DNA of 36,329 nucleotides, taken from IMG/VR virus record IMGVR_UViG_3300028706_000021, positions 1-36,329 of that record; one strand, given 5' to 3'. Positions 1 through 36,329 of the stretch are shown one piece after another. The notes under the pieces are model-generated. The model made no database searches and was not told the origin of the DNA. It saw only the letters and a list, made by a program, of their open reading frames with translations. Numbering within the stretch: position 1 is the stretch's first letter; every line of letters begins with the position of its first letter. The DNA is from a virus. A program made the position numbers and the translations under genes.

Positions 1-2
1 TT

Positions 3-470
3 TACGACTGCTACAGAGCATCTAAGGCAAGCCCGGCTGTTCACGCTGAGATCATCAAGATGAGGCCGCACTTCATCCCTATAGCCTACCCACATGACGG
101 AAATCGCAGGGATAGCATGGGGAATCCGGGCCTAGCCGACCAATATAGAGGCCACGGATGCAACTTTAAACTGGAACACTTCACTAATCCACCTGCTCTA
201 GGTCAGGTCAAAGGCTCTAATTCAATAGAAGAAGGGTTAATGGCTATGATTCAATCTATGGAAGCAGGTAAGTTCAAAGTATTCTCTACCTTGCCCGACT
301 GGTTTGAGGAGTTTAGAATGTATCATCGCAAAGGGGGAAAGGTAGTACCTCTGCGTGATGATATAATGAGCGCCACAAGGTACGCCTTCCAATCACAGCG
401 TTATGCTATTGCTGGCGCTGACCCCGAATGGACTAAAGACTTAACATATAGGAACTACGGAATTGTCTGA
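3..470 (+). CDS. Terminase large subunit, C-terminal part (cut by left edge)
   Basis: This is the C-terminal 155 residues of the packaging motor's large subunit, which in intact form pumps DNA into the prohead with an N-terminal ATPase and cuts concatemers with a C-terminal RNase H-fold nuclease. The frame is open from the left edge, so the internal ATG at 60 is not the true start. Family-type features are the GHGCNFKLEHF stretch, the SIEEGL helix, FKVF followed by W..E.R.YHRK.GK, and the D-D-x-x-SATRYA segment that closes the nuclease domain. The position directly before the portal gene supports the call. The ATPase motifs lie outside the window. The stop overlaps the TTG start of the portal gene by 8 bp. 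Confidence 0.85.
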   Translation, partial: YDCYRASKASPAVHAEIIKMRPHFIPIAYPHDGNRRDSMGNPGLADQYRGHGCNFKLEHFTNPPALGQVKGSNSIEEGLMAMIQSMEAGKFKVFSTLPDWFEEFRMYHRKGGKVVPLRDDIMSATRYAFQSQRYAIAGADPEWTKDLTYRNYGIV

Positions 471-2400
471 TAACGAAACAGAATTAGTATCACGGATACG
501 TCAAGAGATATCAGATTCTCTTGGGTATGATGGTGAGATATCTATACAGCGAGAGAAGGCTATAGAGTATTACTATGCTCTACCGTTTGGTAACGAGGTA
601 GATGGCCGTAGTCAGTACGTTGACTCTACTGTACAGGACACTGTAGAATGGATTAAGCCCTCTTTAATGAGGGTGTTCGCGTCTGGTGACGAGATGGTTA
701 AGTTCTCTCCTCACGGCCCTGAAGATGTCCAGGCGGCTAAACAAGCCACCGACTACGTTAACTACGTCTTCACTAAAGATAACCCCGGGTGGGAAATCTT
801 ATACTCATGGTTCCATGATGCCCTCTTACAGAAGAATGGCATAGTCAAGGTATGGTGGGATGAGTATCCAGAAAAGCAGCGGGAAGAATACCACAGACTT
901 ACAGATATGGAGTATGAACTCCTTAGTGCAGACAAGAATGTAGAGATCATAGAAGAGAATGAATACTATGAGGAAGTTACATATCACGATGTAGTTCTTC
1001 TTAGGGGATCATACAACGGAAAAATTAAGATAGAGAATGTACCGCCTGATGAATTCCTTATCTCAAGAGAGGCTAAAGGTATACAGAACGCACGGTTCGT
1101 TTGCCACCGGGTTAAGAAAACTGTCTCGCAACTGAGGGAGATGTACCCCGATGATGACTTTGATGTAGGAGAGTTAGGTGCGGGATACAACGAGGAAGTA
1201 TACAACGCAGAGAGAATGGCTCGTTACGAGTTTGATGACTCCTATTCGTGGGGTGTAGGACTTAACGAGAATGGTGAAGAGGCTCTAAGAGAGTATTGGT
1301 TACATGAATCCTTCATCAGAACAGACTATGATGATGACGGTATTGCAGAACTACGCAAGGTTTGTACAGTAGGGGATTATATATTCTCGAATGAGGAGAT
1401 AGACAAGGTTCCCCTTGTTTCTATTACTCCCTTAAAGATACCGCATAAGTTCTTTGGGTTATCCGTGGCTGATCTAGTAATGGATTTGCAACTCATTAAG
1501 AGTACGCTGATGCGAAATCTCATGGACAACGCCTATAACCAGAACTTTGGTAGGTATGCAGTCCTTGAAGGTCAAGCGAATCTGGATGATTTGCTAACCC
1601 AGCGCCCGGGCGGGGTGGTAAGAGTTAAATCCCCCAACGCTGTCATGCCCTTGGCTACCCCTCCACTACAGCCTGAATCCTTCCAGATGCTCAGTTATCT
1701 GGATGAGATAAGAGAGGCAAGGACAGGAGTAAATAAGAACACACAAGGCATCAACGCAGATGCTCTGACAAGCCATACAACGGCTACAGCGGTGAATGCT
1801 GTGATGACCAATGCTCAGTCAAGGGTGGAGTTAATTGCTCGTCAGTTCGCGGAGACAGGCGTTAAAGAATTAATGTTCTGCATCTATGAACTCTTGCTAA
1901 AGAACCAAGATAAGGAGAGAGTAGTAATGTTACGGAACGAGTGGATTCCTGTTCGCCCTGATATGTGGAGCGACAAGATGGACTGCACTGTTTCGGTTGC
2001 TTTGGGTAACGGCTCAAAGGATCAGCAGATGGGTCATCTATCCCAGATGCTACAGTTTGCATCACAAGCCATGCAGGGTGGACTCCCCATCGTAACCCCA
2101 GAGAATATGTATAATCTAGGAGCCGCATTGATTAAAGCAATGGGCTACCAGAATGTAGATGATTACTTAACTAAGCCACCACCGCCACAACCACAACAGC
2201 CTAACCCTGAAGAGCAGATGGCTCAGATGGAGATGCAACTCAAGCAGAAAGAGTTGGAGATTAAGGCGGCTGATGTACAAGTTAAGATGCAAAAGATTCA
2301 GCAGGAGGCTCAGAAAGATGCGGTAGACGCACAACTTAAAGTCGCTGAACTAGCACTAGAGAAAGAACAGAACAGAGCAGTAGCCATAGGAGCAACATGA
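463..2400 (+). CDS. Portal protein (P22-type head-to-tail connector)
   Basis: The 645-residue product is expected to form the dodecameric ring at the unique capsid vertex through which DNA enters and leaves. The N-terminal part shows the pattern of P22-like portals: a YYYALPFGNE segment, then DTVEWIKPSLMRVF, then DYVNYVF..DNPGWEIL and DALLQKNGIVKVWW. The C-terminus (about residues 565-640) is a Pro/Gln linker followed by a long charged, probably coiled-coil helix. The start is a TTG inside the terminase stop region; no better ATG lies nearby. The gene sits between terminase and scaffold, the canonical order. Its ATGA overlap with the next gene suggests coupled translation. Confidence 0.88.
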   Translation: MSDNETELVSRIRQEISDSLGYDGEISIQREKAIEYYYALPFGNEVDGRSQYVDSTVQDTVEWIKPSLMRVFASGDEMVKFSPHGPEDVQAAKQATDYVNYVFTKDNPGWEILYSWFHDALLQKNGIVKVWWDEYPEKQREEYHRLTDMEYELLSADKNVEIIEENEYYEEVTYHDVVLLRGSYNGKIKIENVPPDEFLISREAKGIQNARFVCHRVKKTVSQLREMYPDDDFDVGELGAGYNEEVYNAERMARYEFDDSYSWGVGLNENGEEALREYWLHESFIRTDYDDDGIAELRKVCTVGDYIFSNEEIDKVPLVSITPLKIPHKFFGLSVADLVMDLQLIKSTLMRNLMDNAYNQNFGRYAVLEGQANLDDLLTQRPGGVVRVKSPNAVMPLATPPLQPESFQMLSYLDEIREARTGVNKNTQGINADALTSHTTATAVNAVMTNAQSRVELIARQFAETGVKELMFCIYELLLKNQDKERVVMLRNEWIPVRPDMWSDKMDCTVSVALGNGSKDQQMGHLSQMLQFASQAMQGGLPIVTPENMYNLGAALIKAMGYQNVDDYLTKPPPPQPQQPNPEEQMAQMEMQLKQKELEIKAADVQVKMQKIQQEAQKDAVDAQLKVAELALEKEQNRAVAIGAT

Positions 2401-2639
2401 TTGACATCGAAAGAGAACGTCACGCACAAAACCTCTTACAAGACACATTACTGCAAGAATCATTTAATACACTAGAAAAGAATTTACAGGACACATGGAA
2501 TAACTCAGGTGTTCACGATGTAGATACGAGAGAGCAATGTTGGCTCTCGTTAAGACTCCTTGAACGGGTGCGCCTTCATCTAACCAGTATCGTAGATACA
2601 GGAGATATGGCGAGGAAGGTCGAGGAATACCAAATCTAA
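2397..2639 (+). CDS. Small helical protein between portal and scaffold
   Basis: An 80-residue acidic protein that I do not recognise. It looks wholly helical (charged N-terminus, then LQDTLLQESFNTLEKNLQDTW and a second helix with SLRLLERVRL), without signal peptide or membrane segment. Its start overlaps the portal stop as ATGA, and the scaffold ribosome binding site begins right after its stop, so it belongs to the head operon. Small helical proteins at this position are common in podovirus-like genomes, and a role in prohead assembly is possible but is only inferred from position. Confidence 0.7.
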   Translation: MIDIERERHAQNLLQDTLLQESFNTLEKNLQDTWNNSGVHDVDTREQCWLSLRLLERVRLHLTSIVDTGDMARKVEEYQI

Positions 2640-2650
2640 GGAGAACACAA

Positions 2651-3703
2651 ATGGCGGATACGCAACCAGCCCCGCTCCCCGTAGACCCGGGAAGTATTAC
2701 CGAAGCACAATCAGCATTCTTAGGACTACTGGAACCTGAAGAGGTCAAACCAGAAACCGAAGAAAGCGCCCCTACTGAAGATGTTGAAGAGTCTACTGAG
2801 GAAACTCAAGACGAATCACCTGAAGAGGTTTCTGAAGAAGAACCCGAAGAGGAGTCAGATGACGAATCCGAGGAGGAATCTGATGAAGAGTCAGAAGTTG
2901 AAGAGGAAGGAGAGGATCTTTATACTGTCACCGTTAATGGTGAAGAGCATCAAGTACCCCTTGAGGAACTCGTCAAAGGCTATAGCCGTCATTCTGACTA
3001 TACAAAGAAAACTCAGGAAGTTGCTGAATACCGAAGAGGTGCTGAAGCCGCAATTCAACAGGCCCAGCAAGAGATATATCAGACTCAGCAATTTCGACAG
3101 CAGTACATTGACGCCGCATCTGCCACAGTGCAGGAGCGGTATGGAAAATGGCATGAACTTGAGAACAATACCGATTGGGATCGCTTAAAGGTTGAGGACA
3201 GAGAGGAGTACCTGACTAAGAAATCAGAACAGGCAGACCTCGAAAACTCAATCACTCAAGAAACTGCAAGGGTTGAGCAAGCAACTCAACAGCAGCAGTA
3301 TGAGCAAGCACAAGCCCATGAACAGTATGTGGTAGGAGAGCGTCAAAAACTAGCATCCATAATCCCTGAATGGAACAATCCAGAATTTAGAGGGAAAGTT
3401 GGAAAAGATTTGACAGAGTTCGCTTTATCACAAGGTTTCTCAGAGCAAGACATCAGGCAACTAGCCGATCATCGGCAGTTACTTGTTCTTATGCAAGCCA
3501 AAGCATTTCAAGAAATGCAGAACGCCCAAGTAACAACAAAGGCCAAGAAAACCAAAAAGAAACCTAAGATGGTTTCCTCTGGAACTGGTAAGAAGAAGGG
3601 CGAGAATTCCAAAAAGCAACGTGCTGTTCAGATGAAGCGTCTAAAGGAGAGCGGTCATGTAGATGACTCTGTTTCTCTCTTTGAGGATTTCGTAGAACTT
3701 TAA
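2651..3703 (+). CDS. Prohead scaffolding protein
   Basis: A 350-residue protein that should guide coat assembly and then leave the prohead. The N-terminal third (residues about 30-90) is extremely acidic, with runs of E, S and D. Next comes a compact segment with YTVTVNGEEHQVPLEELV and GYSRHSDYTKKTQEVAEYR, the short domain typically found in scaffolds of this class. A long Gln/Glu-rich coiled-coil region follows (about residues 130-240), and the end is strongly basic (KKTKKKPK), as expected for a coat-binding tail. A clear AAGGAGA binding site precedes the ATG. The place between portal and coat protein is diagnostic. Confidence 0.82.
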   Translation: MADTQPAPLPVDPGSITEAQSAFLGLLEPEEVKPETEESAPTEDVEESTEETQDESPEEVSEEEPEEESDDESEEESDEESEVEEEGEDLYTVTVNGEEHQVPLEELVKGYSRHSDYTKKTQEVAEYRRGAEAAIQQAQQEIYQTQQFRQQYIDAASATVQERYGKWHELENNTDWDRLKVEDREEYLTKKSEQADLENSITQETARVEQATQQQQYEQAQAHEQYVVGERQKLASIIPEWNNPEFRGKVGKDLTEFALSQGFSEQDIRQLADHRQLLVLMQAKAFQEMQNAQVTTKAKKTKKKPKMVSSGTGKKKGENSKKQRAVQMKRLKESGHVDDSVSLFEDFVEL

Positions 3704-3721
3704 CTAAGGAGGTATATTGCA

Positions 3722-4705
3722 ATGGCAATACCAACTAATACTCGTGAAACTTACGGTGGTGTACAAATCCGTGAGGACTTGAGTAATATCATTTATAACA
3801 TCAGTCCAATGGACACCCCGTTCATTTCTGGGGCTGGGCGAGGCTCTTGCTCTAACACTCTTTTTGAGTGGCAGAAAGACGAACTCGCCGCCGCCGCCGC
3901 TAACCAGAAAATTGAGGGCGATAACCCAACATCGCTGGCAGTCTCTGAGCCTACCAAGTTGACTAACTACACTCAGATTTCTGAGAAAGCAGTTCAGACT
4001 TCTGGCACTGCGGAAGCAGTAGACTGGGCCGGGAGAAAGTCAAGTCAGGCTTATCAACTCGCAAAGCGCGCAAAAGAAATTAAGCGTGATATGGAATTGA
4101 TGCTGACGGGTAATGATACCGCCACTGCTGGCGCATCTGGAACGGCTCGTAAAACTGCCGCTCTTAACTCATGGCTTGGTGACGCAACTGCTGGTGACTC
4201 TAACATCATCGACGGCCCAACTGCCGCCGCTGTTGCTAACGCTGGTAATGGCACGGCAGTGAAAGCCGCTAGTGGCGCGGCAGTTGTTTTGACAATGGCT
4301 ATGCTTAATACCTGTGTCGAGCAGATTTGGAAGGCCGGTGGATCGCCTGACGTAATCATGTGCGACTCGTCATTGAAGGTTAAGTTGTCTGCTCTGGCTG
4401 GTTCAGTCATTGCCGATATCGTGACTAACCATGACAAAGCATCCCCAGCCCATGCTGTCAACTCTGTCGATGTTATCGTAACGGACTTTGGTACGTTTAA
4501 AATTGTACCTAACCGTTTCTGTCAGTCAAACCAGTTGTATGTCTTGGATTACGATTTCTGGAGCGTGGCTTATCTGCGTCCTTTCCAGACGGAAACCCTT
4601 GCTAAAACTGGCGACTCTGTTAAACAGATGATGATTGCTGAATATGGCCTTTGTGGTAAGAATGGTCAGGCTTCAGGCTCTGTTATTGGCGTCAAAGCGG
4701 CGTAA
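3722..4705 (+). CDS. Major capsid protein, SU10-like (DUF5309 type)
   Basis: The 327-residue coat protein of HK97-like fold. The N-terminus (TRETYGGVQIREDLSNII followed by NISPMDTPF) and the later EWQKDELAAAA, NYTQISEKAVQTSGTAEAVDWAGR and KEIKRDMELML segments fit the SU10 major capsid / DUF5309 family as I know it. The middle is Ala/Gly-rich and the C-terminal part carries the VIVTDFGTFKIVPNR and LDYDFWSVAYLRPF strands. A strong AAGGAGG site lies upstream, consistent with very high expression, and a UUCG hairpin follows the stop. The N-terminus starts close to the expected mature end, with no obvious prodomain. Confidence 0.85.
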   Translation: MAIPTNTRETYGGVQIREDLSNIIYNISPMDTPFISGAGRGSCSNTLFEWQKDELAAAAANQKIEGDNPTSLAVSEPTKLTNYTQISEKAVQTSGTAEAVDWAGRKSSQAYQLAKRAKEIKRDMELMLTGNDTATAGASGTARKTAALNSWLGDATAGDSNIIDGPTAAAVANAGNGTAVKAASGAAVVLTMAMLNTCVEQIWKAGGSPDVIMCDSSLKVKLSALAGSVIADIVTNHDKASPAHAVNSVDVIVTDFGTFKIVPNRFCQSNQLYVLDYDFWSVAYLRPFQTETLAKTGDSVKQMMIAEYGLCGKNGQASGSVIGVKAA

Positions 4706-4713
4706 ATGTGTTT

Positions 4714-4733
4714 GGCCCTCCTTCGGGGGGGCC
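4714..4733 (+). terminator. UUCG-loop hairpin after the capsid gene
   Basis: The stem GGCCCTCC (4714-4721) pairs with GGGGGGCC (4726-4733), with one G-T pair, around a TTCG tetraloop (4722-4725). A weak T-rich run (ATTCATTTT) follows. It lies 8 bp after the coat gene stop and is the only strong hairpin noted in the rightward block. It may be a partial terminator or an mRNA 3'-end stabiliser that raises coat protein yield. Confidence 0.75.
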
Positions 4734-4768
4734 ATTCATTTTGAATTAGATGACCTATAGAGGGACAA

Positions 4769-4915
4769 ATGAGCAAAGCACTACTTAAAGAAGGTTTGAA
4801 ACCACAGAAAGAAAAAGTGGTTAAAAGAAAGCCTTATACTGAGAAAGCGTCTGTAAAGAAAGCGGTATCAACATTAGATAAGATGTCAAAAACTCCCGGT
4901 GCATTACCATTATGA
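4769..4915 (+). CDS. Small basic protein, unrecognised
   Basis: A 48-residue lysine-rich protein that starts MSKALLKEGLKPQKEK. It is preceded by an AGAGGGA binding site with good spacing, and its stop overlaps the next start as ATGA. It contains VKRKPYTEKASVKKAV and no hydrophobic segment. Its place between coat protein and head-completion genes suggests a minor head or DNA-binding role, but that is a guess. Binding site, overlap and codon continuity are the reasons for calling it real. Confidence 0.65.
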   Translation: MSKALLKEGLKPQKEKVVKRKPYTEKASVKKAVSTLDKMSKTPGALPL

Positions 4916-5211
4916 AACATCTAAGACCTACCACTGTAGAAGAAAACTCTGATGGAACAACAAGTTTTGTAACCCATCAAGACGCAGAAGGTATCCTAAA
5001 CAATAATAAAGAATTACTAAACAACTATGGTGATAAACTTACCTTTGGTAAGCAACAGCATGGTATGAGAGTGGCATCTATCCCTGTAGGTATATGGGAA
5101 AAGTGGATGAAAGAAACTAATGGCGCAATAGAAAAGGACAGTAAGTTGATGAAGAGATATCTCAACGATCCTGATAACGCTTTCCTACGCACCACACCAA
5201 CGAGGCTATAA
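4912..5211 (+). CDS. Conserved small head-region protein
   Basis: A 99-residue soluble protein of a type I have often seen after coat genes in podovirus-like genomes, without known function. Typical elements are a central NNNKELLNNYGDK segment, the VASIPVGIWEKWMKE helix, and an end of the form L-N-D-P-D-N-x-x-F-R-T-x-P-x-R-L. No membrane segment is present. It is coupled to the gene before it through an ATGA overlap. A role in head completion or head stability is inferred from position only. Confidence 0.68.
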   Translation: MKHLRPTTVEENSDGTTSFVTHQDAEGILNNNKELLNNYGDKLTFGKQQHGMRVASIPVGIWEKWMKETNGAIEKDSKLMKRYLNDPDNAFLRTTPTRL

Positions 5212-5213
5212 CT

Positions 5214-5303
5214 ATGTGGCTATATAACCCCGGTCATGCGGGATCAGTTCAAAAGAACTTTAACCCCCTGAATAACGCAATCTACTACGTTAACCGTAGA
5301 TGA
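5214..5303 (+). CDS. Possible 29-residue mini-protein
   Basis: A very short open frame (MWLYNPGHAGSVQKN...) that fills the gap between two well-supported genes. Its stop overlaps the next start as ATGA, matching the local style, and a weak GAGG lies upstream. It has Asn/Tyr-rich content and no recognised motif. It may be a real mini-protein or simply a translated leader that couples ribosomes to the adaptor gene. Confidence 0.45.
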   Translation: MWLYNPGHAGSVQKNFNPLNNAIYYVNRR

Positions 5304-5926
5304 GTATTGCAAACTACAGCGAATTAAACACCGCTGTTGCTAATTGGTTAGACAGAGATGATCTAACAGATAGGATACCAGAGTTTATCGCTCTGTGTGA
5401 GGCAAGGTTCAATAGACTCTTGCGTATTAGGGCTATGGAGTATAAGCAGACTGCATCTACAGTGAGTGGTCAGAGAAATCTAGCACTGCCTACTGGCTTT
5501 ATTCAGATGCGTAACTTGCAGATAAACACATCCCCTATAGTTCCTATGCAGTACGTCACGCCTGAGATATACGATAGACTCTACGGTAGTACGCTAACTG
5601 GAACTCCGCAGATGTATACCATCATAGCAGATGAGATTCAGTTAGGCCCAATCCCCGGAAGCGTTATGACTATCGAGATGTTATTCTATAAGAAGTTTGA
5701 CGCTCTTACCTCGGTTGCCCCAACCAACTGGATGATTACCAACGCCCCTGATGTCTATCTTTATGGATGCCTATTAGAGGCTGAACCATTCATTATGAAT
5801 GATCCTAGAGTGCAGTTATGGGCTGCGGCATTTGAGCAGTCCATTACATCCATGCAGGAGCAGGATAACAAGGATCGTCATTCAGGTTCCGCACTTAGAG
5901 TGATGAATACGAGTGGATACTGGTGA
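5300..5926 (+). CDS. Head-tail adaptor protein (SU10-like)
   Basis: A 208-residue protein that probably forms the ring below the portal and joins it to the short tail. The pattern is that of the SU10-type phage adaptor family: an N-terminal ANYSELNTAVANWLDR helix, then RIPEFIALCEARFNR, then L.LPTGFIQMRNLQ, a substrate-like beta segment with TPEIYDRLYG, and a C-terminal helical pair containing APDVYLYGCLLEAEPF and LWAAAFEQSI. Its stop overlaps the GTG start of the next gene as GTGA. Confidence 0.72.
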   Translation: MSIANYSELNTAVANWLDRDDLTDRIPEFIALCEARFNRLLRIRAMEYKQTASTVSGQRNLALPTGFIQMRNLQINTSPIVPMQYVTPEIYDRLYGSTLTGTPQMYTIIADEIQLGPIPGSVMTIEMLFYKKFDALTSVAPTNWMITNAPDVYLYGCLLEAEPFIMNDPRVQLWAAAFEQSITSMQEQDNKDRHSGSALRVMNTSGYW

Positions 5927-6414
5927 CAGCCCCGATAACATGGGCTGAGGCATCCACGCCTATAACTTGGGCTGCTGTAGGTATTAACTGGAATAGCCCA
6001 GCAAAAGCAAATACCTCCACTCTTTCAATAAATGGTGGATATAGCAATCTAAATAATAGTACAATTTCAGCGTCTATAGCCTTTGCTAATAACATGGGAA
6101 AGGTTCACGCGACAACGCTTGCAACGTCAGGTGTTGTGTCATTTGGTCTACAAAATGCACTAACATCAGCAGGTGGTTTTACACTTGCTAATGATATATC
6201 CTTTGGCACGACTATGGACTACACAATCAGTAGTGTGTTATCTGCTGTTAGTGTTATAACTATCCCTTTAAGCGTAACCTATGTAAACGCAACCAACCAC
6301 GCAGAGTCTATATCTATAGATTCTACAATGAATGTATCATCTTCTAATGACTTCCTATGGGTTGATGTTAGTGATGTTGCTACAACTTGGACAGATGTAG
6401 AGTATCCAAATTGA
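5923..6414 (+). CDS. Small virion/tail-associated protein with PITW repeats
   Basis: A 163-residue protein that starts with GTG inside the adaptor stop. The N-terminus has two related units (TAPITWAEA and TPITWAAVGINW), a pattern seen in small proteins next to marine phage fibres. The rest is Ser/Thr/Asn-rich and predicted beta (alternating polar and aliphatic residues), with no cysteine and no membrane helix. This looks like a secreted-style structural beta protein. I infer a virion decoration or tail role from composition and position. Confidence 0.55.
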   Translation: MTAPITWAEASTPITWAAVGINWNSPAKANTSTLSINGGYSNLNNSTISASIAFANNMGKVHATTLATSGVVSFGLQNALTSAGGFTLANDISFGTTMDYTISSVLSAVSVITIPLSVTYVNATNHAESISIDSTMNVSSSNDFLWVDVSDVATTWTDVEYPN

Positions 6415-6452
6415 ATATAAATCCAACAATGACGGCCGATGGAGGCTTACAC

Positions 6453-6959
6453 ATGACACACGATTCAGATATGAACCTCGGTCTAAAAAACATTTGGGAG
6501 TTTATTTGCTATGACTCCAATGGGGCCGAAAAATGGCGCGAGAAAAGAAAGAACCTAGTAGTAACCGCAGGACTCAATCATGTCCTTAGTTCCTGCTTTG
6601 ATGCTGGCACTCAGATTACCGCATGGTATGTAGGATTGAAGGCCGCTGGCTCTGTCGCTGCTGGTGACACTATGTCATCCCACGCTGGATGGGCAGAGAA
6701 TACGGATTACTCTCAGTCTGTACGTCAGACGCTAACTCTAGGGACTGCGGCATCTGGAAGTATAGATAATACTGGAAACTTAGCAACGTATTCAATTAAT
6801 GGAACCGCTACAATAGCGGGTGCTTTCATTAACTCTGACTCTGCTAAATCAGGAACTGCTGGAACACTATACGGTGCTGTTGACTTTGGCTCTGCTAGGT
6901 CTGTTATCTCCGGGGATACTCTTACAGTTACAGTAACCCTTACTGCTGCATCTGCTTAA
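6453..6959 (+). CDS. Conserved tail-associated beta protein
   Basis: A 168-residue protein of a widespread phage family, usually unnamed. Recognisable landmarks are R-K-N-L-V-V-T-A-G-L-N-H-V-L-S near the N-terminus, then ITAWYVGLK, then DTMSSHAGWAE, a middle rich in small residues, and a GDTLTVTVTL C-terminus. I place the start at 6453 because GGAGG sits seven bases upstream; an in-frame upstream extension would overlap the preceding gene and lacks such a site. Its role is probably in the virion near the tail fibres, inferred from neighbours. Confidence 0.65.
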   Translation: MTHDSDMNLGLKNIWEFICYDSNGAEKWREKRKNLVVTAGLNHVLSSCFDAGTQITAWYVGLKAAGSVAAGDTMSSHAGWAENTDYSQSVRQTLTLGTAASGSIDNTGNLATYSINGTATIAGAFINSDSAKSGTAGTLYGAVDFGSARSVISGDTLTVTVTLTAASA

Positions 6960-6971
6960 TAGGGGGTTATT

Positions 6972-7520
6972 ATGGCGGTAGAAACAGCCTCATATATTAG
7001 TCAATTAGTTAATACTAATCCCGTAGTCGGCGATCCAGTTGGCGAGGGAGATGACCATCTCCGCTTAATAAAGTCGGTGTTGCAATTACAGTTCCCTAAT
7101 CTTACTGCGGGTGCAGTTAATACTACCCAAACAGAGATGAATCTTCTGGATGGTGTTACTGCCCTCGTTTCTCTTGGTTCCGCAAATACATGGACAGCAG
7201 GGCAGAGAGGAGAGATCACCGCACTTACATCAGCCACGACAGTAACCATTGACATGGCTGACTCCAACAACTTTTCATGCACGATGGCGCACAACATTGT
7301 GTTTGCTAATCCTTCTAATGATACCGCTGGTCAGTGTGGTTCTATCTTCCTTACACAGGATGGTACAGGATCAAGGACGGCCAGTTGGGGAACTGATTGG
7401 GACTTCGCAGGAGGTACTGCACCAACCCTTACCACGACAGCGGCGGCTGTTGACAGAATAGATTACGTTATCTTGGACGCAACAAATATTCAAGCAGTGG
7501 CAACTCTTAATTACTCATAA
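6972..7520 (+). CDS. Tail fibre-like protein, GDDHLRLIK N-module (copy 1)
   Basis: A 182-residue protein with an N-terminal attachment-like module: SYISQLVNTNPVVGDPV, then EGDDHLRLIKSVLQ..FPNL. The same module opens the gene at 11197, so the two are paralogues at their N-termini with unrelated ends. After it comes a short Q-T-E-M-N-L-L-D-G-V segment, familiar from phage fibre repeats, and a beta-rich domain with the Ser/Thr/Ala composition of fibre heads. A GGGGG site precedes the ATG. It probably attaches to the tail and presents a small head domain next to the big fibre encoded downstream. Confidence 0.65.
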   Translation: MAVETASYISQLVNTNPVVGDPVGEGDDHLRLIKSVLQLQFPNLTAGAVNTTQTEMNLLDGVTALVSLGSANTWTAGQRGEITALTSATTVTIDMADSNNFSCTMAHNIVFANPSNDTAGQCGSIFLTQDGTGSRTASWGTDWDFAGGTAPTLTTTAAAVDRIDYVILDATNIQAVATLNYS

Positions 7521-10500
7521 TGCCTGTATTTAATAACATCCTTGCTGGCTCATCTGGTCAGTCTTCTGGCTATGACATAGATCAGTCGTTGCGGTTTGAT
7601 GATGGTGATTCTGCTTATTTGAGTAGGACTCCCGGTAGCGCAAGTAATCAAAAGACTTGGACTTGGAGTTCTTGGGTAAAGCGGTCAAATCTAAGTGCTT
7701 ATCAAAACTTTTTCGATGCTCATACAGACAATAACAATAGATTGTATCTTGCGTTTAACGCTTCAGATAAGTTAGAGATTTATGGCACAAATAGCGCTTC
7801 TAACATATTGGTGTTATCAACCACCGCTGTTTATCGGGATGTTGGCGCTTGGTATCATATTGTTTTTCAACTTGACACAACTCAAGCAGTCGCCGCAAAT
7901 AGAGCAAGGCTGTATGTCAATGGAGAGCAAGTAACAGTTTTTGATACGGCCACATATCCCGCTCAAGATACAGACCTTCATGTTAATTCTACTGTTCCTC
8001 ATCGCATCAGTAGTTATGCTGGAGGGTCAAATTATTATGATGGCTACCTAGCAGAAGTCTACTTCATAGACGGCACAGCCCTAGACGCATCATCCTTTGG
8101 TGAAACAGATGCCGCTACTAACCAATGGAAACCCATAGAGGCAACAGGACTTACATACGGAACTAACGGGTTCTACCAGAAATACTCATCCACGGAACTA
8201 GCGAATAGTTTTACGGATAGTAGTTCTTCCGCTCACACCATAACCAATAACGGTAGTGTATCCAACACTGTAGCAAAAAAGAAGGTTGGACGCAGTTCTA
8301 TTAGTTTTAGCGGCTCAAATAGATTAACAATTACTGACTCTGATGGTATTTCAGGAAATGATAATTATACATTAGAGGCTTGGGTATATGTTTCAGACAC
8401 GGTTAATTCAGGTGGTGAGGTATTCATAAGCGTTGGGGATACTAGATCCACTAAATCAATCGTAGGTCTTGGTTTTTTAAATGGTGGCGCTTTTAGAGTC
8501 TGGCATTTCGCTGATGATTGGGCGCCGGGAACAAGTATTACTGCCGGGCAGTGGAACCACATTGCCTTAACTTACGATGGGACAACAGAAACTCTCTGGG
8601 TGAATGGTTCTGATGCTGGAAATAGATCGGCGGGTACTTTTTCTTTAGATGGATTGCCTGTAGTTATTGGCGCTCAAGATTGGGATGGTGCTGGCAGTTA
8701 TCCATTAACCGGATGGATGGACGAAATCCGTATCTCCGACTCAGCGCGGTACACCACAACATTCACTCCATCTACCACAGCATTCACCGCAGACGCAAAC
8801 ACTAAACTCCTTATCCACTCAGACTTTGATGGTGGACTAGGCGCAGATAGTTCTGGGAATAAAAACGATTTCACTCCTACCAATCTGGTTGCTACAGATG
8901 TTGTAATTGACACTCCCACGAATAACTTTGCTACTTTGAATCCTTTGCTTAAGTGGTATGGCTCACAGACATACTCTGAAGGCAATCTAAAAATCAACAA
9001 CACAAGTGGTTACAACGCTAATGTTTCTACGATTGGAGCATCTTCTGGAAAATGGTACTTTGAGTTCAGAGTCGGTGCGTCATCACAGTCGATTGGTGTT
9101 ATTGGTAATAAAACAGTGGGCTGGTGGGATGGTAGTGCTATATACCCACAAGATGCATCCGGTGTGTTCGTCTACTATGGCAACGGTAGAGTAAATATTG
9201 ATGGCACATACGCCAATACCTTAACCTCTTTTACTGATGATGACATTATTGGTACTGCGTTAAATCTTGATGATTCCGAAATCACCTTCTATAAAAACGG
9301 AGTAGTACAAAATAGTGGAGTAGCGATTGCCCTTTCTGGGGATATAACTAATTCTTCAGTTTTTAACTTTGGGATGGTAACGTATGTTGCGACCGCAGCA
9401 AAGAGCGGATGGGCCAATTTCGGACAAGATTCCTCATTCGCCGGAACCGAAACAGCACAAGGAAATGGCGGTACTGGCGAGGACTTCTATTACACCCCAC
9501 CTACAGGATACAAAGCGTTAAACACGGACAATATGTCCAACCCTGCTATCGCTGATCCTACTAAGCATTTTAATACTGTTCTTTACGATGGAGGAGATGT
9601 AACAGGAAGTGTAGCGGTTACTGGCGCTGGTTTTCAACCCGATCTTGTCTGGCTTAAAACTAGAGTTGATGCTTATTCCAATCAACTACATGATTCGGTC
9701 AGAGGTGCTGCAAGTGGCCCGGTATATTCAGATTTAACTAATGCAGAAGATGCTTCTTATCCAATAGCAAGTTTCGATAGCGATGGATTTAGCACCGGTA
9801 CTCAATCAAGCAATACAGGCCAAAATGCAGATAGTATGGTCGCATGGAACTGGAAAGCAGGAGGCACTGCTGTATCCAATACTGATGGAACTATAACGTC
9901 ATCAGTTAGTGCGAATCCTACGGCGGGTTTTTCTGCGGGAACCTACATTGGAAACGGAACAGCAGGAGCAACTGTAGGTCATGGCCTTTCGGTAACACCC
10001 GAAATGATAATTATTAAAAACCTTGATGACCCAGTGGCACACAATTGGGCCGTCTACCATGAATCTGTTGGCGCAACAGCGGCACTGGCACTTAATGAAT
10101 CTGGAGCGATAACAACATCAATTTTGTTTTTTAACAATACAGCACCAACATCATCTGTATTTTCAATTGGAGTAGGAGGAACAAACACCAATACCTACAG
10201 TCGTGTGTTTTACGCCTTCAATTCAATAGAAGGCTACAGCAAGGTAGGATCGTCGTACACGGGTAATGGTAGTGCAGACGGAACTTTTATCTACACGGGC
10301 TTCAAACCAGCCTACGCAATATTTAAGCGTACAGGTTTTAGCGCTGATTGGGTAGTATTTGACGACAAACGAAACCCGTATAACGCTGTAGATACAAGGC
10401 TATATCCTAATACTAGTGCTATAGAAAGTACCGCTGGGGCTGGATATGCAGATATGGATTTTGTTTCTAACGGTATAAAAATTAGAGGCGATAGCGCTAT

Positions 10501-10576
10501 GTATAACAATTCTAGTGGGCCATATATATTTTATGCTGTAGCCGAATCACCATTCAAATATTCTAACGCGAGGTAA
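7520..10576 (+). CDS. Large tail fibre/spike with two LamG domains and a SPRY-like domain
   Basis: A 1018-residue protein and likely the main receptor- or glycan-binding part of the virion. By eye the order is: a short N-terminus; a first LamG/concanavalin-type domain (about 20-200: WTWSSWVKRS, then RLYVNGEQV, then GYLAEVYFIDG); a second LamG (about 255-420: YTLEAWVYVS, then ITAGQWNHIALTYDG, LWVNGS, MDEIRISDSARY); a SPRY-like domain (about 500-620: SSGKWYFEFRVG, ITFYKNGVVQ); and a C-terminal beta region (about 660-1018) with GFQPDLVWLKTR and WNWKAGG, of a type common in marine phage spikes. Such domains usually bind carbohydrate. It starts with a TAATG overlap. Confidence 0.78.
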   Translation: MPVFNNILAGSSGQSSGYDIDQSLRFDDGDSAYLSRTPGSASNQKTWTWSSWVKRSNLSAYQNFFDAHTDNNNRLYLAFNASDKLEIYGTNSASNILVLSTTAVYRDVGAWYHIVFQLDTTQAVAANRARLYVNGEQVTVFDTATYPAQDTDLHVNSTVPHRISSYAGGSNYYDGYLAEVYFIDGTALDASSFGETDAATNQWKPIEATGLTYGTNGFYQKYSSTELANSFTDSSSSAHTITNNGSVSNTVAKKKVGRSSISFSGSNRLTITDSDGISGNDNYTLEAWVYVSDTVNSGGEVFISVGDTRSTKSIVGLGFLNGGAFRVWHFADDWAPGTSITAGQWNHIALTYDGTTETLWVNGSDAGNRSAGTFSLDGLPVVIGAQDWDGAGSYPLTGWMDEIRISDSARYTTTFTPSTTAFTADANTKLLIHSDFDGGLGADSSGNKNDFTPTNLVATDVVIDTPTNNFATLNPLLKWYGSQTYSEGNLKINNTSGYNANVSTIGASSGKWYFEFRVGASSQSIGVIGNKTVGWWDGSAIYPQDASGVFVYYGNGRVNIDGTYANTLTSFTDDDIIGTALNLDDSEITFYKNGVVQNSGVAIALSGDITNSSVFNFGMVTYVATAAKSGWANFGQDSSFAGTETAQGNGGTGEDFYYTPPTGYKALNTDNMSNPAIADPTKHFNTVLYDGGDVTGSVAVTGAGFQPDLVWLKTRVDAYSNQLHDSVRGAASGPVYSDLTNAEDASYPIASFDSDGFSTGTQSSNTGQNADSMVAWNWKAGGTAVSNTDGTITSSVSANPTAGFSAGTYIGNGTAGATVGHGLSVTPEMIIIKNLDDPVAHNWAVYHESVGATAALALNESGAITTSILFFNNTAPTSSVFSIGVGGTNTNTYSRVFYAFNSIEGYSKVGSSYTGNGSADGTFIYTGFKPAYAIFKRTGFSADWVVFDDKRNPYNAVDTRLYPNTSAIESTAGAGYADMDFVSNGIKIRGDSAMYNNSSGPYIFYAVAESPFKYSNAR

Positions 10577-10579
10577 CCC

Positions 10580-11197
10580 ATGTGGTACTCAACTCAATTC
10601 GGAACAATTAAAACGCCTCGTGCGTTAACAATCAATAGCATCCAACACCCTGCAAACATATTCAGGGCATGGACTAAGGCAGAACTACTAGACGTAGGCA
10701 TCGCTCCTGCTCGTGTAGACGCTCCTGACAGCCGCTACTGGAACACTGGGCAAGAGTCCTACACCTTTACTGATGGCGAGTGGGTGATCTCCTACGCCAG
10801 CACAGAGAAGGATGTAGAGCAACTCAAAACTAACGTCATCTCCAAGATAAACGCACACGTTGGCTCACTCCTGTCCTCGTCTGACTGGCGAGTAATCAGA
10901 GAGGCTGACGGTGGTACTGCTATGTCTGATGAATGGCGTACATACCGTAACGAGGTTCGCGCTCACGGCAACTCTCTTGAGTCTGGTGTAGAGGCGTTCG
11001 CATCAGTGGATGCAGTGCGGAACTTCCAGAATCATCCAATACAGGAAGAGAGGAAGGTATCCACCTACGATGATGAAGGTGTGGAAACCATTGGCCCTGA
11101 AACTGAAACGTATGATAGGACTGTGGATAAAACTATTTGGGGATGGCCTGACGCTCCTGACGAAAAGGTTGATCCTTACCATGTGAGATACATATAA
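10580..11197 (+). CDS. Tail fibre-associated/assembly chaperone-like protein
   Basis: A 205-residue protein right after the large fibre. It contains a LLSSSDWRVIREADGGT segment followed by SDEWRTYRNEVRAHG, which resembles the core 'DW..R...W..YR..LR' motif of phage tail assembly chaperone families. The shorter protein at 11799 carries the same core. The N-terminus (MWYSTQFGTIKTPRAL) is a second conserved part. The acidic C-terminus ends WGWPDAPDEKVDPYHV. In related loci such proteins help fibres fold or attach and may remain in the virion. Function is inferred from motif and position. Confidence 0.58.
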   Translation: MWYSTQFGTIKTPRALTINSIQHPANIFRAWTKAELLDVGIAPARVDAPDSRYWNTGQESYTFTDGEWVISYASTEKDVEQLKTNVISKINAHVGSLLSSSDWRVIREADGGTAMSDEWRTYRNEVRAHGNSLESGVEAFASVDAVRNFQNHPIQEERKVSTYDDEGVETIGPETETYDRTVDKTIWGWPDAPDEKVDPYHVRYI

Positions 11198-11802
11198 TGG
11201 CATTAGAAAGCGCAACATACATTAGTGGATTAGTTACTACAAATCCCACAGGTTCTGACTCTATAAGTCAGGGTGATGATCATATCCGTTTAATTAAAAC
11301 GGTTCTGAAAAACTCACTGCCAAATGTAACCACTGCTACAACTCCGCTTGTTAGCGTAACCCATGCTATTCAATCTAGTACATCTACCTTTAGGTCAGAT
11401 ACTTATATAGATACAGGGTGGAGCATTACACATAATAAAATATCCACAACATCTACATTATACGTTCATGTAGACGGGATGAATGATGTTTTTTCCGCAT
11501 GGGATGGTGGCAGTGATCACCAATATACTGATATAAGGTTGTCAAATACATCTGGCACTTTGATAGTGGGGACTACTGACAATATTAGAGTTGGGGACAT
11601 TAAGGATTTAGTTCCTAGTGGGTTATCCTCTTGCGAGTATGGTTTTGGAATGTCACATACTTGGAAAGTGATTGCCGCTAATTGCCCAGACGGAACTTCT
11701 GGAAACAATACTTTTGATATATGGTCTAAACAACCAACCGCTTCTGGGGGAGGAACTACTTTTGTAAGTGGTACTATGGTTGTTTGGGAGATAGAAGAAT
11801 GA
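11197..11802 (+). CDS. Tail fibre-like protein, GDDHIRLIK N-module (copy 2)
   Basis: A 201-residue protein whose first 50 residues (ATYISGLVTTNPTGSD, then QGDDHIRLIKTVLKNSLPN) match the N-terminus of the protein at 6972. The rest differs: it is a beta-rich globular domain with TSTLYVHVDGMNDVFSAWDG and CEYGFGMSHTWKV, a composition seen in phage receptor-binding heads. The shared N-module suggests that both attach to the same tail site while the C-terminal domains recognise different ligands. It overlaps the previous stop and the next start (ATGA). Confidence 0.62.
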   Translation: MALESATYISGLVTTNPTGSDSISQGDDHIRLIKTVLKNSLPNVTTATTPLVSVTHAIQSSTSTFRSDTYIDTGWSITHNKISTTSTLYVHVDGMNDVFSAWDGGSDHQYTDIRLSNTSGTLIVGTTDNIRVGDIKDLVPSGLSSCEYGFGMSHTWKVIAANCPDGTSGNNTFDIWSKQPTASGGGTTFVSGTMVVWEIEE

Positions 11803-12149
11803 ATAATGTAACATTGAGTAATATCCTTTGGGCTGCCGTTCCGGGCGAGGGTTTTGGTATCTATGGTTCTGTATCTAATGAATCAGATTATAACGCAAAG
11901 GTCGTATACAACAACCCCCCACAAAAACCAGCATGGTCTGTAGTTCAGTCAGGAGAAAATCCAGAACAATGGAATGTTATCAGGGCCGAAAGAGATGGTA
12001 AATTATCTTCGTGCGACTGGACGGTACTACCTGATGTTCCTCTTGATCCATCTGTTCTGGCAGAGTGGGAAACATATCGTCAGGATTTGAGAGATGTCAC
12101 AGATCAGAGCGATCCATTTAATATTGTCTGGCCTACTCCCCCAGCGTAA
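11799..12149 (+). CDS. Phage tail assembly chaperone-like protein
   Basis: A 116-residue protein with the hallmark core of the phage tail assembly chaperone family that I know as Pfam Phage_tail_APC: WNVIRAERDGKLSSCDWTVL, then LAEWETYRQDLRDV, then D-P-F-N-I-V-W-P-T-P near the end. I use the ATG at 11799 (ATGA overlap) rather than an upstream in-frame start that would run into the previous gene. It is probably dedicated to the fibre-like protein encoded just before it. Confidence 0.7.
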   Translation: MNNVTLSNILWAAVPGEGFGIYGSVSNESDYNAKVVYNNPPQKPAWSVVQSGENPEQWNVIRAERDGKLSSCDWTVLPDVPLDPSVLAEWETYRQDLRDVTDQSDPFNIVWPTPPA

Positions 12150-14044
12150 TGCCGCTAGTACCTATCGACAATGTAGGACAGGTGGGCATCATACAAGATG
12201 TGCCACCCTACGAGTTGCCGCCTAACGCTTGGTCTGGTGGAAATAATATAAGAGTATTGGATAGTGGAATTAAAAAGATTCGTGGCTATACGGAAGCCTT
12301 AAAAACTATCACATTCCCACCATACTATTTAACTCCCTATGAAGATTCTGCGGGAACATACTACTGGCTGGCCTTTGGACAGAATAAGGTTGCTGTATGG
12401 GATGGCTCTACTTGGACAGATATAACTAGGCAAGCAACAAATACCCTTAATGGGGCTATAAACGCATCCGTCACCACTATCGCATTGACTGACGCGAGCG
12501 CGTTCCCTGTTAGTGGAACTATCGCTCTAGGAACGAAACAGGTAGCAGTAGGAGCAACCAACTATTATGAAGAAATAACATATACTGGTAAGTCAACTAA
12601 TGACCTGACAGGGTGTACTAGGGCTGCTGGTTCTGTTGCCCATGAAGATTTGTCTGTTGTTACCCCAGTTGGAACTACCGCAACAACTGATAATAATTAT
12701 GCAGCCACTGAGAATACTAGGCGTTGGACTACCACCAACCTTAATGGACTACTCATCGCAACTAATGGCTATGATGCTCCACAGATGTGGCCGCTTAATA
12801 GCAGCGGGATTCCATCTAAAATAGTACCCCTCAGAGAGTTGCAGAACTGGAGTGTTGGCACTACAAAAGAGGCTGGCAACTCGACAAACAAGAGTGAAGT
12901 TATACGCTCATTCAGAACCTTTCTTGTTGGCCTTAATTGGACTAACGTGGTTGATAGGGGTAATGTAGAACCAAGAATAGTTAAGTGGTCTACAGAGGCT
13001 TCATATTTTACTGCTCCCGTAACATGGGATTCTTCAGATGCAACTTTGGACGCTGGAGAGTATGAATTAGCAGACACTCCGGGGGCCATACTAGACGGTT
13101 TACCGCTGGGTGATTCCTTTATAATATATAAAAATGACAGTATCTACATAATGAACTATGTAGGTACACCCTACATCTTTTCATTCAAGTTACTAAGCCC
13201 AACTATAGGAGCGTTATGTAAGAACTCTGTGGTAGATTTTGAGAACGGCCATTTCTTTATGGGCAACTCAAACTTCTATCTTTGTAATGGGCAAACTGTA
13301 ACACCTCTTCTTACTGGCAAATTACGAAGGGCAGTATTTGATGAGATTGTTGCTGGTGATCTAAACGACCCTTCATGGGAAAAGAGTTTTGTTGTAGCCG
13401 ACCATGTTCATAAAGAAATTCTAGCCTGTTATCCCACAGAAAGTTCTACAGTAGTAAACAAGGCTGTTATATGGAACTGGGAAAAGAACACATTTACATT
13501 TAGAGATTTGCCAACTACCTCTCATATTTCAAATGGTATTTTAGCCGCCCACCCCGGCGGTAAAGTATGGGATACCTCAACTAACACATGGAATGAGGAT
13601 TCTGAAGCGTGGGGATCATCAGATTATGACACTCATCTAGAGAATCTTGTGTTTGCCGATGTAAGCAATACCAAATTCTACAGAGATAATTCCGGGAATA
13701 AGGAAGATACTTCCAACATGACAGCGTATATAGAGAGGTCTGGTTATGACCTTGGCGACCCTCAATCAGTAAAGTTTGTATCTGCTGTATACCCTCAGAT
13801 AGAGGTCAGCGGGGACAATACCGTAAATGTGTATATAGGCAGACAGATGAGTACAGAGGATGCAATCACATGGGAAGGGCCAGTAGCCTTTAACCCTAAC
13901 TCACAGTCTAAGGTTTCATGCAGGGTAAGCGGGAAATACTTTGGGGTTAAGGTAGAGTCTACTACCGATATAGATTGGAGGTTACATGGTCTAGCCTTTG
14001 AAGTACAGCAGAGCGGCACACGAGGAATAAGATCATATGCCTAG
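12149..14044 (+). CDS. Virion tail protein, probable nozzle/propeller-like component
   Basis: A 631-residue protein found widely in short-tailed phages. The N-terminal signature is VGIIQDVPPYELPPNAWSGG, followed by NNIRVLDSGIKKIRGY. The remaining sequence is beta-rich with repeated short strands, among them YYWLAFGQNKVAVWDG, GLLIATNGYDAPQMWP and DSIYIMNYVGTPYIFSF, which is what a multi-bladed or stacked beta structure would show. A tail-tube/nozzle role is my inference from length, fold type and position between fibre genes and internal virion proteins. No membrane segment is present. Its end overlaps the next gene by 8 bp. Confidence 0.62.
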   Translation: MPLVPIDNVGQVGIIQDVPPYELPPNAWSGGNNIRVLDSGIKKIRGYTEALKTITFPPYYLTPYEDSAGTYYWLAFGQNKVAVWDGSTWTDITRQATNTLNGAINASVTTIALTDASAFPVSGTIALGTKQVAVGATNYYEEITYTGKSTNDLTGCTRAAGSVAHEDLSVVTPVGTTATTDNNYAATENTRRWTTTNLNGLLIATNGYDAPQMWPLNSSGIPSKIVPLRELQNWSVGTTKEAGNSTNKSEVIRSFRTFLVGLNWTNVVDRGNVEPRIVKWSTEASYFTAPVTWDSSDATLDAGEYELADTPGAILDGLPLGDSFIIYKNDSIYIMNYVGTPYIFSFKLLSPTIGALCKNSVVDFENGHFFMGNSNFYLCNGQTVTPLLTGKLRRAVFDEIVAGDLNDPSWEKSFVVADHVHKEILACYPTESSTVVNKAVIWNWEKNTFTFRDLPTTSHISNGILAAHPGGKVWDTSTNTWNEDSEAWGSSDYDTHLENLVFADVSNTKFYRDNSGNKEDTSNMTAYIERSGYDLGDPQSVKFVSAVYPQIEVSGDNTVNVYIGRQMSTEDAITWEGPVAFNPNSQSKVSCRVSGKYFGVKVESTTDIDWRLHGLAFEVQQSGTRGIRSYA

Positions 14045-14333
14045 TGTCGCACCTAGTAAGGTTGTAAAATCTGTAAACAGATGGACTCCTAACCCAGCCC
14101 CGGTTGGTAATGAGAACCTTTCTGATTACCTCTTCCATGAGTTAAACAGACTATCCGATGTTCTGTTTAACTTGGATGTATTCAGACTGGAGCCTACTTT
14201 TAAAGCCCCTCTAAAAAGCAGGGAAGGAGATATGAGATATGCGGCAGGGTATGGGACAACAGGCGCTTGGGGTAATACGTTGGGCGCTGATGGTATCTAT
14301 TGGTATAACGGCACTGCTTGGACAGCCCTCTAA
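14037..14333 (+). CDS. Small virion-associated protein
   Basis: A 98-residue protein with a helical N-terminal half (LSDYLFHELNRLSDVLFNLD) and a C-terminal part reading REGDMRYAAGYGTTGAWG and ending in GIYWYNGTAWTAL. That C-terminal pattern (reading frame of a small beta hairpin with W and Y) is common in short proteins after the nozzle-type gene in podovirus-like genomes. Function is unknown, perhaps a tail or fibre-linking adaptor. It overlaps the gene before it by 8 bp. Confidence 0.6.
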   Translation: MPSVAPSKVVKSVNRWTPNPAPVGNENLSDYLFHELNRLSDVLFNLDVFRLEPTFKAPLKSREGDMRYAAGYGTTGAWGNTLGADGIYWYNGTAWTAL

Positions 14334-14361
14334 CGCAGACGGGAGTAGGGCCAGTTTCCTA

Positions 14362-15294
14362 ATGGTGGATGATGGGTGGATGACACTTAACTACCTACAT
14401 CCCAACGCAGAAAAACTTAGAATGAGAGCGGCAGCACTAGCAAACGGTGATACTCACATCTATATATACAGTCGTAATGCTGGAGATAATTTCGGTAGTT
14501 CTTTTAAGAACGTAAGCGCCATAAGTCCTAAGCCAGATTGGGAGTCGCAACTGGACGCCTTGAATGACATAGGGTTAAGTCCAATCATGTGGCTTACACC
14601 TGACGATAGCCCAAGCATTACCTCTCAATCACTGGACGCTCAGAAGGCTCACTTCAGCGAGATCGTCCGTAGGTTTGATGACAAGGTTACAGGGTATGTC
14701 GCCTGCTTAGAATGTGATGAGTATTGGAGCGCCGCGAAAACTAATGCTCTGGTCGCTCATTTAAAATCAATCACTGACAAACCAGTTGGGGTTCATCTAA
14801 CCTCTGGTATTGGTGGACACAAGGGGAATAAGGAATACTATGCAAATGCTGATTATGTCTACCTTCAGACTGGTTGGGATAAGACCCCCGCAGAGATTAC
14901 TGCGATGGTTAAGCAAGCGATTGCTGTCACAGGCAAGCCGGTTGTTGCGTCAGAGTATGCGAAGGAGAGCCGATCAGCAGCGGCTAGGGCGTTAGGCGAT
15001 GCCGCTTGTTTAGCGGGAGCCGTAGGCACAGGAAACGGAAGATCAGTAGATTTCTGCGGTCAGAGAGAGCAGAAAGTGGAATGGTACAAGGAGTACGAAA
15101 CGGAGATGATCGTTGCTGGAGTCGTGATGGCAACCCTTTACGCCGTATCTCGATTCGACCTACCCCTCCAGTTGAGAGCAACGGAGGACGGTTATCAGAT
15201 CGGCGCGGTGAAGAAGATCACCCAGAACCAGTCGATAGGTTTGAACTATAGAGATGACGGGGCAGTAATGACCTACTACAGGATTGAATTTTGA
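14362..15294 (+). CDS. TIM-barrel glycosidase-like protein
   Basis: A 310-residue protein with the alternating strand-helix rhythm of a (beta/alpha)8 barrel: THIYIYSRNAG, LSPIMWLTPDD, VTGYVACLECDEYW, KPVGVHLTSG, ADYVYLQTGWD, KPVVASEY, then a helix and MATLYAVSRFDLP. Two acidic residues fall where clan-A glycosidases keep theirs: a Glu in LECDEY at the end of a middle strand and a Glu in VVASEY on a late strand. This suggests hydrolysis of a surface glycan or cell wall, but could also be a degenerate binding barrel. The frame is open upstream to 14239 or beyond; 14362 avoids a long overlap but lacks a strong binding site, so the start is uncertain. Confidence 0.6.
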   Translation: MVDDGWMTLNYLHPNAEKLRMRAAALANGDTHIYIYSRNAGDNFGSSFKNVSAISPKPDWESQLDALNDIGLSPIMWLTPDDSPSITSQSLDAQKAHFSEIVRRFDDKVTGYVACLECDEYWSAAKTNALVAHLKSITDKPVGVHLTSGIGGHKGNKEYYANADYVYLQTGWDKTPAEITAMVKQAIAVTGKPVVASEYAKESRSAAARALGDAACLAGAVGTGNGRSVDFCGQREQKVEWYKEYETEMIVAGVVMATLYAVSRFDLPLQLRATEDGYQIGAVKKITQNQSIGLNYRDDGAVMTYYRIEF

Positions 15295-15710
15295 AGGCGC
15301 ATCTTATTAAACCAGAAGATGTCGCTTACCTTTGGCAAGATGTTGCGCCAATGCTGGCTAGAGTTACAGAAAGAAGTGAAGGAGAGATGGAGCCTGACGA
15401 TTATCTAGAAACCCTAACACAGGGCGCTATGCAGTTATGGGTTGCCACGGAAGATAACAATATTATTATAGCGATGGTTACTCAAATCATAGCATACCCA
15501 CAAAAGAAAGTTCTCAGAGTTATTGCAATAGCAGGTGAGAAATTTATAGAAGCGCACAATCAGTTCAATGCCGTGATAGAGGCTTTTGCTATCAGGGTTG
15601 GATGTTCCTCTATGGAATTGTGGGGCAGAAAAGGATGGAAGAAAATGTTACCAGAATGGAAAGATTCATACATAGTCTTTACTAAAGACTTACAAGGGAG
15701 GATGCACTAA
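15291..15710 (+). CDS. GNAT-fold (acyltransferase-like) virion-region protein
   Basis: A 139-residue protein starting with TTG inside the preceding stop (TTGA). It follows the layout of a small family of phage proteins with an N-acetyltransferase fold: an N-terminal helix (EDVAYLWQDVAPML), a strand with LWVATEDNNIIIAMVTQII, a second with KVLRVIAIAG, then the helix FNAVIEAFAIRVGCSSMEL and W-G-R-K-G-W-K-K near the end. The usual acetyl-CoA pyrophosphate loop (Q/R-x-x-G-x-G/A) is not obvious, so it may be structural rather than enzymatic. Such genes commonly sit in virion operons. Confidence 0.58.
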   Translation: MKAHLIKPEDVAYLWQDVAPMLARVTERSEGEMEPDDYLETLTQGAMQLWVATEDNNIIIAMVTQIIAYPQKKVLRVIAIAGEKFIEAHNQFNAVIEAFAIRVGCSSMELWGRKGWKKMLPEWKDSYIVFTKDLQGRMH

Positions 15711-16639
15711 TGTCAGGTGGAGGAAATTTTCAAGGAAATCAAGGAGCCGGGGGATGGCAACCACCTGCGGGAATGCCGGGTAGTTCTGACATGGGGTCTG
15801 GCTCTTGGGGTGGAAACTATGGTAATCAAACTGGGCAACGCCTACCCGGATTCGTATCGGGTGGCCCTGATGATCCCGCTAATGGTGGGTCTGGTTATAT
15901 GGGTGGTGGTGGCAACACTATACGGCCCGGTTGGGGTGGAAATGTACAGAACCCCGGTATGCCGGGTAATTATGGATGGTCGCCATCATACGGTTATCCT
16001 AATGGTGGATGGGGGTATAATAATTCTCCTCCTCAGTGGCAACCCCCAGTACAGAACCCCGGTATGCCGGGAATGGGGAAATATCCTAAAGAGGGGGTTG
16101 GGACAGGCGGCACTGGAGATGTGGCAGCACCTGATCCTTGGGCTGGCATTAGTCAAGGCCGCTTAGGACAGGCTAGGAGATTTGCTAACGCTGGTCAGTT
16201 TGGTAGAGCGAAACAGCAGATTGGCCTTGGTGGTGGAAACTGGGATGATGTTGGTGGTCTGCTAAGAACGGAAGCCGCTGCTGATGAAAACTACGGTGGT
16301 GATTGGAATTGGGGCGGGGCATCTGCCGATGATGTTGCTCAAGCACAACGCTTTGCTAATGCCGGTATGATGGGTAGAGCAAAAGGAGTTATGGGCGACA
16401 ACTGGAACAAGCAAATGAATACACAATTTCAAGCAGAAGGAAATGCTAATCCCTATGTTAAGGGGGAGTCTATGGGCTTTGATTGGGGCGCTACATCCGC
16501 CGGAAGGTTGGCAGAAGCCAAGAGGATGGCGGCTAGTGGTAAGATGGGAAGGGCTAAACAACAGTTTGAATTAGGTGGCGGAACATGGAGTCCCCAGATG
16601 AGCCATCAGATGAGAGCATGGCAAAAGGGTAACGCGTAA
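15710..16639 (+). CDS. Gly/Trp/Asn-rich virion protein with three A-R-F-A-N-A-G repeats
   Basis: A 309-residue, low-complexity protein. Residues 1-140 are Gly, Pro, Asn, Trp and Tyr rich and hold two copies of QNPGMPG (about 80-86 and 115-121). Residues about 144-293 hold three imperfect 35-residue repeats, each built as a Trp/Gly start, A-x-R-x-A-x-x-G-x-x-G-R-A-K, and a Trp near the end (units near 144-178, 201-232 and 259-293). No membrane helix or known domain is seen. It opens a run of Gly/Gln-rich genes between tail and internal virion protein, so a structural or ejected role is plausible. Function is unknown. Confidence 0.6.
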   Translation: MSGGGNFQGNQGAGGWQPPAGMPGSSDMGSGSWGGNYGNQTGQRLPGFVSGGPDDPANGGSGYMGGGGNTIRPGWGGNVQNPGMPGNYGWSPSYGYPNGGWGYNNSPPQWQPPVQNPGMPGMGKYPKEGVGTGGTGDVAAPDPWAGISQGRLGQARRFANAGQFGRAKQQIGLGGGNWDDVGGLLRTEAAADENYGGDWNWGGASADDVAQAQRFANAGMMGRAKGVMGDNWNKQMNTQFQAEGNANPYVKGESMGFDWGATSAGRLAEAKRMAASGKMGRAKQQFELGGGTWSPQMSHQMRAWQKGNA

Positions 16640-17493
16640 TGGGAGGCGGAGGCGCGTGGAAAGAAAACCATAAGGGAATCCTAGATCACGCTAGGGATTT
16701 ACACTACGATCATGTCCCCGGTATAACCCTACCAGCCGCTGACGCAAGTAAAGAAACTTGGACTACCGCTATGGATGCCTTCAATGATTGGAAGGCTAGA
16801 GAGAGAGCGAAGGAGGCATCAGGTCAGGCATGGTGGCAGACCTATAAAGGCGGTGATGAAGGTGGTGGTGGTGGTGGAACACCCCCGGGTGGGGGAACAG
16901 GCCCACCTGATTGGGATAACCCCGATCCCGGCACTGGTACAGGCCCATACCCTGATTCCAATATATATTTCCCCATGCTCGTCCCTGAATACAACGACCC
17001 TAAAGCGCAGGACTGGTCACAGTATATGCCACAAGGACAATCAGGACTACTCTACCAGCCTTGGAGTCAAGAGTATGGCGAGCAGTTTGTTCAGCCTAAT
17101 ATATGGGATTATCAACCCCCTGAATTGAAGGTGGGTAGACCACAGTATTATCAGAACCCTCTAGGCATAATGGACGTAGTAGACTATGTGCCGCCTAGCG
17201 AGTCTACTACTACTAACCCCAATGACGATCCGGGTAGTCAGACTGATGGCACTGGCGGTAGTACGGGGGGTGATGAAGATAACATAGATAATATGGGAAA
17301 TACGCTGGGGCTGTTTCCGGGGGATCAAGGTTATCTCTTGGGGATGGCGATTGCGGCTGCAAAGGCAGCCGCTGCTGAGGCGGCTGATCGACTTGGCGGC
17401 GATTCGCATGACAATGGGAATGACACTGGGGATTCTGGAGGCCATCACGGTGGTGCGGAAGGTGGCGCTGGTGGCGGTCATTCTAATAAATAG
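16639..17493 (+). CDS. Gly/Pro/Asp-rich virion protein
   Basis: A 284-residue low-complexity protein. The first 75 residues look helical (ARDLHYDHVPGITLPA, then TAMDAFNDWKARERAKEA). A Gly/Pro/Asp linker follows (about 75-110), then a Tyr/Gln/Pro region with NIWDYQPPELKVG, an Ala-rich helix near residues 237-252, and a His/Gly tail rich in Asp. No family is recognised. It overlaps the previous stop (TAATG) and shares bulk composition with that neighbour, suggesting a shared role in the virion. Confidence 0.55.
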   Translation: MGGGGAWKENHKGILDHARDLHYDHVPGITLPAADASKETWTTAMDAFNDWKARERAKEASGQAWWQTYKGGDEGGGGGGTPPGGGTGPPDWDNPDPGTGTGPYPDSNIYFPMLVPEYNDPKAQDWSQYMPQGQSGLLYQPWSQEYGEQFVQPNIWDYQPPELKVGRPQYYQNPLGIMDVVDYVPPSESTTTNPNDDPGSQTDGTGGSTGGDEDNIDNMGNTLGLFPGDQGYLLGMAIAAAKAAAAEAADRLGGDSHDNGNDTGDSGGHHGGAEGGAGGGHSNK

Positions 17494-17504
17494 AGGAATA
17501 TAAT

Positions 17505-18584
17505 ATGGGCGGCGGAACACAAGTAAGCACATCAACCACGGCTCCGTGGGAGGAACAGATACCCTACTTAACGTCAGGGTTTAGGGCGGCTAAAGACCTC
17601 TACAATAAAGGAGTACCCGAATACTATCCGGGTGAAACCCTTGCTGGATTTGACCCTGCCCAGACAGCGGCTCAGAAGGCCACCCTTGGGTATGCAATGG
17701 GGCCGAGAGCGGGGGGAATGCAAGCAGGTGCAGAGGGTGCGCTTATGCGTAGCCTTGGTGGTCATACAGGCTTTAACCCCTATCAAACCTACGACCTGTT
17801 AGCAGGTAACGTTAGGCAAGGGCCGGGTACACCATATAGGGCGATGGAAAACGCTCTAACTCAGGGTGTGATAGGCAACCTACAGAAGAACATACTCCCC
17901 GGAGTACGACAGCAGCAGGTGCAGTATCAACCCGGAGGCTCAAGCAGAGCAGGGTTAATGCAGGACAGGGCGGTAACAGATGCAGTACAGTCTGGCCTAA
18001 CCAAGCCTCTCGCAGATATGTATAGCAGCGCCTATAACACTGCTCAAGGTATGAGACTGCCAGCCGCTAATCAGATCATCGGTCAGCAGCAGTTCGGTCA
18101 GCAGCAGTATCCCAACACCATGAATGCCCCGCTATCTATGTATAATGCTATGGGTAAGGTAGGGGCAGATCGTAGAGCGATGACGCAATCCGCTATAGAC
18201 CGTGACATGGCTCGATACGAGTATCAGGCTAACGCTCCTATGAACGCACTACGAAACTATATGGCTATGGTGACTGGGGACTACGGGTCTACAGGAACAC
18301 AGACTACACCGGGGCCAAGTGGGTTAAGCCAGATAGGTCAGATAGCAGGTATAGCATCTACATTGTTCGGAATGTCTGATGTCAGACTAAAAGATAATGT
18401 AACTCACATAGGTATAGACAGGGGATATAATATCTACTCTTGGGACTGGAACGAGAAAGCCTTAGAGTTAGGGGTTGATACCCCAACCTACGGAGTGATG
18501 GCTCAGGAAGTTCTTGAGACTAATCCTGATGCAGTAGAACTCATGGATAATGGGTACTACGCTGTCAACTACGGAGAACTATAA
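17505..18584 (+). CDS. Virion protein with C-terminal S74 intramolecular chaperone domain
   Basis: A 359-residue protein. The first 280 residues are Gly/Gln/Ala rich with many short helices (APWEEQIPYLTSGFRAAKDL, then QYQPGGSSRAGLMQDRAV). The last 69 residues form an S74-type domain: S-D-V-R-L-K at 291-296, then IYSWDWNEKA, then YGVMAQEVL. In endosialidase-type chaperones the Ser and the Lys five residues on form the self-cleaving dyad; both are present (Ser291, Lys296). The domain is short compared with fibre chaperones. A GAGGAATATAAT binding region precedes the ATG. The gene is not adjacent to the fibre, so the chaperone probably serves its own N-terminal part. Confidence 0.7.
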   Translation: MGGGTQVSTSTTAPWEEQIPYLTSGFRAAKDLYNKGVPEYYPGETLAGFDPAQTAAQKATLGYAMGPRAGGMQAGAEGALMRSLGGHTGFNPYQTYDLLAGNVRQGPGTPYRAMENALTQGVIGNLQKNILPGVRQQQVQYQPGGSSRAGLMQDRAVTDAVQSGLTKPLADMYSSAYNTAQGMRLPAANQIIGQQQFGQQQYPNTMNAPLSMYNAMGKVGADRRAMTQSAIDRDMARYEYQANAPMNALRNYMAMVTGDYGSTGTQTTPGPSGLSQIGQIAGIASTLFGMSDVRLKDNVTHIGIDRGYNIYSWDWNEKALELGVDTPTYGVMAQEVLETNPDAVELMDNGYYAVNYGEL

Positions 18585-18991
18585 TGGATGAGGATATTAC
18601 ACTACAGGAAATCTTGCGAAGACTGGCTGAAGAGAATCCAAATATATACCCTGAGACACCATCATGGATGTCGCCATTCACTAGAGGCGGTATTGGGCTA
18701 AAGGAATATGGGCCGCCACCTGAGTCTTTTTATCCTAACCAAATAGGTATTCCACCTTCAGGGCCGCAAGTTGCTGTGGAAAATTATGAAGCACAGAATC
18801 CTGTTAAAGAGGAAGAGCCAAAGGCTGATGATGATGACTACCTCAATCAACTGATGATGGCTGCTCTAATGAAGGGTGGTAAGAAGGGTAAGATGGGGCA
18901 GTTGGCTGGAGCATCTGGTGGAGATATACCCTTCGGTGATGCTTGGTCAATGAGAGCGCCTTGGGAAAAGGATTACAGGTACTTATCATGA
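18584..18991 (+). CDS. Acidic small virion-region protein
   Basis: A 135-residue protein of unknown family, started by a TAATG overlap. The N-terminus is helical (EDITLQEILRRLAEENP), the middle Pro/Tyr rich, and then comes an acidic patch (KEEEPKADDDDYLNQLMMAALMKGGKKGK) split by Met-rich and Lys/Gly segments. No signal peptide or membrane helix is seen. Position between two Gly/Gln-rich virion proteins suggests it is part of the internal or tail-tip structure. Its stop overlaps the next start as ATGA. Confidence 0.55.
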   Translation: MDEDITLQEILRRLAEENPNIYPETPSWMSPFTRGGIGLKEYGPPPESFYPNQIGIPPSGPQVAVENYEAQNPVKEEEPKADDDDYLNQLMMAALMKGGKKGKMGQLAGASGGDIPFGDAWSMRAPWEKDYRYLS

Positions 18992-20202
18992 ATTTTGTTG
19001 ACCTCCTAAAGAAATCTTTTATGAATAGTTGGACGGGTGGTTCGTCCATTGATCCAAGTACAGGTAAAATTGGAAAGCCTAATAGGTATCATGGCAAGGG
19101 TACGTTTGAAGACTTTGAGTTCAAAGATATATTCGATAATGACCGGTGGGTTAGAGAAGATATAGGTGATCCTAATCCTAAAAGCGATAGGCAGATGCAG
19201 ACGAGTTACTATATACCTAGACAAACCGGGGAGAGTCTACGATCTTCTATGGATGATGCGTCCCCTATACAAGAGCCTTCGCCAACTAAACCGGTGCTGG
19301 ATTTAGATATATCTTCTGGTAGAATACCTATTGATAGCCGTAGTATACCGGGCAACAGATGGAATGGGGCAAGAATCCCTGACCCAAGACGGCCTACTGC
19401 GATTGCGAGACCTCCTCATAGACAAATAGGGCAGCGGCCACCAACGCCATTGTTAGGTCAACAGGGCAATCTCAGGACTAGGTTAACCGGCCCTCCTTCT
19501 TCAAGACCTCCTGTTACCGGGCCATATAACCCTCAAAGCATAGATAGTTTTGCTGAGTACGATCAGCAAAGGCAGAGGGAGATGGCACGAAGACAGGCTA
19601 TTCAGAACCAGCGAAGAACTATAAGGGTTCCTCAAGATAAGAATACAGCAGAGGCTATGCGTAGGGCTATGAGCGGTTACGGCCACAGAATTAGCAACCC
19701 TCTAAAGACAACTCCTTCATGGAATATAGACGAGGTTATGCGGCAGCGATCATCGCCGCCTTCTTCACAAGGAATCCCTCGAACAACTGGCGCTCCTAGA
19801 GGAATTGCTGCGGCATTAGAACAGTATCGGCCAAGCCTTCAGTCTCAAGGGGCTATCGCTAATGATAGCGCAAAGAGGTTAGCGATGGATGCTGCAAGTA
19901 TTGCTAGATGGGCTTTCCCAAGAACTGGTTTAGGTGCTGCATTATATTCCCCCGACCTTGGCGATCCTAATGAGGCTGATGCCAATGCACCTTGGAGGAC
20001 AGGTGGCTCTGTCTTTCCTCAAACTCCGGGGCCTCATGATCCAACTGAGAAGATTGTAACAACTCAGGATAGCAAGGGAACTAAGGTCGTGCGAACACAG
20101 CAATACCCCATTAACGATACTAGAAATTCTGGACAAATAATGAACATCGAAAGGTTAAGGGAGATGCTAGGAGAAGCATATTTTAAGAGGTTATTCCAAT
20201 GA
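18988..20202 (+). CDS. Arg/Pro/Gln-rich virion protein
   Basis: A 404-residue protein, unrecognised. I start it at 18988 (ATGAATTTTG, overlapping the previous stop); a longer in-frame version from 18943 would lie inside the previous gene. The N-terminus is a short amphipathic segment (MNFVDLLKKSFMNSWTGG). Residues about 100-300 are disordered-looking and rich in Pro, Arg, Ser and Gln with many RPP and RPPT motifs. The C-terminal 100 residues are more ordered and end LREMLGEAYFKRLFQ. A basic disordered body would suit contact with packaged DNA, but this is only a suggestion. Confidence 0.55.
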   Translation: MNFVDLLKKSFMNSWTGGSSIDPSTGKIGKPNRYHGKGTFEDFEFKDIFDNDRWVREDIGDPNPKSDRQMQTSYYIPRQTGESLRSSMDDASPIQEPSPTKPVLDLDISSGRIPIDSRSIPGNRWNGARIPDPRRPTAIARPPHRQIGQRPPTPLLGQQGNLRTRLTGPPSSRPPVTGPYNPQSIDSFAEYDQQRQREMARRQAIQNQRRTIRVPQDKNTAEAMRRAMSGYGHRISNPLKTTPSWNIDEVMRQRSSPPSSQGIPRTTGAPRGIAAALEQYRPSLQSQGAIANDSAKRLAMDAASIARWAFPRTGLGAALYSPDLGDPNEADANAPWRTGGSVFPQTPGPHDPTEKIVTTQDSKGTKVVRTQQYPINDTRNSGQIMNIERLREMLGEAYFKRLFQ

Positions 20203-21215
20203 ACCCAGCAATACTGAAAGCATTAGTCGAAGCCTTAAAGCAGGGCAAAAGATTGTTAGGTCACACACCTAAACAAGCAGCCACTAAAGCAGGGACAAGA
20301 GTTAAAGGTGTAGGTCGTGTACCTGAAGAAGCAAAGACTCCTATGTGGAGAGGTAGAGCGCCTAAGTCAGGCACCAGTGGCCCCCGTCCTATGACACACG
20401 GTGAGGTGGGGCAACCCCCAGCACTCCCTATGGGTCGGGCTAACCAACTCCTGTATGGCCTTCCTAAGAATAAAAAATGGGGGTATGCCCGTGCTGCTGG
20501 ACTGCTAGGTGCTGGCGCAGTGGGAACCAACATGATTGGGTCAGCATTATTCGGAGGAGAAGATGAGGTAGCCGCTGACGATGCTAAAGCATATCGTCCA
20601 CAGTTCGGAGCCTCTACCCCTGAGTGGAATGCCGGCTCTGAAGTACAGTCGCGAGTAAAGTTTCAGCAATCACAAGATGCTAAGTTCAACAGACAGATGA
20701 AAAAACTTCTTCTCAACTATGGTATAGTTAATCTTGTTAATCCTGATTCGGGTGAGGAGATGCTGAAGATAGGAATGGCTATTTTAAAGCAAGACCTAGA
20801 GGCGAGTGGTGATGCTCGAAAGGCTGAGATATTTGATTCTGTATTCACTCCGGGTAATATGCCTAAGACAGCCAAGACAGCCTACGAGCGAGTGTTAAAA
20901 GCCGGAGGCACACCCGCAGATGCCGCTGAAATATCTGGAGCCTATGTTGATATGCGCCCACCAGCAACCTCGCAGAAGAAAGAGGATGTAGCCGCACAGG
21001 TAATAGCCTCTGTCCAACAGTTGCTTGCCGTAGGTCAAGACAGTCAAGCAAGAAACCTTCTAAGGCAATATATTATGAGCAACCATATCGGAAGAGCGCA
21101 AGACTCCTCTGGTATAGAGCAGCCCATTAATATTCAGGTAGATGAGTGGATGAAGATGTTAGGTGGGGGTGGTGCAAGACCCCGTAACCCCGGGGGAGTA
21201 ACAATAGATGGCTAA
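20199..21215 (+). CDS. Ala/Lys/Gln-rich internal virion-type protein
   Basis: A 338-residue protein, unrecognised. The first 110 residues are basic with Gly/Pro (ALKQGKRLLGHTPKQAATK). A hydrophobic glycine-containing helix at about residues 99-115 (AAGLLGAGAVGTNMIGSALF) could enter a membrane, which would suit a protein ejected into the host envelope. The rest is helical, with YERVLKAGGTPADAAEIS and VIASVQQLLAVGQ. It directly precedes the 1231-residue internal protein and overlaps it by 8 bp, so I expect the two to act together during DNA delivery. Confidence 0.55.
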   Translation: MNPAILKALVEALKQGKRLLGHTPKQAATKAGTRVKGVGRVPEEAKTPMWRGRAPKSGTSGPRPMTHGEVGQPPALPMGRANQLLYGLPKNKKWGYARAAGLLGAGAVGTNMIGSALFGGEDEVAADDAKAYRPQFGASTPEWNAGSEVQSRVKFQQSQDAKFNRQMKKLLLNYGIVNLVNPDSGEEMLKIGMAILKQDLEASGDARKAEIFDSVFTPGNMPKTAKTAYERVLKAGGTPADAAEISGAYVDMRPPATSQKKEDVAAQVIASVQQLLAVGQDSQARNLLRQYIMSNHIGRAQDSSGIEQPINIQVDEWMKMLGGGGARPRNPGGVTIDG

Positions 21216-24200
21216 GGTTAGTTTTAGTTATGAGGGACAGAAGTTTAACGCTACCGTACCTGATGACTTCAAACAACTACCATACGCCACCCAGCAAGAG
21301 AGACTACTGTCTGCTTTAGAGGATAAACATGGTCAAGTAGATACGCCGTGGAAGCAGAACAAGAACGTACTCGACTACCTGTCCATGCTAGAACGTCCTT
21401 TTCAATCCGTAAAGGTTGGAGTGAAGGAGTCATGGTTGGGTTCTAAGTTGCATCAAGCAATGGGAGGTGTAGACCTTACCCCTAACGAGGGATTCTGGAC
21501 AGGCGCACAGCGTGGTCTTATGGGTAATGATGAGATCAGAACCCAAGACTACCTGCCTGAAGATATGAACCCTTATCTAAAAGGTGTGCTTGGATTTATA
21601 GGTGATGTAGCCACTGATCCTCTCACCTATGCTGGCGCAGGTACAGTAAGGGCTATAGGAGGAGGCCTCTCAAAAGCAGGTAAGGCTACTGGCGTAACCC
21701 CTCTGATGAAGTCTGCTGCTGATGCCGCTATGAATGTCAAGGTTGGGTCAAGTGAGGTTGGGCTTGCTGACCTTGGACGCATATTTAATGTAGCGTCAGG
21801 CAAAGGCAAGGCAGTTAAAGGAGAACTTGGAGAGTCCAACAGAATATATAGAGAGCATGAAGAGTTTACTCGCCGCAATCTAACAGGATTAAAAGACTTC
21901 ATTACTGCTAGAGCCAAGGCTACTGGTCAGTCTGAAGACGCTATTGAAAGAGTATTCGTTGAAGCGATGGAGCGTAAGCGTATAGAGGTGAAGGATGCTG
22001 ACGGCAACTTTGAGTACGCTACAGATAGAGAAGGAAACTTTATACCTCTTATAGACAGAGAAACTGGGGATGTTATGGCCGGTTCTGAAGGGGTTATGTA
22101 CAAAAAAGTCTATGGCGATTTCGTTGCTATGGATAAAAAAACTATAGACATCCTCGGAGAAGAGGGGATAGAAAAACTTACTCTATGGTCTAACTACATG
22201 AAGCAACTGGTAGATGAGTCTGCCGCAGCAGGTATGCCTATCCAAGCCTTAGAAGGTAGAGGGTACTTTCCTAGAGTTAGAAACCAAGAAGCAGTAAAAA
22301 GAATGAAGGCGTTGGAGTTAGATGAGTTAGGTCAGGAAGATCAAGCGAAAGCATTGTTCGGAACTAACTACAAGCAGGGTCGGAAACTCTGGGATATGTC
22401 CTCAGAAGATGCCAACATCATGCTGACTAAGAGACTGAATGAAGTATGGAGGGAGAAGGGTCACAGTAGAGACAATCCTTTAACCACGTTCTTTGATATG
22501 TCTCCCGGTCTAGCGTTGGGTACAAGAGCGTTAGTCCAGGCCAAGGCTATACAGAAGAAACACTTTATAGATTCCATTACTGACTCAGGCTATGGTATAG
22601 GCCCACAGATATCACGCGAACGATTGACTGAGTTGAAGGCAGAGTTTCATAAACTATACAATAGACCCGCCTCTAAGGAAGTGACAGATGCCGAAGGCAA
22701 CAAGTCATGGGTGATGGATGAGGAGTTTGCCCAGTTCTCTTATGACAAAACTCTCCATAAAGGAGAGAATGAAATAGGATTATGGCTAAGACAAGGCGAT
22801 AATGGAGAGTGGCTCAAGAGAGAGATCAACCCTTCTTGGGCAGGTAGGTTAGACAATGCCAATGAACAATTCCGATGGGTGAAGGCATCTCCTGAAGACA
22901 TGAAAGGTTCAAGAGCAGTCGAAGGTATCCCCGAAGGATATGTTGACAAGGCTAAACTTGATGAAGCATGGCATATTGCATTCAAGGCTAAGGTGGGAGA
23001 ACAAAGTCTTAGAACTGATGAGTTCCATGATGATGTTGTTGAGATTATTGGTGATATTGAAGGCGCAAGAACCCCATCTTCTATAGGCGAGGCTCTATCA
23101 GAGTATACTATACAGCCTACTACAATAGACTCTTATAAGTTAGCGGCTACCCATGCTGATGCAGTAGTGGAGGCCATGAAGAAAAGTTCCGCAGGTGTAT
23201 TCCACGCTCCTAAGCAGGTGGCGAGACAGATAGAAGATGCTATGGAAGTAATGTCTGGCTCTGCTAAAGGCAATAAAGAAGTGCAGAAGTTCTTAGAACT
23301 CTATGACACAACACAGAACTCATGGAAGGCTTGGACTCTAGGTGTACGTCCTGCCTACCATTCTCGTAACGCTATAGGCAATCTATGGAATGCTTACCTT
23401 GTTACAGGCATGGGAGAGAACATCCCGAAAGCAAGTAAACTATTGTGGGATGCAGGTAGGCTACAGTATTACGCACGATTCAATGGCGACCCTGCCAAAA
23501 GAGCGGAGGTTCTAAGGAACCTTAAAGGTATAAGACTCAAGTCTGAAGAGAGGCCGTCAATAACACCCGGTAAATATCAAGCCAAAGACTACGCTGGTAC
23601 TGGCTACTCTATGGAGAGGCTAGTTAATGAGGCGATACAGCGAGGTGTAACAGCAGGTCACTACTCGGCTGACAACATCCGAGATATGCAAAGAAGTATA
23701 GCCGTTAGAGATGGGAAGGGTACTACATTTGAGAGGACTCTAGGCCCAGAGAACCCGCTTGTTCGGGGAGGCTTTGCTTTTGGTGGGTCAATAGAGGGTA
23801 ACGCTAGGTATGCTGTGTTCATGCACACCATTCAGCAGATTAATAAAGACCCAAGCAAGTATAAGTGGGTGTCTCCTGACGGGTTAGAGCATAGTTTGGC
23901 TGACGCTATCAAGAGTGGTAAGGTTCCTGAAGGATACTTCAAGACTAAGAGTGTTGAGTATAGGGATAGAACTATTAAAGAGTACCACCCTGTGACAGTT
24001 GATGACATGATCTTTGATGTGGCTGGTCGAGAAGTGCAAGGTTCTTTGTTTGACTACTCAGATGTATCAGCCTTCGAGAAGAACTATCTGAAGAGAGCGA
24101 TGCCATTCTACACATGGACAAGGAAGAACATCCCAGTTCAGTTCGAGCATCTCATTAAGAACCCTCAACGGGCAGAGAAACTAGCCATTGCTAAGCAACA

Positions 24201-24903
24201 GTTTGAGCATGAGACAGGTGAGTTAGATCACACTGACTACGGTAAGTTCTGGAGCGAGAGGGTTCCTGTGTTCTTAGGTAATGAAACGGATGGAGTCATA
24301 AAGGCTTTTACCCTGCTCAATCTATTACCAATGGCCGACCTTCAGAGGGTGCATACACCACTCAATCTTATTAACGAGATGGTCAGCCCTATCCCGAAAC
24401 AACTGTTCGAACAGATAGCCAACTACGATTCCTTCATGAAGAGGGAGATCAAAGCCTACCCCGGTGAGACTCATGACTTCATGGGTATCAAGATGGCTCC
24501 CCGCATACACCATCTTGTTAAACTTTTAGTACCCCTAACTGAGATCAATAGACTTAATCCCGCAGGTGTATTTGGTGAGCGCATACTCGACCCCAAGACT
24601 GGCGTTCCGACCAAGCAGACTGATGCTTACTTTGGGTTAGGAGCAGAGAGATCAACATATAAAGATACACAAGAGAGCGCGAGATGGTTAAGATTCTTTA
24701 GTGGCGTTGCAACTTATAATGTAAATCTTGATCGTGACAGATACTTTATGAACAAGAATCTTAGAAAAGATTTGGCTGAACTTAAAGGTAAACTGAAGTG
24801 GGCATTAAGGAAAGGACAGAATAGGAAGGCAGAAGAACTAATGGATTTGATTGAGGCAGTTGAGCATCAAGAAACCACTGACCCATTCGAGAGGAGAACA
24901 TGA
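21208..24903 (+). CDS. Large internal virion (ejection) protein
   Basis: This 1231-residue protein is the largest in the window and is expected to be packaged in the head and released into the cell with the DNA. It begins with a small beta domain (VSFSYEGQKFNATVPDD). Motifs I associate with large internal proteins of marine podoviruses are a WTLGVRPAYHSRNAIGNLWN segment near residue 705, and RAMPFYTWTRKNIPVQFEHL near 962. Gly-rich hydrophobic stretches around residues 130-165 could touch membrane. The C-terminal 90 residues are charged and helical. No peptidoglycan hydrolase motif was found by eye. It overlaps genes on both sides (8 bp and ATGA). Confidence 0.7.
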   Translation: MAKVSFSYEGQKFNATVPDDFKQLPYATQQERLLSALEDKHGQVDTPWKQNKNVLDYLSMLERPFQSVKVGVKESWLGSKLHQAMGGVDLTPNEGFWTGAQRGLMGNDEIRTQDYLPEDMNPYLKGVLGFIGDVATDPLTYAGAGTVRAIGGGLSKAGKATGVTPLMKSAADAAMNVKVGSSEVGLADLGRIFNVASGKGKAVKGELGESNRIYREHEEFTRRNLTGLKDFITARAKATGQSEDAIERVFVEAMERKRIEVKDADGNFEYATDREGNFIPLIDRETGDVMAGSEGVMYKKVYGDFVAMDKKTIDILGEEGIEKLTLWSNYMKQLVDESAAAGMPIQALEGRGYFPRVRNQEAVKRMKALELDELGQEDQAKALFGTNYKQGRKLWDMSSEDANIMLTKRLNEVWREKGHSRDNPLTTFFDMSPGLALGTRALVQAKAIQKKHFIDSITDSGYGIGPQISRERLTELKAEFHKLYNRPASKEVTDAEGNKSWVMDEEFAQFSYDKTLHKGENEIGLWLRQGDNGEWLKREINPSWAGRLDNANEQFRWVKASPEDMKGSRAVEGIPEGYVDKAKLDEAWHIAFKAKVGEQSLRTDEFHDDVVEIIGDIEGARTPSSIGEALSEYTIQPTTIDSYKLAATHADAVVEAMKKSSAGVFHAPKQVARQIEDAMEVMSGSAKGNKEVQKFLELYDTTQNSWKAWTLGVRPAYHSRNAIGNLWNAYLVTGMGENIPKASKLLWDAGRLQYYARFNGDPAKRAEVLRNLKGIRLKSEERPSITPGKYQAKDYAGTGYSMERLVNEAIQRGVTAGHYSADNIRDMQRSIAVRDGKGTTFERTLGPENPLVRGGFAFGGSIEGNARYAVFMHTIQQINKDPSKYKWVSPDGLEHSLADAIKSGKVPEGYFKTKSVEYRDRTIKEYHPVTVDDMIFDVAGREVQGSLFDYSDVSAFEKNYLKRAMPFYTWTRKNIPVQFEHLIKNPQRAEKLAIAKQQFEHETGELDHTDYGKFWSERVPVFLGNETDGVIKAFTLLNLLPMADLQRVHTPLNLINEMVSPIPKQLFEQIANYDSFMKREIKAYPGETHDFMGIKMAPRIHHLVKLLVPLTEINRLNPAGVFGERILDPKTGVPTKQTDAYFGLGAERSTYKDTQESARWLRFFSGVATYNVNLDRDRYFMNKNLRKDLAELKGKLKWALRKGQNRKAEELMDLIEAVEHQETTDPFERRT

Positions 24904-25286
24904 AGAACTTACTACTAGCGATAGCCTTATCCTTTATTGGAACACCTCTGTTAGCAGAAACGGACAGACCAAATGACATGACGGACAAGCAAGTCCCCAT
25001 CATGCTCCACTGTTTCCCAAGTTTCGCTAGAGTGGTTGAACTACTAGGTAGGGACTACCAAGAGGCGCCAGTTATGCTAGCCCACATGAGTCCTACCACA
25101 ACTATGGTATGGTTTACCAATAAGGAGATGTCTACTTCCACACTAGTAGTGACCAAATCCTATAAGGATTCTGAGGAATCCTGCATCATGTGGAATGGAT
25201 CGAGTGGGGCGGGTATGTCATTCAGTTTAAATCCTGAGCCAAACTTCCCAGAGAAAGGAGCAGAAACAAGTTGGAATGAATCCTAA
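24900..25286 (+). CDS. Small secreted (periplasmic) protein
   Basis: A 128-residue protein with a clear Sec-type signal peptide: MKNLL, a hydrophobic core to residue 17, and a likely cut after LLA at residue 19. The mature part has two cysteines (HCFPSF and SCIMW) that could form one disulphide bond, a MVWFTNKEMSTSTLVV segment and a C-terminal GMSFSLNPEP. Small secreted proteins of this plan are frequent near the lysis genes of marine phages. Their function is unknown. The ATG overlaps the previous stop (ATGA) and has GAGGAGA upstream. Confidence 0.65.
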   Translation: MKNLLLAIALSFIGTPLLAETDRPNDMTDKQVPIMLHCFPSFARVVELLGRDYQEAPVMLAHMSPTTTMVWFTNKEMSTSTLVVTKSYKDSEESCIMWNGSSGAGMSFSLNPEPNFPEKGAETSWNES

Positions 25287-25522
25287 TGGAACTTACTATC
25301 TTGATTGATGCGTTGCTAGGCATGATGCTTTTAATCACCGGCTTCGTGCTTAAAAGGATATTTTATTTGTTCGACAACTTGATGAAGGAAGATAAAATCC
25401 TGCATGATCGAATTACTAAAGTGGCAACAGATGCGGTTAGCCGTTCAGAATTGAATGGCGCGATAGATAGAGTCCTTAATAGGATAGATAAGATGGAAGA
25501 ACGATTGATGAGCAAACCATAG
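25286..25522 (+). CDS. Membrane-anchored coiled-coil protein (lysis-region)
   Basis: A 78-residue protein with one N-terminal membrane helix (about residues 5-27, LIDALLGMMLLITGFVLKRI) followed by a charged helical stretch with heptad-like spacing and a basic, Glu-containing end (IDKMEERLMSKP). The plan fits small phage proteins found beside holins, and also resembles a short i-spanin. No catalytic motif is present. It overlaps the previous stop (TAATG). Which lysis role it has cannot be settled from sequence alone. Confidence 0.6.
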   Translation: MELTILIDALLGMMLLITGFVLKRIFYLFDNLMKEDKILHDRITKVATDAVSRSELNGAIDRVLNRIDKMEERLMSKP

Positions 25523-25531
25523 GAGATAATT

Positions 25532-25654
25532 ATGTGGACAAAGTTTCAAGCATTAGAACCCGGAGTGAAGTGGGGCATAGTAATAGTAGTGGCAGTGATA
25601 TTCGTACTGGCCGCAGTTTATGGATCACCCTCGCCCTCTGTTGTTTCGCAGTAG
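25532..25654 (+). CDS. 40-residue membrane peptide, candidate holin-like
   Basis: A short frame with a clear AGGAGATAATT binding region just upstream of its ATG. The product is a Trp-containing N-terminus (MWTKFQALEPG), one membrane helix (about residues 14-30, GIVIVVAVIFVLAAVY) and a short Ser/Pro tail. Its last 85 bp are also read in another frame by the lipoprotein gene beginning at 25570. Single-helix peptides of this size occur as phage lysis or pinholin-type proteins. The evidence is the binding site, the helix and the cluster position. Confidence 0.6.
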   Translation: MWTKFQALEPGVKWGIVIVVAVIFVLAAVYGSPSPSVVSQ

Positions 25655-25968
25655 GATGCACGACAGTAAAGAAGGCGACAATAGTAGCAACGGGAGCGGG
25701 TCTGGGTGCGACTGCGGGGGCTGTCTTGTCGGGGGGTGTCCTTGCACCGATAGCGGGAGCCATGACGAGTGCATTTGTGGTCGATGTGGTTACAGAGATA
25801 TCCCACAGGACGGCGGTGAGTGATATGGACTGCGCCCCTGATAATATATGGACAATCATGCAATCATTAGTGGAGATAGGTGGATGGGCATTACTGCTGA
25901 TATTTGTAGCACCGATGGTGATCGGATGGATACTACCCGGCCCACTGGAGAGAAAGAAAAAGAATTAG
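25570..25968 (+). CDS. Lipoprotein with C-terminal membrane helix, u-spanin-like
   Basis: About 132 residues from the GTG at 25570 (another in-frame GTG is at 25534, giving 144). Near residue 18 a hydrophobic stretch (LWITLALCCF) leads to the lipobox A-V-G-C, with the lipid-bearing Cys at about residue 30. Next is a Gly/Ala-rich glycine-zipper segment (GAGLGATAGAVLSGGVLAP), then a C-terminal membrane helix (WALLLIFVAPMVIGWIL) and a basic end (LERKKKN). An outer-membrane lipoprotein with a C-terminal inner-membrane helix and total length near 130 is the layout of T1-type unimolecular spanins, which fuse the two membranes. The glycine zipper is unlike known u-spanin linkers. Confidence 0.5.
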   Translation: MGHSNSSGSDIRTGRSLWITLALCCFAVGCTTVKKATIVATGAGLGATAGAVLSGGVLAPIAGAMTSAFVVDVVTEISHRTAVSDMDCAPDNIWTIMQSLVEIGGWALLLIFVAPMVIGWILPGPLERKKKN

Positions 25969-26252
25969 TCGTAGTCGAATGGCGCGACATCATAGCAACA
26001 GCAGGGTGGGAGAAGTCAGTAGACTGCCCCACCCTTTTCTCTGTTGGATGGTTGCTAAGTGAAGACGAGGATACAATCCTCATCGCTAACACAAAAGACC
26101 CTGAAGATTTTACGGAAGATCAGGATCAGATTGTATATTACGGACTGACACGTTTTCCCGCTGGCGTTGTTGTTCGGCTGCAACATATACCTTTAGCGGA
26201 GTACCCCATTTTCTCTCAAATACTGAATCCCAAGTCAACCCCTTCGGACTAA
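25926..26252 (+). CDS. Small soluble protein closing the rightward block
   Basis: A 108-residue acidic protein, unrecognised. I start it at ATG 25926, within the last codons of the lipoprotein gene; a longer frame from 25848 would overlap that gene much more. It reads KELVVVEWRDIIATAGWEKS, then FSVGWLLSEDEDTILIANTK, then YGLTRFPAGVVVRLQHIP, a small alpha/beta plan. Its last 143 bp lie antisense to the end of the leftward gene at 26110-26430. It is the last gene of the rightward transcription unit. Confidence 0.55.
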   Translation: MDTTRPTGEKEKELVVVEWRDIIATAGWEKSVDCPTLFSVGWLLSEDEDTILIANTKDPEDFTEDQDQIVYYGLTRFPAGVVVRLQHIPLAEYPIFSQILNPKSTPSD

Positions 26253-26430
26253 GTATCCCTTTCTTTGAAAGCATCCAGCAGTCACGGGCGAAATAATACT
26301 GAAGGCTCTCCTTCTGTCGCATCAACTCCACTGATGCCTTGCTCCTGCCTCTCTGGTTTATCTTAGCGTAAGCCTTTCTCTGCTCAAGCAACTTATTTTT
26401 ACCACCTTTATGCTTAGTCCATTTGCTCAT
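26110..26430 (-). CDS. Small basic protein at the end of the leftward block
   Basis: A 106-residue basic protein that starts MSKWTKHKGGKNKLLEQRKA. Its ATG overlaps the stop of the phosphoesterase gene as ATGA, which is why I reject the longer in-frame extension upstream. The middle contains an ARDCWMLSKKGILSPKG segment and the end reads KGLTWDSVFERKWGTPLKVY, a pattern I associate with small uncharacterised phage proteins near nucleases. A DNA-binding or nuclease-accessory role is possible. It converges with, and overlaps, the last rightward gene. Confidence 0.6.
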   Translation of the reverse strand: MSKWTKHKGGKNKLLEQRKAYAKINQRGRSKASVELMRQKESLQYYFARDCWMLSKKGILSPKGLTWDSVFERKWGTPLKVYVAAEQQRQRENVSVRNIQSDPDLP

Positions 26431-27200
26431 CGTGTGATTGACCTCTGTGTAACAGAGTGGATAGCATCGTAGTATCCCTCCCCGTCTAGTCCCACTAAAG
26501 TTATAACACCACGCCACCACTGGTACTCAGTATCCTTACACCAGTTCTCTTTGTACTCAGGATGAGAGTAACACCCGGCACTCAATCCAAATATCTTCTG
26601 ACCGTCAGGTCTGGTAGATTCTTGGTGACTGATTAGATGGCTATGCCCCTGTACAGCAGAGCAATGCAACTTACCAATCATTGAGTTGCCTATGTTTATG
26701 CCAGATATAGGGCGACCCATTGCCCCAGTTGTGAAGTAATGACTGAACGATATACCCTTAATAGTCAAGCACTCCTTGAACGGGGTACACTTCCAACCAA
26801 ACTTCTTATACTGTAGGTCATCAATAGATATAGTACCATCCAGTTCGGCTGAACTTTCAGTAGCCCTATCTATTCTATTCTCGTGATTACCCAAGGTCAT
26901 ATAAAGTTTAGGCTTGTACTGCTTAACTTTAGCCTTGCCACGCTTAGAGTTGTGTCCCCTTATAGGGGCGAACAGTTTCTCTTGAGCATCTACCACTACT
27001 GCCACATCATTCTTATACCGCCTCCCTTCAAACCCTTTAGTCCCTTTATCATACGAGGATAAGGATGGTAGGTCGGCCATATCTCCCAGACATACAACAA
27101 TATCAGGCTTAGTATCCACTATGTACTTACCCAATGCAGTAAACCTATCGTTATCATAGGATGGACTAGCATGAGGATCACCTATTACTAGTAGGTTCAT
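26427..27200 (-). CDS. Calcineurin-like metallophosphoesterase
   Basis: A 257-residue enzyme of the calcineurin-type phosphoesterase superfamily, which use a two-metal centre to split phosphate esters, including DNA (Mre11/SbcD) or cyclic nucleotides. The full metal-binding set is visible: G-D-P-H (Asp8, His10), G-D-M-A-D (Asp40), G-N-H-E (Asn105, His106), SFSHYF (His154) and G-H-S-H (His186, His188). I use ATG 27200, preceded by GGAG, not an upstream in-frame codon. It overlaps the RecB-type nuclease gene by 23 bp. A DNA-processing role fits its neighbours, but substrates cannot be read from sequence. Confidence 0.85.
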   Translation of the reverse strand: MNLLVIGDPHASPSYDNDRFTALGKYIVDTKPDIVVCLGDMADLPSLSSYDKGTKGFEGRRYKNDVAVVVDAQEKLFAPIRGHNSKRGKAKVKQYKPKLYMTLGNHENRIDRATESSAELDGTISIDDLQYKKFGWKCTPFKECLTIKGISFSHYFTTGAMGRPISGINIGNSMIGKLHCSAVQGHSHLISHQESTRPDGQKIFGLSAGCYSHPEYKENWCKDTEYQWWRGVITLVGLDGEGYYDAIHSVTQRSITR

Positions 27201-27879
27201 TTGTTTTCTCCAGTTTGTCTTTGTCATTCTTAATCCTAAGTGAACTCCACTGTCTTAACTCAAGACATTTCTTGAACACATTGAAGTGATCCTTTGGTTC
27301 AAATACTTTCTGCTCGTACTCTCCTGTCTCTTTGTCGAGTCTTAGTATAATCCCCAAAGGCCACTGCCTTAACCCATCAATCCTCTTGATTGCCTGGGCA
27401 TACGCTGTCACTTGTAGATGGTATGGCTTGTAGATTTTCTTAGAAGTCTTGAAGTCAATCACGCATACTCTTCCGTTTATCTTAGCCACTGCATCCACAG
27501 TACCAGCATACTTATACTTGTCACAGTACACCTTACGCTCTGAAGATAACCACTCAGGCTCGTACTTCTCTTCCCATTCAAGGAATGCCTCGATACTATT
27601 GTTATTACCCGGCCCTTCCTTGTTGAATATACATCTACCTGTATAAATATACTCCTCTATCCATTCATGGGTATAGTTACCTATCTCCAGAGCCTCAGCA
27701 ATGATACGGTGATACTCCACATCACCTATGCTGATAGCCCAGTTGGTTAGGTTCTTCTCAAAGCAAGCGTCTATGATCCTAGTCACTGACGGTATCTTAA
27801 CATCATTTACCTTGTAGGTATGAGCGATATCATCATACTCTAGTAGGTACTCTTTGCCGTTCTTGTACGATATATACAC
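27178..27879 (-). CDS. RecB-family PD-(D/E)XK exonuclease
   Basis: A 233-residue nuclease of the kind found in phage recombination modules. The catalytic core is visible: a Glu in SSERKV (Glu114), Asp129 in Y-A-G-T-V-D-A, D-F-K at 142-144 in VIDFKTSK, and the RecB-type Q-x-x-x-Y (HLQVTAYAQA, Gln156). The N-terminal 60 residues hold YKVNDVKIPSVTRII, usual for this family. It starts with GTG at 27879, seven bases after GGAGG. It probably degrades or resects DNA in replication, recombination or host-genome breakdown, together with the phosphoesterase whose gene overlaps it. Confidence 0.82.
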   Translation of the reverse strand: MYISYKNGKEYLLEYDDIAHTYKVNDVKIPSVTRIIDACFEKNLTNWAISIGDVEYHRIIAEALEIGNYTHEWIEEYIYTGRCIFNKEGPGNNNSIEAFLEWEEKYEPEWLSSERKVYCDKYKYAGTVDAVAKINGRVCVIDFKTSKKIYKPYHLQVTAYAQAIKRIDGLRQWPLGIILRLDKETGEYEQKVFEPKDHFNVFKKCLELRQWSSLRIKNDKDKLEKTNEPTSNR

Positions 27880-27942
27880 CTCACACCTCCTGTAATGCCC
27901 GTCACGGCGTTTAAATGATGTACCCCTACCTACCCTACAGGG

Positions 27943-28269
27943 TTAGAAGGGTATGTCATCTACACTGACTGCTGGTTTGTACCCTCCATTCCCTTGCGGT
28001 GTGGTCGGCCCCTTACTCCACTTCTCCTTAGCCTGTTCCTTGGTAAGGATGGATATATCAGAGCAATACTGCTTGATAGCATCGTCATCCAAGGGTCGCA
28101 AGTCTACCTGAAAGGCAGGTCGATTCTCCCCTGTCTGCTCCTTTATACCAAGCCAGTGCCACCCCGGTTTGGCTACATACATCTTACCTTTGTAATCATC
28201 CTGCCAATCAGCGGTCTTGCGATCATTAATCCATGCCCCGCCTCTGTTTTCTACTGTTACTTTGTCCAT
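27943..28269 (-). CDS. Small protein with SSB-like C-terminal tail
   Basis: A 108-residue protein, not a recognised OB-fold SSB by eye. The striking element is the last residues, V-D-D-I-P-F, which match the conserved acidic tip through which bacterial SSB recruits many repair and replication proteins. Upstream are a Gly/Pro/Lys linker (about residues 86-100) and a compact N-terminal part with GWHWLGIKEQ and FQVDLRPLDDD. It may be a divergent phage single-strand binding protein or a protein that mimics the host SSB tail. GGAG lies 8 bases before the ATG. Confidence 0.58.
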   Translation of the reverse strand: MDKVTVENRGGAWINDRKTADWQDDYKGKMYVAKPGWHWLGIKEQTGENRPAFQVDLRPLDDDAIKQYCSDISILTKEQAKEKWSKGPTTPQGNGGYKPAVSVDDIPF

Positions 28270-28272
28270 TGT

Positions 28273-28599
28273 TTAACTCCGTCTTAGGTTTGCTTGTTCA
28301 GTGCGCCATGTTTCCCACATGACCACCGCTGTACTACGATGTGCCTTTATAACTTCATAGTCTGCTATGGCATTTTCATATTTCTCCCTCCATTCAAGGT
28401 AGGCCTTACTACGTTTGACCTCATTCTCTGCATCTCCCAAGGTTTTCTGAAACCGTCTGGCCTCAAGCATACCCTTGGCTATCACTATCTTCTCATCCTT
28501 CTCCAGACCCTTGACCGTTGCGGCTAACTTGCCAAAGTCATCGTCTGAAGCAGACAAGTAGTGAATGATAGTCTCTACTTTCTCCTCACTTACCAACAT
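28273..28599 (-). CDS. Helical protein of the recombination cluster
   Basis: A 108-residue protein that looks helical throughout. After LVSEEKVETIIHYLSAS it has DDFGKLAATVKGLEKDEKIV and a long charged helix (KRSKAYLEWREKYENAIADY). No cysteines, membrane helix or known motif are seen. Small helical proteins of this plan often lie next to phage SSB-like and annealing genes. Its start overlaps the end of the HNH gene by 14 bp, and a AAGGAG site is upstream. Function is unknown. Confidence 0.6.
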   Translation of the reverse strand: MLVSEEKVETIIHYLSASDDDFGKLAATVKGLEKDEKIVIAKGMLEARRFQKTLGDAENEVKRSKAYLEWREKYENAIADYEVIKAHRSTAVVMWETWRTEQANLRRS

Positions 28600-28894
28600 A
28601 ATCTAATACTCCTTGCTTGAATGCCTCTCTCTGCGTCTTCCATATCATTACTCGTTGATGCTCGATCACATTTCTATCTCCATTGTGTACATTAGTGTGG
28701 CAAGTATAGCATAGTGGCATCGTTAACCAGTCGTGCGCCTTCAGACCTGTACCCCCACCACCCCAAGGGAAATCAATATGCTTGAGGTGATGGGCTACTA
28801 CAGTGCCGTCATCCATAGTGCAGTAACAGCATGGTAACGTGGCTACCCAGTTAGTATACTTCTTATTAACCCAACGTCTATCCTTCTCGATCAT
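28586..28894 (-). CDS. HNH-type endonuclease-like protein
   Basis: A 102-residue zinc-binding protein with HNH-nuclease features: a first knuckle P-C-C-Y-C (Cys22, Cys25), the catalytic-type VVAHHLKHID segment (His35/His36), DWLTMPLC, and a second knuckle C-Y-T-C-H-T-N-V-H (Cys62, Cys65, His66, His70). The layout resembles small phage HNH nucleases related to YbcO/NinG-type recombination proteins. Placement between recombination genes suggests a Holliday-junction or repair nuclease rather than a homing enzyme. The start overlaps the previous stop (ATGA). Confidence 0.72.
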   Translation of the reverse strand: MIEKDRRWVNKKYTNWVATLPCCYCTMDDGTVVAHHLKHIDFPWGGGGTGLKAHDWLTMPLCYTCHTNVHNGDRNVIEHQRVMIWKTQREAFKQGVLDYVGK

Positions 28895-29376
28895 CGAAAA
28901 CCTACTGGGTCATTATCCCAATCATGGTTAGGTGCAAGGGCTGGGTCTATTCCACCCATCTCTTCCCAGTTATCCTCATTTCTATCATCATACCTTCCTT
29001 CATCCTCGTGAACTCCGCAAGGGTCTTCATCGTATTGATGGGGTACACCATAATACATTTCTTCAGTGCAATGCTCTGGCAATTTCTTAGGACTATAACC
29101 TCGCCACACTCTTGTTCCATTTTTGTCGTACACCTTTAGTGTGTCACGGTCTATATTTTTATACCCGTTATTATCAAGCCAATGAAACTCACAGGTATCA
29201 CCTTTGTAAACATATTGTCTCCATCCTTGAGCGATAAAGGAATATGTTTCTCCACCTATTACTAATTTGTGACTATAAAAGGAACCGTGTTTAGTTTCTT
29301 TTCCCATGTTCCACCTACCGGGTTTACGAACTCTATGGTAGGTATACTTTTCTACTACTGCATCTTCGCATTTCAT
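28891..29376 (-). CDS. Uncharacterised acidic protein after ribonucleotide reductase
   Basis: A 161-residue protein, unrecognised. I start it at 29376 (ATGA overlap with the reductase stop). The N-terminal half holds a beta-rich part with YTYHRVRKPGRWNMG and YSFIAQGWRQYVYKGDTCEF, while the C-terminal 50 residues are very acidic and rich in Asp, Asn and Glu (ending APNHDWDNDPVGFR). The acidic tail may imitate DNA or simply be disordered. No catalytic motif was seen. It is co-transcribed with the reductase. Confidence 0.55.
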   Translation of the reverse strand: MKCEDAVVEKYTYHRVRKPGRWNMGKETKHGSFYSHKLVIGGETYSFIAQGWRQYVYKGDTCEFHWLDNNGYKNIDRDTLKVYDKNGTRVWRGYSPKKLPEHCTEEMYYGVPHQYDEDPCGVHEDEGRYDDRNEDNWEEMGGIDPALAPNHDWDNDPVGFR

Positions 29377-31214
29377 ATCTCGCATACTCCTGCTGTGCAA
29401 GCCACCTCTTGACTCGCGGTTGTGTTATCCTTGTCCTCGATGATACTCCAGTCGATAGACTCGGGCATTGTCTTACATCTTTCTTCGTACTCTTCCTCTG
29501 TTATATCTTCATACGGTGCTTGTTCATACACATGGCCTTCATCTGCTGATGGAAGGAATGAGATACCATTGACTGAATCCCAGTTCTCCCATATCCAAGC
29601 ACCAACCTGCGGCCACTGATCCTCTGGTATGTAGCAAGTCATTGAAGGCTTGTGTTCACACCAGTATAATGACAACCTCTTCCACATTTCTAACTGCTCG
29701 AATGGAGTGATGTCGTGTCGAGTTGTAGACGTTATAGGAGAGGCTATCGGGAACTCAAAGACATACGTTTCACTGTTATGATTGTCTACCTCATAAGGTA
29801 TACCTGCGTCAATCATCACCTTGGCTAGTGGGTCTTTGATATCATTACGCACTCTGCGGATATAGAATTTTGAGTGACGAGGATGACAGCCTGATGCACT
29901 GTTAACTAACTGGCTCACTGTACCACTAGGTTTGACACAGGTGATAGCAGTAGCCGGGTTAATCTTTAATCTCTTAGCCCACCTAGCATTAATATCTATA
30001 GCGTGAGACTTCATCTCCTCTAGATATGTTATAGTTAACGGGTCAATCCTATCCCATAATCCAGTGAGTGACACACCAAGCAACCTCTCTTCCTCGCAGT
30101 TATTCTTCCATACCTTACGCAAGAATCTGAAGTCAGTCAGGGCCGATTGTAATGTACCCAGTATTGTTGCAGCCTCAATCTTTACCTTTAGCATATCAAG
30201 GTTATCATCAGGTCTAACCACAACCTCTGTAAGGTTACAGAATTGTGCTGATCTTAATACTATTTCACTGCACGGATTAGTTCCGAACTCATGCTCAATA
30301 TCTCTACGACTAGGAGCCATATCCTTACAGGCTTGACGATTAAAGATACCTCTCTCTCCTGATCTACTCTCATAGATAGCGTTCCACTCACGCATGAACG
30401 CACCGACATCAGGTTTCTCAGTGTAACAGATAGAGTTGTTAGCCAGTGAGCGTTGAGGATTCTCGACATACCAGTTACCCATCTTAGCGTGACGCATACG
30501 TTCATCACTATGATTGGATAGGTTTATCATCGCAGTCCTCCTTACCCCACCGACCACAACACACTCACCGATGTAGCACATGACATCGTGCAACTCGATG
30601 GAGTTTAACTTCCTACCTGCTGCACCCTTGAACACATTAGTTATATTATTCAATGCTTTAACGAATGGCTCAGGCCCACTAGCCCTACCTCCAAAGGTCT
30701 TTAGTGGTGCACCTGCTGGTCGTACCTTAGACATATCTACCTTGGGAACCTTCCCACTATAGAGCAGTCGAACGTACTCATCGAGGGCAGTTGCCCACCC
30801 TAACTTAGAGTCACGCACTCCGATAACAGTATCAGTGTCGTGGAATTCTTCAGCAACCTCTGGCAGTTTATGTATGTGTTGCCTTTCAACTGAGAACCCC
30901 AGACCTGTACCGTTCATCTGTATATACAGTGACTCGCCGAATACTCTGATGTGATCGACTGCTACATACGCACAGTTATACCCACAAATATTGTCTCTCT
31001 CTAGGCTAGGCCCGGCAGTCATCAAGGCTCTCATGCTAGGCATGACTTCTTTATCCTTGATTAACTCCCGTATACCAGACAGTTCAACGCCGAACTTATT
31101 ACCCATGTAATCACAGTACCTATCTACTGTCTCATCCCATGTCTCTCTGCGTTTCTTATCTGGTAGATACCTAGCGTACCTAGAGATGGCAATGTAATCC
31201 TCATAGACGCTCAT
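29373..31214 (-). CDS. Adenosylcobalamin-dependent (class II) ribonucleotide reductase, monomeric type
   Basis: A 613-residue enzyme that reduces ribonucleotides to deoxyribonucleotides with a B12 coenzyme radical, supplying phage replication. All key residues of the Lactobacillus-type RTPR are present: N-terminal Cys in ICGYNC (77/81), N-P-C-S-E with Cys315 and Glu317, Cys326 eleven residues on, and the C-terminal redox pair in C-T-A-G-V-C (606 and 611). The N-terminus (YEDYIAISRYARYLPDKKRR) is typical. No ATP-cone or NrdB-like partner is visible. It is shorter than the 739-residue Lactobacillus enzyme. ATGA overlaps join it to both neighbours. Confidence 0.92.
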   Translation of the reverse strand: MSVYEDYIAISRYARYLPDKKRRETWDETVDRYCDYMGNKFGVELSGIRELIKDKEVMPSMRALMTAGPSLERDNICGYNCAYVAVDHIRVFGESLYIQMNGTGLGFSVERQHIHKLPEVAEEFHDTDTVIGVRDSKLGWATALDEYVRLLYSGKVPKVDMSKVRPAGAPLKTFGGRASGPEPFVKALNNITNVFKGAAGRKLNSIELHDVMCYIGECVVVGGVRRTAMINLSNHSDERMRHAKMGNWYVENPQRSLANNSICYTEKPDVGAFMREWNAIYESRSGERGIFNRQACKDMAPSRRDIEHEFGTNPCSEIVLRSAQFCNLTEVVVRPDDNLDMLKVKIEAATILGTLQSALTDFRFLRKVWKNNCEEERLLGVSLTGLWDRIDPLTITYLEEMKSHAIDINARWAKRLKINPATAITCVKPSGTVSQLVNSASGCHPRHSKFYIRRVRNDIKDPLAKVMIDAGIPYEVDNHNSETYVFEFPIASPITSTTRHDITPFEQLEMWKRLSLYWCEHKPSMTCYIPEDQWPQVGAWIWENWDSVNGISFLPSADEGHVYEQAPYEDITEEEYEERCKTMPESIDWSIIEDKDNTTASQEVACTAGVCEI

Positions 31215-31483
31215 TTTATATCCCTGTATTTGAATTCTCCCGTCACACCTTTGTTATAGTCCCAATACTTTCCAACTTTAGGCATATTGAGAGCATCCTT
31301 TGCGTTATCATATTTGAATGATGCTGCCTGCAACTTTACAAAAGTTGAATAGAATACATCTCCATCACACTCAGTAAATTCCATAAGAAAATGGCTGCCA
31401 ATATCAGCAAGTTCTTTAGTAGAATTCGCTAGACTTTTCTGGTCATGATCTGTTTCCTTCTTGTTCTTCGCTCTAGTTTTCAT
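31211..31483 (-). CDS. Small uncharacterised protein
   Basis: A 90-residue protein without recognised family. The N-terminus is basic and disordered (MKTRAKNKKETDHDQKS), followed by a helix (NSTKELADIGSHFLMEF) and FYSTFVKLQAASFKYDNAKD, ending KGVTGEFKYRD. One Cys only, no membrane segment. The start (TAATG) and the stop (ATGA) overlap the annealing-type and reductase genes, so it is translated with them. Function is unknown. Confidence 0.55.
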   Translation of the reverse strand: MKTRAKNKKETDHDQKSLANSTKELADIGSHFLMEFTECDGDVFYSTFVKLQAASFKYDNAKDALNMPKVGKYWDYNKGVTGEFKYRDIK

Positions 31484-31887
31484 TACGCTTCCCTCTTGAA
31501 GTCATCTGATTCATCTTCGCCGAACACACCGTACTTATAGAACCCTGTAATCTTTAGGATTACACGGGACAAGGCCCTCTTCTCCGCCATAGCAACAGGG
31601 TATGCTTGCTTTGTATTCTTAGAGGATGCCTCACCATAGGACTCCATCTGTACATCACCCTTCCTAGCAACAGCCTTGATAACCACGAAAGGCGATGCCC
31701 AATCAGCCGGTACGATAGACTCAATACAATACTTAACCTCAATGTTATTATGGAACTGAATCTTCTCGATACCACTACGGGTTATGATAGTTACTCCCTT
31801 GCCATAAGGTAGGATATATGTATCCTCATCCTTGACCAGCCCATTCTCTACAAACAACTCTCTTAACAACTCGCTATTTGTTGCCAT
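31483..31887 (-). CDS. Possible single-strand annealing/recombination mediator-type protein
   Basis: A 134-residue protein. The stretch NTKQAYPVAMAEKRALSRVI at 91-110, followed by LKITGFYKYGVFGEDE, is reminiscent of the conserved core of phage annealing proteins (Rad52-like/Sak or Erf groups), where a helix with A-x-x-R-A-x-x-R-A contacts DNA. Upstream strands (ITRSGIEKIQFHNNIEVKY and ADWASPFVVIKAVARKGDVQ) form a beta sheet as in that fold. A GGAGG site precedes the ATG. A partner exonuclease is encoded in the same block (27178). I am not certain of the family, and another small DNA-metabolism protein cannot be excluded. Confidence 0.45.
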   Translation of the reverse strand: MATNSELLRELFVENGLVKDEDTYILPYGKGVTIITRSGIEKIQFHNNIEVKYCIESIVPADWASPFVVIKAVARKGDVQMESYGEASSKNTKQAYPVAMAEKRALSRVILKITGFYKYGVFGEDESDDFKREA

Positions 31888-32026
31888 CTTTACGCCTCCG
31901 TTTTCTGGCTTGCATTTTTAACCACGCTTTATATCGTGCTTGATTAAGTTCATCTGAATTATCTTGGTTAGGAATCCACCATGTTATAGGATTCTTTACT
32001 TTATACATAGGAGATTTAGCCCCCAT
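31874..32026 (-). CDS. 50-residue basic mini-protein
   Basis: A short frame starting MGAKSPMYKVKNPITWW and ending in a strongly basic run (KMQARKRRRKDGNK). A very strong AATGGAGGAAGAAG region lies upstream, inside the end of the preceding gene, and its stop overlaps the start of the annealing-type gene. The basic C-terminus could bind nucleic acid. Binding site, overlap and codon use support it as a real gene. Confidence 0.62.
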   Translation of the reverse strand: MGAKSPMYKVKNPITWWIPNQDNSDELNQARYKAWLKMQARKRRRKDGNK

Positions 32027-32231
32027 CTTCTTCCTCCATTTTTACCCATGAGTATGACACCCCGTCATCAGGGGTAGGATATTTACACTTAACCTGTACC
32101 GTTCTACCTTCAGTCACTGTTTTAATCGTACCTTCCTCTGGTCGGAAGGACTCATTAATTGATTCAATCAAGGTGTATCTTGGTCGATAACTAAAGTGAT
32201 CCCGCATCATCTTGTTCCATAGACTGTTCAT
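32016..32231 (-). CDS. Small acidic-ended protein
   Basis: A 71-residue protein, unrecognised. It reads NKMMRDHFSYRPRY, then a compact beta part (RTVQVKCKYPTP, VSYSWVKMEEEDGG). AGAGGAAACA upstream supports the ATG at 32231, which lies 41 bp inside the preceding gene. The last codons contain the GGAGGAAGAAG site for the mini-protein that follows. Function is unknown. Confidence 0.58.
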   Translation of the reverse strand: MNSLWNKMMRDHFSYRPRYTLIESINESFRPEEGTIKTVTEGRTVQVKCKYPTPDDGVSYSWVKMEEEDGG

Positions 32232-32571
32232 TTGTTTCCTCTTTAATTAAATTAAAATAATAACTTGCCTTCATCGTCACTAACTCTGGCCCCCTATTCC
32301 AAGTGTTAAATAATAAGGGGTTGCATCCATCTGAGTTTGCATCTGCTTGCTCCCAAGCCTTTCTTAAACCGGGCCTCTCTTGATTCTTAGCCTCTATACA
32401 TACGTTATATAGTTTCTTTGCAGCCGGTGATAACTGTACATCAGGGCCACTAACTCCCATCGGTGTACTGCGTACATCATCAGGCTCAAGTGATGGAAAG
32501 CAATCAAGAATCCACCTCACTATTTTCTGTTGCCATCTTCTTCCCTTTGCTTTTGATGACGCCGCGAGCAT
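32191..32571 (-). CDS. PD-(D/E)XK nuclease-like protein (resolvase-type)
   Basis: A 126-residue protein with the minimal catalytic pattern of a PD-(D/E)XK nuclease: GRRWQQKIVRWILD helix, then S-G-P-D (Asp44), I-E-A-K (Glu60, Lys62), then KAWEQADANS (Gln75) and LVTMKASYYFNLI. Small phage enzymes of this layout include Holliday-junction resolvases and VRR-type nucleases. I start at ATG 32571, preceded by AAGGAGGAGG; a longer in-frame version would run deeper into the previous gene. It overlaps neighbours on both sides. Confidence 0.65.
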   Translation of the reverse strand: MLAASSKAKGRRWQQKIVRWILDCFPSLEPDDVRSTPMGVSGPDVQLSPAAKKLYNVCIEAKNQERPGLRKAWEQADANSDGCNPLLFNTWNRGPELVTMKASYYFNLIKEETNEQSMEQDDAGSL

Positions 32572-32800
32572 AGCCTCCTCCTTGGATGTGTGTTTGACAT
32601 CTAATCTGCCACTCCTCCTTAGTCTCATCTGGTTGCCGTTCCATTCCTTTAGGCATGGTACTCAGGAAGAATTCACGATACGGCATCTCCTTCCCATTGT
32701 AACTTTGGGTTGAGTTCCTCCTTGCCCAACACCTATCGCATAGTACCAGTGGCTGGGCATGGGTTGCTACCCTATTACAGTCTTGACACAGGTGATTCAT
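32504..32800 (-). CDS. Zinc-ribbon-like small protein
   Basis: A 98-residue protein with an N-terminal Cys4 knuckle (L-C-Q-D-C at 5 and 8; L-C-D-R-C at 21 and 24), then YNGKEMPYREFFLSTMP and a basic end with GVIKSKGKKMATEN. Zinc-knuckle proteins at this place often bind nucleic acid. Its ATG overlaps the previous stop (ATGA) and its last 68 bp are shared with the start of the nuclease-like gene. Function is not known. Confidence 0.6.
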   Translation of the reverse strand: MNHLCQDCNRVATHAQPLVLCDRCWARRNSTQSYNGKEMPYREFFLSTMPKGMERQPDETKEEWQIRCQTHIQGGGYARGVIKSKGKKMATENSEVDS

Positions 32801-33324
32801 ACACTCTCCTCAATAGGACGGTTTAGTGAAGCAAGGTAATCACGATAGGCTTGATCCTTCTCCCCCCCCTCTAGTGTACGACACTCAGACTTAGGTATCT
32901 TGTCATTCCAATAGGGGTCTTTAGGTTTCTGTCTGTACTCTGTGCCTATGCTCTGCTCTTGTATGCTAGCATAGCCCAGTCCACCAGTACCTATGCCACT
33001 GTCTGCTATGCTATGCTCGACAGCCTGATCTTCTATGTACTCCATACGATTACCCCCTATTAATTGCGGTATCATAGTGGTGTCATCCAAGTTACCATTC
33101 TGTATCTTGAGATAGCAGTCCCATATACGCTTGGTATACGGAGCCTTCTTCTCCTTACTACCCGGCATACGACTCAACCAGTCAGCAAGATCAAGTATAT
33201 ACTTTAGTGTGCCATCCTTTACAGACACATTCCAACTCTCATTAATAGTGAGTTTATCCTTTGCTGATCTCGATTCTCTAAGATAAGTCTCTGCTCTTCG
33301 AGCAACAATTTCATACGGTTTCAT
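32797..33324 (-). CDS. First gene of the leftward DNA-metabolism unit
   Basis: A 175-residue protein, unrecognised. The N-terminal half is helical (EIVARRAETYLRESRSAKDK, then LKYILDLADWLSRMPG and YTKRIWDCYLKIQNG). The C-terminal half looks disordered and ends RDYLASLNRPIEESV. GGAGGG lies seven bases before the ATG, right after the leftward promoter-like element at 33332-33358. Near its 3' end the coding strand has eight G in a row (32862-32869). First place in the unit would suit a regulator, but there is no recognisable DNA-binding motif. Confidence 0.58.
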   Translation of the reverse strand: MKPYEIVARRAETYLRESRSAKDKLTINESWNVSVKDGTLKYILDLADWLSRMPGSKEKKAPYTKRIWDCYLKIQNGNLDDTTMIPQLIGGNRMEYIEDQAVEHSIADSGIGTGGLGYASIQEQSIGTEYRQKPKDPYWNDKIPKSECRTLEGGEKDQAYRDYLASLNRPIEESV

Positions 33325-33331
33325 ATTACAC

Positions 33332-33358
33332 CCTCCTATATTATAAGAACTCTACCAT
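33332..33358 (-). promoter_or_regulatory. Leftward promoter-like element of a divergent pair
   Basis: Read leftward, this 27-base element matches the rightward one at 33439-33465 in 23 of 27 positions. It holds a TATAAT box within TTCTTATAATATAGG, followed by the GGAGGG binding site and the ATG at 33324. No standard -35 box lies 17 bases upstream, so it may need a phage factor, or part of the similarity may be an operator. Confidence 0.55.
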
Positions 33359-33426
33359 ATTCAACCCCTTTATCACCACATCTTTACCCCTTTTAAATGC
33401 CTGTAATCATAGTGTCTTCCTAAAAT

Positions 33427-33446
33427 AGTGGTAAAAAAGTGGTAAA
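33427..33446 (+). repeat. Direct repeat AGTGGTAAA x2
   Basis: AGTGGTAAA occurs at 33427-33435 and 33438-33446, offset by 11 bases, about one helical turn. The second copy is the upstream end of the rightward promoter-like element. The arrangement suggests an activator or repressor site. Confidence 0.5.
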
Positions 33447-33465
33447 GTTCTTATACTATAGGAAG
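33439..33465 (+). promoter_or_regulatory. Rightward promoter-like element of a divergent pair
   Basis: Near-copy of the leftward element at 33332-33358 with a TATACT box in TTCTTATACTATAGG. It faces the short rightward gene at 33493, whose ATG lies 28 bases after the element. The two elements face away from each other across about 80 bp. Confidence 0.55.
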
Positions 33466-33492
33466 ATAACAACTGTTGTTCCCAACTAGACC

Positions 33493-33636
33493 ATGACCAA
33501 CCTTGAAGATAAAGAGAAACACAGGATAAGACGCAACCTTGTAGCCAAGGATAATAAGTTCAAGTCTTATTCCCATAAGCCGAAGTCTGCTTACTCCCGT
33601 ACCAAGAAGCACCAGCATAAGCAGGATTACGCATGA
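33493..33636 (+). CDS. Short basic protein from the divergent promoter
   Basis: A 47-residue, Lys/Arg/His-rich protein (MTNLEDKEKHRIRRNLVAKD, then KPKSAYSRTKKHQHKQD). I recall similar short proteins with the K-E-x-H-x-x-R-R-N-L-V-A-K motif in many podovirus-like phages, usually without named function. It is the only rightward gene inside the leftward block and lies downstream of the rightward promoter-like element. It has no clear Shine-Dalgarno site. Its last 77 bp are antisense to the gene at 33560-33742. A role in RNA or DNA binding is suggested by charge only. Confidence 0.6.
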   Translation: MTNLEDKEKHRIRRNLVAKDNKFKSYSHKPKSAYSRTKKHQHKQDYA

Positions 33637-33742
33637 CACACACTGAAGCCAACTCAAAAGCCATCTCTTCACAGTGACCTTCCTCAATAAACTCTTCATA
33701 CCACCAGTCAAACTCATCATCACTCAATAAATATACACCCAT
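33560..33742 (-). CDS. Small acidic protein
   Basis: A 60-residue protein with an acidic N-terminal half (YLLSDDEFDWWYEEFIEEGH) and a Ser/Tyr-rich end. Its ATG overlaps the previous stop by one base (TGATG). It is the last gene of the upper leftward unit and overlaps the end of the rightward short gene by 77 bp on the other strand. Phage early acidic proteins often inhibit host factors, but nothing here identifies a target. Confidence 0.5.
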   Translation of the reverse strand: MGVYLLSDDEFDWWYEEFIEEGHCEEMAFELASVCVMRNPAYAGASWYGSKQTSAYGNKT

Positions 33743-34008
33743 CACTCATCATCCACTAATTGCCACAGAATAGCCCGTCTTCCTGAAGTATTCTTTGTTG
33801 TCAATAGACTATCCTCCACTAATCCACTTAGAACTAGGTGTCTAATGGTTGCTGAGATAGACTGATGCTTGCCTTCAAGGGCAATCTCAGCCTCTTCACA
33901 GGATAGCAATTCAGATTCCTTTATAAGATCATATACCTTATCTTTCATAGAGTTATTACCCCTATTAACAGACTCATACGCTTCTCTACTTGTTTGCTGT
34001 ATTAACAT
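33742..34008 (-). CDS. Winged-helix DNA-binding protein, probable regulator
   Basis: An 88-residue protein with a winged-helix pattern: KVYDLIKESELLSCEEAEIA, then GKHQSISATIRHLVLSGLVE with the recognition helix, then the wing segment DSLLTTKNTSGRRAILWQLV. The start used (34008, TAATG overlap, AGGAG upstream) gives a 20-residue N-terminal extension; ATG 33948 would begin right at the domain. It could regulate the divergent promoter region just downstream, 280 bp away. Confidence 0.65.
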   Translation of the reverse strand: MLIQQTSREAYESVNRGNNSMKDKVYDLIKESELLSCEEAEIALEGKHQSISATIRHLVLSGLVEDSLLTTKNTSGRRAILWQLVDDE

Positions 34009-34880
34009 TACTCTACTCCTGTTAGTAATTGAAAGCCTTTGCTTGCTTCAGCAGCAGCACGGAATAAGAACTTCTTATCATCCTTCAAACTCTTCATCCA
34101 ACTCCTTATGTACTGAGTATGTTGCAGTTTCTCAAGCGGAATACCCAGATGAGCGCAAGTCATAGCCGCTCCTAGTTCAGCAACCAACTCCTCATAAGCA
34201 TAGTTCTCTGCACTGTACTCACGGAAAGCCTTACGATTAAGCCTATGCCTAGCACCAGTTGCATGGATTCCTTCATGAGCCTTGGTTGATTCACGCTCAT
34301 GCTCACATTCAAACGCATCATCATTAGGGAATGCTACTGCATCCTCTGCCGGTGAGAAGAACGCACGATCTCCACCTCTGTGGATACCACCCTTTAAGTT
34401 TAACCCCTCAAGATACTTCTCAATCTCTGTTGCTGCATCAAAGTCAGCCACTTCAGTAGGTATATACTCAGGTAAGCCGGGTATCTGGTCATGATTCCAT
34501 ACCCTATATCCTTTCATCAGAGGAAACATCTCTTTAGGTTTGTCCTTCTTCGGCATCATCTTAAAGAATATAATATCAGTACCCTTGGTCATCTCCTCAA
34601 ACGGGATAGGCTTCTCATCACCAGTAATCTTCTTCAGTTGATTAGCAGTATACCATTCCAACGAGTCATACCTATTAAATAGGGTGAGTATAAGCCAGTT
34701 GATGCCAGAGTACGCCCGTTTAGATACCCCATTACGGGACATCAAGCGGATAGGACACTGAGTACCATCATCCTTCCACCTCTTTACCCAAGGCGGACAC
34801 TCAGTCTCACCATTAAGTATAGCATCAAGCCCTGCACTAAGCGGGGTTAATACAGTTTCTAATATCTTATCTGATCTCAT
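34008..34880 (-). CDS. ArdC-type antirestriction protein
   Basis: A 290-residue protein with the two-part layout of ArdC: an N-terminal ssDNA-binding domain (PPWVKRWKDDG, then SKRAYSGINWLILTL, EWYTANQLKKITG) and a C-terminal zinc metallopeptidase-like domain with H-E-x-x-H (H202-E-G-I-H206) followed by EELVAELGAA with the expected third ligand Glu. ArdC proteins protect incoming DNA from restriction, which fits expression early after entry. Length agrees with family members of about 300 residues. It overlaps both neighbours by four and one bases. Confidence 0.82.
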   Translation of the reverse strand: MRSDKILETVLTPLSAGLDAILNGETECPPWVKRWKDDGTQCPIRLMSRNGVSKRAYSGINWLILTLFNRYDSLEWYTANQLKKITGDEKPIPFEEMTKGTDIIFFKMMPKKDKPKEMFPLMKGYRVWNHDQIPGLPEYIPTEVADFDAATEIEKYLEGLNLKGGIHRGGDRAFFSPAEDAVAFPNDDAFECEHERESTKAHEGIHATGARHRLNRKAFREYSAENYAYEELVAELGAAMTCAHLGIPLEKLQHTQYIRSWMKSLKDDKKFLFRAAAEASKGFQLLTGVE

Positions 34881-35185
34881 GTCTTAATCCTTGTACGTTG
34901 TGAACGATCAACCGTATCCCAGTTAACCTCATCTGAGCAAACTTCATACTCATTACAGTCTTTATCAATACAGAAATATATATCTTCATCGGACTCGTAC
35001 TGACTAACACTCACCTCTTCAACAGTTACAGTACGATAGTCTCCCTCTCTTAACTCAAGCATAAAGGTATCACCCGCCTTCATCGAAGGGAACACTCCCT
35101 CCCAAGGTCGTATATCATCTAACGCTGGCTCATTTTTAAGTGTCACTTCCATTCTCCCATTTACAATGTTAACTTCAGGCCACAT
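34877..35185 (-). CDS. Small acidic early protein
   Basis: A 102-residue acidic protein, mostly beta by pattern (VNGRMEVTLKNEP, DTFMLELREGDYRTVTVEEV), with three Cys in FCIDKDCNEYEVCSDEV. No known family. Start and stop overlap its neighbours (TAATG and ATGA). It is encoded directly before the antirestriction protein, and an acidic, perhaps DNA-mimicking role is imaginable but unsupported. Confidence 0.58.
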   Translation of the reverse strand: MWPEVNIVNGRMEVTLKNEPALDDIRPWEGVFPSMKAGDTFMLELREGDYRTVTVEEVSVSQYESDEDIYFCIDKDCNEYEVCSDEVNWDTVDRSQRTRIKT

Positions 35186-35394
35186 TAGTCAGTACCTCCA
35201 TAGTTTGAGGTCATCATATCATCGAAAGAATCAGCCATACCAGATGCCTCATATAACCGATGCTCAATATGCCTGTATACAGCGTCCATCTCTGCCATAT
35301 TACACGCTCTATCTATCATGTCAGTGATACCATTAACTAACTTCTCATCCATCTCATCTGCTCCTTTAAATATCCACTTGCCTGATTCAGTCAT
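35185..35394 (-). CDS. Small helical acidic protein
   Basis: A 69-residue acidic, helical protein (DEKLVNGITDMIDRACNMAE, then YRHIEHRLYEASGMADSFDD). I start it at 35394, where TAATG overlaps the preceding stop; the longer frame would overlap further without a binding site. No known motif. Probably translated together with its neighbours as an early gene. Confidence 0.58.
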   Translation of the reverse strand: MTESGKWIFKGADEMDEKLVNGITDMIDRACNMAEMDAVYRHIEHRLYEASGMADSFDDMMTSNYGGTD

Positions 35395-35669
35395 TAGTCT
35401 TGCTCCTCCCAATGTTCACCGCATTCATAGTAACCACCATCCCCTGCATACCAGTTAGCAGGTTGGGGGCCAACAGAATTGAATATGTCGCCACCATTGG
35501 ACAGTTCAGCATCAGGATACGCTAATCGTGCATCTGATTCAGTGTGAAAGGTATCGACAAAGGACTTCTTGTCTTGACCTTCAAGCACACTACCTTGGGG
35601 ATATGTACCCCATGCGTAGATGAACACGACTCCACGCTTATGCTCTAATGTATATCTATCAGTATCCAT
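35394..35669 (-). CDS. First leftward early gene, small acidic protein
   Basis: A 91-residue acidic protein with aromatic residues (RGVVFIYAWGTYPQGSVLEG, then DTFHTESDARLAYPDAELSN) ending GYYECGEHWEEQD. GGGAG lies about nine bases before the ATG. Being the first gene after the repeat-rich control region, it is likely among the earliest expressed. A family is not recognised. The Gly/Trp/Tyr/Glu-rich C-terminus could bind a host protein, but nothing proves it. Confidence 0.6.
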   Translation of the reverse strand: MDTDRYTLEHKRGVVFIYAWGTYPQGSVLEGQDKKSFVDTFHTESDARLAYPDAELSNGGDIFNSVGPQPANWYAGDGGYYECGEHWEEQD

Positions 35670-35710
35670 TATACTATACTCCCTAAGTTAACACAACATA
35701 TATAAAATCA

Positions 35711-35745
35711 TTAAGTAAATCATATACTTACTATCATTTACTTAA
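35711..35745. repeat. 10-bp perfect inverted repeat, operator-like
   Basis: TTAAGTAAAT (35711-35720) and ATTTACTTAA (35736-35745) are perfect inverted arms around a 15-bp centre. They sit in an AT-rich stretch about 45-75 bp upstream of the first leftward early gene, where a promoter is expected. The centre-to-centre distance of about 25 bp would place both arms on nearly the same helix face. Likely a binding site for a dimeric regulator. Confidence 0.55.
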
Positions 35746-35766
35746 AGAATTTTACTAAACATTTCT

Positions 35767-35822
35767 GCCTCTCTACTGTACCATACCTAGCCCTGCCTCT
35801 CTACCGTCCCATACCTAGCCCT
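35767..35822. repeat. Two 28-bp tandem direct repeats
   Basis: Two head-to-tail 28-bp units (35767-35794 and 35795-35822) that begin GCCTCTCTAC and end CCATACCTAGCCCT. They differ at two positions. They lie exactly where the AT-rich upstream region gives way to GC-rich sequence. Possible iterons or a regulator array. Confidence 0.7.
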
Positions 35823-35860
35823 CACCTGCCTCAGCGCTCTGGCCGTTGCCGTTAAGACGA

Positions 35861-36019
35861 CACCTCCGCCGTACCGAGGTGACATCGCTGTTAACAGCGC
35901 CGCCCCAAACAAGCAGGGCGGCTAAGGATGGGGTCACCGTGAGGGGGGTAGCGAGCGAGCCTGCGAGCGAGGAAACTGACGCGACTTGTCGCGACATTCA
36001 TGCTGTTAAAAAATTTTTT
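35861..36019. other. GC-rich, palindrome-dense non-coding island
   Basis: No convincing gene lies here. Visible structures are: CACCTC/GAGGTG (35861-35866 with 35876-35881); GGTGAC/GTCACC (35878-35883 with 35933-35938) enclosing the 14-bp palindrome CGCTGTTAACAGCG (35886-35899) and the hairpin GCCGCCC/GGGCGGC (35899-35905 with 35916-35922); a GCGAGCGAG direct repeat around 35952-35970; TGTCGCGACA near 35987-35996; and AAAAAATTTTTT (36008-36019). The density suits an origin, a transfer or packaging-related site, or a regulatory RNA. Confidence 0.5.
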
Positions 36020-36021
36020 CA

Positions 36022-36037
36022 AGCATATAAGCATATA
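36022..36037. repeat. Tandem AGCATATA repeat
   Basis: AGCATATA occurs twice in tandem (36022-36029 and 36030-36037), directly after the 12-bp A/T palindrome and before the leftward terminator. An AT-rich, easily melted segment next to GC-rich palindromes. Confidence 0.5.
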
Positions 36038-36040
36038 ACG

Positions 36041-36065
36041 AAATACCCCGACCCGAAGGCCGGGG
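36041..36065 (-). terminator. Rho-independent terminator of the rightmost gene
   Basis: Read leftward, CCCCG-C-CC... forms a stem with its mate across a TTCG loop: arms at 36058-36065 and 36046-36053 with one mismatched pair, followed by TATTTCGTT. It begins 12 bases after the stop of the leftward gene at 36077, so it very probably ends that transcript. Confidence 0.72.
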
Positions 36066-36076
36066 CAACCTCCCGG

Positions 36077-36329
36077 TTATTGCTGATCAATCCAACCCTG
36101 AAGAATCACAATGTCGGCATCGAGATCAACGGACGGCTTGTAGGTGGCAGACTCTAACCAGACAATCCGATCCTCTGCCCAACCGACAGCCATGGTGATC
36201 CACCCAGTAGGCAACTGCTCCGACTCGCCGTAGGAATCACAGCGTTTCACAGCGGCGCGCATCAGATCGACTTTCTTGCCAAACTGCTTTTGACGTTCAA
36301 CCATCCGCTTTGGCGACTCGTTCGCCAGT
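36077..36329 (-). CDS. Unknown gene, 3' part (cut by right edge)
   Basis: The last 83 codons of a leftward gene, open to the right edge (an in-frame ATG is at 36304 but the frame continues upstream). The visible product is basic-helical at first (SPKRMVERQKQFGKKVDL, then MRAAVKRCDSYGESEQL), then has GWITMAVGWAEDRIVWLES and ends VILQGWIDQQ. No family recognised. Base composition is clearly more GC-rich than the phage genes before it. It may belong to the same virus, to host DNA, or to an attached element. A terminator follows its stop. Confidence 0.6.
   Translation of the reverse strand, partial: LANESPKRMVERQKQFGKKVDLMRAAVKRCDSYGESEQLPTGWITMAVGWAEDRIVWLESATYKPSVDLDADIVILQGWIDQQ

Follow-up and report, generated by a model that had tools for sequence, protein, structure and literature searches.

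The closest described systems to the locus reported here are spanins. T1 gp11, the prototype of the unimolecular spanins (u-spanins), is one protein of 133 aa with an N-terminal lipobox, a beta-rich periplasmic domain and a C-terminal membrane helix. Beta-rich periplasmic domains are described for the known u-spanins, and a periplasmic Cys is missing from all 58 of them (PMC6139136); both traits are regularities of u-spanins and not part of their topological definition. Published spanins with this topology also include the cobavirus proteins of Roseobacter phage SIO1 (gp22) and Lentibacter phages ICBM1/2 (PMC6775973). Two-component spanins, such as lambda Rz/Rz1 and P2 LysB/LysC, pair an N-in/C-out protein of the inner membrane with a lipoprotein of the outer membrane; the two are encoded in overlapping frames, periplasmic Cys are present, and the minimum linker for such pairs is 62 aa. 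Pairs of the embedded and of the overlapped Rz/Rz1 type are both common, and an origin of u-spanins from o-spanins that acquired a C-terminal helix has been put forward as a speculation by Kongari et al. (PMC6139136).

Here we describe a pair of overlapping genes from uncultured, mostly marine phages, encoding a lipoprotein with u-spanin-like topology and a minimal membrane peptide nested over its signal sequence. The pair is undescribed in the searchable literature. The original prediction for this DNA had regarded the overlap between the two frames as unusual; overlap of a spanin gene with another lysis gene is not, given the Rz/Rz1 cases above, and the unusual part is the combination of a u-spanin-like protein with a minimal membrane peptide.

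Results

The window, i.e., the whole stretch of DNA analysed, is a 36.3-kb uncultured virus record of a podovirus-like phage. Its plus strand carries a terminase end and portal, capsid, tail and ejection genes, after which replication genes follow on the minus strand. The last large gene (1231 aa) stops at 24903, and directly after it comes a run of small genes encoding, in order, a secreted protein (128 aa), a protein with a membrane helix and a coiled coil (78 aa), the peptide/lipoprotein pair and a 108-aa protein (Table 1). The first family, of secreted proteins of about 110–134 aa, has a conserved place as the opening gene of the cassette and is without a database match. The 108-aa protein matched phrog_25889 (E 5e-4). 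Its ATG sits within the conserved Gly-Trp codons of the lipoprotein, so that the 3' end of the lipoprotein gene (25926–25968) is also overlapped, by 43 nt; in three relatives (L066, L068 and L089), the frame of another family, c5, begins at this point or close to it.

Table 1 Features of the peptide/lipoprotein locus and associated genes in the window.
Feature	Position	Strand	Basis or remark
Exported TIM-barrel glycosidase-like protein, family c5	14239..15294	+	start uncertain
Secreted protein (128 aa, family c1) with a signal peptide, opening the cassette	24900..25286	+	sequence, relatives
78-aa membrane helix and coiled-coil protein, family c11, cassette gene upstream of the pair	25286..25522	+	sequence, relatives
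AGGAG ribosome-binding site	25521..25525	+	6 nt before peptide ATG, 8 nt before GTG 25534
Nested 40-aa single-helix membrane peptide, MWTKFQALEPGVKWGIVIVVAVIFVLAAVYGSPSPSVVSQ	25532..25654	+	conserved in 77/79 loci, omega 0.37
Lipoprotein ORF, u-spanin-like, 144 aa from GTG 25534 or 132 aa from GTG 25570	25534..25968	+	sequence, relatives
Alternative lipoprotein start GTG, within the peptide's Lys-Trp codons AAG TGG	25570..25572	+	sequence, relatives
Lipobox A-V-G-C, acceptor Cys codon 25657–25659, +2 Thr	25648..25659	+	motif, conservation
Glycine-zipper segment, GxxxGxxxG then SGG..AP..GA	25675..25794	+	conservation; AF2 helical at low confidence
Second, periplasmic Cys (DMDCAPDN)	25831..25833	+	one extra Cys in 72/80 distinct members
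C-terminal membrane helix	25876..25932	+	hydrophobicity, conservation
Anchor motif GWILPGP, then basic tail 25948–25965	25924..25944	+	common to cobavirus/CRP-9 u-spanins
108-aa downstream gene, family c16	25926..26252	+	start inferred from homologue lengths

The cassette order in relatives was a secreted protein, membrane/coiled-coil proteins, family c9, a DUF6356-type membrane protein, an IscA-like protein, the peptide/lipoprotein pair and, often, c5. The DUF6356-type small membrane proteins are conserved in the relatives' cassettes (e.g., L081:4971-5159 and L102:1412-1594) and are possible holin candidates. The IscA-like Fe-S carrier lies immediately upstream of the pair in many relatives (L096:4176-4487, L066:9642-9953) and is absent from that place in the window. 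Another family, c8, consists of a membrane helix and a long coiled coil (L114:8725-9165; HTVC106P gp39, HTVC019P gp54), an i-spanin-like topology, and is common to many cultured pelagiphages.

The predicted 40-residue single-helix peptide with a good binding site was recovered, with its ATG at 25532, 6 nt downstream of AGGAG, and its stop codon at 25652–25654. Its membrane helix comprises residues 14–32 (summed biological-scale dG -0.9), and its basic N-terminal part suggests an N-in/C-out orientation. The peptides of relatives are 30–43 aa long and end no more than about ten residues beyond the helix; the most frequent distances from their stop to the following Cys codon of the lipoprotein are 2, 5 and 17 nt.

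The reading frame at +2 relative to the peptide contains all the expected parts of the lipoprotein, namely the AVGC lipobox, glycine zipper, C-terminal helix and basic end. The overlap itself, originally described as one of starts, is confirmed, and its extent is much greater: the whole peptide except its first codons lies inside the signal-sequence coding region. GTG 25534 is served by the same ribosome site as the peptide ATG. Both candidate lipoprotein GTGs are built from letters of peptide Trp codons (A/G + TGG), and at least one lipoprotein-frame NTG start overlaps a peptide Trp codon in 71 of the 77 relatives. This is suggestive only: any Met-Trp or Lys-Trp pair necessarily yields such a codon, so that the pattern is in part forced.

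The lipobox, assessed from motif and conservation, ends in GC in nearly all members, and the +2 residue is T, G, Q, A or S and in no member Asp; lipidation is predicted. Within the zipper, G46, G50, S54, G55, G56, P60 and G63 are invariant in 32 aligned members. An AF2 model of the lipoprotein was all-helical, with a helix-breaker-helix architecture of the zipper, at low confidence (mean pLDDT 54.9, too weak for a fold search). The segment stands where T1 gp11 has its beta linker, in agreement with the prediction that a glycine zipper replaces the usual linker. The C-terminal helix comprises residues 103–121 (dG 0.18), followed by ERKKKN; every member scored has such a helix and a positive tail (+2 to +6), the family median of summed dG being -0.71. 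With a periplasmic part of about 70 residues between lipobox and helix, the u-spanin-type topology originally proposed was also supported.

Successive scans of IMG/VR gave 62 relatives and then at least 136, and six were found in metagenome-assembled genomes. No assignable relative of the lipoprotein was found in Pfam, PHROGs, NCBIfam, a PDB sequence search or, by tblastn, cultured phages. A nested membrane peptide of 30–43 aa with an SD-like site was present in 77 of the 79 distinct loci having the full region, always at the same frame offset, and it was kept even where the lipoproteins were only about 45–50% identical and the peptides scarcely alike; conservation of one frame alone, which would have spoken against the prediction, was not the pattern seen. 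L016-type relatives start the peptide with GTG after AGGAG. One relative (L102) has, in place of a nested version, a 38-aa TTG-started membrane ORF just upstream, and another (L147) is truly without a nested peptide. In the lineage of the latter (L147:2192-2587), the lipoprotein starts from an ordinary ATG, providing a natural control for the lipoprotein alone. Two alignment searches with the peptide only yielded 69 loci; the lipoprotein overlapped the peptide in all 68 that were testable, the remaining one being cut by the contig end. The superficially similar gp56/gp57 overlap of HTVC019P was rejected, as it encodes neither a membrane peptide nor a lipoprotein.

Selection within the overlap was estimated by an OLGenie-like count, separately for the 18 sequences of the window clade and the 15 of a second clade, because mixing overlap geometries had blurred the values. 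The peptide omega was 0.37 in the window clade (95% 0.22–0.59; bootstrap P of omega ≥1 = 0.0005) and 0.45 (0.21–0.92) in the second, where weight is placed on the spread across clades and not on single P values, the related sequences not being independent. For the lipoprotein frame, omega was 0.70 and 1.09 inside the overlap, not different from 1, and 0.33 and 0.32 over the first 45 codons of the mature protein. Purifying selection, whose absence would have spoken against the prediction, was accordingly found on both products, and for the lipoprotein in its mature part. The overlap values of the two frames indicate that the shared DNA is dictated by the peptide and that the long n-region of the lipoprotein tolerates the remainder. 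When the lipoprotein frame was recoded synonymously in 16 divergent members, the nested frame stayed open and hydrophobic in 0–1.3% of trials (0.13% for the window). That the pair exists and is conserved is virtually certain.

A u-spanin-like topology of the lipoprotein is well supported by its predicted features, i.e., a lipobox without Asp at +2, a C-terminal transmembrane domain and a periplasmic part of spanning length. The lipoprotein is close to T1 gp11 in length, and sequence similarity between the two was limited to the lipobox (hhalign Prob 0.5); by contrast with that protein, for which no nested peptide is known and which has no Cys or anchor motif, and with the known u-spanins in general, the present lipoprotein is predicted, with low confidence, to be helical and usually has one periplasmic Cys. 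The cobavirus proteins and Roseobacter phage CRP-9 gp70 resemble it in having an N-terminal lipobox, a short periplasmic part (61 aa in the ICBM1 spanin against about 70 here) and a C-terminal helix with GWxLPxP; an endolysin gene lies near theirs. Their anchors read ILGWVLPSP and ILGWLLPTP, that of the present family VIGWILPGP, and the motif [IVLM][LIVA]GW[ILVF][LI]PxP occurred among 5114 ORFs only in these two groups. An hhalign comparison of the two families gave Prob 56 and E 1.1e-4 over 14 columns. CRP-9 gp70 lies immediately 3' of a putative endolysin, and in one relative (L132) the membrane-helix/coiled-coil gene adjoining the lipoprotein is similar to the neighbour of the ICBM1 spanin gene (E 2e-7). 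The similarity is, however, limited to the anchor motif, which is short and may be convergent; the cobavirus/CRP-9 proteins have no glycine zipper and no periplasmic Cys, and a nested peptide over the signal sequence was absent from the cobavirus-type genes examined (ICBM2 and CRP-9).

The genes flanking the pair in the window include no recognised endolysin or holin. The M15_3 endolysin family was absent from the 17 records searched, and GH24, amidase_2, SLT and M15_4 were absent from the 18 records searched. In pelagiphage HTVC106P, a similar region after the large late protein encodes proteins resembling c8 and c9 together with a holin-like protein and an M15A peptidase. Of 17 records, 13 carry family c5, one of them as a fragment; the c5 gene follows the lipoprotein directly in many relatives, the start adjoining or overlapping the lipoprotein stop, and stands apart at 14239 in the window. 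The c5 model is a TIM-barrel (pLDDT 73.9) whose nearest structures are clan GH-A type glycosidases, with TM-scores of about 0.4–0.5. Known endolysin domains are absent from the protein, which has a signal peptide, and we regard it just as a candidate cell-wall enzyme, because this signal peptide looks cleavable and would bring it into contact with the wall before lysis. The family, also encoded in L066, L080, L096, L109, L110, L114, L116, L138 and L141, is undescribed; it has invariant DTH, LExDE, EY and GTGxGR motifs as well as a C-terminal hydrophobic helix and beta strands that end in Phe. The N-terminal part of its gene in the window overlaps the end of a tail gene.

Discussion

We consider it probable, at roughly 60%, that the lipoprotein is a u-spanin-like lysis protein. 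This reading draws on the lipobox, +2 residues, C-terminal helix and positive tail seen in all members scored, on a linker whose length falls within the known range, and on the HTVC106P region with its holin-like protein and M15A peptidase; the evidence for a spanin role that we rate highest is the anchor motif shared with the cobavirus/CRP-9 proteins, together with the genes found beside these. The reading is weakened by the lack of an adjoining endolysin or holin and of similarity to T1 gp11, by the predicted helix and the Cys, and by the fact that bacterial glycine-zipper lipoproteins also have non-lysis roles.

As a u-spanin-like protein, the lipoprotein would be exported, lipidated at the Cys encoded at 25657 and sorted to the outer membrane, with the C-terminal helix and basic tail anchoring it in the inner membrane, N outside and C cytoplasmic. 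The helical zipper segment and the short Cys-containing linker, together the periplasmic residues, would join both membranes. At lysis, after the wall has been cut, zipper-packed oligomers may pull the membranes together in a fusion step and disrupt the outer membrane. The peptide would be translated from the same ribosome-binding site region in the other frame and insert into the inner membrane N-in/C-out; its strict tie to the lipoprotein (68/68) suggests that it is most likely an inner-membrane partner or timing regulator.

The pair could alternatively be a reduced two-component spanin, with the peptide as a minimal i-spanin and the lipoprotein as an o-spanin that gained an inner-membrane helix, i.e., an intermediate between the two-component and unimolecular types. 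The gene order and overlap are like those of overlapped i-/o-spanin pairs, the helix is probably N-in/C-out, the conserved periplasmic Cys recalls two-component spanins, the two products strictly co-occur, and the idea fits the speculation of Kongari et al. on the passage from o-spanin to u-spanin (PMC6139136). We find it doubtful, however, as the peptide has a membrane helix but no periplasmic coiled coil or interaction domain such as i-spanins carry besides their N-terminal helix, and no sequence similarity to any i-/o-spanin was found; compared with lambda Rz/Rz1 and P2 LysB/LysC, the inner-membrane partner is just a helix of 30–43 aa and the lipoprotein is itself anchored in the inner membrane. 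The +2 frame offset also differs from the lambda Rz/Rz1 arrangement. We likewise propose only tentatively a hybrid spanin, in which the self-anchored glycine-zipper lipoprotein and the signal-sequence-encoded inner-membrane peptide form an obligate pair; if true, it would be a living two-component/unimolecular intermediate in which helix-zipper packing, and not beta collapse, disrupts the outer membrane.

The peptide had originally been called holin-like, and it might be an independent holin or pinholin-like depolarising peptide beside a spanin lipoprotein, the two sharing one locus merely to save space. It has a single helix and a basic N-terminal part; the T1 holin ST13 (71 aa) is annotated with one membrane helix, no other clear holin lies near the pair in the window, and a weak PHROG lysis match was obtained for the peptide (Rz-like spanin, E 0.57). 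Against this, the peptide was never found without the lipoprotein in the 68 testable loci (a tie more in keeping with a partner or regulator), its size is very small and at most about ten of its residues lie outside the membrane, and the DUF6356-type proteins of relatives could be the holin. An independent holin is unlikely, and the label is so far not supported, small size and one membrane helix being all that the peptide shows of a holin.

Less probable still is a role outside lysis, in which an envelope-modifying or superinfection-excluding lipoprotein would work with a membrane cofactor and perhaps with the c5 glycosidase. The lipoprotein looks like a glycine-zipper lipoprotein of the OsmB type, with a lipobox and then a small-residue zipper, and gave an OsmB-like match (E 0.022) that was sub-threshold and far below the cut-off; the secreted and IscA-like proteins of the cassette are not obviously lysis genes, and c5 combines a signal peptide with no known endolysin domain. 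OsmB-type proteins are cellular stress proteins, and to our knowledge none has a C-terminal inner-membrane anchor. This anchor, the basic tail, the cobavirus u-spanin motif and the position after the large late gene all argue against a non-lysis role.

Finally, that the peptide ORF is a translational leader, for which coupling is plausible with its start and ribosome site 2–41 nt before the lipoprotein starts, or a chance frame is highly improbable in view of the purifying selection on its amino acids, the recoding null and a membrane helix kept despite sequence turnover; together with conservation, these results led us to reject a chance overlap, which is largely refuted.

The pair offers a candidate lysis gene for uncultured phages whose records (17–18 searched) gave no match to five common endolysin families. 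In it, a lipoprotein with u-spanin topology, a predicted helical zipper and a periplasmic Cys is joined by an inner-membrane peptide encoded in the same DNA, and this conserved combination makes the idea that o-spanins gave rise to u-spanins testable. That one signal-sequence stretch yields two conserved membrane products also makes the locus an unusually tight example of dual coding, of a kind missed by gene callers.
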